Positions 1 through 64,000 of a DNA stretch of 64,000 nt are shown here, piece by piece. Position numbers and translations under genes: made by a program. This DNA is from Psychrobacter urativorans. GTDB taxonomy: Bacteria; Pseudomonadota; Gammaproteobacteria; Pseudomonadales; Moraxellaceae. A model generated the notes under the pieces. That model did not search any database, was not told the origin of the DNA, and worked only from the letters and a program-made list of their open reading frames with translations. Within the stretch, counting starts at the first letter, position 1. Each line of letters begins with the position of its first letter. The stretch spans positions 62,001 to 126,000 of the forward strand of contig NZ_CAJHBT010000001.1 in the NCBI RefSeq assembly GCF_904846675.1, given 5' to 3'.

Positions 1-713
1 AGCGGAGACACTCGAATACCCACATGATCGGCGTCCCAAGCCCCAACGCAGGCATCGATAACTTCTAACATCAAGCGCGCGCGATTGTCGCGACTGCCAC
101 CGTACTCATCATCACGCTGGTTGGTATGTTCCGCCCAGAATTGATGTAGGAGGTAGCCATGAGCACCATGAATCTCGACACCATCAAAACCTGCCTCATG
201 AGCATTTTTGGTGGCATGAGCAAAGTCAGCCGCGACTTGCTTGATCTCATCAATAGTCGCGGGGCGCGGCGTAGTGGCATCAACCCGAATGGCTTGATTT
301 CTGCTGTCGCGAAGCGAGGTACGAATGCCTACATTAACATTGGAGGCAGAGATGGGCGCTTTACCATCAGGCTGCACACTTTTATGCGCGACAAGGCCAG
401 TGTGCCAAAGCTGTAGTACAATTTTGCCACCTTTAGAATGGACATTATTGACAATCACTTTCCAAGCAGTCATCTGATCTTGGGTATGAACGCCAGGCGC
501 GCCAGCATAGCCTTTTGCTTGAAAAGATACTTGCGTGGCTTCTGCGATAATCAAGCCTGCACCAGCACGTTGCGAGTAATATTCACCTGCTAATGCCGTT
601 GGCACGTCGCCTGGTTCGACCGCACGCAGGCGAGTCAAAGGTGCCATAATAATGCGGTTGTTTAAAGTTTGAGTACCCATTTTCAGGGGTTCAAATAATA
701 GATCGTGTGCCAT
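1..713 (-). CDS. nemA: Old Yellow Enzyme family NADH:flavin oxidoreductase (NemA-like), C-terminus cut by window edge
   Basis: This is an FMN-dependent ene-reductase of the Old Yellow Enzyme family, predicted to reduce activated alkenes, maleimides or nitro compounds with NAD(P)H in the cytoplasm. About 237 N-terminal residues are present. They begin MAHDLLFEPLKMGTQ and contain the family segments MAPLTRLRA, LQLWHTG and IHGAHGYLLHQF; the last carries the paired His residues that bind the substrate ring. The reading frame stays open to base 1, so the protein continues outside the window. The ATG at 713-711 fits the usual start of the family. The neighbouring lipoprotein gene is divergent, so the gap 714-966 should hold both promoters. 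The exact member (NemA or another OYE) is inferred. Confidence 0.9.
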   Translation of the reverse strand, partial: MAHDLLFEPLKMGTQTLNNRIIMAPLTRLRAVEPGDVPTALAGEYYSQRAGAGLIIAEATQVSFQAKGYAGAPGVHTQDQMTAWKVIVNNVHSKGGKIVLQLWHTGLVAHKSVQPDGKAPISASNVNVGIRTSLRDSRNQAIRVDATTPRPATIDEIKQVAADFAHATKNAHEAGFDGVEIHGAHGYLLHQFWAEHTNQRDDEYGGSRDNRARLMLEVIDACVGAWDADHVGIRVSP

Positions 714-966
714 GGTGTGCCTTATGTAAACTTGGTATTTACTTGGTTTATTACTATGTATAAAACATATTAGCGCTAGAAATCTTGCTTAAAAATGCCA
801 GCAAATATGCTTTCATCGTTTTCCTTTATAGGGGATAGGTAGGCTTATTCAAGTAAATTTCACAAACAAAAACACCGATATAGCATGATATCGATATTTA
901 TAATACTCATTGTTCAAGTACTCTTATAACCGTATTAAGCTAATAAGATAATTTAAAGGATCCACT

Positions 967-2124
967 ATGCAAAAGACCACCTTAGCACTCATGATGGGAG
1001 CAAGCCTATTATTTGCTATGAGCGCTTGCCAGCCTCCAGCGGATATGCCAGAAACATCAGACAACTCAGACACAACAGTATCAACGTCCACGCAAACTGT
1101 AAAACAGCCAAACACACAACCATTAATAGAAGCAAAAACGCCAAGAGCATTAACTAATGCATTGGTAGAATTGTCCGAAAAACAGCTAACAAATAAACTG
1201 GTTTGCACCAAGCTCAGTAATGCTATGAAAGACATTGATGATAAAAGTAAAATTGAAGATATTCATGCTATCCAACGACAATTAAATGCTTGCTTGCCAA
1301 TTGCTGATAACGTCGAAATACTGCAATGGCTGAAGGAATATCAAGCGCTGTACGGACGCTTTTTGGGGTCTACTGATTATATGGACAACGAAGGCTTTTA
1401 CGATGCAGTAGATACCATGGAACAAGGCAAAAGATTATCCGTTAAGCAACTAAAAGCCCTGAGCCCACGTAGACGATATCTCATTGAACTGGTGCAGAGT
1501 AACGCTGACGTTAGCGTGCTGGATGTAGGCGAAGGCATGTTTATGTTTCATCATGACCTAAAGGCGATGGCAGGCCTATTTATCCCCTATCTACCCAACG
1601 ACCAAGCCAAGTTTATTCAGCGTATGGCAATAGACAATCAAGATATCTTTTGGAATGATGCGGCGGTTGCGGTCTCTTTTAACGAAGTGGTTGCACGCGC
1701 TGTGTTTTGGGAGAATTATATCCAGCGCTACCCAAAAGGTTATTTTAGCCAAGATGCCAAATATTTATTAGATCTGTATCGTTATGTCCTCTTTTTTGGT
1801 TCAGACAATACTCAATGGACAGACGACGCTATTCATGAGTTTTTGGAGCCCGAATACAAGCGAATGATAATGCAATTAACTAAGCGCCCTAATAGTATCT
1901 TGGCTCAAGACGCTCAAAAGTTTCTTAAATTTGCCGTGCTGTCCGATAGCGAGCGTCAGAAAAAGTACCCCGTGCCAAGTAAAGATGATAATGGCTATAA
2001 GATAGACGATTGGGCAATTCCACGCTATCAGCTAACAGAAGCGCTGCCAATACCTTCACCATGGGAAAATAATGATAGAAACTGCTTACGTAGCGTGATT
2101 TGTGTAGATTATAACGTTGAATAA
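967..2124 (+). CDS. hypothetical lipoprotein
   Basis: A 385-aa protein with a lipoprotein signal peptide: a hydrophobic stretch followed by a lipobox MSAC with the acylated Cys at residue 21. After it comes a Pro/Ser/Thr-rich linker of about 30 residues and then a largely helical-looking soluble part. It is expected to be anchored in the outer or inner membrane facing the periplasm. I recognise no family domain. The ATG is preceded by AAAGGA at 955-960, a good ribosome-binding site. It stands alone between the divergent oxidoreductase and lplA, and about 150 bp separate it from lplA. The lipoprotein assignment is firm; the function is unknown. Confidence 0.8.
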   Translation: MQKTTLALMMGASLLFAMSACQPPADMPETSDNSDTTVSTSTQTVKQPNTQPLIEAKTPRALTNALVELSEKQLTNKLVCTKLSNAMKDIDDKSKIEDIHAIQRQLNACLPIADNVEILQWLKEYQALYGRFLGSTDYMDNEGFYDAVDTMEQGKRLSVKQLKALSPRRRYLIELVQSNADVSVLDVGEGMFMFHHDLKAMAGLFIPYLPNDQAKFIQRMAIDNQDIFWNDAAVAVSFNEVVARAVFWENYIQRYPKGYFSQDAKYLLDLYRYVLFFGSDNTQWTDDAIHEFLEPEYKRMIMQLTKRPNSILAQDAQKFLKFAVLSDSERQKKYPVPSKDDNGYKIDDWAIPRYQLTEALPIPSPWENNDRNCLRSVICVDYNVE

Positions 2125-2275
2125 CGGTGTTGATTGCCACAAGCCAATCGTCCGTTAATAGCGTGAATGCAATAATAATAAATTTATGCCTGATACACTG
2201 TTGCTTGCTTGCATCGCATCGCATTACACATCAGTAAGAATGAATGTATTTAATCTAAAAAGGACGAATAAATAA

Positions 2276-3295
2276 ATGAAACTACGCATCTTAAAGTCTG
2301 CTGTGACTAACCCTTGGTTTAACCTTGCGACCGAGGATTGGATATTCCAAGCGCTTGGCTCTGATCAAAAAGCCCCTGATACGCACACGCTATTCTTATG
2401 GCGTAATGCGGAAACTGTGGTCATTGGGCGTTCGCAAAACCCTTGGGTAGAATGTAAAACCGATAAAATGGCCGAAGACAATGTCTTTCTAGCTCGGCGT
2501 CAAAGTGGTGGCGGGGCTGTATTTCATGATTTGGGCAATACCAACTTTACCTTTTTATCGCCTAAAGAGGGCTACGATCAAACAGCTAACTTTACCATCA
2601 TTATCAATGCGCTAAAAAAATTAGGCATAGACGCCACGCTGTCTGGCCGTAACGATATGCAAGTTGGTGATCGCAAGATATCAGGCAGCGCCTTCAAACA
2701 TACAGCTGACCGAAGCTTCCATCACGGCACTTTACTGGTGAACGCCGACATGCAAAAGCTTGGCGATTATCTCAATCCGCACCCATTAAAATTAAAAGCA
2801 AAAGGTATCAAGTCCGTCCGCTCGCGTGTCGCAAACTTAGTTGAATTCAATGAAGACATTACTCACGACACGCTCTCTACAGCGATCATCGAGGCATTTT
2901 GTGAGTACTATGGGCAAGAAGCTAATGTAGAAGAGTTGGATGAAGCCAGTCTCGCCAAGCAGCCTACTCTGAATAAATACTATCAGCAAATGTCAGACTG
3001 GGATTGGCGCTTTGGCAAAACCCCTGAGTTCTCGCATCGTATCGAAACTCGGTTTGATTGGGGAATGATTGATTTACATATGGATGTGAAACAAGCAGTG
3101 ATTGAAGAAGTGGTTATTTTCTCTGATGCGTTAAATGTTGAGTTGATTGATACCTTAAAAGAGTCACTGACAGGAATTAAATATAATAAGGGTGATATCA
3201 GAGCTAAGCTTGATGGGTTGAAACAAGCGCAACCTGATTTGGCAGCGCAAGTTGATGATTTTTGTGGCTGGTTGGTTGGCGAGATGGAGAGTTAG
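2276..3295 (+). CDS. lplA: lipoate-protein ligase A
   Basis: LplA activates free lipoate with ATP and attaches it to a lysine of the lipoyl domains of 2-oxoacid dehydrogenases and glycine cleavage protein H. The 339-aa product is about the length of E. coli LplA (338 aa). It shows the large catalytic domain with RRQSGGGAVFHDLGNTNF, which is the lipoyl-AMP binding loop, followed by SGRNDMQVGDRKISGSAFK with the catalytic lysine region. The smaller C-terminal accessory domain follows from about residue 245, so both LplA domains are in one polypeptide. It starts at an ATG with AGGA about 12 bases upstream. It appears monocistronic. Confidence 0.95.
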   Translation: MKLRILKSAVTNPWFNLATEDWIFQALGSDQKAPDTHTLFLWRNAETVVIGRSQNPWVECKTDKMAEDNVFLARRQSGGGAVFHDLGNTNFTFLSPKEGYDQTANFTIIINALKKLGIDATLSGRNDMQVGDRKISGSAFKHTADRSFHHGTLLVNADMQKLGDYLNPHPLKLKAKGIKSVRSRVANLVEFNEDITHDTLSTAIIEAFCEYYGQEANVEELDEASLAKQPTLNKYYQQMSDWDWRFGKTPEFSHRIETRFDWGMIDLHMDVKQAVIEEVVIFSDALNVELIDTLKESLTGIKYNKGDIRAKLDGLKQAQPDLAAQVDDFCGWLVGEMES

Positions 3296-3401
3296 GGTTT
3301 TTGGGTTTGTTGGAATATGAATTTTTCCGTAGTATCGTAAATATAAATTAAAACTTCACAGCTAAATCTTTTTAGACAATAATAAATTATAAGGGTTTTT
3401 T

Positions 3402-3818
3402 ATGAAATACTTACACGCCATGATTAGAACCAATAAACCAGAGGACACCTTATTCTTTTATTGTGAGCTTATGGGATTGAAACTTCTTAGGAAGAAGGAT
3501 TCTGAAGCAGGTAGATTCAGCTTGTACTTTTTAGCGACTCATGAAGGCGCTCCAGAGATTGAGGTTACTCATAACTGGGACGAGAAAGAGTATACCAACG
3601 GCGACAACTTTGGGCACTTTGCCTTTAGAGTCGATAGCATATATGAGCAATGCGAAAAATTTATGCAAGCGGGTGTCGATATATTAAGACCGCCTAGAGA
3701 TGGGTATATGGCTTTCGTTAAAGACCCTAACAATATCTCAATTGAGCTACTGCAAGATGGTGAGCGATTAGAACCTATTGAACCTTGGATTTCGATGGAA
3801 AATATTGGGAGTTGGTAA
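3402..3818 (+). CDS. gloA: lactoylglutathione lyase-like VOC protein (glyoxalase I)
   Basis: A 138-aa single-domain vicinal oxygen chelate protein. Glyoxalase I converts the hemithioacetal of methylglyoxal and glutathione to S-lactoylglutathione. Metal ligands of the family are recognisable: His5, the Glu in EVTHNWD (residue 54), His72 in FGHFAF and Glu115 in ISIELLQ. This matches the H-E-H-E pattern of the E. coli enzyme. The typical PPRDG and FVKDPNN segments are present. It ends with a short extra tail (EPWISMENIGSW). The neighbouring lplA and HEPN genes give no functional hint. A glyoxalase I role is likely; another VOC substrate cannot be excluded. Confidence 0.85.
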   Translation: MKYLHAMIRTNKPEDTLFFYCELMGLKLLRKKDSEAGRFSLYFLATHEGAPEIEVTHNWDEKEYTNGDNFGHFAFRVDSIYEQCEKFMQAGVDILRPPRDGYMAFVKDPNNISIELLQDGERLEPIEPWISMENIGSW

Positions 3819-3969
3819 GTAGGTAAGGCTAGATTAAGCTTCTTAAGCTTTCATAAGTATTAAGGGTTAAACGCAACCTACCGTTAGATATCTAAAGATT
3901 TGGTATATTACGCTTGAGCTAGTCCGCCCTACATTTGATTACTTTATTAAATTTTTAAGAGTTTAATTT

Positions 3970-5340
3970 ATGAGTGCATCTAAACAAAACACTGAAGACT
4001 TTAAGTTTATTATTAATGAAGCAATAAGGTTAATTCAATTAAGAAATCAATCCTATAAATTATATAAAAATGACTTTGATAGCGACTTCCACTTAATGAC
4101 AGCTGCTTTAGATCCACCTCGGGATATTGTTGAAATAAACCCTCAACAAAGGCAGTTTTTACTTTCATCAAAAGCACAAAAAAAACTGCGAAATATTGCC
4201 ACTAGACAAATTAAATCAAATGGCTTACTTAATGCTATTACTGTAAACGAATTCACTCTTGATATTAGAGATTCAATATATATACATATAAAAAACTCTG
4301 GAAAACTTGACTCATCTGGATTTTCATCACTACTATCTAAAGCTCGTAAAAGAGCAAACAATAAAATGCAGGAAGTAACATACTTCTTTCCTTTTAATGC
4401 ACCTAGCCTCAGTCCTGAAAAAGAGATACAGATAGGTAGTGTAAAAATAATTCACAAAGATAGTATTTACGCAAAAGTCAGCGATAATAGTAACTATGAT
4501 CTCTTCGTAAATAATAATAATAGAAACAGCTTTAATTGCCTGCTCAGTATTACTATACCAAAGTGCTCGAATAAAATTAGTAAAAATCGAGCGCAAAATA
4601 CTGCGGAATTTATATTTGGTGTGATTAAGGTTTTCACTACTTCTTATAAGCTTAAAGCTAATCAGATAAACTTAATTAGCCACCCTACTAAAAGTAATAT
4701 TAACCATTATATTGCTAACAAGAATGATGACTACTGGATTGGTGGTTCATATTCATTTGGCGAAGATTTACAAGATTTCTGGAAATTTTTTGAAGAAGAT
4801 TTAGAAAAAGATTTAGGGCTCGTGATTAAAAAACTTACATTGCAAGCAGTATCCCCTAGTAATAAAGAGTGTTTGGCAGACCGTTTAATTGATGCTTTTT
4901 ATTGGTTTGGTGATGCTTCTAGAGACACTAACAGTAGCGCCCAAGTTGTTAAGCTGGTCACAGCAATGGAAAGGTTAGTAACTGTGAAAGATAAAGAGAA
5001 AAATGAAGGTATAACAGAAAACTTTTGTCGCAGAGTTTCTTGCTTAATTGCTATATATCATAATGAAATTAACGAGTGGTATAACAAAGCCAGAAAGGTA
5101 TATAACTTAAGATCAAATTTTGTTCATGGGTCAAAAAGCATTTACAAGACTTATGAAACAGATCTAGGTTTTGACCCGTTTCAACTTGCGTGTCCAACTA
5201 TACTTTCTGCATGCATACTATTTTACAAGATAGGTTTAGAACTTAGCCCTTATGAAGAAAAATTAAAAAACATATATTTTGAATTATCTGAAATATGTGA
5301 AAATGAGAAATACAAAATGAAAAAAAATATTAATTTATAG
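3970..5340 (+). CDS. Apea-like HEPN domain protein, putative antiphage abortive-infection RNase
   Basis: A 456-aa protein whose last 150 residues look like a HEPN domain of the Apea type. A helix around residues 305-340 (FYWFGDASRDT, then AMERL with Glu334) is followed by the helix carrying the RX4H motif RSNFVH at 381-386, in the context LRSNFVHGS. HEPN proteins with this motif are usually metal-independent RNases, many of them in abortive infection or toxin systems. The N-terminal 300 residues are Asn/Lys/Ser-rich and unrecognised; in such proteins this part often senses the infection. The gene is visibly more AT-rich than the flanking gloA and fadH and carries many AAA, AAT and ATA codons, which suggests horizontal gain. 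It stands alone, convergent with fadH. The defence role is inferred. Confidence 0.7.
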   Translation: MSASKQNTEDFKFIINEAIRLIQLRNQSYKLYKNDFDSDFHLMTAALDPPRDIVEINPQQRQFLLSSKAQKKLRNIATRQIKSNGLLNAITVNEFTLDIRDSIYIHIKNSGKLDSSGFSSLLSKARKRANNKMQEVTYFFPFNAPSLSPEKEIQIGSVKIIHKDSIYAKVSDNSNYDLFVNNNNRNSFNCLLSITIPKCSNKISKNRAQNTAEFIFGVIKVFTTSYKLKANQINLISHPTKSNINHYIANKNDDYWIGGSYSFGEDLQDFWKFFEEDLEKDLGLVIKKLTLQAVSPSNKECLADRLIDAFYWFGDASRDTNSSAQVVKLVTAMERLVTVKDKEKNEGITENFCRRVSCLIAIYHNEINEWYNKARKVYNLRSNFVHGSKSIYKTYETDLGFDPFQLACPTILSACILFYKIGLELSPYEEKLKNIYFELSEICENEKYKMKKNINL

Positions 5341-5351
5341 AATTATAATGA

Positions 5352-5374
5352 TGGGTTAGGCAGCTGCTAACCCA
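5352..5374. terminator. hairpin between convergent HEPN gene and fadH
   Basis: An 8-bp perfect stem, TGGGTTAG at 5352-5359 and CTAACCCA at 5367-5374, with a 7-base loop. It lies between two convergent genes that stop at 5340 and 5396. There is no clear U-tract on either strand, so its role as a bidirectional terminator is only likely. Confidence 0.45.
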
Positions 5375-5395
5375 CCCTAAACTTTAATCTATCTA

Positions 5396-7900
<2,505 letters not shown>

Positions 7901-9565
7901 ATGACCGACTTCCATACGGGACTTGGCAAAAATCCTGCCAACTATCAACCGCTGACTCCTATTGATTTTATTATCCGTAGCGCACAAGTTTATCCTGATA
8001 AGACCGCTATTATTTACGATGACTTTGAGCATAATAACCTGACCCAAACTTGGCAGCAGACCTATACGCGCTGCCGACAATTGGCGGATGGCCTACGTAA
8101 ATTGGGTATCGATAAAAATGATACCGTCGCAGTCATGATGCCCAATACTCCAGCGATGGTTGAGTGTGCCTTTGGCGTGCCGATGTCAAGTGGGGTTCTT
8201 TGCACCCTAAATACGCGGCTCGATATTAATGCGCTGACCTTTTGTCTGCAACACTCTGAAGCCAAAGTCTTAATCATGGACAGTGAGTTTGCGAATCTTG
8301 CGGAGATTATCGATGAGACTTTCCCTAATTTAATCGTTATCCATGCGACCGATGCCGCGGTTGATATTGAGCGTTTTGGACAAATGAGCTATGAAGAACT
8401 GCTTGCCAGCTCTGACAGTTTAGATAATTGGGAGAAGCCATTAGACGAATGGGATGCCATATCACTCAACTATACTTCTGGCACTACTGGCACCCCCAAA
8501 GGCGTGGTCTATCATCATCGCGGTGCGGCACTGAATGCCGTCTCAAACATTTTAGATTGGGATATGCCTAAACACCCGATGTATCTGTGGACGCTGCCTT
8601 TATTCCATTGTAATGGCTGGTGCTTTCCGTGGTCTATCGCCGAGCGTGCCGGCGTTAACGTCTGCCTGCGTAAGATGGATGCCGATTTAATTTTGCAGCT
8701 GATTGCCAAGTATAAAGTCAGTCATTATTGCTCAGCGCCTGTGGTGCACAACATGCTTGCGAGTGGTAAACCTGAGCTTAAAGATGCTATCAATCACGAA
8801 GTCAAAGGTTGGGTTGCCGGAGCCCCGCCATCAGAGACGATGCTGGCAGCAATGGAAGATATGGGCTTTAATATCACCCATACTTACGGCCTTACCGAAG
8901 TATATGGACCAGTGACTATCTGCGCTGAGCAAGAAGAATGGCGCGATCTTGATATTGCCGAACGTGCGCAAAAGAAATCTCGCCAAGGCGTAACCTCGCA
9001 TTTAATGACCGGTTTTGATGTGTTTAAACAAGGAACAATGGAACCAATAAAAGCCGATGGCGAAGAAATGGGCGAGTTAGCCCTACGCGGTAATATGGTG
9101 ATGAAAGGTTACCTCAAAAGCCGCAAAGCTACCGAAGCCGCATTTGCTGGCGGCTGGTTCCGCACGGGTGATTTGGGCGTTAAATACCCGGATGGCTATA
9201 TCAAAATTATGGATAGACTAAAAGACGTCATCATCTCCGGCGGTGAGAACATCTCTAGTATTGAAGTCGAAAATATCTTATATAAACTATCTGAAATTCA
9301 AAGTTGCGCCGTGGTTGCCGCACCCGATGATAAATGGGGCGAAGTGCCAATTGCCTTTATTGAGATTTATGACGGCAGTACCTTACAGCGCGAAACGGTT
9401 ATTGAACATTGCCGCCAACACTTAGCGGGCTTTAAAGTGCCCAAGCATATTATCTTTGCCGAAATACCTAAGACCAGTACGGGTAAAGTGCAAAAATTTG
9501 AGCTGCGCCAAGCCGCCAAATCTTTGGCACATGAAACGTCTAAAGCCTTGCGTCAGCCAAAATAA
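7901..9565 (+). CDS. AMP-forming acyl-CoA synthetase
   Basis: A 554-aa adenylate-forming enzyme that activates a carboxylic acid, probably a medium- or long-chain fatty acid, to its CoA thioester via an acyl-AMP. The P-loop motif LNYTSGTTGTPKGVVYHHRG is at about residue 190, the A5 region is ITHTYGLTEVYGP, the A8 hinge is VIISGGENISSIEVE, and the A10 motif PKTSTGKVQKFELR carries the catalytic lysine. Overall the sequence resembles the AlkK/DmdB-type medium-chain ligases more than FadD. AAAGGA lies 8 bases upstream of the ATG. It is divergent from fadH, supporting a joint role in fatty-acid use. The substrate cannot be fixed from sequence. Confidence 0.9.
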   Translation: MTDFHTGLGKNPANYQPLTPIDFIIRSAQVYPDKTAIIYDDFEHNNLTQTWQQTYTRCRQLADGLRKLGIDKNDTVAVMMPNTPAMVECAFGVPMSSGVLCTLNTRLDINALTFCLQHSEAKVLIMDSEFANLAEIIDETFPNLIVIHATDAAVDIERFGQMSYEELLASSDSLDNWEKPLDEWDAISLNYTSGTTGTPKGVVYHHRGAALNAVSNILDWDMPKHPMYLWTLPLFHCNGWCFPWSIAERAGVNVCLRKMDADLILQLIAKYKVSHYCSAPVVHNMLASGKPELKDAINHEVKGWVAGAPPSETMLAAMEDMGFNITHTYGLTEVYGPVTICAEQEEWRDLDIAERAQKKSRQGVTSHLMTGFDVFKQGTMEPIKADGEEMGELALRGNMVMKGYLKSRKATEAAFAGGWFRTGDLGVKYPDGYIKIMDRLKDVIISGGENISSIEVENILYKLSEIQSCAVVAAPDDKWGEVPIAFIEIYDGSTLQRETVIEHCRQHLAGFKVPKHIIFAEIPKTSTGKVQKFELRQAAKSLAHETSKALRQPK

Positions 9566-9606
9566 ATAGCTCGTCAATATCTTTTAATAAAGAGCTGGTC
9601 GATATA

Positions 9607-9676
9607 GATTTAGTAAAGATAAGCGAGCGACTTTGAGAGCTTGTGAACAACGGAGTCAAGCGCTCTTTACTAAATC
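9607..9676. repeat. short dispersed inverted-repeat element, copy 1
   Basis: A 70-bp element with perfect 13-bp terminal inverted repeats, GATTTAGTAAAGA at 9607-9619 and TCTTTACTAAATC at 9664-9676. The interior contains GAGCGACTTTGAG and partly complementary AGTCAAGCGC. A second copy with the same ends and a related interior is at 34796-34856. This copy sits 3' of the acyl-CoA synthetase and of the minus-strand sulfur transporter gene. It could be a REP/MITE-like element or a repeated transcription terminator. Confidence 0.6.
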
Positions 9677-9759
9677 TTTATTCTTAAGAAATAATTTTTA
9701 TATTTAATAAATTATAAAAATATCAGTATATTCACATTCAAGTTTTCTCAGTCTCTTTA

Positions 9760-10179
9760 TTAATCAAGCTTCGGCTCAAGCCACTGATATATCACCATAC
9801 CAACCACCATCGCAGGAACGAACACATAGGCTTGCCACTGTCCAGTACCGAGCAATACTATCCCTGGTCCTGGGCAAATACCGACCAAGCCCCAACCAAT
9901 ACCGAATAGTATCGCACCGATTAATAGCTTTTTATTAATGGTCGTACTGGTGGGCATGTCAATTGGGGTACCAATCCAGCTGTTGCGCTGACGCTTAGCC
10001 AGTTGCACACCAACGATGGCCACCATTAATCCGCCGCCCATGACTAGCGCTAATGAGATATCCCAAGCCCCAAACACGTCAAAAAACCCTTGTACTTTAG
10101 CAGGGTCAGTCATGCCCGATATCAGTAAGCCAAACCCGAATAATAACCCTGCCACTAACCCAATTATATTTTTTAGCAT
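9760..10179 (-). CDS. YeeE/YedE-type sulfur transporter half (PmpB-like)
   Basis: A 139-aa integral membrane protein with four predicted transmembrane segments. It shows the family features GLLFGFGLLISGMTDP near the N-terminus and GLVGICPGPGIVLLG near the C-terminus. The conserved Cys in the latter is the residue thought to relay thiosulfate or sulfide-level sulfur through YeeE-like channels. The partner half is encoded just upstream on the same strand (95 bp gap), so the two probably form one two-subunit transporter, as in PmpA/PmpB of other proteobacteria. The transported sulfur species is inferred from the family. Confidence 0.85.
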   Translation of the reverse strand: MLKNIIGLVAGLLFGFGLLISGMTDPAKVQGFFDVFGAWDISLALVMGGGLMVAIVGVQLAKRQRNSWIGTPIDMPTSTTINKKLLIGAILFGIGWGLVGICPGPGIVLLGTGQWQAYVFVPAMVVGMVIYQWLEPKLD

Positions 10180-10274
10180 TGTCGTCTCTTATTGTCATTG
10201 TCTTTTATTATTAATATTAAAATCTGTTGTAGAAGATTTTTTATTATCAAAATACGCTATGTATCAGTAAGCGT

Positions 10275-10712
10275 TTAAATCAGCCCAAGCACATGCCGGC
10301 CAATATAAACGGTGATAACGCCAAACAGCATAAAGGTCACCGTCGCCGCCATTGAACGTGGCGACAAGCGCGCATTACCGCAAATACCATGACCACTAGT
10401 ACAACCTGAACCTAAACGCGTACCAAAACCAACCAGCAAGCCCGCACCAATTAATAATGGTAAGGAGCTGGTCATTTGCATGATAGGAAGCGGTGCAACC
10501 AGTCTGTATAACAAGGGCGAGACAATAAGTCCGAGTATAAAGAGGACTTGCCATGGCTCTACCCGTTTGGGTTTGAGTAGGCTGGCACCAATACCGCTGA
10601 TACCCGCAATGCGTCCAATACCTAATAGTAAGATGACGGTCGCCACCCCCAACATCAAACCCCCGACTAACGAGATCGAGGTAAATGCCTGCCAGTCTAC
10701 TTGTATACTCAT
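10275..10712 (-). CDS. YeeE/YedE-type sulfur transporter half (PmpA-like)
   Basis: A 145-aa membrane protein with about four transmembrane helices and the family signature GFGTRLGSGCTSGHGICGNARLSPRS. The two Cys residues in this signature are characteristic of YeeE/YedE thiosulfate-type importers. It is the first gene of a two-gene unit with the PmpB-like half downstream. Such pairs often travel with persulfide dioxygenases or BigR-type repressors, but no such neighbour is visible here. It starts at the ATG ending at 10712. Confidence 0.85.
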   Translation of the reverse strand: MSIQVDWQAFTSISLVGGLMLGVATVILLLGIGRIAGISGIGASLLKPKRVEPWQVLFILGLIVSPLLYRLVAPLPIMQMTSSLPLLIGAGLLVGFGTRLGSGCTSGHGICGNARLSPRSMAATVTFMLFGVITVYIGRHVLGLI

Positions 10713-10802
10713 AATGGATTACCTAGCCTAATTTTCATCAAGTATTGATTTAAAATTCTATTTATAAAAATACATTATATAATAAAGTATAATAAAAAGG
10801 TA

Positions 10803-10847
10803 AAAAAATACTGAACCCAGTATTTATAACAGGGGCTCAGTATTTTT
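10803..10847 (-). terminator. terminator of the class V aminotransferase gene
   Basis: Inverted repeat with AAAAAATACTGA at 10803-10814 and TCAGTATTTTT at 10837-10847, extended inwards by CCC/GGG after one mismatch. On the minus strand it ends in a run of T, as expected for a factor-independent terminator 54 bp after the aminotransferase stop. Confidence 0.7.
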
Positions 10848-10900
10848 CTTAGTACTAGTTGTCTATATTATTCAGCAAATTATCTGCCAAATGAATAAGC

Positions 10901-12037
10901 TTATTTTGCCAATACTTTTTCAAGTACTGATTCAAAGCGCTCAACGGCACCGTCAACATCAGTCAATTTATCTAAGCCAAATAGACCTAAGCGGAAAGTT
11001 TTGAAGCTCTCAGGCTCGCCACATTTAAGCGGAACACCGGCTGCGATTTGCATGCCAAGCTCAGCGAACGCGGTACCTTTATGCATGTCATCACGACTGG
11101 TATAAGAAACCACAACACCTGGGGCTTTATAGCCTTCAGCTGCAACGCTCTCAATACCTTTGTCTTCTAGTACTTTACGGATACGTTTGCCCAATTCCCA
11201 CTGCGCGTCACGTAGTTTCTCGAGGCCAACTTCTTTGGCTTCATTAATAGTGTCACGGAACTGACGTAGGCTATCAGTAGGCAACGTTGCATGATAAGCA
11301 TGACCGCCATTCTCATAAGCGCGCATGATGTTTAACCACTGCTTAAGATCAAGACTGAAGCAGTCTGACTCAGTGCTGTCTACTTTCTTAACAGCCGCGT
11401 CGCTTAACATAACGAGACCGGCACAAGGTGTGCTGCTCCAGCCTTTTTGCGGGGCACTGATCAGGACGTCAATACTAAGATCTTTCATATCAAGCCAGAT
11501 ACAACCTGATGCGATAGCGTCAATAACGAGCAAGCCACCAACGCTATGTACTGCTTCGCCTAGGGCTTTGATGTAATCTTCTTGTAGAATAATGCCCGCT
11601 GAAGTTTCAACGTGTGGTGCAAAAACAATCGCTGGCTTAGTTTCTTTGATTTTAGCAACGGCTATTTCAATATCAACTGGTGCAAATGGTTTTGGCGCAT
11701 CTGTTTCTTCAGTGCGATCGGCAGCCAATACAGTAGAAGATTTAGCAATATTGCCTTTATCAATGATTTGCGTCCAGCGATAGCTAAACCAACCATTACG
11801 GATGATTAGGCAATCTTGGTCTTTAGCCAATTGGCGGGCAACCGCTTCCATGCCATAAGTACCAGAACCTGGGACAATAGCCACGGCATCAGCGTTATAA
11901 ACTGATTTTAGGTTGCTAGATAAGTCATTCATCACTTTCTGGAAAGCTTTTGACATGTGATTTAAAGAGCGGTCAGTATAAACTACTGAATATTCTGATA
12001 AGCCTTCTGGATCGATATCTTGACGTAATGCTGACAT
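10901..12037 (-). CDS. class V aminotransferase (alanine-glyoxylate / serine-pyruvate type)
   Basis: A 378-aa PLP enzyme of aminotransferase class V. The PLP-binding lysine is Lys198 in SAPQKGWSSTPC, preceded by the Asp that binds the pyridine nitrogen in VIDAIASG (about 172). The N-terminal GSGTYGMEA is the phosphate-binding loop. The length and motifs fit alanine-glyoxylate or serine-pyruvate transaminases, which move an amino group to glyoxylate or pyruvate. AAGGA lies 7 bases upstream of the ATG. It is a single-gene unit with its own terminator and an unusually long upstream region (12038-12658). The exact substrate pair is not resolvable. Confidence 0.88.
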   Translation of the reverse strand: MSALRQDIDPEGLSEYSVVYTDRSLNHMSKAFQKVMNDLSSNLKSVYNADAVAIVPGSGTYGMEAVARQLAKDQDCLIIRNGWFSYRWTQIIDKGNIAKSSTVLAADRTEETDAPKPFAPVDIEIAVAKIKETKPAIVFAPHVETSAGIILQEDYIKALGEAVHSVGGLLVIDAIASGCIWLDMKDLSIDVLISAPQKGWSSTPCAGLVMLSDAAVKKVDSTESDCFSLDLKQWLNIMRAYENGGHAYHATLPTDSLRQFRDTINEAKEVGLEKLRDAQWELGKRIRKVLEDKGIESVAAEGYKAPGVVVSYTSRDDMHKGTAFAELGMQIAAGVPLKCGEPESFKTFRLGLFGLDKLTDVDGAVERFESVLEKVLAK

Positions 12038-12505
12038 AGGACATTCCTTGTTTGTTGTTGGATTATTTAGAGGGTATTACTAGTTGGGCACAGCTAAAAT
12101 CTGAATATAACCATACGAAGTGACACAAAGACACTGGATATTGTTATAGGTACTACTAGCTATCGTTACTGCTAAGGGTGTTGCTAGAAGATACTACTCG
12201 GGTATTACTAGAAGGTACGACGTGGGATTGACGATATAGCACTTTATCCTAGCGCTATTGCCGTTAGTAAATGTATGTCTGATGCAATATTGCATATGAC
12301 ATCAGCGTCGTTATAGTTGCTGCACGGCGGCAGGCAGAGGATAACGGGCTGGTTTAGCTAATGTCCATTTTTTAACTAATATAACTTTTAATTAATCTAG
12401 ATTTTCGACTGCTACTTGCAGTTTGACGACATTAAATACAATGCTAGTAGCTGACAACAGTTATAACATGACTAGATATTTCAGTTGATAGCAGACTTAA
12501 TTAAC
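12038..12505. promoter_or_regulatory. long upstream region of the class V aminotransferase, with degenerate repeats and a palindrome
   Basis: About 470 bp without a gene. It contains several copies of a degenerate TAYTACTAG motif (12075-12083, near 12151, 12203-12211) and two CTAGAAGRTAC segments starting at 12184 and near 12208. A perfect 14-bp palindrome, ATGCAATATTGCAT, is at 12282-12295. I recognise no riboswitch. The palindrome could be an operator for the aminotransferase promoter. Confidence 0.35.
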
Positions 12506-12553
12506 AAAAACGATAAGACAAGTAAGCGCTTTTTGCTGCTTATCTTATCGTTT
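12506..12553 (-). terminator. hemA terminator
   Basis: Inverted repeat AAAACGATAAGA at 12506-12517 and TCTTATCGTTTT at 12542-12553 with additional imperfect pairing inside. It lies about 105 bp beyond the hemA stop and on the minus strand ends in T residues. Confidence 0.7.
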
Positions 12554-12658
12554 TATGGCCACATAAACTTTAGCTACATGAACCTAAATTTATAGACTCA
12601 GACCAATCATGACCACTTGATATTAACATTGATTCTCAAAGTTAACAATGGTCTGTTG

Positions 12659-14038
12659 CTATTTGCGCCGGCGATAAGCGTCATGTAACCCTGAGACCAC
12701 AAAATTAAGCAAGTCACTATCGCCCTCGCGTGCCGCCTTACGCATGAGCTTCGATGGTGCGTGGCTTAGCGTCTGGGTCAGACGCCGCGATAATTCAGTA
12801 ATGACTTCCTCAGCACCGACCTCACCTCGCTCAAGCTGGGCAATGGAGGCGTTCAATAGCTGCTCTACTTGCTCGTGAGTACGCATGCGATATTGCTGAA
12901 TATCAGTACCCACTTGGCGTACCTGAAAGCTGCGTTCCATCTCAACCACTAACTGGCTCACCAACAGTTCGGCATCAACCGCTGCTTGCCTGCGCTGCTC
13001 GAGGTTGCCGGCGATAACATGCTGCAAATCATCAACTGAATAAAGATAAACGTCATCCATCCGGCTAATGGTCGAATCAATATCGCGCGGTACGGCCAAA
13101 TCAATCATCAGCATTGGCTGATAACGGCGACGTTTAAGCGCTTGCGCCGTCATATTTTTATTAATCAGTATGTCCATACTGCCGCTACAGCTGCTGATAA
13201 TGTCCGCCTCTGCCAAAACTTGCGGCAGATCTGCTAGCGAGCAAACATCCACCTGCCGGTTAGGTTGACGCAGCGCAGCAGCTAGAATCTCGGCGCGCTC
13301 AGGACTACGGTTGCAGATAATAATCCGCCCAACCCCAAGCCCTGCGATATGAGTAGCCACTAAGCGATTCATCTCGCCTGCAGCCACCACCAATAAGGTA
13401 CGACTGGGTAGATTATCAAAAATCTGCGTCACTAATTTTGCAGCAGCAAAGCCTAGTGATACCGCATGTGCACCCACATTAGTTTCATTACGCACCCGCT
13501 TGGACGCCGCGAATACCTGATCAATAATCCAGCTCAATTGACTGCTCAATGCGTGCTCAGACTGCGCCAAATGTACAGACTGCTTAATCTGACCGAGTAT
13601 CTGCGGCTCACCTAATATCATTGAGTCCAGACCTGCTGCTACCCGTAACCAATGGGTGAGCGCATGGGTGTCACGGTGCACATACAGATACGGATCAATC
13701 TCAGCGAGCGGTAACTTTTTAAAGTCAGCCAACCATGTCTTAATATGAGTGATATGGTCATTCATTGCCGCGGCCGTAACTCCGAAGCTTGCCGTGATAT
13801 CAGTTTTATTACTCGCTTGAGTGCTCTTAGACTGGCCATTAGCGGCTGGGAGGTTATCAGCTTGCGGTACCAGCGCATAGATTTCAGTACGATTACAGGT
13901 CGACACAATCACACTGCCATCAGTAAAACCTTTGAGTTGCCCAAGCGCGGCATTCAAATCCTCACCCACAAACGCCAGTCGCTCACGTAGAGCGACTGGT
14001 GCGGTTTTGTGATTGACCCCAATGACCACTAATCTCAT
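12659..14038 (-). CDS. hemA: glutamyl-tRNA reductase
   Basis: HemA reduces glutamyl-tRNA(Glu) to glutamate-1-semialdehyde with NADPH, the committed step of tetrapyrrole synthesis; hemL in this window (33454-34755) does the next step. The 459-aa protein has the start MRLVVIGVNHKTAPVALRERLAF, the catalytic Cys48 in VIVSTCNRTEIYAL, and the hinge motif GLDSMILGEPQILGQIK. It is about 40 residues longer than the usual 420, owing to a Gln/Ser/Thr/Asn-rich insertion at about residues 58-95 just after the catalytic motif. The TPR gene is divergent on the other side, as in relatives. Confidence 0.97.
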   Translation of the reverse strand: MRLVVIGVNHKTAPVALRERLAFVGEDLNAALGQLKGFTDGSVIVSTCNRTEIYALVPQADNLPAANGQSKSTQASNKTDITASFGVTAAAMNDHITHIKTWLADFKKLPLAEIDPYLYVHRDTHALTHWLRVAAGLDSMILGEPQILGQIKQSVHLAQSEHALSSQLSWIIDQVFAASKRVRNETNVGAHAVSLGFAAAKLVTQIFDNLPSRTLLVVAAGEMNRLVATHIAGLGVGRIIICNRSPERAEILAAALRQPNRQVDVCSLADLPQVLAEADIISSCSGSMDILINKNMTAQALKRRRYQPMLMIDLAVPRDIDSTISRMDDVYLYSVDDLQHVIAGNLEQRRQAAVDAELLVSQLVVEMERSFQVRQVGTDIQQYRMRTHEQVEQLLNASIAQLERGEVGAEEVITELSRRLTQTLSHAPSKLMRKAAREGDSDLLNFVVSGLHDAYRRRK

Positions 14039-14631
14039 TATTGATAGACCATAAACATAACGCTCACTTACTTGCTATGCCGCCGCTTTGTCGTTAAAAA
14101 CAGATTCTAAAATTTGTTTTCAGGAAAACTTTAAAAGTCATTAGAAATCCTTGTTAACAACAGCTTTCAGCGCACGGCCAGCAGACACAAATTATTGCGT
14201 CATTCATGCGGCGTTATAGATTCGAATAGGTTAAAAAACAGATACGGTAAATATAAAACCGCCTATTATATCATTGTTACGGGTTTTATTTAATACTCAC
14301 CGTAGCGCCCCTGTGCTAATTGTCTGTATTTGGGCTAACGCGCTACAAATCAACACCGATTTACTAACGATTACCAATCTTATAGTGATAGGTGTAACAT
14401 GAGTGGTGTTGTTTACTAACGCTGTCCACTTCTATAATACTTTTGTTGCATATCAAATAAGCTGTATCTTAGTAAGATTAGAACTCTATAACGTCTTCAC
14501 AATAATGGCTTTATAGCAACCAGTATCTTTATGGGCGAACAACATTATCTATGACTTTTTTTGGCTTTCAGTTCCACTTTATTCCTATACATAAGCGCCA
14601 GTCTAGCTCTCAAATTTTATTGCCAGCTATT
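14039..14631. promoter_or_regulatory. divergent intergenic region hemA / TPR gene
   Basis: Roughly 500-590 bp, depending on the true start of the TPR gene, and AT-rich. It should hold the hemA promoter and the promoter of the TPR-lolB-ispE run. I see no strong hairpin, repeat or recognisable operator in it. Confidence 0.3.
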
Positions 14632-16524
14632 ATGAATAGGCTGCGACTACGCCGCAAGCGAGCATTATTGTTGGCCGCCTTTCTGTGCCTTGGTACACCT
14701 GCCCACGCGCACCTACTTAGTCCGTTGTTTGATGCTTTATTGCCTGATAGCTTATCATCTAATAGACCCTCATCGAAAAATTCAAAACTACAAACTAGCA
14801 CTACTCAGAATAATAGCGTGAGTGAGACAACCGACAACAACAATTTTTACCGCAATAATGATAAGGCACAAACCGCAGGACAGCTGGTAAATGTGAAGGG
14901 CTTGCCAGCTCTCACAGTATTAAAGCCTATGCTGAATGAACCTAGCCTCTATGCGCTGTTAGATGCTGAGTTTGCCGCTGCTCGCGGTAATGATCGTCGT
15001 GCCGTTGCTATCTATAAACAACAGTCATTTAAAGAAGATGCCACCGTTGTCTTTGAGCGAGCGCTAGGTTTATCGCTGCGCAATGAAGATATCGACAGCT
15101 CGCTACAGTTTGCTAACACTTGGCTAGACCAAAATCCTGACCATGTCCCCGCGTGGTTTTATGTGGCGCATTTAGCTTTAAAGGCGCATAACTATAGCTT
15201 AGCTGGCGAGACCTTAAATCGTATTTTACGTTATGATCCACGCGCAGATTTGAGTGAAATATTAATTGGTATTTATCCTAATACCGACAGTGATCAGCGC
15301 GAGCTGCTTGCCGCCCTGCAACCTATTGATAGTGAACAAAACGCCTCATTGTCGGTACTAAAAGCCGGACTACTCTATCAATTTAATGAACCAGAAGTAG
15401 CACTCGTGCATATTGAGCGCGCCTTAGTGCGGCAGCCGGATTATGTGCCTTTTATCACTTTAAAAGCAGATATCTTACGCAAAATCGAACCGCCGCCAAC
15501 GGTCCTTAATTATGTCAACCAAGCGCGTTTGCGTAATCCAGGTAGCAAAAACCTCTATCTATATGAGATTCGCTATTTGCTCGATCTTAAACAAAGTACA
15601 GAGGCGTGGGAGCTGTTACTTGAGGCGCATAATCGTTTCGACGATGATTCTGAGATTACTTTATTAGCTGCGCTGGTGAGTTTAGATATTGAAGAGTATC
15701 GCAGTGCAGATCAACTGCTTAATATGCTGGCAAAAAATCCCAACTATCTCGATCAAGCTTATTACTACTTAGGCATTAGTGCTGAGCGTCAGCAGCGCTT
15801 TGAGCAAGCCAAATACTACTTAAATGGCGTCATGCAAGAAGATTTGGTGCTGGCAGCGCGTAAAAAAGTCGTTGCTTTTGAGCTGCTTAATAATAACGTC
15901 GATGCCGCTCTAGCAACCCTACAGACTTTGCGCCAGCAATTTGAAGTCTTTGCCCCTGAAAGCTATGTATTACAAGCGGATGTTTTATGGCAGCAAGGCG
16001 AGGCGGATGAAGCCCTGCGTCTACTCACTCGTGCCAGCCGCAAATATCCTAACAGCGAGGTGATATTATTTGCTCGTGCCCAACTGCTTGATGACGTAAA
16101 GGATTATGTGATCAAGCGTACCTTACTCAATCACTTGCAGGCGCTAGACCCAAGAAACTTATCTTATCAGCTGAGTTTCGCGCAATTATTATTATCCAAT
16201 GACCGCAGCTCTGAGCAAGGATTAAACTTGGCAACCGCCATTATACAGATTCACTATGATGACCCGCGCTATGCTAATGAGTTGCATCTGCAAGCGTTAA
16301 ATGTGCTGGCCAGCAGTGCCTTGGCTAACGACGAATACGCCCAAGTTATCAACTATCTACAGACGCCGTACGATGTATTACCAACGCTGCGTTCAGGCGA
16401 ATTGTTACTACGTGCCTATCAAGGTTTGGGCGACAGTGACAGAGTCGAGGCGCTATTGGCTGATTTACAGCAACGCTTCTCATTTGGACAGCATAATGTT
16501 AATGACCGGATTCAGCTGTATTAA
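14632..16524 (+). CDS. exported tetratricopeptide repeat protein
   Basis: A TPR protein of about 630 residues, the conserved neighbour of lolB in Moraxellaceae. I prefer the ATG at 14632 because it gives a clean signal peptide: MNRLRLRRKRALLLAAFLCL, then a GTPAHAH cleavage region. An in-frame ATG at 14551 would add 27 residues in front of it. Neither start has a convincing ribosome-binding site. A Ser/Thr/Asn-rich linker is followed by many helix pairs typical of TPR units (for example AWFYVAHLALKAHNYSLA and QAYYYLGISAERQQRFEQA). It probably acts in the periplasm or at the outer membrane as a scaffold. The partners are unknown. Confidence 0.8.
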   Translation: MNRLRLRRKRALLLAAFLCLGTPAHAHLLSPLFDALLPDSLSSNRPSSKNSKLQTSTTQNNSVSETTDNNNFYRNNDKAQTAGQLVNVKGLPALTVLKPMLNEPSLYALLDAEFAAARGNDRRAVAIYKQQSFKEDATVVFERALGLSLRNEDIDSSLQFANTWLDQNPDHVPAWFYVAHLALKAHNYSLAGETLNRILRYDPRADLSEILIGIYPNTDSDQRELLAALQPIDSEQNASLSVLKAGLLYQFNEPEVALVHIERALVRQPDYVPFITLKADILRKIEPPPTVLNYVNQARLRNPGSKNLYLYEIRYLLDLKQSTEAWELLLEAHNRFDDDSEITLLAALVSLDIEEYRSADQLLNMLAKNPNYLDQAYYYLGISAERQQRFEQAKYYLNGVMQEDLVLAARKKVVAFELLNNNVDAALATLQTLRQQFEVFAPESYVLQADVLWQQGEADEALRLLTRASRKYPNSEVILFARAQLLDDVKDYVIKRTLLNHLQALDPRNLSYQLSFAQLLLSNDRSSEQGLNLATAIIQIHYDDPRYANELHLQALNVLASSALANDEYAQVINYLQTPYDVLPTLRSGELLLRAYQGLGDSDRVEALLADLQQRFSFGQHNVNDRIQLY

Positions 16525-16546
16525 ATAGCGTTTACTAATGATTATT

Positions 16547-16588
16547 TATTAGTAGTTATCTATTAGTGATTATCTATTAGTGATTATC
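16547..16588 (+). repeat. three tandem copies of a 14-bp unit
   Basis: TATTAGTAGTTATC at 16547-16560 followed by two exact copies of TATTAGTGATTATC at 16561-16574 and 16575-16588. It lies just after the TPR gene stop, in the gap before lolB. It is a low-complexity AT-rich repeat with no evident function. Confidence 0.6.
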
Positions 16589-16713
16589 AATTATACAAGC
16601 GACTGGTAAGAAAACAATAACAGGCCATAACTGAGTAACAAAAAACGGTTAAGCTAAGCTGTTAAAAATTAAGAATTAGAAACTTTTAGATTTGCACATT
16701 TTGAGGAAAAACC

Positions 16714-17370
16714 ATGTCAGCTATACATACGAGCCTACATAGAATCACAAATAAAACTACGAAATTAGCCACGTTTGGCGCGCTTACGGCGATGCTGGCA
16801 TTTACCGCCGGTTGTCAGTCGCTACCGGGCACCACTGCCACCAGCAAGCCTACGCCTACTGTCCAAGCCCAGAAACTCGATAACTTTAATATTAACGGTA
16901 AAATCGGTGTCACTATGCCAAAAAGCACACCTGCAGATACTGGTACTGATGTTGGTACTGAAGGCGGCAGTGCCTTTTATGCATGGGGTCAACAAAACGA
17001 GCGTTTTGCCATTGAATTGATAGGTGCACTGGGTATTGGTAAAACCAATATTGAATATGACGGCCAAACCGCAACTTTGGTCAGTGAAAAAACCGGTACT
17101 CTTACCGCTAATAATCCTGAAACTTTGCTACAAAAAGCCACCGGCTGGCAAGCGCCTATCTCACAAATGCCGTATTGGATTTCTGGTCGTTCTGCCCCAT
17201 CAGATAGCGCCCCACAAGTCGATGCCCAAAACCGTCTAATCAGCTCAGTCAATGGCGCATGGACTGCAAACTTTACTTATAAAGGCAACGATAAGCTGCC
17301 TAATAAAATCAGCGCCGTACAGTCCCAAGGTCAAAAGGTGGTCATGACCATCAATCACCAAAACCGATAA
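16714..17370 (+). CDS. lolB: outer-membrane lipoprotein LolB
   Basis: LolB receives lipoproteins from periplasmic LolA and inserts them into the inner leaflet of the outer membrane. The 218-aa product has a long n-region, a hydrophobic core and a lipobox FTAGC with the acylated Cys at residue 34. The mature part contains the LolB-type stretches FNINGKIGV and FAIELIGALGIGKTNIEYDG of the open beta-barrel and ends with short strands. The N-terminal Ser/Thr/Pro linker is longer than in E. coli. GAGGAAAAACC precedes the ATG. The place next to ispE is the classical lolB-ispE-prs arrangement of gammaproteobacteria. Confidence 0.92.
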   Translation: MSAIHTSLHRITNKTTKLATFGALTAMLAFTAGCQSLPGTTATSKPTPTVQAQKLDNFNINGKIGVTMPKSTPADTGTDVGTEGGSAFYAWGQQNERFAIELIGALGIGKTNIEYDGQTATLVSEKTGTLTANNPETLLQKATGWQAPISQMPYWISGRSAPSDSAPQVDAQNRLISSVNGAWTANFTYKGNDKLPNKISAVQSQGQKVVMTINHQNR

Positions 17371-17471
17371 ATAAATCACTATTTCATTAAATACTAGTTA
17401 TGTATAAACACTAATTACTTATAAAAATTGACTGCTGATAAAGACTAAATTGCTTATAAAGACCGCTATTT

Positions 17472-18497
17472 ATGACTGAGAATACGACTATTTTACACGC
17501 CCCAATCACCCGCTTATCACCGGCAAAGATTAATTTATTTTTGCATATTACCGGTAAGCGTGCAGATGGCTATCATAATCTGCAAACGGTATTTCGCTTG
17601 CTTGATTGGGGTGATTATTTGCATTTTTTGCCAACAGCATGGATAAATCTAAAAAATTTATCGACACTAAATACTAGTCTCGAGCAACAAGCAGCCACGC
17701 TATCGAACACACTGGCAGACAAGCTATGCGCTCAATTAGTAACGCTGGCCGGTACCAATAATATTACTGATAGCATAGATGATAATTTAATTATTAAAGC
17801 CACCCGCGCGCTACTTACGTATGTTATTCAGCAGCGAAAGCTCCCCAGCCAATTGCAGCAAGTCACTATCACTCTTGATAAGCAACTGCCAATGGGAGCA
17901 GGTTTAGGCGGCGGCTCGTCCAATGCAGCAACTACCCTCCTCGTATTAAATGAGCTTTGGCAACTGGATTTTAGCAATGAGCAACTGCGTGCGCTTGGCG
18001 CGACACTGGGCGCTGATGTGCCGATATTTATCTTTGGCCGCGATGCCATTGCGATGGGTATTGGTGAGCAGCTGACGCCGATTGAGTTGCCTGATCAGCA
18101 TTATTTGTTGTTAACGCCTAGCGCGCATATCAATACCGCACAGTTATTTGCCCATCCTCTATTGAGCCGCGATATTAGGCCGCTTAGTGCTACGATTATT
18201 AACGAGCAATCCGCGCACTATACTCAAATGTTGAGCGCCCCTTATCATAATGTCTTTACCCCTATCGTTGAAAATCTAGCACCAGCAGTGACACAGGCAT
18301 TACAGTATTTACGCGAATTAGAGCCGCAAGCCTTAGCAGTCGCTCGAATGACCGGTTCGGGTAGCGCAGTATTTTTGCCGTTAAACGCTGGTACTTCAAA
18401 CAAACGTACTGCGGATAATAGAGAACTTTTAATAAAATGGGTCAAAAATGCGCCCTGTCAGGCTTATATTGTTAATAATTTGCGCCTTTCAATGTAA
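17472..18497 (+). CDS. ispE: 4-diphosphocytidyl-2-C-methyl-D-erythritol kinase
   Basis: IspE phosphorylates CDP-methylerythritol with ATP in the MEP pathway of isoprenoid synthesis. The 341-aa protein has the GHMP-kinase features: SPAKINLFLHITGKRADGYH with the catalytic Lys at the start, PMGAGLGGGSSNAATTLL as the ATP loop, and ARMTGSGSAVF near the C-terminus. It is about 58 residues longer than the E. coli enzyme. The extra length comes mainly from an insertion around residues 60-110, between the first strand pair and the kinase loop. The position between lolB and the tRNA-Gln/prs genes is conserved. Confidence 0.96.
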   Translation: MTENTTILHAPITRLSPAKINLFLHITGKRADGYHNLQTVFRLLDWGDYLHFLPTAWINLKNLSTLNTSLEQQAATLSNTLADKLCAQLVTLAGTNNITDSIDDNLIIKATRALLTYVIQQRKLPSQLQQVTITLDKQLPMGAGLGGGSSNAATTLLVLNELWQLDFSNEQLRALGATLGADVPIFIFGRDAIAMGIGEQLTPIELPDQHYLLLTPSAHINTAQLFAHPLLSRDIRPLSATIINEQSAHYTQMLSAPYHNVFTPIVENLAPAVTQALQYLRELEPQALAVARMTGSGSAVFLPLNAGTSNKRTADNRELLIKWVKNAPCQAYIVNNLRLSM

Positions 18498-18606
18498 ACG
18501 ACGCAATGTAAATAGTGGACAGTGGTAGGTTTCATGCTATTAATTTGCTAGAATAGCGTCAGCATTAACTTATTATGAATAAAAGCTAGAAAAAAGCGCA
18601 AATGAC

Positions 18607-18634
18607 TTGCAAAAGCAAATTATTTACTTATAAT
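18607..18634 (+). promoter_or_regulatory. promoter of the tRNA-Gln gene(s)
   Basis: A sigma70-like promoter: TTGCAA at 18607-18612, a 16-bp spacer, and TATAAT at 18629-18634. It lies 13 bp before the first tRNA-Gln. The second tRNA has no comparable promoter close to it and may be read from this one. Confidence 0.65.
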
Positions 18635-18647
18635 AGGTCGCCATAAT

Positions 18648-18723
18648 AGGGGTATAGCCAAGTTGGTAAGGCATCAGGTTTTGATCCTGACATCCGTTGG
18701 TTCGAGTCCAGCTACCCCTACCA
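18648..18723 (+). tRNA. tRNA-Gln (anticodon UUG), copy 1
   Basis: A 76-nt cloverleaf with encoded CCA. Acceptor AGGGGTA pairs with TACCCCT; the anticodon arm is TCAGG-TTTTGAT-CCTGA with anticodon TTG; the T-loop is GGTTCGAGTCC. Identical to the copy at 18994-19069. Confidence 0.97.
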
Positions 18724-18993
18724 TATTTTTAGTTTGTATTGCGTATAATGCAACTATTGATAAAATATGATTGTTTTTATCAAAATCATGTTTATTGAAT
18801 AGTTAGTTTTCTTATAGCAATTGACAATCACCATCCTGCTTCAGTATAGTTCGCAACGAACACCGTTAGGAAAAGTTATTTTTAAATGTTTTTATCATTT
18901 TTAGATAACTCAAAAGGTAATAGTACCATTACGATATTTATATCTAACCATATTAATATCTAACAAGGGTACTCATTACAGCCTACACAGTAT

Positions 18994-19069
18994 AGGGGTA
19001 TAGCCAAGTTGGTAAGGCATCAGGTTTTGATCCTGACATCCGTTGGTTCGAGTCCAGCTACCCCTACCA
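18994..19069 (+). tRNA. tRNA-Gln (anticodon UUG), copy 2
   Basis: Exact copy of the tRNA at 18648-18723, including the encoded CCA, 270 bp downstream of it and about 100 bp before prs. Tandem tRNA-Gln genes in front of prs are in keeping with related genomes. Confidence 0.97.
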
Positions 19070-19166
19070 TTTTCCTAGAGTTACGTTCACCACACTTTTC
19101 TTAATTTGAGCAGTTTGACACTGCTTAGCGGTCGCTGCTTGAGTCAATCAATAGGACACTTCAGTC

Positions 19167-20114
19167 ATGCCTTATTTGGCGATTTTTACGGGCAATGCCC
19201 ACCCTGAATTAGCGAAAACCGTAGCCGACCACCTCCACATCCCTCTTGGTAAAGCTGACGTCGCCCGTTTTTCTGATGGCGAAATTGCTGTGGAAATTAG
19301 AGAACACGTACGCGGTAAAGACGTGTTTATCATGCAGCCTACCTGTGCACCGACCAACGATAATTTGATGGAAATCATGATGATGGCCGACGCATTGCGT
19401 CGCTCAAGTGCTGGGCGTATCACCGCAGTGATGCCCTACTTTGGTTATGCCCGTCAAGACCGTCGTCCCCGTTCTGCCCGTGTGCCTATCTCTGCTAAAG
19501 TCGTCGCTGATATGCTCAATATCGTCAGTATTGATCGAGTCATGACTGTTGATTTGCACTCAGATCAGATTCAGGGCTTCTTTGACATCCCAGTTGATAA
19601 TATATATGCCACCCCTGTTCTGCTTAATGATCTTAAAAAACAGGATTATGACAACATTATGGTGGTCTCGCCTGACGTTGGTGGTGTCGTTCGTGCCCGC
19701 GCAATGGCCAAGCAATTAGGCGATACCGACTTAGCTATTATTGATAAACGCCGTGCGCGTGCCAATGAGTCACAAGTGATGAATATCATCGGTGACGTTC
19801 GTGACCGCGATTGCGTCATTGTTGATGATATGGTCGATACCGCAGGTACGTTATGTAAAGCTGCTCAAGCGCTAAAGGACAGCGGTGCACGCCGCGTGAT
19901 GGCTTACATTACTCACCCTGTTTTATCCGGTAATGCGCTTAAAAATATCAGCGAATCAGAACTAGATGAAATTGTTGTCACCGATACCATTCCTTTATCT
20001 GCTGCGGCAAAAGCTTGTAGCAAAATTCGCCAAATTTCTATTGCGCCAATGCTCGCTGAGAGCTTACGCCGCATTAATAACGAAGAATCTATTAGCGCTA
20101 TGTTTGATGCATAA
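19167..20114 (+). CDS. prs: ribose-phosphate pyrophosphokinase
   Basis: Prs makes 5-phosphoribosyl-1-pyrophosphate from ribose 5-phosphate and ATP, the precursor of nucleotides, histidine, tryptophan and NAD. The 315-aa length equals the E. coli enzyme. Motifs are intact: [21 protein letters not shown], the flexible-loop region [19 protein letters not shown], the PRPP-binding loop [17 protein letters not shown] and [17 protein letters not shown]. The Ala-Lys-Val-Val-Ala segment after the loop matches other Moraxellaceae. It is followed by a strong terminator (20222-20272), so rplY has its own promoter. Confidence 0.98.
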
Positions 20115-20611
20115 GCATTTGAATTGTAAGTATTGAACTGCTTAAATTAGTATTGAACGGCTTAAATAAATAATGTAGCTCATCATCTATATATAATAAC
20201 TGTTATTAGCATTAGCTGTTAAAACCTAGCATTAAGACCTAATCGCAATATTAAGGTCCTGATGCTAGGTTTTTTTGTAAGCCTTTATTATTACACCAAA
20301 ACCACGTATAATGCGCGCCTATACTTGCCATTTATTCTATTTGAATAGAGTGAGTATTATCAAAGGTGCTGAGCACGCTAAATAATAATGTCGCCAATGC
20401 TATTAATATCAGTCATCGTATTGATACTCTTGTGCACATTCTGTCGTCATTTTAATTTAGCAGATAGCTTTTATGATGGTTATTATTAGTAGTTATTTCT
20501 ATTTATAGTTTATTGCTATAAATCATCGCTATCATCATGCATTAGTGGATTGGTCGCAAATCCACTTTTTTACTATCAGACCCGTCATTTATCTTTTATA
20601 GGATTATATCC
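20115..20611. promoter_or_regulatory. intergenic region prs / rplY
   Basis: About 500 bp with no gene. Its first part holds the prs terminator. A TATAAT hexamer at 20307-20312 may belong to the rplY promoter, which would give a 5' leader of nearly 300 nt. I found no known ribosomal-protein leader motif in it. Confidence 0.35.
20222..20277 (+). terminator. prs terminator
   Basis: Stem AAACCTAGCAT at 20222-20232 with ATGCTAGGTTT at 20262-20272, plus inner AGGTCCT/AAGACCT pairing, followed by a T-run to 20276. A clear factor-independent terminator after prs. Confidence 0.85.
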
Positions 20612-21301
20612 ATGAGCACTAATCATTTTGCATTAAACGCTGTTGACCGTTCTACAGTCCAGCAAGGTAAAGGTGCGAGCCGCCGCCTACGCAAGCAGAA
20701 CCTTGTTCCTGCTATCATTTATGGTGGTAACGAAGAGCCAACCGCCATCGCTCTCAAACTTAATGAGTTGGTAAAAGCGCTTGAATTCGAAGCCTTCTTC
20801 TCACATATTTTGACCGTTACTGTTGATGGCGAAGAACATCAAGCCGTTATCAAAGACTTACAACGCCATCCAGCCAAAGGCTTTCCAATGCATGCTGACT
20901 TCCAGCGCATTGTAAAAGGTCAGAAAATCAACATGAATGTCCCTGTGCATTTCACTGGTAGAGAAGACGCTCCTGGTACTGAAAAAGGCGGCATTCTATC
21001 TACGCTCGTATCTGACATCGAAATCGTTTGCTTACCATCAAATCTACCTCAATACCTACAGGTCGATGTATCTGGTATGGAAATCGGTGATCTATTCCGT
21101 CTATCGGATATCAACTTACCTGAAGGCGTGGTTATCTTTGATCTTGATATGGAAGATGCGCACGATCGTACTATCGTTAACATGCAGCCACCAACGGTTG
21201 AAGAAGTCGACGAAGATGCTGACGACGTTGATGCTGCTGAAGTTCCAGCTAGCGAGCAAAGCGACAAGGCTACTGACGACGCAGACAAAGACGCCGAATA
21301 A
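20612..21301 (+). CDS. rplY: 50S ribosomal protein L25 / general stress protein Ctc
   Basis: A 229-aa long-form L25 (Ctc type) that binds 5S rRNA in the large ribosomal subunit. The N-terminal L25 domain (from about residue 8, QQGKGASRRLRKQNLVPAII) is followed by the C-terminal TL5 beta domain (around 100-185, with EKGGILSTLVSDIEIVCLP). It ends in a very acidic Asp/Glu/Ala tail of about 35 residues. The long form replaces the 94-aa E. coli L25 in many bacteria. A terminator follows directly. Downstream pth, which frees peptides from peptidyl-tRNA, is the usual partner. Confidence 0.96.
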   Translation: MSTNHFALNAVDRSTVQQGKGASRRLRKQNLVPAIIYGGNEEPTAIALKLNELVKALEFEAFFSHILTVTVDGEEHQAVIKDLQRHPAKGFPMHADFQRIVKGQKINMNVPVHFTGREDAPGTEKGGILSTLVSDIEIVCLPSNLPQYLQVDVSGMEIGDLFRLSDINLPEGVVIFDLDMEDAHDRTIVNMQPPTVEEVDEDADDVDAAEVPASEQSDKATDDADKDAE

Positions 21302-21353
21302 TTAGTCCATTAGTTTTGGCTTTGGTATTTATATCAATAAGCTATTTATGTTA

Positions 21354-21389
21354 AAAAACAGCAGGGGATAAATGTCTCCTGCTGTTTTT
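21354..21389 (+). terminator. rplY terminator
   Basis: Stem AAAAACAGCAGG at 21354-21365 with CCTGCTGTTTTT at 21378-21389, closed by a purine-rich loop and followed by T residues. Confidence 0.85.
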
Positions 21390-21462
21390 GTAAGTGCGGT
21401 TTGTGAATATCAACGCAAAAAGTGTTATCCCTTTATTTATTAAATTAAAGCAGAGTACAATC

Positions 21463-22044
21463 ATGTCCCTAAAGCTTATCGTTGGTCTTGGTAATCCTGG
21501 TCAGGAATATATGTTTACACGCCATAATGCTGGATTTTGGTTGGTGCATCATTTAGCGCAGCAGTTTAATATTACACTGAGCCCTGACAAAAAATTCCAC
21601 GGGGTAACAGGACGCGGACAGATTCACGGTCATGATATCCGGCTCTTGTTACCACTGACCTTTATGAATAAGTCTGGTCAATCGGTCGTACCTATGGTTA
21701 ATTTTTATAACATTGATAACGACCAGTTGCTGATTGCTCATGATGAGCTCGATATTCCTGCTGGTAGCATCAAGCTTAAGACTGGCGGTGGTCATGGTGG
21801 TCATAATGGCCTGCGTGATATTACTCCGCATATTGGCAATGACTTTCATCGTCTGCGCGTGGGTATTGGTCATCCAGGGCATAAGTCTAAAGTCAGCGGT
21901 CATGTGCTCTCCAAAGCCTCACCTAATGAACAAATCGCAATTGATAGCGCGCTTACTGCCGCCTTTGAATCGCTACCGCTATTGTTAGATGGTGATGTCG
22001 AACGCGCCCGTACGCAAATTAATGGCTTTAAACTACCGGATTAA
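21463..22044 (+). CDS. pth: peptidyl-tRNA hydrolase
   Basis: Pth hydrolyses peptidyl-tRNAs that fall off the ribosome, recycling the tRNA. From the ATG at 21463 it has 193 residues, one fewer than E. coli Pth, starting MSLKLIVGLGNPGQEY. The catalytic His21 is in TRHNAGFWLVHHLA, the Asn of MNKSGQSV binds substrate, and the HDELDIP and GGGHGGHNGLRD signatures are intact. An in-frame GTG at 21394 would add 23 residues but overlaps the end of the rplY terminator, so I reject it. Downstream panD is about 215 bp away. Confidence 0.97.
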   Translation: MSLKLIVGLGNPGQEYMFTRHNAGFWLVHHLAQQFNITLSPDKKFHGVTGRGQIHGHDIRLLLPLTFMNKSGQSVVPMVNFYNIDNDQLLIAHDELDIPAGSIKLKTGGGHGGHNGLRDITPHIGNDFHRLRVGIGHPGHKSKVSGHVLSKASPNEQIAIDSALTAAFESLPLLLDGDVERARTQINGFKLPD

Positions 22045-22259
22045 CACGGTATGATAGCCACTGTTTTACTATCGAGTCTGTTCTTAATTAATAGTAAATC
22101 ACAATAGTAAGTGCTGCTAGCAAGTTTAGGTAAATGGCTCATGCTGGGCTATTGATGGCTTTATTTAGCCTTCTATTTCATCTATTATGGCCCATTAATT
22201 TTTCAATCCAGTTACTTGATACCAAGTACTTAATATTAGTTACGCTAAGGAAGCAATCT

Positions 22260-22640
22260 ATGCTACTTAATATGCTTAAATGCAAATTGCACCGTGCCCG
22301 CGTCACGCATGCTGAGCTCCATTATGAAGGCTCATGCGGTATCGACGGCGATTTATTAGACTTAGCCGGTCTACGTGAAAATGAGTCTATTGACATCTAT
22401 AACGTTACCAATGGCAAGCGTTTTCGAACCTATGCGATACGTGCTGAAGCTGGCTCTGGCATTATCTCGTTAAATGGCGCAGCTGCGCATATGGCCGACT
22501 TAGGGGATATCGTGATTATTTGCGCTTATGCCCATTTTGACGAAGCCGAGGCAGACACTTACTTGCCAAAACTGGTCTATTGTAACGAAGACAATACCGT
22601 TAAAGACACGGCCAATGTCATTCCGGTACAAGTTGCCTAA
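22260..22640 (+). CDS. panD: aspartate 1-decarboxylase proenzyme
   Basis: PanD decarboxylates aspartate to beta-alanine for pantothenate and CoA. It is made as a proenzyme that cleaves itself between Gly24 and Ser25 (HYEGSC) to form the pyruvoyl group. From the ATG at 22260 the product is 126 residues, the usual length, and the cleavage site falls at the same residue numbers as in E. coli. AAGGAAG at 22247-22253 supports this start. An in-frame ATG at 22134 would add a 42-residue hydrophobic stretch that the family does not have. The Lys9, His11, Tyr22 and Thr-containing NVTNGKRF segments are intact. Confidence 0.97.
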
Positions 22641-22728
22641 CTTTAAACGTTAAACCTTAAAGTTTCTTTTAGAGCTACATGAATATAGCTGCATAAATAC
22701 AACGACATAAAAAACTGATACTAATACG

Positions 22729-22761
22729 AAAACTGAGGTCATATTGGCGCTCAGTTTTTTT
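22729..22761 (+). terminator. panD terminator
   Basis: Stem AAAACTGAG at 22729-22737 with CTCAGTTTT at 22750-22758, followed by a T-run. It lies between panD and the CaCA antiporter. Confidence 0.75.
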
Positions 22762-22813
22762 ATGGCTTTTAATATCGTACGTGAACAGTTTTTATTAAAA
22801 AAGGAACACTCTA

Positions 22814-23827
22814 ATGTGGTTGGCAGCTATTGCAGTACTGATTGGACTTGCAATTTTAGTTTGGAGTGCGGATATTTTTATTGATGGGGCGACCGCTTTA
22901 GCAAAAAATCTACGCGTACCAAGTTTCTTGATAGGAGTGTTGATCTTAGGATTGGGGACTTCTGCGCCTGAGATGGTGGTGTCAGTGTTAGCAGCGTTAG
23001 AGGGTAGCCCAGATTTGGCGTTAGGTAATGCTTATGGCTCTAATATTATCAATATTGCGTTAGTATTGGGGGTAACAGTATTTATTAGCCCCATTATCAT
23101 TCATGAAGGCATCGTCAAGCGCGATCTGCCCCTACTAGCACTAATCACCGCTTTAGCAGCATGGCAGCTACGTGATGGCGAGTTGAGTCAAGCCGACGGC
23201 ATACTATTATTAGTAGTGTTGGTGATAGTTCTAGGTATTCAAATTACGCTGAGTCTACGCGAAGGTAATTCAGCAAATGGTATTCAGCATAAAGATAATG
23301 GCATTGTAGAAAACAGTCTGATAGATAAAACAGGTTCTGCGTCTGCGCAGACAACACCAAGCTTAGCACGGGGACTAGTCAGCTTGTTCATAGGTATGCT
23401 GATGTTAGTACTAGGATCGCGGGCTATCGTTTGGGGCGCAGTCGAGCTGGCAACCCTTTGGGGTTTAAGCGAGCTGATTATTGGTTTGACTATTATCGCT
23501 GTTGGGACGTCCTTGCCTGAGCTGGTATCGAGTTTATCAGCTGCCCGTAAAGGCGAGCACGATATGGCACTCGGTAATATCATTGGCTCTAATATCTTTA
23601 ATACCTTGGCGGTAGTAGGGCTGGCGGCGCTTATCGAACCAATTACCGCCAACCCAATGATCTTAGCGCGCGATGTTTTAGCGGTAGTATTGCTAACCTT
23701 ATTACTGGTTGCAATGAGCACCTTTGCCTTTGTGACTAAGCGCCAATTCGGCCGAACATCTGGGGCTACCTTGATACTCTTCTTTGTGGGTTACACTGTA
23801 TGGCTGATACAAACGGCCAATATGTGA
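22814..23827 (+). CDS. calcium/sodium antiporter, CaCA family (YrbG-like)
   Basis: A 337-aa inner-membrane cation exchanger of the CaCA family, expected to exchange Na+ or H+ against Ca2+. Both alpha-repeats are present: the first has GLGTSAPEMVVS with Glu53 and GNAYGSNIINIALVLG, the second AVGTSLPELVSS and GNIIGSNIFNTLAVVG. The two Glu/Ser-containing repeats form the ion site. A soluble Ser/Asn-rich loop around residues 145-185 separates the two halves. About ten transmembrane helices are predicted. AAGGA at 22801-22805 precedes the ATG. The ion specificity is inferred. Confidence 0.92.
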   Translation: MWLAAIAVLIGLAILVWSADIFIDGATALAKNLRVPSFLIGVLILGLGTSAPEMVVSVLAALEGSPDLALGNAYGSNIINIALVLGVTVFISPIIIHEGIVKRDLPLLALITALAAWQLRDGELSQADGILLLVVLVIVLGIQITLSLREGNSANGIQHKDNGIVENSLIDKTGSASAQTTPSLARGLVSLFIGMLMLVLGSRAIVWGAVELATLWGLSELIIGLTIIAVGTSLPELVSSLSAARKGEHDMALGNIIGSNIFNTLAVVGLAALIEPITANPMILARDVLAVVLLTLLLVAMSTFAFVTKRQFGRTSGATLILFFVGYTVWLIQTANM

Positions 23828-23866
23828 CCAGCGATTAAGTCGCTTTTGTTTATTATAATTAATCTG

Positions 23867-24547
23867 TTATTTCTGCTGTTTTTTACGGTTTTTAAAGCCA
23901 CTCCATAATCCTTCATGCTCAACTTTAGGTATTTTTAAAGTAATGGTGTTGGATAACATATCTTGCACTGCCAAGCCGCGACGGTTGAACAAGCAGAAAA
24001 CATAGTTAAATATAAAGCCAAAAAATACGCTCGTTAATAATACAGCACGTGAGCCGCCAATCAAGCTACCTATGATACCGCACAATAACGGCATCAAGCA
24101 TGCTGCTAAAATACGTTTAAATGACTGCCCCCAAGTTAATAAGTGACCCGCATTATTGACTGTCTTCAGTCGCCACGTTTGCATCCCTAATGTCTGACCA
24201 CCTCGACGCCAAAACATGCCATAAAACCCTACTAGCGTCAGAATAAATGATGGGGTCATAATAAAGTTCTGATACCACGTTGGCAGCGCTTGCGCCTGTG
24301 CTGAATCGGTACCCGTTTGCATCGTCAGTAATGTGCCAATGACTGTCAGCACCGTCCCTACCAAGAACAATAACGCCAATATCAACATCCCATCATAAAC
24401 AATAGCGATAACACGCTCCATCGGCTTAGCAATCGTCGGCTCTTCGACTTCAGAGTTGCGATTAGATGGCGCTCTTCGTTGGGATTTAGACTTCACAGCA
24501 GCTTTTGGTGTAGCTTTCGGCGTGCTTTTTGACATACTTTTTGGCAT
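23867..24547 (-). CDS. RDD family membrane protein
   Basis: A 226-aa inner-membrane protein of the RDD family. A basic, Lys/Ser/Pro-rich cytoplasmic N-terminus of about 40 residues comes first. Then follow three or four transmembrane helices with the family's scattered conserved residues (ERVIAIVYDGMLI, then RRGGQTLGMQTWRLKTVN, then FNRRGLAVQDMLSNT). RDD proteins are poorly understood; some act as ion exchangers in alkali or salt tolerance. It converges on the antiporter gene, with 39 bp between the stops. Confidence 0.88.
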   Translation of the reverse strand: MPKSMSKSTPKATPKAAVKSKSQRRAPSNRNSEVEEPTIAKPMERVIAIVYDGMLILALLFLVGTVLTVIGTLLTMQTGTDSAQAQALPTWYQNFIMTPSFILTLVGFYGMFWRRGGQTLGMQTWRLKTVNNAGHLLTWGQSFKRILAACLMPLLCGIIGSLIGGSRAVLLTSVFFGFIFNYVFCLFNRRGLAVQDMLSNTITLKIPKVEHEGLWSGFKNRKKQQK

Positions 24548-24737
24548 GATACAAGCTCATAGCAGGCGGAGAATAGTGCTGCTATTGTACCGTAATTTGG
24601 CACCTTAGCGTATCTTATCCGACCTGAGTAACTAGTCAACGACTACAAAAACGACAGACATAAAAAAACCGCCAAAATGTCATAAGACAGGCGATTAAGT
24701 TAGTATACAAGTATTGGCATATAAGTAATAATGCAAA

Positions 24738-24814
24738 TGGTGCGCCTGGAGAGATTCGAACTCCCGACCCCTTAGTTCGTAGCCAAGTGCTCTATCCAAC
24801 TGAGCTACAGGCGC
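24738..24814 (-). tRNA. tRNA-Arg (anticodon ACG)
   Basis: A 77-nt cloverleaf on the minus strand with encoded CCA: acceptor GCGCCTG, D-arm AGCTCAGTTGGATAGAGC, anticodon loop CTACGAA (ACG), T-loop GGTTCGAATCT-type. The A34 is expected to be edited to inosine by TadA. Confidence 0.96.
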
Positions 24815-25003
24815 GTATTTTGCAAATCATTTACTGCATGTTTAACAATAACATTTACAGTAAATTAGGTTAGCTATTATATAGACAATACAGACGATGT
24901 CAATATTTTTTATTCATTAAATTAGGATAATTTCTAATCTAGCTACTAAATTATATTTGCCATCAAATTACTATATAATTAATCCAGCAATAACCAAATA
25001 TAA

Positions 25004-25092
25004 TGGAGGTGAAGGAGGGATTCGAACCCTCGATACGCGAAACGTATGGTTCCTTAGCAGGGAACTGGTTTAAGCCACTCACCCACTTCACC
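25004..25092 (-). tRNA. tRNA-Ser (anticodon GCU)
   Basis: An 89-nt class II tRNA on the minus strand with a long variable arm. The acceptor is GGTGAAG/CTTCACC, the anticodon loop is CTGCTAA (GCT), the variable arm is built around TACGTTTCGCGTA, and CCA is encoded. Confidence 0.96.
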
Positions 25093-26265
<1,173 letters not shown>

Positions 26266-26302
26266 GCTTAGAAATATAGCGCTCATAAGTTTAATAAAGT
26301 AA

Positions 26303-26342
26303 AAAAAAGACGCGCTATCCTTAATGATAGCGCGTCTTTTTT
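26303..26342. terminator. bidirectional terminator thiD / yggT
   Basis: A 17-bp perfect stem, AAAAAAGACGCGCTATC at 26303-26319 and GATAGCGCGTCTTTTTT at 26326-26342, with a 6-base loop. It has A/T runs on both sides and so can stop transcription from both convergent genes. Confidence 0.9.
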
Positions 26343-26431
26343 GGTCAAGATTTTATTTAGAGGGCTATCATTTAATCAAGTGGTATTTAACCTAACCTCT
26401 CTTAAATTGGCCTAACCTACCTTAAATTAGT

Positions 26432-27001
26432 CTAACCTAGCATCGGCATAAGGCTTGAAGCCAAACCACTGATAAGAATTTCAAGCAAATAAAAGGCAAA
26501 AAATGCGACCATAGGTGATAAATCAAGCATCCCTAGATTTGGCGTGATACGGCGAAACGGTGCCAAAATCGGCTCGGCTAGACGCATGATGATACCGACG
26601 ATAGGGTGCACAGAGTTAGTAAACACCACAATCCAACTGACAATGATAGACCCTATTACTAAATAGCGGCACATGCGTAAAAAGTCTAAAACCAGACTTA
26701 CTGAGCCGGTGAAGAATAGGGGAACAGGCGCGATACCTCTGTGGGTCAAAGCTGCCTTACCGGCGATATCAATCAGTCGAATCAAAAACATCAGTACAAT
26801 CGCCGCAATGCTGATGCGGCCTTGGGCAACCGTCGGGAAAATACGCCCAAACACATCCACAATATGCGTGGCCTTGTAAGCAGGGCTTATCATCGGATCG
26901 CGTGCGTCCATTCCCGCAAACTGCAGCATGAAACGGATAAACACCAGCAGCATAGCGAAGGTGGTAATCAAATCAAAAATTTGTAATAACGTATTGTTCA
27001 T
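26432..27001 (-). CDS. YggT family membrane protein
   Basis: A 189-aa inner-membrane protein with two YGGT repeats of two helices each. The repeat signatures are FIRFMLQFAGMDARDPMISP near the N-terminus and SWIVVFTNSVHPIVG...EPILAPFRRITPNLGMLDLSP near the C-terminus. The family has been linked to osmotic shock tolerance and membrane protein insertion or cell division, but its role is not settled. It lies directly downstream of proC on the same strand, the common proC-yggT pairing, with a gap of 150 bp. Confidence 0.93.
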   Translation of the reverse strand: MNNTLLQIFDLITTFAMLLVFIRFMLQFAGMDARDPMISPAYKATHIVDVFGRIFPTVAQGRISIAAIVLMFLIRLIDIAGKAALTHRGIAPVPLFFTGSVSLVLDFLRMCRYLVIGSIIVSWIVVFTNSVHPIVGIIMRLAEPILAPFRRITPNLGMLDLSPMVAFFAFYLLEILISGLASSLMPMLG

Positions 27002-27151
27002 GAAGCGCTACTCAATTTGCCTGTGTTAATAAATATTAATAATAGCCAGATTAACAATGGCCAGATAATCCACACCAGCATTGCTACCACTATTAACCTT
27101 TTATAATGACAACCACTATCATCACCGTGGTAGGTTATTTTATTATGACGT

Positions 27152-27982
27152 TTATTTCATCTCTTCGCTGAGCGCTTGGCTACGGTCGTAACAGGCTTGC
27201 ATGGCCTCGCTGATTTGACGACCAATCTCATTACTCTGCATCGACTCAATCGCTGCTTGGGTCGTACCTTTGGGTGACATGACTTTGCGGCGTAACTCGC
27301 CCGGACTATCATCACTACCGATAGCCATTTTTGCTGCGCCCAATACGGTTTGCATGGCGAGCGCTGAAGCTTGTTCTTGGTCTAAACCTAAGGCGACTGC
27401 GCCATCAATCATCGATTCAATAAAGTAAAAGACATACGCCGGCGCAGATCCTGACACTGCAGTTACCGCATGCATTTGCTCTTCATTATCGACCCACATC
27501 ACCAAACCTGAGGCTTCCATCACTACCGTCGCCAGCTGTTTTTGTGCCTCGGTGGTGTCGTCAGTACCATATAGACCGGTTGCACCCATTTGAATCATTG
27601 CAGGTGTATTAGGCATCGCACGCACGATATTGCGATAGCCACCCAGCATGTCGGATAACAGGTCAGTCGATAAGCCAGCAGCTACTGAGATTACCAGTTG
27701 ATTGTCTAAAGCATCCGCAAACTCACTGACTACTTTTTTCATCACTTGCGGCTTGACCGCGAGTATGACCACATCAGCATCGATAACAGCCGCTTTAGGG
27801 TCAGCAGTTGCATCAACAGTATTCATCTGCTGAGCTGTGAACTGCTGACGCGTCTCTATGCTGGGCGCTGACACAGTAATTAGCTCAGGTTTAACGCCGC
27901 AGCTAATAAGCCCGCTAATCAAAGCCTGCGCCATGTTCCCACCACCAATAAAACTTATTTTTTTATTATCTAATACTGACAT
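27152..27982 (-). CDS. proC: pyrroline-5-carboxylate reductase
   Basis: ProC reduces pyrroline-5-carboxylate to proline with NADPH. The 276-aa protein has the N-terminal Rossmann motif ISFIGGGNMAQALISGLI, then VILAVKPQVMKKVV, the central RAMPNTPAMI and the C-terminal dimer/substrate segment SPGELRRKVMSPKGTTQAAIE. This is the complete set of family signatures at normal length. It is the upstream partner of yggT. Confidence 0.97.
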   Translation of the reverse strand: MSVLDNKKISFIGGGNMAQALISGLISCGVKPELITVSAPSIETRQQFTAQQMNTVDATADPKAAVIDADVVILAVKPQVMKKVVSEFADALDNQLVISVAAGLSTDLLSDMLGGYRNIVRAMPNTPAMIQMGATGLYGTDDTTEAQKQLATVVMEASGLVMWVDNEEQMHAVTAVSGSAPAYVFYFIESMIDGAVALGLDQEQASALAMQTVLGAAKMAIGSDDSPGELRRKVMSPKGTTQAAIESMQSNEIGRQISEAMQACYDRSQALSEEMK

Positions 27983-28213
27983 TGTTGTCCTCTATTGGCA
28001 AAATTCAAAGGTCTTCAAAGTAACATAAAGGTATTTAAAAGGACACTTAGTTTACCATACTGCCACTGATACCGTTTGACATATTGATGACGCTGAAAGT
28101 AACGTTAACCACGCTATATGGTTAGGCTAAGCCTTTAAGTGAGGATAGAATTATTAGATGTTTAACAGAGCTTAGTAGGAAGGATGTTTTGGCACTATTA
28201 AGTCTCGTTCTGC

Positions 28214-29791
28214 TTAATCTAGTACTTGTAGAATACTGCTAAAACCATTCCCTAAAAGCTCATTTATCATATTATCTGTCATTGATACATCCAGTCCTAA
28301 TACCCAGCTATTAAATGGTGATACTAATAATAATGGCAATTCCTCATCGTCATTAGACACCATGTTAGATACCACGCTGACAACGACTAAACTATCCCGC
28401 AACCAAACGGGTATTCCCAGTGTTTGGTAAAGCTTTTTGCCTGATTTTGGGCGTGTAGCGAGGGCAGTTTGTAGTCGCTGCTTACGACCTAATAGTGCAA
28501 CTTTTAGCAATGCATGCTTATTATTGCTAATTAGGTCGTTATTGATTGCGTCGTTATTGATTGCATTTTCCGTTATTTGTAGTTGCCATTTATAACGCTC
28601 GTTTGATCGTAGTGTAATTGTCGTGGGGTCGCTGGATACATTATTTTTATACGTCATGATTGTAGGTAACGATTGCGTTTGCTCAGCAATCGGTAACGTT
28701 AACCAGTTTAGAAACGACTGACTTAGCCGATATAGATGCTGACGGTAACAGCGAATGGTGTATGCATGCCTGCGACCTTGCCATTGCAGTTGGGTTTGAT
28801 GGTCATAGTCATGACGCTGGCTTAAGCTCAATACATCATCGATTAATTGCTTCGATGGCGGTAATGGCTCATCTTGGCTCAGCCAAAAATGCAATAATTG
28901 GCGCTGTCGATAAGGCGGTAAAGTCTGAATTTCATCAATATTGAGCACGCGCTGGGCAGGTGGATAGCTTAGGGATTCAATAGCCGTTTGTTGCAAGTCC
29001 TGCTCGGCCTGCGCATTAACAATAGCTTGCGCATCAGCAAGCAGCTGTGCACTACGGGCAATATTATCAATAACGTTGGGATTATAAGCGGCTAAGGCCG
29101 GTATGACTTCAAGTCGCAAACCGCTACGCACATTATCGCCGCTATCATTAGTAGGATCATCAATATAAGGCAATTTAAGTTGTTCAGCATAGGCTGTAAT
29201 TGCTGTACGCCGTACGGTGAGCCATGGCCGCCAGAGGATATTAGTATGCGCTCCTTGCGCCTGCTCACGCCACGGTTGCATACCTGCCAAGCCTTTAACT
29301 CCCGCCCCTTGAATCAGACGCATCAAAATCGTTTCAGCTTGGTCATCGGCATGATGGGCTAATAATAAAACATCGCCCTGATTAATCTGTGCAAGCATCA
29401 CCCGATAACGCGCTTGCCGCGCCGCCTGCTCATCATGACCGTTTACTTGCGCTGATAAAATGTGACACGGCATCTGCTGTATGTATGCCCAATCAGCAAC
29501 GTGCTGCGCCCAATGACTACTATCTGCTTGCAAGCCATGATTAACATGTAATAGCTGCGGTAGAAACGGTAGTTTTCCCTGCTGATATAGCTGTAAACAC
29601 AAAGCAGCTAACGCCAATGAATCGCGCCCGCCACTACAAGCCAGCCAAATTCGGCGACCTTGTAGCTGGTCACGATATTCAGCCAAACTTACCAATAAAG
29701 CTTCAGTAAGCTGTTGCTTATCTACTGATTCTAAACATGCATTTGCTACTGGCGCGATAGGATATTGGCGAATGGCTTTACTGGTTATCAT
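28214..29791 (-). CDS. tilS: tRNA(Ile)-lysidine synthetase
   Basis: TilS converts C34 of the CAU-anticodon tRNA-Ile to lysidine so that it reads AUA. The 525-aa protein has the N-type ATP-pyrophosphatase P-loop SGGRDS at residues 53-58 and the LLHVNHGLQADS and LLAHHADDQAETILMRL motifs. The substrate-binding and C-terminal domains follow; the late RLQTALATRPKSGKKLYQTLGIPVWLRD matches the TilS C-domain. A Ser/Asn-rich stretch near residue 410 (ENAINNDAINNDLISNN) looks like local repeat growth. It lies after accA, as in many gammaproteobacteria, but behind a terminator. Confidence 0.96.
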   Translation of the reverse strand: MITSKAIRQYPIAPVANACLESVDKQQLTEALLVSLAEYRDQLQGRRIWLACSGGRDSLALAALCLQLYQQGKLPFLPQLLHVNHGLQADSSHWAQHVADWAYIQQMPCHILSAQVNGHDEQAARQARYRVMLAQINQGDVLLLAHHADDQAETILMRLIQGAGVKGLAGMQPWREQAQGAHTNILWRPWLTVRRTAITAYAEQLKLPYIDDPTNDSGDNVRSGLRLEVIPALAAYNPNVIDNIARSAQLLADAQAIVNAQAEQDLQQTAIESLSYPPAQRVLNIDEIQTLPPYRQRQLLHFWLSQDEPLPPSKQLIDDVLSLSQRHDYDHQTQLQWQGRRHAYTIRCYRQHLYRLSQSFLNWLTLPIAEQTQSLPTIMTYKNNVSSDPTTITLRSNERYKWQLQITENAINNDAINNDLISNNKHALLKVALLGRKQRLQTALATRPKSGKKLYQTLGIPVWLRDSLVVVSVVSNMVSNDDEELPLLLVSPFNSWVLGLDVSMTDNMINELLGNGFSSILQVLD

Positions 29792-29822
29792 TAGCTACGA
29801 ATTACCTTAAAATTAATCTACA

Positions 29823-29853
29823 AAAAAGCGTGCCACAAAGTAGCACGCTTTTT
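29823..29853 (-). terminator. accA terminator
   Basis: Stem AAAAAGCGTGC at 29823-29833 with GCACGCTTTTT at 29843-29853 and a 9-base loop. It lies between the accA stop (29903) and the tilS start (29791), with a T-run on the minus strand. Confidence 0.85.
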
Positions 29854-29902
29854 ATCATTTAGGTCGAGATTTATTCATTCACAGTTAGAGCATTATAACT
29901 AT

Positions 29903-30706
29903 TTAACAAGGCAACATGACTTCTGAGTTAAAGGACTTAAGCTTAGCATAACGCTGCTCAGAGCGATCTGTAGTATCCATATCTTGCAACTCATCTAACT
30001 GCTCAATGAGCAGCGCTTTAAGTGAATTCATGACCGGCTGCGGATGAATATGCGCGCCCTCACCTTCTTCGATGACTGCATCAATCAAACCCATTTGATA
30101 TAAATTAATGGCATTTAATTTGAGTGCTTCACTGGCATCTTGTGCTTTTTCAGCGGTTTTCCATAAAATTGAGGCACAGCCTTCAGGAGAGATAACTGAA
30201 TAAATGCTGTTTTGTAGCATGTTCACTTTATCGCCAACCCCAATAGCCAAAGCGCCACCTGAACCGCCCTCACCGATGATAGTCACGATAATAGGCACTT
30301 TTAGACTAGAGAATACGGCGATGCTCTCAGCGATAGCTTGTGCCTGTCCGCGCTCTTCAGCACCAATACCAGGATAGGCACCTTGGGTATCGACAAAGGT
30401 CATGACGGGAATATTAAAGCGCTCAGCCATTTTTACCAAGCGGATAACTTTGCGATAGCCTTCAGGGTTCGCCATACCGAAGTTATGGGCGATACGCTCG
30501 CGTGTACTGCGACCACGATGCTGACCGACCACCATAACGGGCTTACCATCTAAGCGTGCCAGACCGCCAATAATGGCTTTATCGTCTGCAAAGGCACGGT
30601 CACCGTGCAACGCATCAAACTCGGTAAACAGCTGATTAATATAATCCATAAATAATGGACGCTTGGCATGTCTTGCCAGCTGAACGCTATCCCAGACGGT
30701 ACTCAT
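29903..30706 (-). CDS. accA: acetyl-CoA carboxylase carboxyltransferase subunit alpha
   Basis: With AccD, AccA transfers CO2 from carboxybiotin to acetyl-CoA to form malonyl-CoA, the first step of fatty-acid synthesis. The 267-aa product aligns with E. coli AccA from VAQLARHPQRPYTLDY onwards: [46 protein letters not shown] and [19 protein letters not shown] are all present. It lacks about 50 N-terminal residues of the 319-aa E. coli form. The ATG has AAGGAAG upstream, so the short form is real; Acinetobacter-type AccA is similarly short. Confidence 0.97.
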
Positions 30707-30963
30707 AGACGCTTCCTTTTTGTCATTTTATAGGGGTAATAATTTATAAGAGTGCTAACGATGTATTTTAAGAGGTATTTTGACTGATTTGAGTAGCAAT
30801 ACAGTACAGCTGTAAACTCAATAAAAGCTATAGTAGCACAGTTAATATGCCGTGACATTACTGACAACGCCGCTTTTGTAATGCTTTTATGAGGGTAAAT
30901 AATAGCGCAATCTATATATTATAGGTTAAAAAATATAAACCATAATAATGCTAGGATTGACGC

Positions 30964-32511
30964 TTATGCCGTTTCAATAACGCTTAGTTTAATACCCCAT
31001 TTAGCAAATTGCTCAATATCAGCGTAAAGATCGGAATATAAAAATGCATAATGCTGTTTGTCAGTACTGACGGTAATTTGCCAACAGTTAGTATCTGTGA
31101 CGACCAGCTGCATCTGAGGCAACTCAAATTCACTACGGCTATGATGAGCCAATACGGCAAGTCTTAGCAGCAAGCACAAATAGACCAGTTGATTACCACC
31201 CAAGATACAAGCTTGCTCGAGCATGTCAGCTTTTAACTTACGCCTATGGCTCAGCATCAATTGTGCCATACGCTTTTGATCCACTTGTGAAAAACCAGGA
31301 ATATCCGAGTTTTCAAGTAGATAAGCACTGTGCCGATGATAGTTGCTGTGACTGATCGCAAGTCCGATCTCATGCAAATAGGCAGCCCGTCTCAATACAT
31401 CCGCATCATCGCCAGTCAACTGTAAGTCATTTTGGACTTGCTTGAGTAAATGACGGCTGGTTCTGACCACTTGGCGGGCTTGTTTTTTGTCCACAGAATA
31501 GCGTTTGATGAGTGCTAGTACGCTACGGTCACGTACATCCTCACTGGCAAAGCGCCCGAGCATGTCATACATGACGCCTTCGCGTAGCGCCCCATCAGAG
31601 TAAGTAATGGTGTCAATACCGAGCACTTTCATAGCGGCACGAAGGACGGCGACACCTGCCGGAAAGACAGATTTGCGATGCTCTTTGACCCCTTCTAGCT
31701 CAATATCATTGACGTCGCCGATTTTTATTAATAATTTCTCTAATTTTTTAATACCTTGGTAAGTGATGCGCTCTTGACCATCGGCCCAACCTTTAGAAAC
31801 CAGCACGTTTTTGACTGCCTTAATCGTCCCACTTGAGCCGACAACACTGCTCCAGCCAGTCTTTTGATACTGACCATTAATGGCCCATACTTCTTTACGA
31901 GCTGCCGCAACAGCCTTATTAAAAGCACTTTCAGTAATCTGGCCATCGGCAAAAAATGCCTGTGTAAAGGCGACACACCCCATCTGTAAGCTTTCGGTCA
32001 ATAGCGGATCAAAACCTTTTCCAATGATAAATTCCGTTGAACCGCCACCGATATCAATCACCAAACGCTTATCGCTACTGGCATTGGTATGAGAAACACC
32101 CAAATAAATCAGCCGCGCCTCTTCACGTCCTGCAATGACTTCAATTGGCTTAGGCAAAATTTCGTTAGCGCGTGAAATAAAGTCGTTAGCGTTTTTGGCT
32201 TGGCGCAGCGCGTTGGTTGCCACAATACGAATACGCTCAGGCGGCACCGAATCAAGACGGGCCACAAAACGACTTAGGCACTCAAGACCGCGACGCTCAG
32301 CGGCAGCACCTAAAATATTATGCTCATTCAATCCTGCCGCTAGCTGTACCTTTTCAGACATTGAGGTCACTTTTCGCACCTCACCGTGATCAAGTCGAGC
32401 AATGGCCAAATGAAAACTGTTCGAGCCAATATCAATGGCAGCCATCAGTTCGTCATCGGCAAGTGGTAGGTTTGCAAGATAGTTATTGAGCATAGGAGAA
32501 ATAGTTACCAT
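30964..32511 (-). CDS. ppx: Ppx/GppA family exopolyphosphatase
   Basis: An enzyme of the sugar-kinase/Hsp70 fold that removes phosphate from polyphosphate or pppGpp. The product of about 515 residues has the phosphate-1 motif AAIDIGSNSFHLAI, the second motif VIDIGGGSTEFIIG and GSSGTIKAVKN. A C-terminal helical HD-like domain follows, with YLHEIGLAISHSNYHRHSAYLL. Length and domain content fit long-form Ppx. The start is uncertain: the ATGs at 32511 and 32493 are both plausible, and neither has a clear ribosome-binding site. It is monocistronic; ppk is not in this window. Confidence 0.92.
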   Translation of the reverse strand: MVTISPMLNNYLANLPLADDELMAAIDIGSNSFHLAIARLDHGEVRKVTSMSEKVQLAAGLNEHNILGAAAERRGLECLSRFVARLDSVPPERIRIVATNALRQAKNANDFISRANEILPKPIEVIAGREEARLIYLGVSHTNASSDKRLVIDIGGGSTEFIIGKGFDPLLTESLQMGCVAFTQAFFADGQITESAFNKAVAAARKEVWAINGQYQKTGWSSVVGSSGTIKAVKNVLVSKGWADGQERITYQGIKKLEKLLIKIGDVNDIELEGVKEHRKSVFPAGVAVLRAAMKVLGIDTITYSDGALREGVMYDMLGRFASEDVRDRSVLALIKRYSVDKKQARQVVRTSRHLLKQVQNDLQLTGDDADVLRRAAYLHEIGLAISHSNYHRHSAYLLENSDIPGFSQVDQKRMAQLMLSHRRKLKADMLEQACILGGNQLVYLCLLLRLAVLAHHSRSEFELPQMQLVVTDTNCWQITVSTDKQHYAFLYSDLYADIEQFAKWGIKLSVIETA

Positions 32512-32912
32512 GAGTGATGGATTGGATGGGAGCAATGGTCAAATAAAAGAAGATGCCAAAATGGATAAAAGTTGCATAGGGCACACTACGGCATTCACTA
32601 TAGTAACCTAGTTTAATGGCAGCTAGCCCCACGCCTATCGGCGGGTTCGCCATTAAAGCATTTATGCCAAACACTGGCAAGCAACAGCCCTTGCTTATTT
32701 AGCCACCAGTTTAACACTTATAAAAAAATGCATGAAATAACCAGTGAAATACCAACCCTGAGTACGCCTTTAGTGCTTGTATTCACCTTAGGCCTTTGCT
32801 ACCTTTTATTTCAGCAATATTATAATATATAACGAGCACTTACCCAATAAGAGTAAATACTACTATATATTAATAACAAGCAAAACAATAACCAGCAAAG
32901 GACGCTATCAAT
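32512..32912. other. 400-bp gap without a gene
   Basis: Between divergent ppx and the Mpo1-like gene. It is AT-rich towards its right end (a TA-rich run near 32820). I see no supported gene, repeat or hairpin in it; it should hold both promoters. Confidence 0.3.
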
Positions 32913-33347
32913 ATGAACCACTCTAACCACTACCCTAGTAACCAAACTAAACACCAATCGCAGACTGCCGCTAATGATGATATAGGATCAAATAGCAATA
33001 CGGATGTCATAAAAACGGATGAACAAGAAAAGCAGAAATTCTATGATTTTTATTTAGACGAACATCAAAGCATCGCCTGCCGTCGCCTGCATTTTGCCGG
33101 TAGTAGCTTTGGACTATTGGGTCTGGCAAAATCAGTTAAAACCCTTTCTCCAAAGCCACTACTCAAAGGTATCGCTGCCGGTTATGCTTGCGCGTGGATC
33201 GGACACTTTTTCTTTGAAAAGAACAAACCAGCCACCTTTAAATATCCACTGCAAAGCTTCGGTGGTGATATAAGCATGTTCAGTGACGTGCTGCGCGGTA
33301 ACATAAGCTTAAAAGATACTAAACTTGATAAGGTTAAGCAGAAATAA
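32913..33347 (+). CDS. Mpo1-like (DUF962) membrane protein
   Basis: A 144-aa protein of the DUF962/Mpo1 family. A hydrophilic N-terminus of about 40 residues, rich in Asn, Gln and Ser, precedes the family core: KFYDFYLDEHQSIACRRLHFAG, then YACAWIGHFFFEKNKPATFKYPLQSFGGD. The His residues of EHQ, LHF and GHFFFE are the conserved ones. The yeast relative Mpo1 is an iron-dependent dioxygenase acting on 2-hydroxy fatty acids; bacterial members are little studied. AAAGGA precedes the ATG. Function is inferred from the family. Confidence 0.88.
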   Translation: MNHSNHYPSNQTKHQSQTAANDDIGSNSNTDVIKTDEQEKQKFYDFYLDEHQSIACRRLHFAGSSFGLLGLAKSVKTLSPKPLLKGIAAGYACAWIGHFFFEKNKPATFKYPLQSFGGDISMFSDVLRGNISLKDTKLDKVKQK

Positions 33348-33375
33348 ACCCTAAGCGTTAATCATAAGTCATAAA

Positions 33376-33408
33376 AAAATCAGCATAACTGTCTGTTACG
33401 CTGATTTT
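33376..33408. terminator. bidirectional terminator Mpo1-like gene / hemL
   Basis: Stem AAAATCAGC at 33376-33384 with GCTGATTTT at 33400-33408, extended inwards by TAAC/GTTA after one mismatch, flanked by A and T runs. It sits between two convergent genes. Confidence 0.8.
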
Positions 33409-33453
33409 TACTTAATGCTGAGAATTAAAAATAATAATTACACAGTAACTAAA

Positions 33454-34755
33454 TTACGCTTTAGCCATTTTTGCAAATACTTCGTCAGCGGCTTTAATGG
33501 AAGCATCTAAATCTTTATTGCTATGTTTAATAGACATAAAGCCCGCTTCATAAGCCGATGGCGCGAGATAAATACCGCGATCAAGCATACCGTGGAAGAA
33601 AGTATTAAAGGCGTCGATATTGCATTCAGTGACGTCATCAAAATCAAGTGGGGTTTTGGTATCGCTATCTTTTACAAAGAACATGCCGAACATACCACCA
33701 AGCTTATTGGTGCGTAAGTGTATGCCGTATTTGTCAGCCGATGCCTGAATGCCATCAACCAAGTAGTCAACTTTCGCAGACAGATCATCATAAAAACCAG
33801 CTACAGTTAAGTCTTCAAACATCGCAATACCAGCGCGCATGGCTAGTGGATTACCAGATAAGGTACCCGCTTGATAAACACCTCCAAGTGGCGCGATGCA
33901 AGACATGATTTCACGCTTACCACCGAAAGCACCGACCGGTAGACCCGCGCCAATAATTTTACCAAAACAGGTCACATCAGGCTTAATACCAAAGTGTGCT
34001 TGGGCGCCGCCAAGTCCGACCCGAAAGCCAGTCATCACTTCATCAAAGATAAGCACGGCGCCGTGTTCGGTACATTGGGCGCGCAAAGTATCATGGAACG
34101 CTTGCTCAGGGATAACCATATTCATGTTACCAGCGATAGGCTCGACGATAACGCAGGCAATGGTATCACCCCACTTCTCAAAACAGTCTTTAATCGCTTG
34201 TGGGTCATTATAAGGTAGCGTAATCGTATGCTTAGCGAAGTCTGCTGGCACGCCTTTTGAGGTAGGCTCACCAATATCAAGCATTCCTGAGCCGGCTTTT
34301 ACTAACAGGCTATCTGAATGTCCGTGATAACAGCCTTCGAATTTGACGATATTGTCACGCTCAGTGAACCCGCGTGCTAGACGAATCGCGCTCATGGTCG
34401 CTTCAGTACCCGAGCTGGTCATGCGTATCATCTCAACGCTAGGGACGATGTCACAAATCTTGTCCGCAACCGTGGTTTCAAATGGGGTTGGTGTCCCAAA
34501 GCTCAAACCATCATCAGCCGCTTTTTTGACCGCATCGATCACTTTTGGATGTGCATGACCCAAAATCATTGGCCCCCAAGAGCCTACATAGTCGATATAA
34601 GCATTATCTTCGGTGTCATAAATTTTGCTGCCATTAGCGCGGTGCATAAATACTGGCGTACCACCTACCCCTGCGAAGGCGCGAACGGGCGAGTTGACAC
34701 CGCCAGGAATATGTTTGCGGGCTTGGGCAAAAAGTTGTTCGTTTTTAGTACTCAT
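33454..34755 (-). CDS. hemL: glutamate-1-semialdehyde 2,1-aminomutase
   Basis: HemL converts glutamate-1-semialdehyde to 5-aminolevulinate, the step after HemA (also in this window). The 433-aa PLP enzyme has the catalytic Lys266 in [18 protein letters not shown], the pyridine-binding Asp in [13 protein letters not shown], the [16 protein letters not shown] phosphate loop and GCYHGHSD. Every class III aminotransferase landmark is in place. A short dispersed repeat lies just upstream of its start (34796-34856). Confidence 0.98.
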
Positions 34756-34795
34756 AAGTATTCTCTATTATTTTTGGAGAGAAGCATAAAGCGGC

Positions 34796-34856
34796 GATTT
34801 AATAAAGATAATCAAGCGACTTTGGGAATAACAAGTCGAAGACTCTTTACTAAATC
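34796..34856. repeat. short dispersed inverted-repeat element, copy 2
   Basis: A 61-bp element with ends GATTTAATAAAGA at 34796-34808 and TCTTTACTAAATC at 34844-34856, matching the copy at 9607-9676 apart from one end base. The interior has AAGCGACTT and AAGTCG, which can pair. It lies between the yjdM stop and the hemL start on the minus strand. Confidence 0.6.
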
Positions 34857-34898
34857 ATTATTAAATCTGCGTATTAGTTTCTTATTGAATTTAATATA

Positions 34899-35252
34899 TT
34901 AAGCTTTTTTAACAAAAGATGATTTAAGCTTCATAGGGCCAAAACCGTCAACTTTGCAGTCAATATCATGACCATCGGAGGCATCATGAAGCAAACGGAT
35001 ACTTTTTACTTTAGTACCTACTTTGATAGATGATGAAGAGCCTTTCACTTTTAGGTCTTTAATGACGGTGACGGCATCGCCATCTTGCAGCTCATTGCCA
35101 ACCGCATCATGAATTACTGACTCTTGCTCATCAGTCTGTGCCACGTCAGTTTCAGCCGCTGTCCATTCATGGGTGCACATCGGGCACACTAGCAGCGCGC
35201 CGTCTTCATAAGTATAGTTTTCATCACATGCTGGGCAATTGGGTAAGCTCAT
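34899..35252 (-). CDS. yjdM: YjdM/PhnA-type zinc-ribbon protein
   Basis: A 117-aa cytoplasmic protein of the YjdM (formerly PhnA) family. The N-terminal zinc ribbon is [28 protein letters not shown], with paired CxxC motifs. The C-terminal beta domain has [23 protein letters not shown] and [19 protein letters not shown]. The family's function is uncertain; the link to alkylphosphonate use was historical. An upstream in-frame start at 35300 adds 16 residues, but GAGGA sits 7 bases before the ATG at 35252, so I choose that start. Confidence 0.92.
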
Positions 35253-35541
35253 AATATCCTCGTTAGCCATCATAAATTGGGTCTTTTCTTGAACGCCCAT
35301 TGTACCGTAAGCTGCTCATTTTAACCAATCTGTTCACTATTAAACCAAACGCTATGTCCAACCGTTATTCTAAATCACTGTGATAAGTGATGTGCTTTTT
35401 GTGAGCTTGTTTTTTATGCTACTCTTCTTCTCTTAGGCCTTATTTAATTTTCTATGCGCTTAATTCTTTATAAACCTGCCTGCATAACCTTACTTTTAAA
35501 ATCCAACATAAGAATATAACTTTATTATAGGAATAATAACT

Positions 35542-36288
35542 ATGAGTCAATCCCAACCCACCATGCCACAGTTTCAACAATTAAGCATCCAAGGCGACGA
35601 CGCCGAAAAATTTTTGCAAGGTCAATTGACCTGCGATGTGACTAAGCTCGGTCTTAGCTATCAAGCCGCTGCTATCGGTAACCTAAAAGGTCGTATTGAG
35701 TTTGGTATGTGGATTAAAAAACAAGCTGAGAAGCAATATGACGTGGTTATCAGTGCTGATTGTGCTCAATCTCTAAAAGCCCATCTTGATAAATACGGCG
35801 CATTTTCAAAGTTTGAAACCAGTGCACCAATAGCAGTTTATCCTTGCGTGTTCGATGATGAGCCGACCTTTAGCCATAAGGACACCCACAATACCCCAGA
35901 GGATACTCAGGCATGGATGCAATCTAGTATTGCTACTGGTAACTATTGGATAGTCAGCAATACCCAAGGCGAATTTCAACCACAAGAGTTGCGTCTACAC
36001 CAGCGCGGCGGTATGGATTACGATAAAGGCTGCTATTTAGGCCAAGAAGTTATCGCCCGTATTTATTTTAAATCAGCACCCAAAGCCTTTTTACATTATA
36101 TCCAAGGCTCAGGTGACGTGCCAGCAGCCGGAGACAAATTAGGCAAAATCCAAGTAGTCAATGCGATGGCAAGCACAAAAGGCTTCGAGGCTTTAGTCGT
36201 GGCGCGTTCAGAACATCTTGCTGACAGTGATCTGACCATACTCGAATTACCCTCAGCTCTACAAGCTGATGTCGCCCGTCCTAAATAA
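35542..36288 (+). CDS. ygfZ: tRNA-modifying / Fe-S assembly protein YgfZ (folate-binding)
   Basis: A 248-aa protein of the YgfZ/GcvT-like folate-binding family, which supports Fe-S enzymes such as MiaB. The family motif K-G-C-Y-x-G-Q-E is present as KGCYLGQEVIAR, together with the N-terminal DDAEKFLQGQLTCDV and GNLKGRIEFGMWI. It is shorter than the 326-aa E. coli protein; the C-terminal barrel is only partly represented. TAGGA precedes the ATG. It stands alone. Confidence 0.9.
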   Translation: MSQSQPTMPQFQQLSIQGDDAEKFLQGQLTCDVTKLGLSYQAAAIGNLKGRIEFGMWIKKQAEKQYDVVISADCAQSLKAHLDKYGAFSKFETSAPIAVYPCVFDDEPTFSHKDTHNTPEDTQAWMQSSIATGNYWIVSNTQGEFQPQELRLHQRGGMDYDKGCYLGQEVIARIYFKSAPKAFLHYIQGSGDVPAAGDKLGKIQVVNAMASTKGFEALVVARSEHLADSDLTILELPSALQADVARPK

Positions 36289-36835
36289 AAAGCGCTTAAT
36301 TAGACAAACATAGCAGAAAGCCAAAGCCCTATGATCCACATTGCGGTATTCGGAGCAGGAGTAGTGGGTGTGACCACCGCATGATATCTTGGGTATATAA
36401 AAATGCGGGTAGTCATATATAGTATGACTATATAATGATGTAGGGCTAATGGCTATTAACATCAATTATAGCCAAGAAGGTTGAGTGATAACTCTTAAGT
36501 AATTCAGAATAAAAATAAGATTTTGCTAACGAGTGGCATAGTATTGAAAAATTATCATTACGTATTTTCAGCAATGATCGACGCGACTTACAACATAACT
36601 TGTGCACCTATAACATAGCTGGCGTATTTACTATAATTAAGTAACATTATGAACACTGCGTATACAGACAACATAGCTGCAACTATCTATATTAGTAATT
36701 ACAAGTTGGCTATTAGCTAATTGTGAAGTACCAAATAATAGATATAAACATCACAGCGTTAAAAATTCTGTCGATAAAATGAATTTTGAAAAAAGACACA
36801 ATAAAAACGCAATAACTAAAATAAGGAATATAACG
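36289..36835. other. 547-bp AT-rich gap without a gene
   Basis: Between ygfZ and csbD. A minus-strand open frame of 68 codons here (36259-36465) overlaps the ygfZ end and shows no coding character. I see no strong hairpin after ygfZ. The right end must contain the csbD promoter. Confidence 0.3.
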
Positions 36836-37039
36836 ATGAACGAACATACTCTAAAAGGCGAATGGAAACAAATGAAAGGCGCAGTAAAACAAAAATGGGC
36901 GGATTTCACCGATGATGATTTACAACATATCGATGGTAGCCGTGATAAGCTAGTTGGTCGGGTCCAAGAACGCTATGGCCATAGTAAAGATGATGCTGAG
37001 CGTGAAGTAGACGAATGGCGCCGCGACAACAAATACTAA
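36836..37039 (+). CDS. CsbD family stress protein
   Basis: A 67-aa, highly charged, predicted helical protein of the CsbD family: MNEHTLKGEWKQMKGAVKQK, then DDLQHIDGSRDKLVGRVQERYG and a C-terminal DAEREVDEWRRDN. CsbD-like proteins are strongly induced in general stress or phosphate limitation in several bacteria; the molecular role is unknown. The start at 36836 has AAGGA upstream. An in-frame ATG at 36779 would add 19 non-family residues and is rejected. A very strong terminator follows 26 bp later, which fits a highly expressed short mRNA. Confidence 0.93.
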   Translation: MNEHTLKGEWKQMKGAVKQKWADFTDDDLQHIDGSRDKLVGRVQERYGHSKDDAEREVDEWRRDNKY

Positions 37040-37065
37040 TTCATATCTATAATAAGATATGAGTT

Positions 37066-37120
37066 AATAGTACAAATAAAAACCGCATGGTGATTCCATG
37101 CGGTTTTTATTTGTACTATT
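37066..37120. terminator. csbD terminator, 25-bp perfect hairpin
   Basis: Perfect inverted repeat of 25 bp: arm 37066-37090 (core AAAAACCGCATGG) and arm 37096-37120 (CCATGCGGTTTTT core), loop TGATT at 37091-37095. The T5 run lies within the stem, so it is a terminator core set in a longer palindrome. Confidence 0.9.
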
Positions 37121-37209
37121 CCTTAAGAATTAATATTCTGATAAACTAACTTTAGTAATATATATAATAGGTTCTCTACTAATTAGAAATTTCGTAAAAC
37201 CCAGACACG

Positions 37210-37247
37210 ATAAAACCGCATAGCAATTAATTGTTATGCGGTTTTAT
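37210..37247. terminator. second hairpin with the same core, downstream of csbD
   Basis: Arms ATAAAACCGCATA at 37210-37222 and TATGCGGTTTTAT at 37235-37247. The inner 12 bases GCAATTAATTGT also pair apart from one G-U, so the whole 38 bases form an almost uninterrupted palindrome. The core AAAACCGCAT is shared with the csbD terminator 120 bp earlier. Confidence 0.65.
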
Positions 37248-37274
37248 GGTTAACAATCCCTGTTACCTATCACG

Positions 37275-37465
37275 ACTGTAAACACTGCATCCTTGCAATA
37301 TAATCAGTATATTGTGACAGTTGGGCATCCTACCCACTTCTTACAACAGCTCTTGGCAAGTTCTGCCATCAGCACAGGTTATGCATCCTTACTTCAGTCG
37401 CCGTTATCATCCTGATGTTAGCGTCTGAACCATTATCCATAATGCGGTAAACTCAATCCTTGAGT
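37275..37465. other. run of small hairpins in a gene-free region
   Basis: Five short stems follow one another: CAATATA/TATATTG (37296-37302, 37308-37314, framed by ACTGT/ACAGT); TGGG/CCCA (37322-37325, 37333-37336); TGGCA/TGCCA (37354-37358, 37364-37368); TTCAGTCGC/GCGTCTGAA with one mismatch (37393-37401, 37421-37429); CATTA/TAATG (37431-37435, 37440-37444); then ACTCAA/TTGAGT (37451-37456, 37460-37465). Several loops contain TCC or ATCCT. No open reading frame covers it. It could be a structured RNA. Confidence 0.35.
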
Positions 37466-37534
37466 CACATTCCCTGATGCCGTGTAGCTATAATGCCAAA
37501 TTGTTACCCTGTTGTTAAGTCGCATTAGCGTCAT

Positions 37535-37560
37535 TGCTTGTAAGCATATGCTTACAAGCA
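37535..37560. repeat. 26-bp perfect palindrome near the ZIP gene 3' end
   Basis: TGCTTGTAAGCATATGCTTACAAGCA, centred at 37547/37548, is a perfect palindrome with a GCATATGC centre; another GCATATGC follows at 37558-37565. It lies 29 bp after the stop of the minus-strand metal transporter gene and has no T-run, so it is not a typical terminator. Confidence 0.6.
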
Positions 37561-37588
37561 TATGCAAATAAATTATTAACCTTTAACT

Positions 37589-38296
37589 TTAGAGTAACAT
37601 CTCACCCACAATACCGACTAAGAATCCAAGCGATGCGCCCAATGGGGTCAGATAATTGTTATTTAGCTTGCTCTCAGGAATAATATCTTGAATGAGTAAA
37701 TATAAGATCCCACCACTGGCAAAAATCATCAGATGGGCAGTCAAGTCAGGATGCTTACTCAATAGGAAGTGTCCAATCAGCGCTGAAATAATGCCAAAAA
37801 AGCTCAGAATAAAAAATATAACTAAGGTTTTTTTCACACTAAAGCCGCTTTGTACCAAGTCACGAAACGAGTTAAACGATTCCGGTAGATTCTGGAGACC
37901 AATAAATACCGCCAGTAATAAAGCCATCTGTGGCTCAATCGCAAACACTGCGCCTAAAGCAATAGATTCTGGAACGAAGTCCATCATCATCGCCAGTAAT
38001 GTCGCTTGCTGACCACCTGACTTCGCCAAATAGCGATCAATCCCCATGAATAGCACAGCACCAAATAAAAATGAACCCATCACCCCCCAAACGCTAAGCG
38101 TCTCCATGCCTTTGGGCACCAGTACTAATGCTAACGCGGATAGAATTATTCCAGCACCAAATGACATTAAAGTATGAGTGACTTCATATTTAATAGGACT
38201 GTCTTCGACATGGTGATTAAATAGATTGGCTAATACCCCTCCAATAAATACCGTGGCTCCTGCAAAACCTGAAAATAAAATAAGCTTTAATAGCAT
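37589..38296 (-). CDS. ZIP family metal transporter
   Basis: A 235-aa inner-membrane divalent-metal importer of the ZIP family, probably for zinc, iron or manganese. The metal-site helices are recognisable as MMMDFVPESIALGA and GLQNLPESFNSF, the bacterial ZupT-type pair, with eight predicted transmembrane segments. The ATG at 38296 has AAGGAAAG upstream; an in-frame start at 38335 would add 13 charged residues and is less likely. An N-terminal His/Asp patch (NLFNHHVEDS) faces the first loop. No metal-responsive operator was identified by eye. The metal is not determined. Confidence 0.9.
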   Translation of the reverse strand: MLLKLILFSGFAGATVFIGGVLANLFNHHVEDSPIKYEVTHTLMSFGAGIILSALALVLVPKGMETLSVWGVMGSFLFGAVLFMGIDRYLAKSGGQQATLLAMMMDFVPESIALGAVFAIEPQMALLLAVFIGLQNLPESFNSFRDLVQSGFSVKKTLVIFFILSFFGIISALIGHFLLSKHPDLTAHLMIFASGGILYLLIQDIIPESKLNNNYLTPLGASLGFLVGIVGEMLL

Positions 38297-38824
38297 TGTC
38301 TTTCCTTTTTCCTCTCTTATTATAAGGTCACGCACCTGCTTTTATGACATATGTTGACTATAGTATTAGTAATAAACAATATGACTATTAAATAATATAA
38401 GCGGTAAGCAGTGTTAGCGATAAACGCATTTATTGGCAACCCTATTATCACCAGAAACACTGAAATCTTACGCAAGCACGTGCTTTTTTACAACTTATTA
38501 ACGCTAATGACATCTATTATCAAGTTTTGCACTCTATCATAGGCATGTAAGAAATTATTTCAAAATATTTGAGACAGATAAGTTAGATGAGCATAAATTC
38601 TCATCTATCGCAGGTAACCAGTTTTTAATACCAATTAATATTATGCCATGTGGGGTTATGCACAGCTTAATTAACATGGTTGCTTAATCATCATGTGGGA
38701 TTAAATGGCTACTGGCTCAACAAATATCATCAGATTAAACCGTTCTTAGCCCTCGTAACAACCAAATGACTTTATAAAAAATGTTAAAAACACTGAGCTG
38801 CGCAACATTATAGGACACTTTATT
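38297..38824. other. gap of about 500 bp without a gene
   Basis: Between the divergent ZIP transporter gene and the first PepSY-like gene. No supported open frame, hairpin or tandem repeat. It must contain both promoters. Confidence 0.3.
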
Positions 38825-39478
38825 ATGAAATTTTTACCACGCTCAACACTGAAAACTGCAATATCTTCTGCCTTAGCAGTTGCTTTATTAAGCACTGCTA
38901 TTGGTGGCACGGCGATGGCTTCAAATCATGGCCAACAACAAATCTATCGCGGCGATAGTAACAATAACTTTGGTCAAATCAGTAATCAGTTGCGTCAGAA
39001 TCTACGTCGTAGTGGTTACTACGTAATGGATATCCAAGCCGATGGCGCGCAAAGGCTAAATGTCTATGCCAAAAGGAACAATCAGCCTTATGAGCTCAAA
39101 TATACTTACCCTAGCCTAAAGCTCATCAGCTCAAACAAAAAAGACTGGTCGAACGTTTGGCAGGATAAAAACAACCATCATCAAAATGGTAATGGCTACA
39201 ACAATAACCAATATAACAACCATAACGGCAATGGCTATTATGGCCAAAACAAACAAGATGACGTCGAAGATAGAATCAAAAAAGAGGCGCGTTATCCAGC
39301 TATCAAACAGCGCGCTGTTAGAAAAGTCAGCGATATGGGCTATCGGGTAAAAGATATCGAGCTTGAGGAAGAAGACAATCGCGGTGTGTTCGAAATTGAG
39401 GCCAAACGCGGCTCGCAAGATTACGACATCGTCCTTGGTTATCCTAATTTGAATGTGATTAAGCTTGAAAAAGACTGA
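38825..39478 (+). CDS. exported PepSY-like protein, family member 1
   Basis: A 217-aa secreted protein. The signal peptide MKFLPRSTLKTAISSALAVA ends near AMASN. Two similar alpha-beta units follow. The first (residues about 48-100) contains QLRQNLRRSGYYVMDIQADG and YELKYTYPSLKLIS. The second (about 140-217) contains AIKQRAVRKVSDMGYRVKDIELEEED and DIVLGYPNLNVIKLEKD. They are joined by a Asn/His/Gly-rich linker (residues about 112-135). The helix-then-strands pattern resembles PepSY or BLIP-like periplasmic domains. The C-terminal unit is shared with the gene at 40361 and with remnants at 40075-40179. Function unknown. Confidence 0.7.
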   Translation: MKFLPRSTLKTAISSALAVALLSTAIGGTAMASNHGQQQIYRGDSNNNFGQISNQLRQNLRRSGYYVMDIQADGAQRLNVYAKRNNQPYELKYTYPSLKLISSNKKDWSNVWQDKNNHHQNGNGYNNNQYNNHNGNGYYGQNKQDDVEDRIKKEARYPAIKQRAVRKVSDMGYRVKDIELEEEDNRGVFEIEAKRGSQDYDIVLGYPNLNVIKLEKD

Positions 39479-39610
39479 GTTTAAAAAATTCTGGCCTTAA
39501 TCAAGGCCTATCTTAAAAAGTACTGATCTTGAGAAAACAAATACTTACCGATACCTACTTTTTATAGTATTAGGTTAAGATTTTGGCGTCATTTGTGAGT
39601 TGACGCCATT

Positions 39611-39650
39611 GGTCAAATAAATCAGTCCTTGGTTTATTTGACCTTTTTTT
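39611..39650 (+). terminator. terminator of PepSY-like member 1
   Basis: Stem GGTCAAATAAA at 39611-39621 with TTTATTTGACC at 39633-39643, then seven T. The same sequence unit, including the preceding GAGTTGACGCC, recurs after member 2. Confidence 0.9.
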
Positions 39651-39723
39651 ATCATTTACTTTTAATCTGCAATATTAAAAACATAGTCATACTAAACAAT
39701 ACAGTATTATAAGGAATTTTATT

Positions 39724-40179
39724 ATGAAAATATTACAACTCTCAGCATTAAAAACCATCCTCTCTGCCGGTCTTGTGGTTGCCTTATTAGGCACCACTGT
39801 TGGTTGCACTACTGTGACACCAGGCTACGATAATCAGCAAGTCTATCGTCAAAAGGGTAACAACAATAACCGTAACGGAAATTATAATAAAAGCCGTTAT
39901 AACAAGCACAATGGCAACCATAACAATAATAACGGTCGTTATAACAATAAAGATGGCCACTACAATGACGATAACGGTCGCTATGATAATCACAATGGCC
40001 GCTACAATAATAATAACGAGCGCTATAACAGTAACAAAGGTCGCTATAACAATAATAATTACCGTTATAAGTAAAATAATAATCTTGAAGACGTTATCAA
40101 AAAAGCAATACGTGGCGCTTAAGTCTATAAAATTGAACTCGGCTACCCTACTTAATGTATTAAACTTAAAAGAGATTAA
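39724..40179 (+). pseudogene. decayed PepSY-like lipoprotein, family member 2
   Basis: The open part (39724-40074) encodes 116 residues: a lipoprotein signal with lipobox VGC (Cys at 28) and then an extreme Asn-rich tract of about 70 residues built on NGRYNN-type repeats. Directly after the stop, the same frame continues with NNNLEDVIKKAIRGA, a stop, VYKIELGYPT, a stop, CIKLKRD and a final stop at 40177-40179. These fragments match the C-terminal domain of members 1 and 3 (compare YKIELGYP and IKIKKD in member 3), with the middle of the domain missing. So the domain has been lost by deletion and nonsense mutations. The Asn-rich lipoprotein may still be made. Confidence 0.75.
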
Positions 40180-40246
40180 CGCTCACTAGAATTCACTTTT
40201 TTAGTATTTAGCTAAAATTTTGGCACCATTTATGAGTTGACGCCTC

Positions 40247-40287
40247 CGGTCAAATAAACCATTCTTTGGTTTATTTGACCGTTTTTT
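40247..40287 (+). terminator. terminator of PepSY-like member 2
   Basis: A 14-bp perfect stem, CGGTCAAATAAACC at 40247-40260 and GGTTTATTTGACCG at 40268-40281, then six T. Clearly homologous to the terminator at 39611-39650. Confidence 0.9.
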
Positions 40288-40360
40288 ATGATGTCATTTT
40301 ATTCTGGAACAGAAGAAGCATAACCCTATTTATTGCCACAGTATTATAAGGAATTTTATT

Positions 40361-40738
40361 ATGAAAATATTACAGCCTTCCGCCCTAAAAACAGCGGTTA
40401 CTGGTAGCGTTATTGCCGCTTTATTAGCTGTGACTACAGGCTGTGCTACTACCCCTGGCTACAATGCCTATGGAGACATTTATGAAGATGTCTATAAAGA
40501 TAGCGGCTTTTATAAAAAAAATAAAAAAGCGATCAAGTCAATTGATAAAGAACTTTATCGTCCTGCCATTGAGCAGACAGCTGCCAACAAAGTCAGCAGC
40601 ATGGGATACCGCGTCAAAGATGTCAAATACAAAAAAGGCAATCGGACTATCAAGGTCAAAGCTGAGCGAGGCCGCGAAGATTATAAAATCGAGCTTGGCT
40701 ATCCCAACTATGATGTGATTAAGATTAAAAAAGACTAG
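40361..40738 (+). CDS. PepSY-like lipoprotein, family member 3
   Basis: A 125-aa lipoprotein: MKILQPSALKTAVTGSVIAA, then a lipobox TTGC (Cys at about 28) and one PepSY-like unit with AIEQTAANKVSSMGYRVKDVKYKKG and YKIELGYPNYDVIKIKKD. The unit corresponds to the second unit of member 1. The leader and the 25 bp before the ATG (AGTATTATAAGGAATTTT) are nearly identical to those of member 2, so these two arose by tandem duplication that included the promoter-proximal DNA and the terminator. It is strongly basic (many Lys), unlike typical periplasmic proteins. Function unknown. Confidence 0.72.
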   Translation: MKILQPSALKTAVTGSVIAALLAVTTGCATTPGYNAYGDIYEDVYKDSGFYKKNKKAIKSIDKELYRPAIEQTAANKVSSMGYRVKDVKYKKGNRTIKVKAERGREDYKIELGYPNYDVIKIKKD

Positions 40739-40780
40739 CTGTTACTCAAGTCTAAATAATACATATGTCTGTATATTTAA

Positions 40781-40818
40781 AGCCAAATAAATCGATAACC
40801 GGTCTATTTGGCTTTTTT
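40781..40818 (+). terminator. terminator of PepSY-like member 3
   Basis: Stem AGCCAAATA at 40781-40789 with TATTTGGCT at 40805-40813, followed by T residues to 40818. Related in sequence to the two terminators upstream. Confidence 0.8.
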
Positions 40819-40844
40819 ACAGGTCGCTATTATGACCTATTATG

Positions 40845-41156
40845 TTAAAAATCTAGCACTTTGATCACATCATAAGCTGGGGTTTCATAAGGATGAGCTT
40901 CCTTTAACGCTGTAATGACATTATTAACTGCTTCCTCAACAACCACCATCTCAACCCGCCATTCGCTGACGGCTTCAAGACTGTCTTGCGACCCGATATG
41001 CGGCATGCTACCAGCCATAGGCATAAACTGCCCTATCCCTTGTACCTGCCAGCAGCAATATTGATAGTTGCCAATAGTTCCGGCTCCAGCTGTGAACAAT
41101 GCTTTTTTGACTGCTTCTAAAGCGTCGTCAGGAATAAAGACGGTGAGTTTATACAT
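40845..41156 (-). CDS. NIF3/YqfO-like small protein
   Basis: A 103-aa cytoplasmic protein resembling the small inserted domain of YqfO/NIF3 family proteins, which has a CutA/PII-like ferredoxin fold. The conserved parts are YKLTVFIPDDALEAVKKALF, GAGTIGNYQYCCW and the terminal HPYETPAYDVIKV. Stand-alone versions are common in gammaproteobacteria and usually carry the NIF3 name. The function is unknown. Its stop lies close to the terminator of member 3, so the two genes are convergent. Confidence 0.85.
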   Translation of the reverse strand: MYKLTVFIPDDALEAVKKALFTAGAGTIGNYQYCCWQVQGIGQFMPMAGSMPHIGSQDSLEAVSEWRVEMVVVEEAVNNVITALKEAHPYETPAYDVIKVLDF

Positions 41157-41252
41157 GGAATTACCTTAGCCATTAATGGCGATAAAAGCTGTTGTTAGCT
41201 TAACTTTTAAATAGGAGCTTATCTTTGAGTAGCATTAATTTTTGGCTAAATA

Positions 41253-41930
41253 CTACTTTTTTGATAAAGACGGATGATCTGTCCATATATAACGCAGTAG
41301 CCAGTCTCTTGCCTCGCCCGCATAATCAATACCGATGCGCGGACGCAGGGTAACTGGTGGCTGGCAACCATCATCTTCAACCCAAACACTTGACTCTGGA
41401 GTGATAGTCTTACCATATAAACTACGATCAATTCGGAGACGTTTGGTCAATTTACCGGGGCCTGCTAGCTGTTTAGGATGAATCAGTTGCTTGTCCGCAC
41501 TAAGGAGTTGCTCTTCTATCAAACGATCACTATCAGCAGTCAAAAACCCAGCTCGTATTAGTACGGCTTCTGGTGACTCCGCAGAGCCACTGACTAAATT
41601 AAGCATATGATGGATGCCATAAGTTAGATAGACATAAAATACACCGCCTTGGCTATACATAATCTCGGTACGCGCTGTACGTGTGCCAGCATGAGCATGG
41701 CAAGCCGCATCGCCCTCACCGATATAAGCTTCCGTTTCAGAAATACGCATGCGCAGTATCTTTCGCGAGCCATCGCTATCAGTCAGCTGTCGGCATAGTA
41801 TCTTACCAATTAAATCAGCGGCAACCACACAAGTTGGGCGGGTAAACCATGAGGGTTCTAGTCTCGTTACTTGAGAAGGTGAGGATTGGGAAGGTGCTAA
41901 CTTGGAAGATAATAGCGTAGACGTTGGCAT
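41253..41930 (-). CDS. DNA-3-methyladenine glycosylase (Mpg/AAG family)
   Basis: An alkyladenine DNA glycosylase of the mammalian MPG type, which excises 3-methyladenine and related bases to start base-excision repair. The 225-aa product has TCVVAADLIGKILCRQL, RISETEAYIGEGDAACHAHAG with the catalytic Glu region, TEIMYSQGGVFYVYLTYGIHHMLNLVSG and the late RPRIGIDYAGEARDWLLRYI. All are family landmarks. The TTG at 41933 and ATG at 41930 are adjacent; the ATG is the natural start. An N-terminal Ser/Pro-rich stretch of about 25 residues precedes the domain. Confidence 0.95.
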   Translation of the reverse strand: MPTSTLLSSKLAPSQSSPSQVTRLEPSWFTRPTCVVAADLIGKILCRQLTDSDGSRKILRMRISETEAYIGEGDAACHAHAGTRTARTEIMYSQGGVFYVYLTYGIHHMLNLVSGSAESPEAVLIRAGFLTADSDRLIEEQLLSADKQLIHPKQLAGPGKLTKRLRIDRSLYGKTITPESSVWVEDDGCQPPVTLRPRIGIDYAGEARDWLLRYIWTDHPSLSKK

Positions 41931-42170
41931 CAATAAGACCTTTTTCTTGTTTTTATAATATTAATAGCTAATAACTTAGCATAAAAACAAGAAGCAGATA
42001 GCGCTAACAATGTTTGAGCTGTGTTTAGAGGATTTTGTGTAAAAACTGAGCGTGTTGAATCGTGACATATACATGCGTAAGGTTTAATAGTCTGTTATAG
42101 GCAGTTTCATACAATCGGTTTGTTATAGATGGTCTATTAACTGGATTGAAAGCATGATTAGCTGGTTCTT

Positions 42171-42410
42171 TTAGGCATAAGCTTGACGCTCTATTTTGGC
42201 AAACCTCGCATCGTTCACTTTATCTTTCATTGAGTTAAAGCGGACATATATACCCTCATTATCTTCTGTAGCATACCAATGCCCACCATTAGAACCTGTG
42301 CTTATTTCAAAAAACTTCTCGTTTACGATACTACCAACCGTGTAAACCTCTCCTTCTACATAACAAGTATTGCCATCCATACATATTAATTTATCACCAG
42401 TATTTATCAT
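42171..42410 (-). CDS. hypothetical small protein
   Basis: From the ATG at 42410 the product is 79 residues (MINTGDKLICMDGNTCYVEG to the end QAYA). It looks like a small beta-rich soluble protein with GEVYTVGSIV and GGHWYATEDNEGIYVRF. An AGAGAAGAAAAAT sequence upstream gives a moderate ribosome-binding site. An in-frame start at 42551 would add 47 residues with no consistent character and is rejected. I recognise no family; small proteins of this type are often found on phages. It lies in an otherwise gene-poor stretch. Confidence 0.5.
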   Translation of the reverse strand: MINTGDKLICMDGNTCYVEGEVYTVGSIVNEKFFEISTGSNGGHWYATEDNEGIYVRFNSMKDKVNDARFAKIERQAYA

Positions 42411-42897
42411 ATTTTTCTTCTCTATTATCAAGGGCGGAGCGGCAACATAGTATTTCAGTTGCCTATCAAAATAAATTGATAAGGAGTTGAACGGTCGAAA
42501 ATTTGTGCTGGGCAGTATATTGATGCAGATACGAGTCAAGTTTGGACGCATTTAGTCACTGAGTGACGTAAAATTAATGACATCCACAAAATGTGATTAC
42601 GTCATTGCCCAAAGTTGGACGTTGAGAACATCACACCCAAAACCCTCGACTGTTCCTATAACAGAGTATATTTCAAACACAGAAACCAATCTTTATACCT
42701 AGCAAAGTTCACAGCGTCTAGTTTGGTTGCTTGTGTAGGAGCCAAACTCAATATTATTGACTGGTAGCGACAGAAAAATATTGTTGATAGCAGAAAATCA
42801 GAACCTACAATCCCCTAAAAGACTGGGGTTATAATAGCTAGATGCCTGTACAGCGCACCAATCACGATTTGAACTACTTATGAGGAAAACAACGACC
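42411..42897. other. gene-poor gap with a possible coding remnant
   Basis: About 490 bp without an intact gene. A stop-free plus-strand frame at 42597-42767 (56 codons, no credible start) reads as protein-like, including RVYFKHRNQSLYLAKFTASS and ending in LNIIDW before TAG at 42765-42767. It may be the C-terminus of a decayed gene, possibly of mobile origin, but I cannot name the family. Confidence 0.3.
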
Positions 42898-43337
42898 ATG
42901 CAAACACTAAAAAGATGCTTACTTATGGACTGCTAGTTTTAGGATTGTTCTTTGGAATGACGGTATCAGCTATAGCGATTCAAGAATTTGAAGAAGATGA
43001 TTTTATTGAATGTACCCAACAAACTTTAGAGGACATACGAGATTTTAACGTGTATGAGGCTGCTGCGGAAAAAGGTGATCCAAGCGCTCAATCTGAAGTT
43101 GCAGTAATGTACTTTATTGGTCAAGGGGTAATAAAAGACATACCAACAGGCATCAAGTGGCTTGAAAAATCAGCAAATCAAGGTGATGCCACAGCACAGC
43201 ACCATCTTAGCTTAATGTACAATCGGGGCTACGGTGTCCGTCAAAGCAAAATGGAAGCTAAAAAGTGGTTTGGTAAAGCTTGCGATAATGGCAGCCAAAG
43301 TGCCTGCGATGAATATAGGAAGTTAAATCAAAAATAA
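42898..43337 (+). CDS. Sel1-repeat exported protein, start region possibly frameshifted
   Basis: The main frame, open from the ATG at 42915, encodes 140 residues with two Sel1-like repeats (AAEKGDPSAQSEVAVMYFIG and ANQGDATAQHHLSLMYNRG) plus a partial third. Sel1 proteins act as helical scaffolds, often exported. From 42915 the N-terminus MLTYGLLVLGLFFGMTVSAI lacks the positive start of a signal peptide. The ATG at 42898 has GAGGA upstream and reads MQTLKR, but stops after 12 codons. One extra A in the A5 run at 42909-42913 would join them as MQTLKKMLTYGLL, a perfect signal peptide. So a one-base deletion, or slippage, at the start is likely. Confidence 0.65.
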
Positions 43338-43384
43338 TTCAAGCTATCTCCGAAATAATAATCAGGTGTACACCACGAGATACA

Positions 43385-43654
43385 CTATTCATCATCCAAT
43401 AAACATGCTTTAGCATCGCTTTGGGCTTTGGGCTTTGGGCTTTGGGCTTTGGGCTTTGGGCTTTGGGCTTTGGCTATTAGTGTATGGATTTTTGCACTTT
43501 CGACTGCTACATATAATTCATATTCAATGGTAGGCTTAGGCTTGTCATTTAAAAGGTTTGAAGGGCTTGGAAAATCTGGAATGTTTAAAGGGCTTAGAAG
43601 GTTTGCAGTATTTTCTTCTGGCAAATATTCGTTATAATCTGACTTGTCACTCAT
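43385..43654 (-). CDS. hypothetical small protein with a repeat-encoded C-terminus
   Basis: An 89-aa hydrophilic protein, MSDKSDYNEYLPEENTANLL at its start, Pro/Asn/Ser-rich in the middle (NIPDFPSPSNLLNDKPKPT). AAGGAG lies 7 bases before the ATG, an excellent ribosome-binding site, so translation is likely. Near the C-terminus a tandem heptanucleotide (43419-43473) encodes the repeated KAQSPKP units. Because 7 is not a multiple of 3, loss or gain of a unit changes the frame of the last 14 or so residues and the stop. I recognise no family. Confidence 0.55.
   Translation of the reverse strand: MSDKSDYNEYLPEENTANLLSPLNIPDFPSPSNLLNDKPKPTIEYELYVAVESAKIHTLIAKAQSPKPKAQSPKPKAQSDAKACLLDDE
43419..43473. 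repeat. heptanucleotide tandem repeat (CTTTGGG), 7 full copies plus 6 bases
   Basis: CTTTGGG repeated exactly seven times from 43419 to 43467, then CTTTGG to 43473, without any interruption. It lies inside the coding sequence of the 89-aa protein on the minus strand, where it reads CCCAAAG. Uninterrupted short repeats of this kind are prone to slipped-strand copy-number change. Confidence 0.95.
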
Positions 43655-43718
43655 ATTTTGCTCCTTTTAATATTCTTTAGATATTGGAATAATAGCAGAC
43701 CACCGATAACTTGCATAA

Positions 43719-43745
43719 AAAAACTGAGCGCGGGGCTCAGTTTTT
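43719..43745 (-). terminator. purC operon terminator
   Basis: Stem AAAAACTGAGC at 43719-43729 with GCTCAGTTTTT at 43735-43745 and a 5-base loop. It lies 48 bp after the purC stop on the minus strand and ends in T residues there. Confidence 0.88.
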
Positions 43746-43792
43746 ATTCTTAATTCAGCTTTTTCATAATCAAGACAGCGTTAATAAGATAC

Positions 43793-44509
43793 TTAGTTTA
43801 AAGGCACGCCGATACGTTTGGCGACTTCTTCGTAGCCTTCAATCACGTCACCTAATGATTGTCGGAAACGGTCTTTATCTAATTTCTTCTTCGTGTTTTT
43901 GTCCCAAATACGGCAGCCGTCTGGTGAGAACTCATCACCTAAAACGATGCGATCATAGAAGACGCCAAACTCTAATTTAAAGTCTACTAACATCAAGTCG
44001 CTGGCATCGAACAGCGCTTTTAGAACATCATTGACTTGATGGCTCAATTCTTGCATTTTTGCTAACTGTGCATCCGTTGCCCAATTTAACGTCACCGCAA
44101 TCGATTCGTTAACCAGCGGATCACCAAGCGCATCGTCTTTGTAAAACAGCTCAAAAGTAGGCGGCGTCAATGCCTGACCTTCCTCTAATCCTAAGCGACG
44201 TACCAAACTACCGGCAGCAAAGTTACGTACCACACACTCAACGGGAATCATATCCATACGCTTGACAAGAATTTCGTCACTCGATAGCTGCTTTTCAAAA
44301 TGGGTCTCAATACCCGCATCTGCTAACTTTTGCATGATAAAAGCATTAAAGCGGTTATTCACTTCACCTTTACGTGCCAACTGCTCGATACGTTTGCCAT
44401 CAAGAGCTGAGGTATCATCACGGAAGTGTAAAATCAAAAAATCCTCGTCATCGGTTTCGTAGACGGACTTGGCTTTGCCTTTATACAGCAGGTGTTGTCT
44501 TTGCATCAT
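43793..44509 (-). CDS. purC: phosphoribosylaminoimidazole-succinocarboxamide synthase
   Basis: PurC joins CAIR and aspartate with ATP in purine synthesis. The product of about 238 residues has [17 protein letters not shown] at the start, [32 protein letters not shown] and [14 protein letters not shown], the complete SAICAR synthetase signature set. The longest frame begins at a TTG (44527), but AGGA lies just before the ATG pair at 44509/44506, so I place the start there. It is the last gene of a dapA / lipoprotein / purC unit, the E. coli dapA-bamC-purC order. Confidence 0.97.
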
Positions 44510-44625
44510 AGGGTCCTGTTCGTTCAAGCTTAGGTGGTGAAAACGCGCAGCTACCGCTAAAAAATTCGTATCAATATATTAGTATTTACGACAAGAATCT
44601 CAACGGTATAAATAGGGCTTAATGC

Positions 44626-44949
44626 TTATTTAGCCGGTGCAGCGGTGACAGCAACCGCTCGCTCAGGCTTGGGCAATTGGTACTGCTTACCCGCATCGTT
44701 TTGTAGGGTGAGTGTATTTACGCCCATATTTGGGGTGGGATATAAGGGTACAAAAGCAACAGTATCTTGCGCGACTGGTAACTGTATCGGAGCCAGCTTT
44801 TTGCTGTCTTGATAATCTAAGCTGCCGTTATCACGTTTGCCAATCCAGCCTTTTGCGGTTTGACAACCACTCAAAACTAAGGTGCTGCCCAATATCAAGG
44901 TCAACATAGCAGGGAGCATTTTTGGGGTGGTGAATGATGTTTTCATCAT
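44626..44949 (-). CDS. short lipoprotein in the position of BamC
   Basis: A 107-aa lipoprotein with a lipobox LSGC (Cys at residue 29). It sits between dapA and purC, exactly where E. coli has bamC (nlpB). The mature part, about 78 residues, reads GSLDYQDSKKLAPIQLPVAQ and then LYPTPNMG, recalling the extended N-terminal part of BamC (dY, l-x-P, P-x-Y-P pattern) that wraps round BamD. The two C-terminal helix-grip domains of BamC are absent; the gene is not obviously broken. It may be a BamC reduced to its BamD-binding arm in the outer-membrane assembly machine. Homology is inferred from position, lipobox and pattern only. Confidence 0.6.
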   Translation of the reverse strand: MMKTSFTTPKMLPAMLTLILGSTLVLSGCQTAKGWIGKRDNGSLDYQDSKKLAPIQLPVAQDTVAFVPLYPTPNMGVNTLTLQNDAGKQYQLPKPERAVAVTAAPAK

Positions 44950-45077
44950 GTTGTCTCTACAGTGTCTATCAGAGTTAGCAATCAGCGCCTATACAGAACT
45001 GACGCTGATCGTTTTGTGCTGAACTTAAGCCTATTGCTTAATATTTACAGCAAATTGCCTTTTACAATGGTTCGCTT

Positions 45078-45983
45078 TTATATCAAGTTAGCTCGTACTA
45101 AAGCACTATCAATAGTCGCATGGTGCTCTTCGGCTAACCAAACCAGTGGCAGGCGAATACCAGTGTCTATCATACCCATTTTATGAAGCGCGTATTTAGC
45201 AGGTATGGGACTTGACTCAATGAAGAGGTCACGATGTAAGTGCTTGATAACATCGTGTGCGGCTTTAGCAGCAGAAAAGTCGCCACGTAGTGCTGCGGCA
45301 AAGGTAGTACTCATTGCTTGCGGCGCCACGTTGGCTGTGACTGAAATATTACCTTTACCACCGACTTTCATTAGTTCTAGAGACGTACCGTCATCACCTG
45401 ATAGCACGACCATTCTATCGCCGACCGCTTTAATCAATTGCTCACCGCGTGCGACGGAACCGGTCGCATCTTTAATGGACACAATATTATCAATATCGGC
45501 TAAACGCTCAACGGTTTCTTGAGCGATATCGACCACGGTACGCCCCGGTACGTTATATAGCATTTGCGGTATATCGACGGCTTGGGCAATGGCTTTATAA
45601 TGCTGATATAGGCCTTCTTGTGGCGGCTTATTATAATAAGGAGCAACCAGTAACGCGCAGTCCGCGCCGGCATCGGCAGCATCTTGGGTCAGCTTGATGG
45701 CTTCGGTAGTATTATTCGCACCCGTACCAGCAATAACAGGCACGCGGCCTTTGACATGCTGGACAAAAAAGCGAATCACATCGCTATGCTCTTGCATAGA
45801 TAAGGTGGCCGATTCGCCGGTCGTACCCACAGCAACGAGGCAATGGGTGCCGTGCTCGATTTGCCAATCTATGAGGTCTGCCAGACGTTTATAATCGACC
45901 GTGCCATTGGGATGCATGGGCGTTACCAAGGCCACCATTGAGCCTTGAAGTCGGGTTTTGATGTCGTCGTATGCTGTGCTCAT
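45078..45983 (-). CDS. dapA: 4-hydroxy-tetrahydrodipicolinate synthase
   Basis: DapA condenses pyruvate and aspartate semialdehyde, the first step of the lysine and diaminopimelate branch. The 301-aa TIM-barrel protein has the Schiff-base Lys171 in IVSIKDATG, the proton-relay Tyr143 in MLYNVPGRT and the AVGTTGESATLS motif near residue 51. It is the first gene of the dapA / lipoprotein / purC operon, with 128 bp to the next gene. No lysine riboswitch is apparent in the 315-bp gap upstream. Confidence 0.97.
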   Translation of the reverse strand: MSTAYDDIKTRLQGSMVALVTPMHPNGTVDYKRLADLIDWQIEHGTHCLVAVGTTGESATLSMQEHSDVIRFFVQHVKGRVPVIAGTGANNTTEAIKLTQDAADAGADCALLVAPYYNKPPQEGLYQHYKAIAQAVDIPQMLYNVPGRTVVDIAQETVERLADIDNIVSIKDATGSVARGEQLIKAVGDRMVVLSGDDGTSLELMKVGGKGNISVTANVAPQAMSTTFAAALRGDFSAAKAAHDVIKHLHRDLFIESSPIPAKYALHKMGMIDTGIRLPLVWLAEEHHATIDSALVRANLI

Positions 45984-46298
45984 AACCTTGCCTTACTATA
46001 TTATCCTAGCTTTTATTAAAGCTATCACATGCATGATAGGTCGCGTACAAGGACATAGCCTTGCTTGATGTTGGGGTCGTTATTGGTGCTATTGTTAATT
46101 TTATTGTAAGTATCATTTACTGATATGCGCTATGCTGGCTGACATGCAAGGCAGGTTGCGCCTAGCTATTAGCTTTAGTTATAACATATAATAAACGTCC
46201 GTTAGTGTAGCATATTTTGATTTGTCGGCCAGCTATCAATTAAGCAACAATTTGCTATTAATACCGCGAATAGCGTTATTTGTCACCTACTCTTATCA
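45984..46298. other. 315-bp gap between dapA and the DegP-type gene
   Basis: It lies upstream of dapA and downstream of the protease gene, both on the minus strand. It is AT-rich, with a run of GCGCTATGCTGGCTG near 46130. No gene, no clear terminator and no riboswitch seen. Confidence 0.3.
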
Positions 46299-47738
46299 CT
46301 ATTCAATACGTAACCCAATGATAGCTGGGATACCTTGGCGCAGCACTTCAATTGTGACCACCCCTTTTTTGGGTAGCGATGAGATGGCACTAGAAAAGTC
46401 CGTCACTTTAGCAATCGGCTTTTGATGTAAGTTAGTGATGACGTCGCCCGCCATTAATCCTGAGCGCGCCGCTAGACCAGTAGGCTCAATGGCAGTGACT
46501 AAAATGCCGGTTTTGCCATCGGTTGCGAGCTCAGCTTGCTCATCAGGCGTTAAGTTACGCAGACGCAGACCTAAGCTCACATCACTATCTTGCTCAAGCC
46601 CTTTCGCTTGCACATCGCTTGGCGAATTTCCGAGCTTACCCGTCACTATCATCTGTTTACCATCACGCTGCAATTGGGCGCGGAAGTCATCTCCTGGTCG
46701 CGCGCGGTTGATGAAGTTCAATAGGTCGGAGGCACGCATAATTTGGCTGTCATTATACTGTAGAATAATATCACCAGATTTTAGTCCTGCTTTTTGGGCT
46801 GGTGAGTCTGCGGCAACCCGTGTCAATAGAGCTCCTTGAGGGCGCGATAACTTATAGACTTCAGCCAAATTGCGGTCGATATCTTGCGGATAAATGCCCA
46901 GATAGGCACGCTTTACCTCGCCATTGGTTTTGATTTGTTCATAAATATCCATCGCCGCGTCAATCGGGATGGAGAATGACAGCCCCATATAACCGCCGGT
47001 ACCACTAAATATTCGCGAGTTAATACCGATGACTTCGCCGCGCTGATTGAATAATGGCCCACCTGAGTTACCAGGATTAAGCGCCACGTCGGTTTGAATA
47101 AAGGGCACACTGGTCTCGCGTGAAAAACTACGCGATTTGGCGCTGACAATACCGGCAGAAGCTGAGTAATCAAACCCAAATGGTGAGCCAATAGCCAATA
47201 CCGGTTCCCCAACTTTTAAGACATTAGAATCGCCAATTGGCAGCGCTGGAAACTTATTACCAGTGACTTTTAATACCGCCACATCCGAGCGCTCATCGCT
47301 ACCAACTAAGGTCACATCCAGCTCCGTGCGGTCATTCAAAGTGACGGTTATTTTATCAGCGCCCTCTACCACATGATGGTTGGTGAGCATATAACCGCTA
47401 GGCGTGATAAAAAACGCCGTCCCATAAGCATGCTCAATAGCGGGAGTCGCTGCCTGCTCAGGAATGCGCAAGCGATCGCCAAAGAACTGGCGTAATAGAT
47501 CAGCTGTTTGCGCTTTGGCAAGCTCCGCCTCACTCACCGTTTTGGTGACGTTAACGCGGGCAACCCCAGGGGTCACTTGCTGCACGAGACCCGAGAAGTC
47601 GGCGGTAGAGACTGCAGCCTGAGCACTGGAAGCGATTGCCATATTGAGGCCGGCAGTCAATGTGATGCCCATAGCGACTGCTAACGCACTGCCCCGTAGC
47701 CAGTGGTGTACCTTATGTGTAGTCGAGTATCTGTACAT
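46299..47738 (-). CDS. degP: periplasmic serine protease, DegP/MucD (Do) family
   Basis: A 479-aa HtrA-type protease and chaperone that removes misfolded envelope proteins. The signal peptide runs to about AQAA at residue 41. The trypsin-like domain has the catalytic triad His122 (LTNHHVVEGAD), Asp152 (DERSDVAVLKV) and Ser225 (NPGNSGGPLF). Two PDZ domains follow (AYLGIYPQDID onwards, and the one with TGLAARSGLMAGDVI). The two-PDZ layout and length fit MucD/DegP rather than DegS. It is a single gene. A sigmaE-type promoter was not identified in the long upstream gap. Confidence 0.94.
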   Translation of the reverse strand: MYRYSTTHKVHHWLRGSALAVAMGITLTAGLNMAIASSAQAAVSTADFSGLVQQVTPGVARVNVTKTVSEAELAKAQTADLLRQFFGDRLRIPEQAATPAIEHAYGTAFFITPSGYMLTNHHVVEGADKITVTLNDRTELDVTLVGSDERSDVAVLKVTGNKFPALPIGDSNVLKVGEPVLAIGSPFGFDYSASAGIVSAKSRSFSRETSVPFIQTDVALNPGNSGGPLFNQRGEVIGINSRIFSGTGGYMGLSFSIPIDAAMDIYEQIKTNGEVKRAYLGIYPQDIDRNLAEVYKLSRPQGALLTRVAADSPAQKAGLKSGDIILQYNDSQIMRASDLLNFINRARPGDDFRAQLQRDGKQMIVTGKLGNSPSDVQAKGLEQDSDVSLGLRLRNLTPDEQAELATDGKTGILVTAIEPTGLAARSGLMAGDVITNLHQKPIAKVTDFSSAISSLPKKGVVTIEVLRQGIPAIIGLRIE

Positions 47739-48369
47739 ATTATCGCCCTTGTGCGCTCTTAATATAGGTAGGTTATTATCAGTTTAGATTTAATTATTAG
47801 TCTATCTTTATTAATTAGTATGTCTTAACTTGTTCTTTTTAAACTTAGTTTGTTTAAATTCGGTTGTTTGCCTATTACTAACTTTATTATGCAAGATAAC
47901 TGCCACTATGGCTATACGTATCATGAGCAGACTAGATTGCCTTTAATACAAGTAAAATAAAATCATGCTATGATAACCAGCCAAATTATTCAAATAGTCA
48001 GTCAAGTAACAAACAAATACCAATTAATAAAAGCGTTCAAAAGAAATGCAATAGAGACGTTTATTATACAAAGTTATTTCCTATTAATGACTCAAATTGG
48101 CAGTCTTTAACTTACCGTAATTCATTGTCTTTTATTCTATCAAATTAACCCTATTTTTGGGTTTTATTACCGCTGCTATTATATGCCATCATTACATGAA
48201 ATGACTGGGATGCTAATTTTAATAGTGCTATTAATTTGGTAGTCTTATTGATTATAGCTATATTTGTTATGAGCAGCGCTATTATGGCGGTTTGCAATTT
48301 TTGCTATTATGATGTCGAAGTTCATGCCGTTATATGGGCAGCATATCAAGCTTATAAAAGGATTAATTT
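47739..48369. promoter_or_regulatory. 630-bp divergent intergenic region degP / antiporter
   Basis: A long AT-rich region between two divergent genes. It should hold both promoters. No hairpin with a T-run, no large repeat and no convincing small gene was seen. Short open frames near 48236-48509 overlap the antiporter start and lack ribosome-binding sites. Confidence 0.3.
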
Positions 48370-50712
48370 ATGGATACTGCCCTATTGCTATCCGGCGTGG
48401 TTGGGATTGGCATCGCCGCCCAATGGTTGGCTTGGTATTTAAAGCAACCGTCCATTTTGTTTTTGTTGTTAATTGGCATTATTGTTGGACCCGTTCTAGG
48501 CTACTTTGATCCCGATTTAGTCTTAGGCGATCTGATGTTCCCATTTATCTCTTTGGGCGTCGCTATTATTTTGTTTGAAGGCTCACTGACCTTAGAGTTC
48601 GATGAGATTAAGCAACACGGTACTGTGGTACAGATGCTGGTGTCTGTCGGGGTGCTCATTACTATCGCCATCGTGGCCCTATCAACTTATCTGTTGTTCG
48701 ATGTCGATCCCTTAATTGCCTTATTGTTCGGTGCGCTGGTCTGTGTGACCGGTCCAACCGTGATTATGCCGCTACTGCGCAGTGTCAACCCTAATAAGAC
48801 TATCTCCAACATCTTAAAGTGGGAAGGTATTATCATCGACCCTATCGGCGCGATTGCGGTGGTACTGGTTTATGAATATATTATTTCTGGTGGCGAGGCC
48901 AGCAGCATTTTGCTATTTGCCAAGATTGTAGTACTGGCGACTGTATTAGGCTTGGTCGGGGCGTGGGTGCTCGCATTCTTAATGCGTAAAAATATGGTGC
49001 CTGAATTTTTGCGTAATGTCTTCACCCTCGCCTTTGTCCTGCTGCTGTTTTCGATATCTAACCATTTAGAACACGAGTCTGGGCTATTAACGGTCACAGT
49101 ACTTGGGGTGGCGCTTGCTAACTGGCCAAAATTTCCTCGCGATAATATTTTAGAATTTAACGAATCGCTAACGCTTTTATTAATCTCGGTACTGTTTATC
49201 ATTCTCGCCGCTCGTGTTGAGCTGGCAAGTCTGTTGAGCGTGGGCTTTGCCGGCCTTGTCTTGTTAGCCATAGTGATGTTTGTCGCCCGTCCCTTATCAG
49301 TATGGGCATCTTCTATTGGCTCTAACCTACAAACCAATGAAAAGCTTATGATTAGCTGGATTGGCCCGCGCGGTATTGTTGCCGCCGCCATCTCCTCACT
49401 ATTCGCTATTCGTTTGCAAGAGTATGATATTCAAGGCGTTGAGCTACTCGTACCGCTGGTATTTATGGTCATTATTGGTACTGTGATGATTCAGGGCCTA
49501 GGCGCAAAAATGGTCGGCAACTGGTTAGGCGTCCGCGAACCTGAGACCAACGGTATTCTAGTAGTCGGCTCTAACCCAGTCGCGCTATTAGTCGCGTCCT
49601 CCTTAAAAGAGCAAGGCTTCGATGTCATCGTCGCGCACAATAACTATACCAACATTGCGCGCGCGCGTATGAGTGGCCTGCGTACTTACTTTGGTAACCC
49701 AATCTCAGATCATGCGGACCATCATCTCGACTTAATTGGTATCGGCCACCTATTTGCCATGAGTATGGATAAGGAGATGAACACCCTATCTGAGATTCAT
49801 TATCGCCATGAATTCGGTGAGCAAAAACTTTATCGCCTCAAATTCAGTGATGAAAAGGTCAAAAGCGAGCGCGATGATAAGCAAGCTAATTTTCATTCAC
49901 AATGGCTATTTGGCAAAGACGTAACCTATACCAAGCTTGCCAGCATGCTGTCCAAAAAAGCCCGTATTAAGATTACTAATATCACCGACAGCTATAGTTT
50001 TGCTCAATATAAAGCAGATAATAAGCAGTTCGTACCGCTTTATACCCTTGATAAAGAAGGCAAGATTCACGTCATTACTGATAAGTTCGATGGCAATGTC
50101 GCGCGTGATCGTAAACTTATCGCCTTGGTGGTTGATGACAATGTCCAACCAAAAGCGGTAGACGTCACTGCTAAACAAGAGCAAGCTCGCGCGGTTGCAG
50201 ATGCTGACTTTGAGGCCAAATCTAAAGCGCCTGAAAAGCGTAAAGAAAAAGAATTAACTGATGGTATTGTGGACGCACCAGCGCAAGAGTTGTCGGTAGA
50301 AGGCAAAGAGAATGTTGAGCAGGATGATTCAGATAGTGCCGCTACGACACCATTGCCAACAAAGTCAGCAGAACAAGCTGTTAAAGTAGCCACCGATAAA
50401 GAAGCAGCTTCGAAAGAAAAGCCTACTAGCGTAAAGACGAAAGGCGTCAAGTCTGATAATTCATCCGCAACATCAAAAGATAAGACGGTTATTAAAACCA
50501 ATGCTAATGGTAGTGGTAGCGCGCCTAAAACCAAAAAAGGCTCGCTTGATCCCAATCGTTTGCCGGATACCGATAATAGTAAAAAAAAGGAAGCTAGCAA
50601 CATTAATACTGCTGACAGTAATGACACCACTACTGATAACAAAACTGCTGATAACGTTGAAAGTAGTTCCAATGATAATGCCAAGAAAAACAAAGGCAGT
50701 CAGGATGAATAG
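48370..50712 (+). CDS. cation:proton antiporter (CPA type) with a nucleotide-binding-like domain and a long charged tail
   Basis: A 780-aa inner-membrane antiporter. Residues 1 to about 390 form a CPA-type transporter of some 12-13 helices, with LGVAIILFEGSLTLEFDEI, LVCVTGPTVIMPLLRSV, EGIIIDPIGAIAVVLVYEY (the conserved acidic ion site) and SWIGPRGIVAAAISSLFA. A Rossmann-like TrkA-N type domain follows (NGILVVGSNPVALLVASSL, about 396-415). The last 190 residues or so are low-complexity Lys/Asp/Ser/Ala and end NAKKNKGSQDE. The substrate ion (Na+ or K+) is inferred. AAGGA sits just before the ATG. A strong terminator follows. Confidence 0.88.
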   Translation: MDTALLLSGVVGIGIAAQWLAWYLKQPSILFLLLIGIIVGPVLGYFDPDLVLGDLMFPFISLGVAIILFEGSLTLEFDEIKQHGTVVQMLVSVGVLITIAIVALSTYLLFDVDPLIALLFGALVCVTGPTVIMPLLRSVNPNKTISNILKWEGIIIDPIGAIAVVLVYEYIISGGEASSILLFAKIVVLATVLGLVGAWVLAFLMRKNMVPEFLRNVFTLAFVLLLFSISNHLEHESGLLTVTVLGVALANWPKFPRDNILEFNESLTLLLISVLFIILAARVELASLLSVGFAGLVLLAIVMFVARPLSVWASSIGSNLQTNEKLMISWIGPRGIVAAAISSLFAIRLQEYDIQGVELLVPLVFMVIIGTVMIQGLGAKMVGNWLGVREPETNGILVVGSNPVALLVASSLKEQGFDVIVAHNNYTNIARARMSGLRTYFGNPISDHADHHLDLIGIGHLFAMSMDKEMNTLSEIHYRHEFGEQKLYRLKFSDEKVKSERDDKQANFHSQWLFGKDVTYTKLASMLSKKARIKITNITDSYSFAQYKADNKQFVPLYTLDKEGKIHVITDKFDGNVARDRKLIALVVDDNVQPKAVDVTAKQEQARAVADADFEAKSKAPEKRKEKELTDGIVDAPAQELSVEGKENVEQDDSDSAATTPLPTKSAEQAVKVATDKEAASKEKPTSVKTKGVKSDNSSATSKDKTVIKTNANGSGSAPKTKKGSLDPNRLPDTDNSKKKEASNINTADSNDTTTDNKTADNVESSSNDNAKKNKGSQDE

Positions 50713-50756
50713 CACAATCAGGATAAGTAGCCCTTTATAAAGAAGCATGTATTCTG

Positions 50757-50807
50757 AAATTTAAATAAAAACCCCAGCATCAATAGCTGGGGTTTTTATT
50801 TAAATTT
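50757..50807. terminator. bidirectional terminator antiporter / tmk
   Basis: A 22-bp perfect inverted repeat: 50757-50778 (ends ACCCCAGC) and 50786-50807 (starts GCTGGGGT), loop ATCAATA. A5 and T5 runs lie on both sides of the GC core, so it works in both directions for the convergent antiporter and tmk genes. Confidence 0.92.
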
Positions 50808-50840
50808 GATTATCAAAGCATGCAAACGCTATGTATTATG

Positions 50841-51536
50841 CTAAGAAATATCGAAGCGAGACTGCACCACTTCCCAAACGCGCGCGCTGACCGCGTCCGC
50901 ACTACCTGCTGCGTCAATGCGTTGGATACGCTCAGGATGCTCGGTAGCAAGCGCAATAAAGCCAGCATGTACACGCGTAAAAAATGCCGCCGCCTGCTGT
51001 TCAAAACGATCAGCCGCACTGCGTTTACCCGCACGCGCCATACCTTCAAGCACGGGTAAATCTAACCACAATGTCAATTCAGGCTGACAGGGGATAAACT
51101 GCGTCATAAGAGACTCAATTTTGGTCAATACCGCACTATCGCCATCCGCCCGACCAAAGCCTTGATAAGCAATGGTCGAGTCGATAAAGCGGTCGCATAT
51201 CACCCATGTTCCACGCTGCACGGCCGGTAAGATAATCTGCTGAATATGATCACAGCGCGCTGCAAATAATAACAACAGTTCCGTATCGTCATTAATATCC
51301 GTGGCAGGATCTAATAAGATATCACGCAACCGTTCAGCAAATGGGCTACCACCCGGCTCACGCGTGCGTAGATAGTCGATACCAGCGGCTTGCAGTTGCA
51401 CACATAGCGCTTCGATAGCTGTGGTTTTACCAACGCCTTCGGACCCTTCAAAGCTGATAAAGCGTCCTTTCTGCGCGAACTTATCCACATTATCAGCGTT
51501 AGTTCGAATAGATTTAGCGTTTAAAGATGCTGACAT
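50841..51536 (-). CDS. tmk: thymidylate kinase
   Basis: Tmk phosphorylates dTMP to dTDP. The 231-aa product has the P-loop FEGSEGVGKTT, the DR(E/Y) motif TREPGGSPFAERLRDILL and the DRFIDSTIAYQGFGR segment with the TMP-binding residues. A short extra N-terminus of about 23 residues (MSASLNAKSIRTNADNVDKF) precedes the usual start. It is downstream of mltG with 74 bp between, part of the pabC-mltG-tmk block common in gammaproteobacteria. Confidence 0.97.
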   Translation of the reverse strand: MSASLNAKSIRTNADNVDKFAQKGRFISFEGSEGVGKTTAIEALCVQLQAAGIDYLRTREPGGSPFAERLRDILLDPATDINDDTELLLLFAARCDHIQQIILPAVQRGTWVICDRFIDSTIAYQGFGRADGDSAVLTKIESLMTQFIPCQPELTLWLDLPVLEGMARAGKRSAADRFEQQAAAFFTRVHAGFIALATEHPERIQRIDAAGSADAVSARVWEVVQSRFDIS

Positions 51537-51610
51537 GATGTTGCCTTATATAGCTTATCTCTTTGTTACCTGCTCTAACACAGCCTAATAATTACTAACA
51601 TTATCAGCAC

Positions 51611-52966
51611 TTATTCTGGCGGCGTTTGTGATTTTTTCTCACGCATTACGTTTAGATATTCTTTTACTGCGCGGTTATGATCCGCCAAGCTATTGGTAAA
51701 CTTATGTCCACCGTTACCGGTCGCCACAAAGTACAGCACATCGCTATCGGCAGGATGCAAGGTAGCTTCAATAGAGGCCGCTGACGGCAACGCGATTGGC
51801 GTAGGTGGTAGGCCATCGATTTGGTAAGTGTTATAAGCTGTTTTTTCATCGATATCTTTGCGGCGAATATTACCTTCATAACGACTGCCCATACCATAAA
51901 TAATGGTCGGATCGGTCTGCATGCGCATGCCCATATTTAGGCGGTTATTGAATACTGCCGATACCAAGGGACGCTCTTCTGCCACGCTGGTTTCTTTTTC
52001 GATAATAGAGGCCATAATTAGCGCTTCATAAGGACTGTTATAAGGCAAGTTTGGCGCGCGATTCTCCCACGCTTTGGTGAGCGCTTGCTGCTGTAGCTTA
52101 TACAAATCCGTCAGCACCTGTTTATCCGTTGCGCCCTCGCCATAATAATAGGTATCAGGGGCAAACCAACCCTCAAGATTATGATTGACGATATAATCAT
52201 CACTATTAGTCACCGAGTCCGGCAACACGCCATTGAGATCAAGCGCCTGTGCGATACTGGCATTATCTGCATCATCGGTGAGTACTTCTTTTTTGATACC
52301 TTTGATATCACGTAGGGTTTGGTATAAGTCTTTTGAGGTTTTGCCCTCGATAAGTTGTACCTTAAGCATCGCCACTTTTGCGCCTTGCTCTAGCACTTGC
52401 AAAGCTTCGGCTATCGTTGGGTTCTCAGGTAATTGATAAATACCTGCGTGTAATGGCGCGTCCACTTGCGACTTAATATAAAGCTTAGCAATGCTGGCAG
52501 AAAACAGAGGAACATGCTGCCACTGCGGCAATAAGCCATAATAGGTATCACCCTGCTCAATTGTCACCATCTGTTGCGGTTGGTGAATGCGTCCAAATAA
52601 AGTCTGATATACCATCACCAACAAGAATGCGGCAATCAGCCCGAGCACCAGCAATATCTGATAGCCGCGCTGCATAAAAAATGACGGATTATCTGTTTTG
52701 TAGTGCCGTTTGGTACTTTGTTCATTGATGAGAGAGATATCAGTCACCGGTACTTTATCTTTATCTGCGTCCGCCCTACTCGCGCTATTATTATGATTTG
52801 CCTGAGTCTGCTCCGCACGCGCCTCGTCAGCCGTCACTGGGTCAGAAGTTAACGGCGTATCGGTACGTTCATTCGTATTAGCGCTCTCATTAACGGTACT
52901 GTCTTTTTTATTTGAATCGTTATCATTAGATTGATTAGGCGGCGTTTCGGGTGTCGGCGTGCTCAT
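51611..52966 (-). CDS. mltG: endolytic murein transglycosylase MltG
   Basis: MltG cleaves nascent peptidoglycan strands inside the chain and ends their growth. The 451-aa protein has a hydrophilic cytoplasmic N-terminus of about 100 residues, rich in Asn, Asp, Thr and Glu. One transmembrane helix follows (residues about 102-124), then a periplasmic YceG domain with MASIIEKETSVAEERPLVSAVF; the conserved EKE at 323-325 contains the catalytic Glu. The TDPTIIYGMGSRYEG signature follows. The cytoplasmic extension is much longer than in E. coli. Its usual upstream partner pabC lies 1.85 kb away, separated by the DpnI cassette. Confidence 0.95.
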   Translation of the reverse strand: MSTPTPETPPNQSNDNDSNKKDSTVNESANTNERTDTPLTSDPVTADEARAEQTQANHNNSASRADADKDKVPVTDISLINEQSTKRHYKTDNPSFFMQRGYQILLVLGLIAAFLLVMVYQTLFGRIHQPQQMVTIEQGDTYYGLLPQWQHVPLFSASIAKLYIKSQVDAPLHAGIYQLPENPTIAEALQVLEQGAKVAMLKVQLIEGKTSKDLYQTLRDIKGIKKEVLTDDADNASIAQALDLNGVLPDSVTNSDDYIVNHNLEGWFAPDTYYYGEGATDKQVLTDLYKLQQQALTKAWENRAPNLPYNSPYEALIMASIIEKETSVAEERPLVSAVFNNRLNMGMRMQTDPTIIYGMGSRYEGNIRRKDIDEKTAYNTYQIDGLPPTPIALPSAASIEATLHPADSDVLYFVATGNGGHKFTNSLADHNRAVKEYLNVMREKKSQTPPE

Positions 52967-53130
52967 GGCTACTCATAAGGCAGAAGTTTGTTAGAATTTA
53001 GCATTGAACTGTGGGATTTTCAATGTTATTTGCTCAGTCGTTAATAATTTGCTAATTAATGTCTTATTTAATTTAGCATTTAGCTTACTCTTTAATGTAA
53101 TTTTCTACCTCTATAACACGGCTTTTTACT

Positions 53131-53895
53131 ATGGATTTAAACTTTAATCAAACGCTGGCTGCTAACTATCGCTCACCATCACAAATCATTCGCGTGCTTA
53201 GTGAGGCGTGGGTGAAAGACAATGGCTACTGTCCTAATTGTAGCGCCCAGCCGTTAGCTGAATTTGCCAATAACCAACCGGTTGCTGATTTTTATTGCGC
53301 CAACTGTACCGAACAATTTGAGCTGAAAAGTAAAAAGGCTAAGTTAAGCAATATGATTAACGATGGCGCTTATGACACTATGATGCAGCGCATTAATAGT
53401 GAAGACAATCCCAGCTTTTTCTTTTTAACCTACTCTAAAGAACTCAGCGTAAATAACTTTTTAATCATTCCTAAGCATTTTTTTAAGTCCGACATGATTA
53501 TTAAACGTAAGCCTTTATCACCGACAGCAAAACGCGCAGGCTGGATCAGCTGTAATATTGATTTACGCAAAGTACCTGAATCCGGCAAAGTATTTTTGGT
53601 CAAAAACCAACAAGTGATATCACGAGATACTGTCACTCAAAAATTCCAGCAAACGCTATTTCTACGTGAGCTATCTGTACAATCTCGTGGTTGGACACTT
53701 GACGTTATGCAGTGTGTAGACAAACTACCTGAGCGTTTTACGCTTGCGCAAGTTTATAGCTTTAGCGATATTCTACAAGCTCTCCATATGAACAATAACA
53801 ATGTACACGCCAAAATCCGTCAACAGCTCCAAATTTTACGCGATAAAGGGATTATTGAGTTTTTGAGTCGCGGTCATTACCGAAAGACAATATGA
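53131..53895 (+). CDS. dpnC: DpnI-like methyl-directed restriction endonuclease
   Basis: A 254-aa protein, the same length as Streptococcus DpnI, which cuts GATC only when the adenine is methylated. Recognisable shared segments include PVADFYC, FELKSKKAKLS, NDGAYDTMMQR, PTAKRAGWISCNIDL and KIRQQLQILRDKGIIEF. The PD-(D/E)xK active site falls at the DpnI positions: Asp53, Glu64, Lys66. A zinc site is formed by Cys34, Cys37, Cys56 and Cys59. The C-terminal part (about 183-254) corresponds to the winged-helix domain that also reads methylated GATC. No methyltransferase is next to it. It lies between mltG (divergent) and a convergent unknown gene, 10 bp from its stop. Activity is inferred from the intact residues. 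Confidence 0.95.
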   Translation: MDLNFNQTLAANYRSPSQIIRVLSEAWVKDNGYCPNCSAQPLAEFANNQPVADFYCANCTEQFELKSKKAKLSNMINDGAYDTMMQRINSEDNPSFFFLTYSKELSVNNFLIIPKHFFKSDMIIKRKPLSPTAKRAGWISCNIDLRKVPESGKVFLVKNQQVISRDTVTQKFQQTLFLRELSVQSRGWTLDVMQCVDKLPERFTLAQVYSFSDILQALHMNNNNVHAKIRQQLQILRDKGIIEFLSRGHYRKTI

Positions 53896-53905
53896 ATCGC
53901 TCTAT

Positions 53906-54475
53906 TCATACTAAGCGCTTTTCAGGATAGCCTTTAGGTCTTAGGCGCCCTTTTGTATCAAAATAAGCGGGTGTAGTTAGTATTTTTTGCTCATCCCAAA
54001 GCGGCAAGCACTTGGTTGCAACAAGACGCTCATGATATCTATGAGGCGGATAATCCATCTCTAACTCATCATTGATAGGGAAAAAATGTTGAGCATCGTC
54101 ATCTAAACAAGTATAGCGTCTATTTTTCACATAGTTTTGCCACTGCCATAATAGCGCAATGGGCGTACGAACAGGTTTAGTGAATGCTTGCCTTCTCACA
54201 GTAATAGCGCACATGACATACTCGTAATGAGGTAGACGATGGACACCTTGCTCAATCACCTCCCTGCGTATATGCGCGTATTCAAACATCCCACCATAGG
54301 CGATATATTTTCTACAGTCCTGTAAATACATAACGCCGAACGCTAGTTTTGTATGCTGTGATAAATGAACAACTTTATTTGGTTTGTTCTTCGCTTTCCG
54401 GCAAATTTCATTAAATATCATCAATCGGCGAACATGCAATGGGATGATGGTTTGTTCATAAATAGGACGCATCAT
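53906..54475 (-). CDS. unknown protein of the DpnI cassette
   Basis: A 189-aa soluble protein, basic and rich in Arg, His and Tyr, with no signal peptide or transmembrane segment. AAGGAG lies just before an ATG pair at 54475/54472; the second is better spaced. Segments such as IYEQTIIPLHVRRLMIFNEI, YGGMFEYAHIRREVIEQGVH, LPHYEYVMCAITVRRQAF and the end AYFDTKGRLRPKGYPEKRL look like a folded globular protein, but I recognise no family or catalytic motif. It converges on the DpnI-like gene and diverges from the DpnD-like gene, so it is enclosed by the restriction cassette. It could be a regulator or accessory factor; this is inference from position only. Confidence 0.7.
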   Translation of the reverse strand: MMRPIYEQTIIPLHVRRLMIFNEICRKAKNKPNKVVHLSQHTKLAFGVMYLQDCRKYIAYGGMFEYAHIRREVIEQGVHRLPHYEYVMCAITVRRQAFTKPVRTPIALLWQWQNYVKNRRYTCLDDDAQHFFPINDELEMDYPPHRYHERLVATKCLPLWDEQKILTTPAYFDTKGRLRPKGYPEKRLV

Positions 54476-54613
54476 TTTCTCCTTTTAAAAAAGGATCATT
54501 GATCAACTGGCATCAAGACACAAGCCTGCGTAACAAAAGACGATCACTTCTTTTGATATCCTAAAGAACTTAAGAAAGATGACTAAAATCGTTTGTTGAG
54601 CTTAAGAGTAGAT
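54476..54613. promoter_or_regulatory. divergent promoter region with three GATC sites
   Basis: A 138-bp gap between the unknown gene (minus) and the DpnD-like gene (plus). GATC occurs at 54494-54497, 54501-54504 (within TTGATCAA) and 54542-54545, that is three sites in 52 bp, where about one per 256 bp is expected at random. GATC is the target of DpnI and of Dam. Confidence 0.5.
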
Positions 54614-54811
54614 ATGATGAACAAAAAGGTAAAGGTAGCAAAAACGTTTCACATCGAAATCGTCGAGACGTTAAGCCGGATTATTGACATTGTATCTGAG
54701 GACGAGCAACCCGCACTTTTAAAAGCGCAGGAACTTTATAGAAACGAAGAAGTTGTTCTAGATTCAGAAGACTATATAGATACCAAGTACAATGTTTTTG
54801 AACGGGAATAG
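54614..54811 (+). CDS. dpnD: DpnD/PcfM-family small protein
   Basis: A 65-aa protein matching the DpnD/PcfM family: KTFHIEIVETLSRIIDIVSE, then QELYRNEEVVLDSEDYIDTK. In Streptococcus, dpnD accompanies the DpnI gene dpnC; its role is not known, and relatives occur on plasmids and phages. The start at 54614 (ATGATG) is preceded by AAGAG. An in-frame TTG at 54593 is less likely. It ends 4 bp before the stop of convergent pabC. The presence of this family next to a DpnI homologue confirms that the cassette is a DpnI-type system. Confidence 0.82.
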   Translation: MMNKKVKVAKTFHIEIVETLSRIIDIVSEDEQPALLKAQELYRNEEVVLDSEDYIDTKYNVFERE

Positions 54812-54815
54812 ACCG

Positions 54816-55826
54816 TCAAATTGAGAAACAAATCTTCTCACCCGTCAGCAGGCTAAGCGCGGACACCGGAGTAATCCCACGCACCGCATTACAGAAGAAC
54901 ATCTGAAATAGATTTGGCAAATCAGTATCGGTAAGTGGTCGCTCGACAACCGGAGTAGCTGAAGCCGCAAAAGCATCCATAATCACAGCGCGCATGACTC
55001 CATGCACACCAGAACACTTAAGCGGCGGTGTAAACCACTGCGCTGGTGCTTGATTATCAGTTTTGGAGGGATATTGAGTTTGAGAGTTGAGCTGATAGAA
55101 CATATTGCTCATCGTACCCTCGACCCAATTGCCAGTCATATCACGAACCAGCCCTTCGCCCCATTCTCCACTTAAACCCTTGCCGCTAACCAATTGCAAT
55201 TGCGCCGCTTTGATACGCTGTAGCTCGCCACTGGCAAGGACACTATCAAGACGATTGAGGCTTTTTAGACCTGCCAAAGTTGGTGGTAAACAGGCCAGCT
55301 GGGCAGTTAGGCACACAGCAGAAATAGCCGGCTGCATGGGTACCGAGTGACCATTAAGCAGATGCCAATGTTTGATAGTGGCTATGGTCATGTTTGTTGC
55401 TTTTAGCCGAACCTCGCACTGACTACCAGCGGCACTTGCTGTAAAGCCATAACCGCGAACGCTTTGCGCAGCACGGGTGACGATTAATTTAAGCACGCCG
55501 TTTCGCATCTGCTGGGCATGAGATTGCAGGCTCATCAATAGCGCGTCACTATCAATATCGAGCTGCAAGGCTTGCGCATGCGAACAGAGACGCTGATGAT
55601 GATAGTCGTGCCACAATATCGCGCCATCGATGACGCCCATAGTGGTAAAGAATCCGTCACCATACGCCAGTCCCCGATTATCGAGGCTGAAGGTATTGCT
55701 TGAACTGTTGTTTAAACCGTTATTTAAGCTACCCGCATCTTGCGACCGCAAGCATGTCCAGCCATCACAACTGTCCAAATTATCATGTCTATCGCAACTA
55801 TCCGAGCTATCAAGGTCATTTATCAT
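54816..55826 (-). CDS. pabC: aminodeoxychorismate lyase
   Basis: PabC releases pyruvate from 4-amino-4-deoxychorismate to give p-aminobenzoate for folate. The 336-aa class IV PLP enzyme has DNRGLAYGDGFFTTMGV, GVLKLIVTRAAQSVRGYGF with the PLP lysine region, GEWGEGLVRDMTGNWVEGTMSNMFY and VHGVMRAVIMDA. The first 45 or so residues are an unusual Asp/Ser/Cys/Asn-rich extension (SSDSCDRHDNLDSCDG) without homologous sequence in the family. No clear ribosome-binding site supports the long start, but no later Met precedes the core. It normally sits directly before mltG; here the DpnI cassette separates them. Confidence 0.92.
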   Translation of the reverse strand: MINDLDSSDSCDRHDNLDSCDGWTCLRSQDAGSLNNGLNNSSSNTFSLDNRGLAYGDGFFTTMGVIDGAILWHDYHHQRLCSHAQALQLDIDSDALLMSLQSHAQQMRNGVLKLIVTRAAQSVRGYGFTASAAGSQCEVRLKATNMTIATIKHWHLLNGHSVPMQPAISAVCLTAQLACLPPTLAGLKSLNRLDSVLASGELQRIKAAQLQLVSGKGLSGEWGEGLVRDMTGNWVEGTMSNMFYQLNSQTQYPSKTDNQAPAQWFTPPLKCSGVHGVMRAVIMDAFAASATPVVERPLTDTDLPNLFQMFFCNAVRGITPVSALSLLTGEKICFSI

Positions 55827-55854
55827 AGCTAAGTTATCTTATCTTTTCTATATT

Positions 55855-56550
55855 CTATTCAGCGGTAACTCCTGACTCTTCAACTTTTACCCCTGATTTA
55901 TTAAGTATCAGCATACAGCTATAAAACTCGCATTTCGCCAGTTCTATTTTTTGATTGCCAGTTGATTTATTTTTTATGATTTGACCGCCGAGTATGTCTG
56001 CCAGCACTTTGCCGCCCTCATCGCCCATGAGTTGCCGCGCCAGCTTATACGCTTTTTCGGCATGGGAACGACTCAAATCTTTTTCTTTATCGGTATCGGT
56101 TGGATTGGCATAATACCAGCCAAGCTCAAGGTATTTTTTAGAATCAATCAAATCTAAATACGGCTCGTCAGTATCCATAAAACGATATTTGGTCGCAGGA
56201 CTACTGGTGTAGTCTAAGCTATTCTCATCCGTGCTCAAAACCTTGCCAAAAGTAGATTTAATCTTATCAAGCTCATCAACATTAAGCGAATCAACACTGT
56301 CTTTGCCCCATGCGGACACATCATAGCTGACGGGCACGCCTTGCTCGACGGTGGCCCCATCTAAATCGCCATCTAGAGCAGGACTGCCTTGTACCGGCGC
56401 TGCTGATTGTTCGCCACTAATATCAGAGGCAACTTCTTCGACGGTGTTTTGTTTTGAGCCATCACATGCGCTCAATGAAACGCCGGCTGCCATCATTATA
56501 CTGACCGCAAGGGTCTGTAGGGGTTTATTCCACATGGGCAATTTACTCAC
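55855..56550 (-). CDS. hypothetical lipoprotein
   Basis: A lipoprotein of about 231 residues with a lipobox LSAC (Cys at residue 29). After it comes an acidic Ser/Gly/Asp linker (EEVASDISGEQSAAPVQGSP), then a mostly helical domain with KYLELGWYYANPTDTDKEKD and HAEKAYKLARQLMGDEGGKV that resembles a TPR-like pair. The longest frame starts with GTG at 56550; the ATG at 56535 gives an equally good signal peptide, and neither has a strong ribosome-binding site. It precedes pabC on the same strand by 28 bp and may be cotranscribed with it. Function unknown. Confidence 0.72.
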   Translation of the reverse strand: MSKLPMWNKPLQTLAVSIMMAAGVSLSACDGSKQNTVEEVASDISGEQSAAPVQGSPALDGDLDGATVEQGVPVSYDVSAWGKDSVDSLNVDELDKIKSTFGKVLSTDENSLDYTSSPATKYRFMDTDEPYLDLIDSKKYLELGWYYANPTDTDKEKDLSRSHAEKAYKLARQLMGDEGGKVLADILGGQIIKNKSTGNQKIELAKCEFYSCMLILNKSGVKVEESGVTAE

Positions 56551-57126
56551 ACTTTTTGGGTTGGTCTCAGGATAGTATTAACGAGCCGGCAACGCTGCCG
56601 CTGATAATGAAGAATAATATTTTATAAAGATTTGTCATCGATAGCTAGAGTCATATTTCATGTTATAAATAGCTAAACCACATAAACAGCGAACTTATAT
56701 AGAATTGATACGCCAAGAGTGCTCGCATGACCATTATGTTAATAGCTATATTGATGGCATATTTATACCTACATAGATACCGAATTAATATCGAAGTTTT
56801 CTGACTTACAGTTTACCCAACTGCCTAGCCGTTGACTACCTCTTACGTTACGCATAACAATCGCCGAGGGTACAAATTTGTTAAAAACCTGGTTATCACC
56901 TATGATGATTGTGGCCTATTGTTTTATGGTAGAAGTACAACAGGTATTAATAGTAAAAAATTTACCTGACAAACAGTTAGTCAATAACTGGCAATTCGAT
57001 AGAAGATGACTTAACACCTGAATTAATATGTAATTTAACATGTGACTGAACAACAGCAACTTAACAATAAGTACCAGCAATTTTATAATTTTTGACCTTT
57101 CACCGATTACAGGCAGCAGGTAGGCT
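56551..57126. other. 576-bp AT-rich gap without a gene
   Basis: Divergent gap between the lipoprotein and aroE. Minus-strand open frames in 56916-57300 overlap aroE and have no ribosome-binding site. I see no strong hairpin or repeat; both promoters must lie here. Confidence 0.3.
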
Positions 57127-57969
57127 ATGAAGCAAACGACCATCCATTTTATCGTTATTGGCAATCCAATTGCCCACAGTAAGTCTCCTGAGATCCATCA
57201 AGTATTTGCCGCGCAACCGGAGCTTGATATCAGCTATCAGCGCCAGTACTGTCCGGACGATGCTGAGAGCTTTACCGCTGTAGTCGAGGCATTTTTTCAT
57301 GGTGGCGGCGTGGGTGCAAATGTAACTGTACCTTTTAAGCAGGTAGCTTATAATATCTGTCTAACCCGTGGCGGCTTATCTGAGCATGCTAAAGTCGCTG
57401 GTGCAGTCAATACGCTGCTGACAAAGGATGGTGCGCTATATGGCGATAATACCGATGGGCAAGGACTGGTCAATCATATGACTCGACTGGGCTGGCCGCT
57501 TGCTAGCATGCGAGTGGCACTCCTTGGCGCAGGCGGTGCAGCGCGTGGCGTGGTATTGCCACTTATTCAAGCTAGTATTGGCGAGCTCACTATTGCTAAC
57601 CGCACCCCAAGTAAGGCAGAAACCTTAGTAGCTGAACTCAGCGCTGCTAGCCCTACCATTAATAAGCATGACATCAATACTTGCGCGACAGCTGAGCTAA
57701 CCGGTGAGTTTGATTTGATTATTAATGCCACATCGATTGGTCTATCAGGTGATACTTTGCCTTTAGCTGATAATCTAAACTGTCATTATGCTTACGATAT
57801 GATGTATGGACGCGAGCTGCCATTTTTACAGCATTTTGCCGCACGCGAAGCTCAAGTATCTGAAGGTTATGGCATGCTCATTGGACAAGCCGCATTAAGT
57901 TTTAAGCGTTGGACGGGACAGTCTATTGATGTGGCGCAGGCGACTACAACATTGAAAATGTTGCATTAA
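57127..57969 (+). CDS. aroE: shikimate dehydrogenase
   Basis: AroE reduces 3-dehydroshikimate to shikimate with NADPH in aromatic amino-acid synthesis. The 280-aa protein has VIGNPIAHSKSPEIHQVFA (shikimate binding), GANVTVPFKQ with the catalytic Lys, NTDGQGLVNHM with the catalytic Asp, the NADP loop ALLGAGGAARGVVLPL and ANRTPSKAE as the NADP-phosphate clamp. The late YDMMYGRELPFLQ and GYGMLIGQAALSF are standard. An AGGTAGG stretch precedes the ATG. It converges on the FUSC-type gene. Confidence 0.97.
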   Translation: MKQTTIHFIVIGNPIAHSKSPEIHQVFAAQPELDISYQRQYCPDDAESFTAVVEAFFHGGGVGANVTVPFKQVAYNICLTRGGLSEHAKVAGAVNTLLTKDGALYGDNTDGQGLVNHMTRLGWPLASMRVALLGAGGAARGVVLPLIQASIGELTIANRTPSKAETLVAELSAASPTINKHDINTCATAELTGEFDLIINATSIGLSGDTLPLADNLNCHYAYDMMYGRELPFLQHFAAREAQVSEGYGMLIGQAALSFKRWTGQSIDVAQATTTLKMLH

Positions 57970-57992
57970 AAAATCAATATGCATAACTAATT

Positions 57993-59087
57993 CTAACTAA
58001 AGCGCGTCAGCAGCCAGCTCTCCACTCGCCGTAAAGGAGTGCGTAGCGTAGCTGAATGCATAACCAAACCGCCGCTCAGACCAACCATGCAACCAAGCGC
58101 AGTATCAAGCAAACGTGCACGAACAACCCCTTGATACATTTCTGGAGCAAGGGGTAAGCCGCTACCATATTCCGCAATAAATATCGTCAGCGGAGTAATA
58201 AATATCACTGCCATGCCATAATGACGGTCAACCAGTGACTCAATGCACAGTATGATCATTAATAAGGCAGCCGCCACGCCCCACATTGACAAACCCCACG
58301 ATAACATCCAACTCGCCAGCCCAATACCTATCAAAGTTCCAAGCAAACGATGTAGCTGCTTAATCCATATCGTCCGCAGATGAATACCTTGAATAATAAT
58401 AAAACAACTCACAGCCGCCCAATAGGGATTAGACATCTTCAGTATTAATGCTATTAATAACGACAGACTGACAAAGCTGGCCACAATGATACTTTCACTG
58501 ATGGTATCCGGCTCATAGCTATAAGTTGGTGCCGGCTGCGTTGGTCGTGTGGCAAGTAAAAACAGCGAGTATAGCAGCCCCATAAATATCGCAAAACCAC
58601 TTCCTAACATCACCAAACCCGTCGCCGGTAATATTTGCGCCAGTGGCAGCGGAATAAACAGCGCAATGGCACTCGCCATCATAATGAATAAACCAGCGGG
58701 AGGCGGCTGACGATAATAGCGCCCCAAAACCACGATACCAAAGGCCACTGCTGTAAATACTGGCAGCCTCAAAATAGGCACTTGCTGCGCGATAAGCCCT
58801 AGCGCAAAACACAGCGACATGGCAAAGCCCCATGCCATTAACGTCACCAGCCGATGAGGCAACGACCCCACTAATGGTAAGTTTAAAATCACCATAGCCC
58901 CTAAGGATGCCTTAATCCCTGAAGATAACGCACCAAAATAGGCGCCCACAAATACGGGGAAGCTGATCGCAATAGCGGCAATAATCGGCATGTGCCACGG
59001 CCGGCGACTTTTATTGATGGTGAGCAGATGCGCAAGCTCTCCATTGATTAGACGCTTAAGCGCGGCCACGTTCTGCGAGGTGTTCAT
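57993..59087 (-). CDS. FUSC-type aromatic acid exporter-like membrane protein
   Basis: A 364-aa inner-membrane protein made of two six-helix halves, each repeating the FUSC-family pattern. The second half has AAVSCFIIIQGIHLRTIWIKQLHRLLGTLIG, the conserved FUSC loop with R-x-x-G-T. FUSC proteins such as AaeB export aromatic acids with a periplasmic partner; that partner is not next to it here. A TTG and an ATG lie side by side; the ATG at 59087 has AGGA 9 bases upstream. The short length, without the large cytoplasmic domain of AaeB, means that the transported substrate and direction are uncertain. Confidence 0.85.
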   Translation of the reverse strand: MNTSQNVAALKRLINGELAHLLTINKSRRPWHMPIIAAIAISFPVFVGAYFGALSSGIKASLGAMVILNLPLVGSLPHRLVTLMAWGFAMSLCFALGLIAQQVPILRLPVFTAVAFGIVVLGRYYRQPPPAGLFIMMASAIALFIPLPLAQILPATGLVMLGSGFAIFMGLLYSLFLLATRPTQPAPTYSYEPDTISESIIVASFVSLSLLIALILKMSNPYWAAVSCFIIIQGIHLRTIWIKQLHRLLGTLIGIGLASWMLSWGLSMWGVAAALLMIILCIESLVDRHYGMAVIFITPLTIFIAEYGSGLPLAPEMYQGVVRARLLDTALGCMVGLSGGLVMHSATLRTPLRRVESWLLTRFS

Positions 59088-59508
59088 CAACGAAAATCCT
59101 AATTTAAATGACTTGACTGTAGTTTGTGTAGCGCTAGTTTAGTAGGTAAGTATTGCACTGTTTAAGGTGGCACACTGGTACGGTATCAACAATTCATTAT
59201 TTATAACCTTGTTATCACAGATAAAATGGTGAATTATAATATAAGGTAATGACTCTTATATATACATATGAATTTTAGTTATGAATCATAGTTTTGTCTG
59301 AACAAAACACTTATACTAAGAAACACCTAACACTGAGTTAACCACTTAAGCAGTACTTAACTTTTATAAATATAAGTAAGTTTATCTTAACAACATCTAT
59401 TATAAAGACTGCACTTAACACTACTGCGAATACAACTGACAGTAACGTTAATAATACTGATAATGAACTGTTGACTCTACTATAGCTAACCAATTAAAGA
59501 GACTGACT
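59088..59508. other. 421-bp AT-rich gap without a gene
   Basis: Divergent gap between the FUSC-type gene and the acyl-CoA dehydrogenase. It is rich in AT, with TATATATAC near 59260 and many TTAAC motifs from 59340 to 59480. No gene or terminator; it should hold both promoters. Confidence 0.3.
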
Positions 59509-61329
59509 ATGTTAACTTACAAAGCCCCTTTACGTGATATTAAATTTTTGATTAATGATGTTTTTGACTTTCAAACCCATTATAAAGATTTAGATAACGG
59601 CGACAATGCTGACCCTGAAACGGTTGATATGATTTTGCAAGGTATCGCTGACTTTGCCGAAAACGTTCTTGCCCCTATCTATCAGCCTGCAGATGAGGAG
59701 GGCTGTCATTTTGATAATGGCGTGGTGACGACGCCAAAAGGCTTTAAAGAAGCTTATAAGCAATTTGTAGATGGCGGCTGGCAAGGTATCTCGTATCCAG
59801 AAGAATACGGCGGTATGAACTTACCGATGTCACTGAACCTAATCAAGTCTGAGATGATCGGTACGGCGAACTGGCCGTGGTCAATGTATCCAGGCCTATC
59901 GACTGGCTGTATTAATACCTTAATGCAATACGGTACCGATGAGCAAAAAGAAACTTACTTACATAAATTAGTCGAAGGGTCGTGGGCAGGTACCATGTGT
60001 CTGACTGAGCCCCAATGTGGTACCGACTTAGGTCAAGTTAAGTCAAAAGCCATTCCGCAAAACGACGATAGCTATAAGCTTAGCGGTACCAAAATATTTA
60101 TCTCAAGTGGCGAGCATGACCTAACTGAAAACATTATCCATATTGTACTAGCGCGCCTACCAGATGCACCACAAGGCACACGCGGTATCTCATTATTTAT
60201 CGTACCGAAATTCTTGCCAAATGCGAAAGGCGAAATTGGCGAGCGTAATGGTGTCTCTTGCGGCTCTATTGAGCACAAAATGGGCATCAGCTCATCAGCA
60301 ACTTGTGTCCTGAACTTTGATGAAGCGATTGGTTACCTAATTGGCGAGCCGAACAAAGGTCTCAAAGCGATGTTCACCTTTATGAATACCGCTCGTATCG
60401 GTACTGGTATCGAAGGTCTGGCGCATACTGAATTGTCATTCCAAAACGCACTACCGTATGCTAAAGATCGTCGTTCTATGCGGGCGCTATCAGGTACTAA
60501 AGACCCTGAAAAAGTAGCAGATGCGATCATTCATCATGCCGACGTACGCCGCATGTTACTCACCCAAAAAGCCTTTGCTGAAGGCGGTCGCTCCATGATT
60601 TATCATGCAGCGCGTTATGCTGACAAGATGTCTCAAGGCGTTGCCAATGGCGATGATGCTGAGTTTGAAAAATGGGATGATAAACTAGGGTTTTACACCC
60701 CAATTCTAAAAGGCTTCTTAACCGAATTAGGCATTGAAGCGGCTAAACATGGTCAGCAAATTTATGGTGGTCACGGCTATATTAAAGAATGGGGTATGGA
60801 ACTCATCGCTCGTGATGCCCGTATTGCTACTCTGTATGAAGGTACTACTGGTATCCAAGCCCTTGATTTATTAGGTCGTAAAGTTATCTTGCAGTCTAAA
60901 GGTAAAATCATCCGCGACTATACTTCTAGCATCATGAAATGGTGTAGCGAATATGCGCTTGATAAAGACATGCGTAAATTTGTTTGGGCATTAACCAAAC
61001 TATGTGCCGAATGGAATACCTTGACTGTGCGCTTGATGCTAATGGCACGTAAAGACCGCGAAATAATCTCAGCGGCATCTGATGACTTCTTAATGTACTC
61101 AGGCTACGTGATGATGGGCTACCACTGGGCGCGTATGGCGGCAGTGGCCTATGACAAGCTGGAAAATGGCGGCACCGAAGCACCAGAGTTTTATACGGCT
61201 AAAATCCAAACTGCAGAATTCTACTTTGATAAAATATTGCCACGTACCTCAGGCCATGCCGAAGGTATGGTTGCGCCAAGTGAGAGCATGACGGCAATGG
61301 CTATCGAAAACTTTGCCTTTTTAGACTAA
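59509..61329 (+). CDS. acyl-CoA dehydrogenase
   Basis: A 606-aa FAD enzyme that introduces the 2,3 double bond in acyl-CoA during beta-oxidation. The N-terminal short helical part (NDVFDFQTHYKDLD) and C-terminal extra domain mark the larger AcdA/DmdC-like group, not E. coli FadE. Motifs include TMCLTEPQCGTDLGQVKSKA, TKIFISSGEHD, the flavin-binding GHGYIKEWGMELIARDARIA and the YEGTTGIQALDLLGRK segment with the catalytic Glu. AAAGAG precedes the ATG. It is a single gene with its own terminator, and goes with the fadH and acyl-CoA synthetase genes near the left end. Confidence 0.94.
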   Translation: MLTYKAPLRDIKFLINDVFDFQTHYKDLDNGDNADPETVDMILQGIADFAENVLAPIYQPADEEGCHFDNGVVTTPKGFKEAYKQFVDGGWQGISYPEEYGGMNLPMSLNLIKSEMIGTANWPWSMYPGLSTGCINTLMQYGTDEQKETYLHKLVEGSWAGTMCLTEPQCGTDLGQVKSKAIPQNDDSYKLSGTKIFISSGEHDLTENIIHIVLARLPDAPQGTRGISLFIVPKFLPNAKGEIGERNGVSCGSIEHKMGISSSATCVLNFDEAIGYLIGEPNKGLKAMFTFMNTARIGTGIEGLAHTELSFQNALPYAKDRRSMRALSGTKDPEKVADAIIHHADVRRMLLTQKAFAEGGRSMIYHAARYADKMSQGVANGDDAEFEKWDDKLGFYTPILKGFLTELGIEAAKHGQQIYGGHGYIKEWGMELIARDARIATLYEGTTGIQALDLLGRKVILQSKGKIIRDYTSSIMKWCSEYALDKDMRKFVWALTKLCAEWNTLTVRLMLMARKDREIISAASDDFLMYSGYVMMGYHWARMAAVAYDKLENGGTEAPEFYTAKIQTAEFYFDKILPRTSGHAEGMVAPSESMTAMAIENFAFLD

Positions 61330-61357
61330 GATTAAGTCTAATTTGAAGTTTTAATAT

Positions 61358-61397
61358 AAAAAAGCGCCTAGTTATTAATAAACTGGGCGCTTTTTTT
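61358..61397 (+). terminator. acyl-CoA dehydrogenase terminator
   Basis: Stem AAGCGCCTAGTT at 61362-61373 with AACTGGGCGCTT at 61381-61392 (one G-U), 7-base loop, with A and T runs outside it. A strong factor-independent terminator. Confidence 0.88.
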
Positions 61398-61524
61398 GTT
61401 TTAAATAAATTTCTTGTCTGAAATACAAAGTAATAAAGGCCTTACTGAAACTAGCAATCATCTTGCCTATACTTAAAATAACTATTATCTTTAATAGGCG
61501 GTCTTTTTATAGGTGTTCATCATA

Positions 61525-61989
61525 TTGCAATTATTTGTTAAATCTCTGATATCGGCTGGTGCTATTATTAGTCTGATGCTAACTACTGGCGCACAAGCCA
61601 GTGCCAATAACAGTCATTCTGTCCACCCTACAGAGCAACCGATTCGCTTTGCTAAAGGCCAAGTCAGTACTAGTATCAGCGGTAAACTTAGCCCCAAACA
61701 ACACGAGCGCTGGTATCAGTTTAGCGCAGCAAGTGGACAATATACAGTCATTAATATCACACCTCTTTCAGGTACTCCTGAGACCGCTAATGTTGGCGTA
61801 TTGCATATGCCAAACGGGTCGCAAGATGGCACTAAAGGCGGTATTATCTATCAAGGCTGTCTGCCAGTTTCTGGTAACTATCGTTTGCGTATCGCCCGTA
61901 ACCTAATGGCGACTCACGATAAAACGGCAGGCTATACCGTCGAGGTTATTATCCTACCGAAATATGCCAGTCGATCGCTGTGTGAGTAA
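61525..61989 (+). CDS. hypothetical exported protein
   Basis: A protein of about 154 residues with a signal peptide (LQLFVKSLISAGAIISLMLT, cleavage near AQASA) and a compact beta-rich periplasmic part: STSISGKLSPKQHERWYQFSA, then YTVINITPLSGTPETANVGV, GNYRLRIARNLM and a Cys pair (CLPVSG and the terminal SRSLCE) that could form a disulfide. No ATG opens the frame. AGGTG at 61511-61515 is well spaced for the TTG at 61525; a GTG at 61513 overlaps it and is the alternative. It resembles PPC-like beta-sandwich domains in pattern; the family is uncertain. Confidence 0.65.
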   Translation: MQLFVKSLISAGAIISLMLTTGAQASANNSHSVHPTEQPIRFAKGQVSTSISGKLSPKQHERWYQFSAASGQYTVINITPLSGTPETANVGVLHMPNGSQDGTKGGIIYQGCLPVSGNYRLRIARNLMATHDKTAGYTVEVIILPKYASRSLCE

Positions 61990-62029
61990 ATACAAGTGAA
62001 ATGAATACGCAATAGGGAGAATAAGAAAC

Positions 62030-62404
62030 CTAACTATCAAGGATTTTCTTTTGATAGACAGCACTAATTTCTTCTACTTCGACGCATATTTGTAGTGCCG
62101 CTCGTCCTGACTGCGCAGCGCCAAGCTTGTCCTCTATGGTAGTGACCAATAGCTCAGCCAATTGATTGCGCACGCTACTATCACGGCCCGCCATTAATTT
62201 TAGATGGACATAAATAAAACCATGCTCTTGCTCATCATCTTCGACTCCGACTAAAAATGTCGTTACCGGCAGCATACGCGCTTTAATATCAGTCGGTTTG
62301 CCAAAATGACCACTAGCCCAAAGCGCTGTATTAAGCACTTTTAGTAAAGATTCAGCGTGAGGAATACTGACATTAGGCGTGGCTTGGATGGTTAAATGTG
62401 GCAT
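62030..62404 (-). CDS. 5-carboxymethyl-2-hydroxymuconate isomerase-like protein
   Basis: A 124-aa tautomerase-superfamily protein of the CHMI type, with the catalytic Pro2 exposed after removal of Met (MPHLTIQATPNV). Family segments: ALWASGHFGKPTDIKAR, FIYVHLKLMAGRD and LQICVEVEEISAVYQKKI. CHMI acts in homoprotocatechuate degradation, but no other hpa genes are nearby, so here it may have another tautomerase role. It is a single gene, convergent with the exported protein gene, and upstream of nothing obvious on its strand. Confidence 0.88.
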   Translation of the reverse strand: MPHLTIQATPNVSIPHAESLLKVLNTALWASGHFGKPTDIKARMLPVTTFLVGVEDDEQEHGFIYVHLKLMAGRDSSVRNQLAELLVTTIEDKLGAAQSGRAALQICVEVEEISAVYQKKILDS

Positions 62405-62536
62405 GGGTGACGTCCTTGTAGTATGTGTAATATATAGTTATGCATTCAAAGTCAAAACTTAAAGTGTTCGGGTAACCATAATCAATTCGATTTATGAGCT
62501 CTTGGTTGTTATCTCCGGCCTATCACTTATTAGCTA

Positions 62537-63019
62537 TTATCTATTAACAGTGACAATCTCAGCAAAGCGCGCATTTAAGGTCTTAGCCAGTTGCTGCGGA
62601 GACAGTTCAATCTCAAGCCCGCGACGACCAGCACTGACATAAATAGTGGGCTGGTCTTGCGCTGAGCTATCAATAACGGTTATTAAGCGCTTCTTTTGTC
62701 CTAGTGGACTGACCCCGCCCAGTACATAACCCGTACTACGTTCGACTTCCTTTGGGACTGCCATTATTACCTTTTTACTGGCCAATGATTTGGCCATACT
62801 TTTAAGATTTAATGTCGTAGCGACAGGCACAATGGCCACCGCTAGCGTGCCCGTTTCAGTTGCGACCACCAAAGTTTTGAAGACTTGCGTGGCGTCAACG
62901 CCAAGCTTTTCAGCCGCTTCTAAACCATACGAGGCTGCGCTATTATCATGAGTATATTCGTGCAACTGATAATCGAGATTGAGTTGCTGAGCAAGGTTAA
63001 TGGCAGGCGTCATAAGCAT
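62537..63019 (-). CDS. ybaK: Cys-tRNA(Pro)/Cys-tRNA(Cys) deacylase YbaK
   Basis: YbaK (EbsC) hydrolyses cysteine mischarged on tRNA(Pro), a translation quality-control step. The 160-aa protein has the family start MTPAINLAQQLNLDYQLHEY, the catalytic Lys region TQVFKTLVV, the NLKSMAKSLASKKV segment, GYVLGGVSPLGQKKRL and YVSAGRRGLEIELSP. The ATG at 63019 and a second at 63013 are both possible starts. It is next to CHMI-like and plsB, and divergent from the latter. Confidence 0.95.
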   Translation of the reverse strand: MLMTPAINLAQQLNLDYQLHEYTHDNSAASYGLEAAEKLGVDATQVFKTLVVATETGTLAVAIVPVATTLNLKSMAKSLASKKVIMAVPKEVERSTGYVLGGVSPLGQKKRLITVIDSSAQDQPTIYVSAGRRGLEIELSPQQLAKTLNARFAEIVTVNR

Positions 63020-63201
63020 TCACGTTGAGTAATTAATAATAAAAATGGTGTTCAGTTATCTTACGCAAAAATTTTGCTCATTTAAACAGGCGATAGGTTA
63101 ACCTGATATATATTAAATAGAGATACGCGTACCATATATCGCTTTGTCTGCTTTTATGGCATCATAAGCGTATTATATTTTACAAAGTTTGACTTTTGAT
63201 T

Positions 63202-64000
63202 ATGATACCAAAGTTCTTAAAAAAGCGAATTTTTAAAGCGCCAGTCGTCAATGATGCCACTGATACGACTCAGACCTCTGACCGCAATAAAGTGGCAACC
63301 ACCACTTATACCAAAGCACCGATTAGTCAGCTTTATCGCAAGATATCAGGGCAAGTGCTGGATGTGGCGGTCAAGCCCAAACTATTAGGCGAGCTACCAG
63401 AATTTGATGTTGACGATCAAATGCTGACCTGTTATGTGCTACAAGATTATTCACGCTCCAATAGTATTTTGATTGATCTACAAACCCAAGAGTATAAATT
63501 GCCACCTGCTCTAGTTGGGGTAAAAGATAGCATCCATCATATCGATGAGAACGCGTCAATTATATTTTTGCATCATCCAAAGGCCAAAGACCACCAGCTG
63601 TCACCGCGTCTATCACGTCTGGTTGCCGCCTCCCTGCAATATCCAGATCTGCAAATAAGACTCGTGCCAGTATCTATCCTCTGGGGCCGTGCGCCTGAAA
63701 AAGAGGATTCTTTATTTAAATTATTGATGACCGATAACTGGGAAGACCCCAGTATCACTAAGCAGTTATTTAATATTGGGGTGATGGGCCGTGACACCTT
63801 TGTACAGTTCCATCCCGCGCAAAATTTGCGCACCATTATTCATGATAGCCTACACGATGGCTTAGAGGAACCGGAAGAGACAGAACAGTCATTAGATTTT
63901 GCTAATAGCGCTATGACATCTGACTCCGAAGACAGTGTTGATGCTGATAATGCTGTTACTGATAATAAAGACAACCGCCATGTCTTAGTTCCAGTCGCCG
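63202..64000 (+). CDS. plsB: glycerol-3-phosphate 1-O-acyltransferase, C-terminus cut by window edge
   Basis: PlsB acylates glycerol-3-phosphate to lysophosphatidate, the first step of phospholipid synthesis, at the inner membrane. About 266 N-terminal residues are present and the frame is open to the window end. The recognisable PlsB segments are ISQLYRKISGQVLDVAVKP, ASIIFLHHPKAKD, the VPVSILWGRAPEKEDS motif and LLMTDNWEDPS. The HX4D catalytic box lies further on and is outside the window. A long Asp/Ser/Glu-rich insertion begins around residue 215 (SLDFANSAMTSDSEDSVDAD), unusual for this region. The ATG at 63202 has no clear ribosome-binding site. Confidence 0.9.
   Translation, partial: MIPKFLKKRIFKAPVVNDATDTTQTSDRNKVATTTYTKAPISQLYRKISGQVLDVAVKPKLLGELPEFDVDDQMLTCYVLQDYSRSNSILIDLQTQEYKLPPALVGVKDSIHHIDENASIIFLHHPKAKDHQLSPRLSRLVAASLQYPDLQIRLVPVSILWGRAPEKEDSLFKLLMTDNWEDPSITKQLFNIGVMGRDTFVQFHPAQNLRTIIHDSLHDGLEEPEETEQSLDFANSAMTSDSEDSVDADNAVTDNKDNRHVLVPVA

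What the first reader, a model, noticed from the sequence alone, without database searches (positions are those of the whole stretch)
52967..54815. DpnI-DpnD type methyl-directed restriction cassette inserted in the pabC-mltG-tmk block of a gammaproteobacterium
The 254-aa protein at 53131-53895 keeps the DpnI active site (D53, E64, K66), the four zinc cysteines and the winged-helix C-terminus. A DpnD/PcfM-family gene lies 0.7 kb away. DpnI was described from Streptococcus; the usual tmk-mltG-pabC order is split here by exactly this cassette. No methyltransferase is present, so the host must leave GATC unmethylated or the enzyme would cut its own chromosome. Most enteric hosts and many phages carry Gm6ATC, so the cassette would bar such DNA.
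Basis: partly seen in the sequence, partly recalled or inferred. Interest (0 to 1): 0.85.

Follow-up and report, generated by a model that had tools for sequence, protein, structure and literature searches.

The report
Switchable GATC-restriction slot in Psychrobacter
This cold-loving bacterium carries an enzyme gene that should destroy methyl-marked foreign DNA, at a chromosome spot where related species hold either this enzyme or its mirror-image system, together with an unnamed companion gene and a conserved control region built around the very sequence the enzyme should recognise.

Summary
In detail: 53131-53895 encodes a full DpnI (m6A-GATC-dependent endonuclease) with active-site and zinc residues intact, and 54614-54811 a DpnD/PcfM protein, between mltG and pabC, in a genome with no D12 or N6/N4 methylase match. 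The reading as a two-gene insert must be changed. (1) The slot is genus-wide: 84 of 105 genomes of the genus (Psychrobacter) have DpnI, 83 of them readably in this slot. Twelve others hold here a DpnII-type gene set (Dam-family methylase, candidate restriction gene, regulator, DpnA-like methylase), five are empty, two hold other genes, two are unread. Slot states lie on the flanking-gene tree as if shuffled (18 changes), and five genomes keep a truncated dpnA scar: a pneumococcus-like DpnI/DpnII alternation on genus scale. (2) A third gene, orfX (53906-54475, minus), matches in 65 of 105 genomes and nowhere else searched. (3) The orfX/dpnD spacer holds a single-copy conserved element with GATC boxes 41 bp apart, in a genus poor in GATC. 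I propose, without proof, that it reads GATC methylation. Against strict incompatibility: four DpnI genomes also carry small contigs with DpnII-type genes. New variant of a known kind.

The parts
53131..53895 (+). dpnI: methyl-directed (G6mATC) endonuclease by family, PD-(D/E)XK domain with zinc cysteines plus winged helix, 254 aa
53906..54475 (-). orfX: conserved gene of unknown family, 189 aa (the second ATG, giving 188 aa, aligns with the start of the relatives), convergent with dpnI, divergent from dpnD; matches in 65 of 105 genus genomes, remnants included
   Evidence: no family
54476..54613 (.). orfX/dpnD divergent spacer with the GATC element
54494..54497 (.). GATC box at -39 (26 of 66 aligned copies have it)
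54501..54504 (.). GATC box at -32 (60 of 66 copies; 55 of 55 with intact orfX)
54533..54550 (+). core ACAAAAGACGATCACTTC holding the GATC box at +9 (54542-54545; 66 of 66 copies, but this box is part of the search pattern)
54614..54811 (+). dpnD: DpnD/PcfM-family small protein (ATG start; TTG at 54593 possible)
51611..52966 (-). mltG (YceG family), left border of the slot
54816..55826 (-). pabC (class IV aminotransferase), right border of the slot

Best explanation
The locus is the DpnI-type allele of a two-state GATC-restriction slot between mltG and pabC that is shared by the genus Psychrobacter. In the DpnI state the host leaves GATC unmethylated and DpnI should cut incoming double-stranded DNA with G6mATC. 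In the alternative state the slot holds a DpnII-type gene set (Dam-family methylase, candidate restriction gene, XRE regulator, a small protein of about 82 aa, DpnA-like methylase), which should mark its own GATC and cut unmarked DNA. Alleles replace one another by recombination in the conserved flanking genes, probably by natural transformation, and leave scars. orfX and dpnD are accessory genes of the DpnI state that share a divergent control region with GATC boxes. Shown: gene families, position, allele distribution, scars, element conservation. Inferred: enzyme activities and specificity (from family), route of exchange, function of orfX, dpnD and the element.
For: DpnI identity. Slot contents in 104 genomes (103 fetched, plus the window). 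DpnII-type genes: the D12 methylase of G027 is Dam family (TIGR00571 1e-82; nearest solved chain DpnM 2dpm, 1.5e-48); the restriction gene of G097 is Pfam DpnII (8.7e-92); a DpnA-like N6/N4 methylase is full-length in 12 of 12. No read slot holds both systems. A D12 methylase of the two slot types occurs in 4 of 84 DpnI genomes and 12 of 21 others (Fisher 2e-7, not corrected for relatedness); with every PF02086 match counted it is 9 of 84 and 13 of 21. Switching: the 12 DpnII-type genomes need 12 changes on an mltG+pabC tree, 11 forced by starred branches, shuffled mean 11.5; in 7 chosen pairs with opposite states mltG is 95.4-99.5% identical and pabC 89.4-95.7%. Scars: dpnA truncated from its start past the DPPY motif in 5 genomes with DpnI or a dpnI fragment; dpnI 5' remnant in an empty slot. 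Independent cases: 3 genomes of another genus of the family, where dpnI-dpnD lies between D12 and dpnA remnants (valS beside it), and gonococcus. ComEC present in the own genome. GATC at 0.46 of expectation in the window.
Against: Four genomes with uninterrupted DpnI also have a small contig with a D12 methylase plus a restriction-type gene (G007, G039, G064, G074), and two named complete Psychrobacter plasmids carry a methylase-nuclease pair of this kind. If these methylate GATC, DpnI there must be silent or the assemblies mixed. 14 of 83 aligned dpnI copies are interrupted or partial (some may be draft errors). GATC is not the only rare palindrome: GGCC and CCGG are about as low, and 4 of 20 other-genus controls have far less GATC. 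GATC scarcity is similar for both alleles (medians 0.45 in 77 and 0.51 in 11 genomes, no test made). The tree uses genes that border the slot, was made by the quick method, and carries long-branch warnings; its DpnI label includes decayed copies. The restriction role of five of the 12 slot nuclease candidates rests on position or weak matches, and the MutH-like match of six others is below the family cut-off. Activities were not measured.
Confidence: 0.85

Rival explanations
1. Methylation-gated version: the GATC boxes in the orfX/dpnD control region change expression when GATC is methylated, so that orfX and/or DpnD hold DpnI in check while a DpnI cassette enters a methylated (DpnII-type or Dam-positive) cell, until the marks are diluted by replication.
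For: Core element at 0-1 mismatch once per genome in 65 of 105 genomes, always just upstream of dpnD, no second place at that stringency. GATC at -32 in 60 of 66 copies, 41 bp from the box in the core. The -32 box is in 55 of 55 copies with intact orfX and 5 of 11 without (Fisher 5e-6, not corrected for relatedness). GATC density 16.5 per kb in 54 orfX-dpnD spacers and 10.9 per kb in dpnI-dpnD spacers without orfX, against 0.33 in dpnI, 0.34 in orfX, 0.10 in dpnD, 0.08 in the mltG-dpnI spacer. A further orfX copy has its own diverged element with the same spacing.
Against: Bases around the GATC boxes are as conserved as the boxes, so GATC may be incidental to a protein-binding site. The box at +9 lies inside the search pattern, so its 66 of 66 is partly built in. 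Seven DpnI slots, five with uninterrupted dpnI, have no match to orfX, dpnD or the element. No methylation or expression data. dpnI has its own upstream region almost without GATC. Species are related, so counts are not independent.
Confidence: 0.22
2. Plain defence cassette: orfX and dpnD are ordinary co-inherited genes and the element is a normal promoter or operator in which GATC has no role.
For: Flanking bases are equally conserved; DpnII-type slots also have a conserved operator-like stretch without GATC.
Against: Two fixed GATC boxes in a genus at about 0.42-0.47 of expected GATC, at one place; 112-bp windows with two or more GATC are 311 of 19,117 elsewhere in the fetched regions against 64 of 66 here (the 66 were chosen by a pattern that contains one GATC).
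Confidence: 0.6
3. Recent strain-specific insertion of a DpnI-DpnD cassette into a standard block.
For: The block is split exactly here, and empty slots exist in 5 genomes.
Against: 84 of 105 species-level genomes have DpnI, 83 readably in this slot; one empty slot keeps a dpnI remnant.
Confidence: 0.03

Closest known systems
Streptococcus pneumoniae dpn locus (DpnI / DpnII / DpnIII alternative cassettes; PMC3573125 and PMC12707154, passages read)
   Same: DpnI with DpnD, or DpnII-type methylase, nuclease and ss-DNA methylase DpnA, as alternatives at one chromosomal site
   Different: other locus (mltG-pabC), other phylum, alternation seen between species; extra antisense gene orfX and GATC element (whether pneumococcus has them was not searched); DpnII-type side adds an XRE regulator and a small unnamed protein and uses several unlike candidate restriction genes
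drg (dam-replacing gene) of Neisseria (PMC4269198, abstract and one results section read)
   Same: Gram-negative DpnI in place of a Dam-type gene; the gonococcal locus has a D12 3' remnant and a DpnA-like stretch behind drg
   Different: leuS site by that paper; no orfX, dpnD or element found in 5.8 kb around one gonococcal copy; 47.6% identical to the window protein
DpnI loci of another genus of the same family (L197-L199)
   Same: dpnI followed by a DpnD match
   Different: not at mltG-pabC; between a D12 5' remnant and a dpnA 3' remnant, beside valS in L198 and by look in the other two; no orfX match
GATC avoidance in genomes with DpnI-type enzymes (PMC4687349, passages read)
   Same: same under-representation; that paper proposed exchange between strains of opposite methylation state as one reason
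   Different: here both alleles sit in one slot of one genus with similar GATC scarcity (0.42 and 0.47 pooled)

Membership tests
DpnI (Type IIM, methyl-directed) | DpnI catalytic domain and DpnI_C winged helix over full length | tested here: met
DpnI (Type IIM, methyl-directed) | PD-(D/E)XK residues and four zinc cysteines | tested here: met
   aligned to 4esj
DpnI (Type IIM, methyl-directed) | host lacks GATC methylase | tested here: met
   no PF02086 or PF01555 match in the own genome; other methylase families not searched, methylation not measured
DpnI (Type IIM, methyl-directed) | cleaves G6mATC and not GATC | not testable with these tools
   -
DpnD/PcfM | PF14207 above its cut-off | tested here: met
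   38.7 bits against 25
DpnI/DpnII complementary restriction locus | alternative opposite systems at one site | tested here: met
DpnI/DpnII complementary restriction locus | opposite systems never in one cell | tested here: inconclusive
   not both in any read slot, but 4 of 84 DpnI genomes have a small contig with a DpnII-type pair
DpnI/DpnII complementary restriction locus | ss-DNA methylase DpnA in the DpnII state | tested here: inconclusive
   DpnA-like N6/N4 methylase in 12 of 12; action on single strands not testable
any known family, for orfX | match to a Pfam, NCBIfam, PADLOC or PHROGs model | tested here: not met
   only weak hits (best 0.016)

The most novel reading that the evidence does not exclude
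The DpnI cassette of Psychrobacter carries a methylation-reading divergent promoter (paired GATC boxes 41 bp apart) that controls two accessory genes, orfX and dpnD, one of which tempers DpnI when the chromosome is still methylated, so that a methyl-dependent nuclease can move into cells of the opposite methylation state without killing them at once.
Probability: 0.2. Interest if true: 0.85.

Novelty: new variant of a known kind. Interest (0 to 1): 0.62.

Why it matters
It shows the pneumococcal DpnI/DpnII alternation as a genus-wide, repeatedly switching slot in environmental Gram-negatives, with scars that record the switches, and it makes an old puzzle testable: how a nuclease that should kill methylated cells can be inherited in a mixed population. 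It also supplies a defined companion gene and a defined DNA element, linked to DpnD; I saw no statement of a function for DpnD, orfX or the element in the searches made.

Tried and rejected
Recent local insertion: rejected by distribution. Phage or plasmid origin of the DpnI cassette: no close match in the plasmid or phage collections (best 47.6%, in two chromosome-sized gonococcal records filed as plasmids; otherwise only winged-helix pieces, in 4 plasmids and 1 phage). orfX has none in plasmids or viral contigs (a pattern scan for close relatives). orfX as a known family: not met; in 369 genomes sampled from the class only the own genome matched. Structure of orfX: AlphaFold2 gave mean pLDDT 34.8 from 6 sequences, unusable. 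DpnD: a beta-beta-alpha-beta model at mean pLDDT 67 from 9 sequences; Foldseek gave no PDB match at E 0.001 or better. Promoter scan of the cassette: 5 hits against 5.2 in shuffles, no terminator. Separating selection on GATC itself from selection on a wider binding site: not possible from these data. Whether the four co-occurring DpnII-type contigs mean silent DpnI or mixed assemblies: not resolved.

Literature: Psychrobacter with DpnI and restriction endonuclease gave 2 papers, seen as listing and start of abstract only, neither about this by title. No row held Psychrobacter in the 20 listed of 114 or the 12 listed of 565. The DpnD/PcfM search (204 papers, 12 listed) showed only unrelated uses of the letters. 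PMC4263131 and PMC11037411: passages read.

Full report
Observation. The ORF at 53131-53895 is a complete DpnI: Pfam DpnI and DpnI_C, PADLOC type II methyl-directed restriction enzyme, phmmer match to solved DpnI over residues 1-252 at 2.9e-95. Active-site and zinc residues are present, and identical in 81 of 83 aligned relatives, the other two being fragments. The DpnD/PcfM gene ends at 54811. The pair lies between mltG and pabC. The genome (2.73 Mb, 63 contigs, 99.9% complete) gives no match to D12 or to N6/N4 methylases. The genus is inferred to be Psychrobacter: contigs of same-genus handles have the lengths of named Psychrobacter contigs that the window protein found.

Distribution. 84 of 105 genomes of the genus have DpnI; in a draw of 299 genomes of the family 93 do, 84 of them in the genus. 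I fetched mltG plus up to 10 kb outwards for 103 genomes and used the window for G000; G081 had no mltG match. In 83 of these 104, tblastn shows dpnI or a piece of it in the slot: 81 within about 0.5 kb of mltG and 2 (G039, G074) behind 5 kb of other genes; in G096, the 84th, the contig ends there. Of the 83 copies 69 are uninterrupted and 14 interrupted or partial. Of the 21 genomes without DpnI, 12 hold a DpnII-type gene set in the slot, 5 are empty (188-428 bp between the mltG and pabC matches), G104 holds an RCC1-repeat protein, G047 holds orfX and dpnD behind a YjbH-family gene without dpnI, and two could not be read (G081, G088). One empty slot, G026, still has the first codons of dpnI.

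The opposite allele. The 12 DpnII-type slots hold a D12 methylase, a candidate restriction gene, an XRE-type regulator, a protein of about 82 aa (81-89 by ORF) and a full-length DpnA-like N6/N4 methylase; the last three are found in 12 of 12. The D12 enzyme of G027 is in NCBI's Dam family, nearest solved chain DpnM. The candidate restriction genes differ: Pfam DpnII in G097; a type with a weak MutH match, below the family cut-off, in 6 of 12 by tblastn with the G027 copy; a DUF6996/6997/7226 protein in G044, with G080 and G094 put with it by length and position; and a 174-178-aa type in G056 and G066, whose G056 copy has a sub-threshold PD-(D/E)XK match. DpnA homologues at E 1e-20 or better are 12 full copies and 5 truncated ones, all in the slot, in 17 of 105 genomes. 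The truncated copies begin at residue 44-56 of the query, after the DPPY motif at 38-41 (its catalytic role is recalled), and lie behind dpnD; in G037 dpnI itself is a fragment. They read as scars of DpnII-to-DpnI replacement.

Switching. On a tree of mltG plus pabC proteins (104 rows, quick method, LG+G4) the four slot states need 18 changes against a shuffled mean of 18.4; the 12 DpnII-type rows need 12 changes, 11 of them forced by starred branches. Seven pairs with opposite states that I picked from the tree have the first 1,250 bases of the mltG end 95.4-99.5% identical; in one of them (G095/G043) the DpnI partner has only a dpnI fragment. The tree is built from genes next to the slot, so it may itself have been touched by exchange, and long branches were flagged. 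The same kind of replacement is seen outside the genus: in L197-L199 dpnI-dpnD lies between a D12 5' remnant and a dpnA 3' remnant (residues 131-261), beside valS (confirmed for L198); in gonococcus drg is followed by a short D12 3' match (E 4e-4) and a DpnA-like stretch at 52%. PMC11037411 (passages) mentions a frame-shifted methylase beside such a nuclease in Moraxella ovis.

Evidence against exclusivity. Four genomes with uninterrupted DpnI also have a small contig with a D12 methylase and a restriction-type gene without dpnA: G007 (its dpnI contig has the length of that of P. celer DSM 23510), G039, G064 and G074; plasmid-type genes are seen on them by look only, and two of the four contigs have overlapping ends. 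Two complete named plasmids, pYP14d and pA17P1, carry an annotated methylase and type II endonuclease pair. Five further DpnI genomes have other or partial D12 matches of unknown specificity (G010, G057, G070, G084, G086). So the two systems were not found together in the slot, but coexistence in a genome is not excluded.

GATC counts. GATC is at 0.46 of the Markov expectation in the window, 0.42 in DpnI-type flanks, 0.47 in DpnII-type flanks, 0.62 in empty-slot flanks, 0.38 in the two others and 0.77 pooled in 20 other-genus controls, of which 4 of 20 are at 0.22 or lower. GGCC and CCGG are about equally low in the genus flanks. PMC4687349 (passages) reported GATC avoidance in 38 of 42 genomes with DpnI-type enzymes and suggested exchange between strains as a reason.

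The third gene. orfX matches in 65 of 105 genomes, remnants included. In the fetched regions it matches in 62 genomes, and no match lies outside the mltG-pabC interval where both borders are read; it is on the strand opposite to dpnI and, where both exist, before dpnD. Minus-strand ORFs similar to it number 73 in 59 genomes, 14 of which have two; 58 genomes have one of at least 155 aa. NG86 dN/dS against seven relatives over nearly full length runs from 0.14/1.88 to 0.30/2.45. A Shine-Dalgarno-like stretch precedes the start in the spacers printed (by look). It has no family and no match outside the genus in what I searched. In G017 and G098 another antisense ORF takes its place (the G017 copy has no Pfam match).

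The element. Of 58 genomes with both orfX and dpnD matches, 54 gave a clean spacer; all 54 have 2 to 4 GATC sites, 136 in 8,251 bp or 16.5 per kb, against 0.08-1.73 per kb in neighbouring genes and the mltG-dpnI spacer; dpnI-dpnD spacers without orfX have 13 in 1,189 bp. Of the four left out, three have 2-3 GATC and one, with an orfX remnant, could not be measured. The core ACAAAAGACGATCACTTC is found with at most one mismatch in 65 of 105 genomes, once in each, always beside dpnD (59 exact, 6 with one mismatch). At two mismatches there are scattered hits elsewhere, as with the reversed control pattern. Among 66 copies with at most three mismatches GATC stands at +9 in all (this box is in the pattern) and at -32 in 60, a constant 41 bp apart, about four helical turns. 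The -32 box is tied to orfX (55 of 55 with intact orfX, 5 of 11 without), and a diverged element lies at extra orfX copies in eight genomes, with the same spacing in the three that were printed. At three mismatches or fewer it is absent from the 7 slots with dpnI alone, the 12 DpnII-type slots, the 5 empty slots and 8 other-genus DpnI loci searched of 9.

Mechanism. Best supported is a methyl-dependent restriction allele in a slot that flips between opposite GATC states, as in pneumococcus (PMC3573125, passages). The function of orfX, dpnD and the element is inference. Paired GATC boxes in the control region of the accessory genes, and not in front of dpnI, would suit a methylation sensor that protects a cell during the change of state; an ordinary operator that happens to contain GATC is the more cautious reading.

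Noticed in passing
DpnII-type slots, e.g. L099 (G027), and small contigs L187-L189: A conserved protein of about 82 aa, without Pfam or NCBIfam match in the G027 copy, accompanies the DpnII-type methylase in 12 of 12 slots and on three small contigs.
   Followed up: partly
DpnII-type slots, spacer between the XRE regulator and the small protein gene: A conserved operator-like stretch (CAATAAGT with flanks) recurs in 11 of the 12 spacers printed; the G020 spacer was cut too short to show it. None of the 12 printed spacers contains GATC.
   Followed up: no
L188 (G007), L189 (G064), L190 (G039), L187 (G074); plasmids pYP14d (L229) and pA17P1 (L230): Small Psychrobacter plasmids or contigs carry a D12 methylase and restriction-type gene, partly in genomes with intact dpnI.
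   Followed up: partly
L178 (G047), L177 (G039), L182 (G074): About 5 kb with a protein of about 1,020 aa (YjbH family in G047) lies between mltG and the dpn genes in three genomes; in G047 orfX and dpnD remain without dpnI.
   Followed up: partly
L125 (G017) and L116 (G098): A different antisense ORF of 164-166 aa sits where orfX usually lies; the G017 copy has no Pfam match.
   Followed up: partly
family controls L212, L214, L216, L226: Four of 20 other-genus control stretches have almost no GATC (0.00-0.22 of expectation).
   Followed up: no
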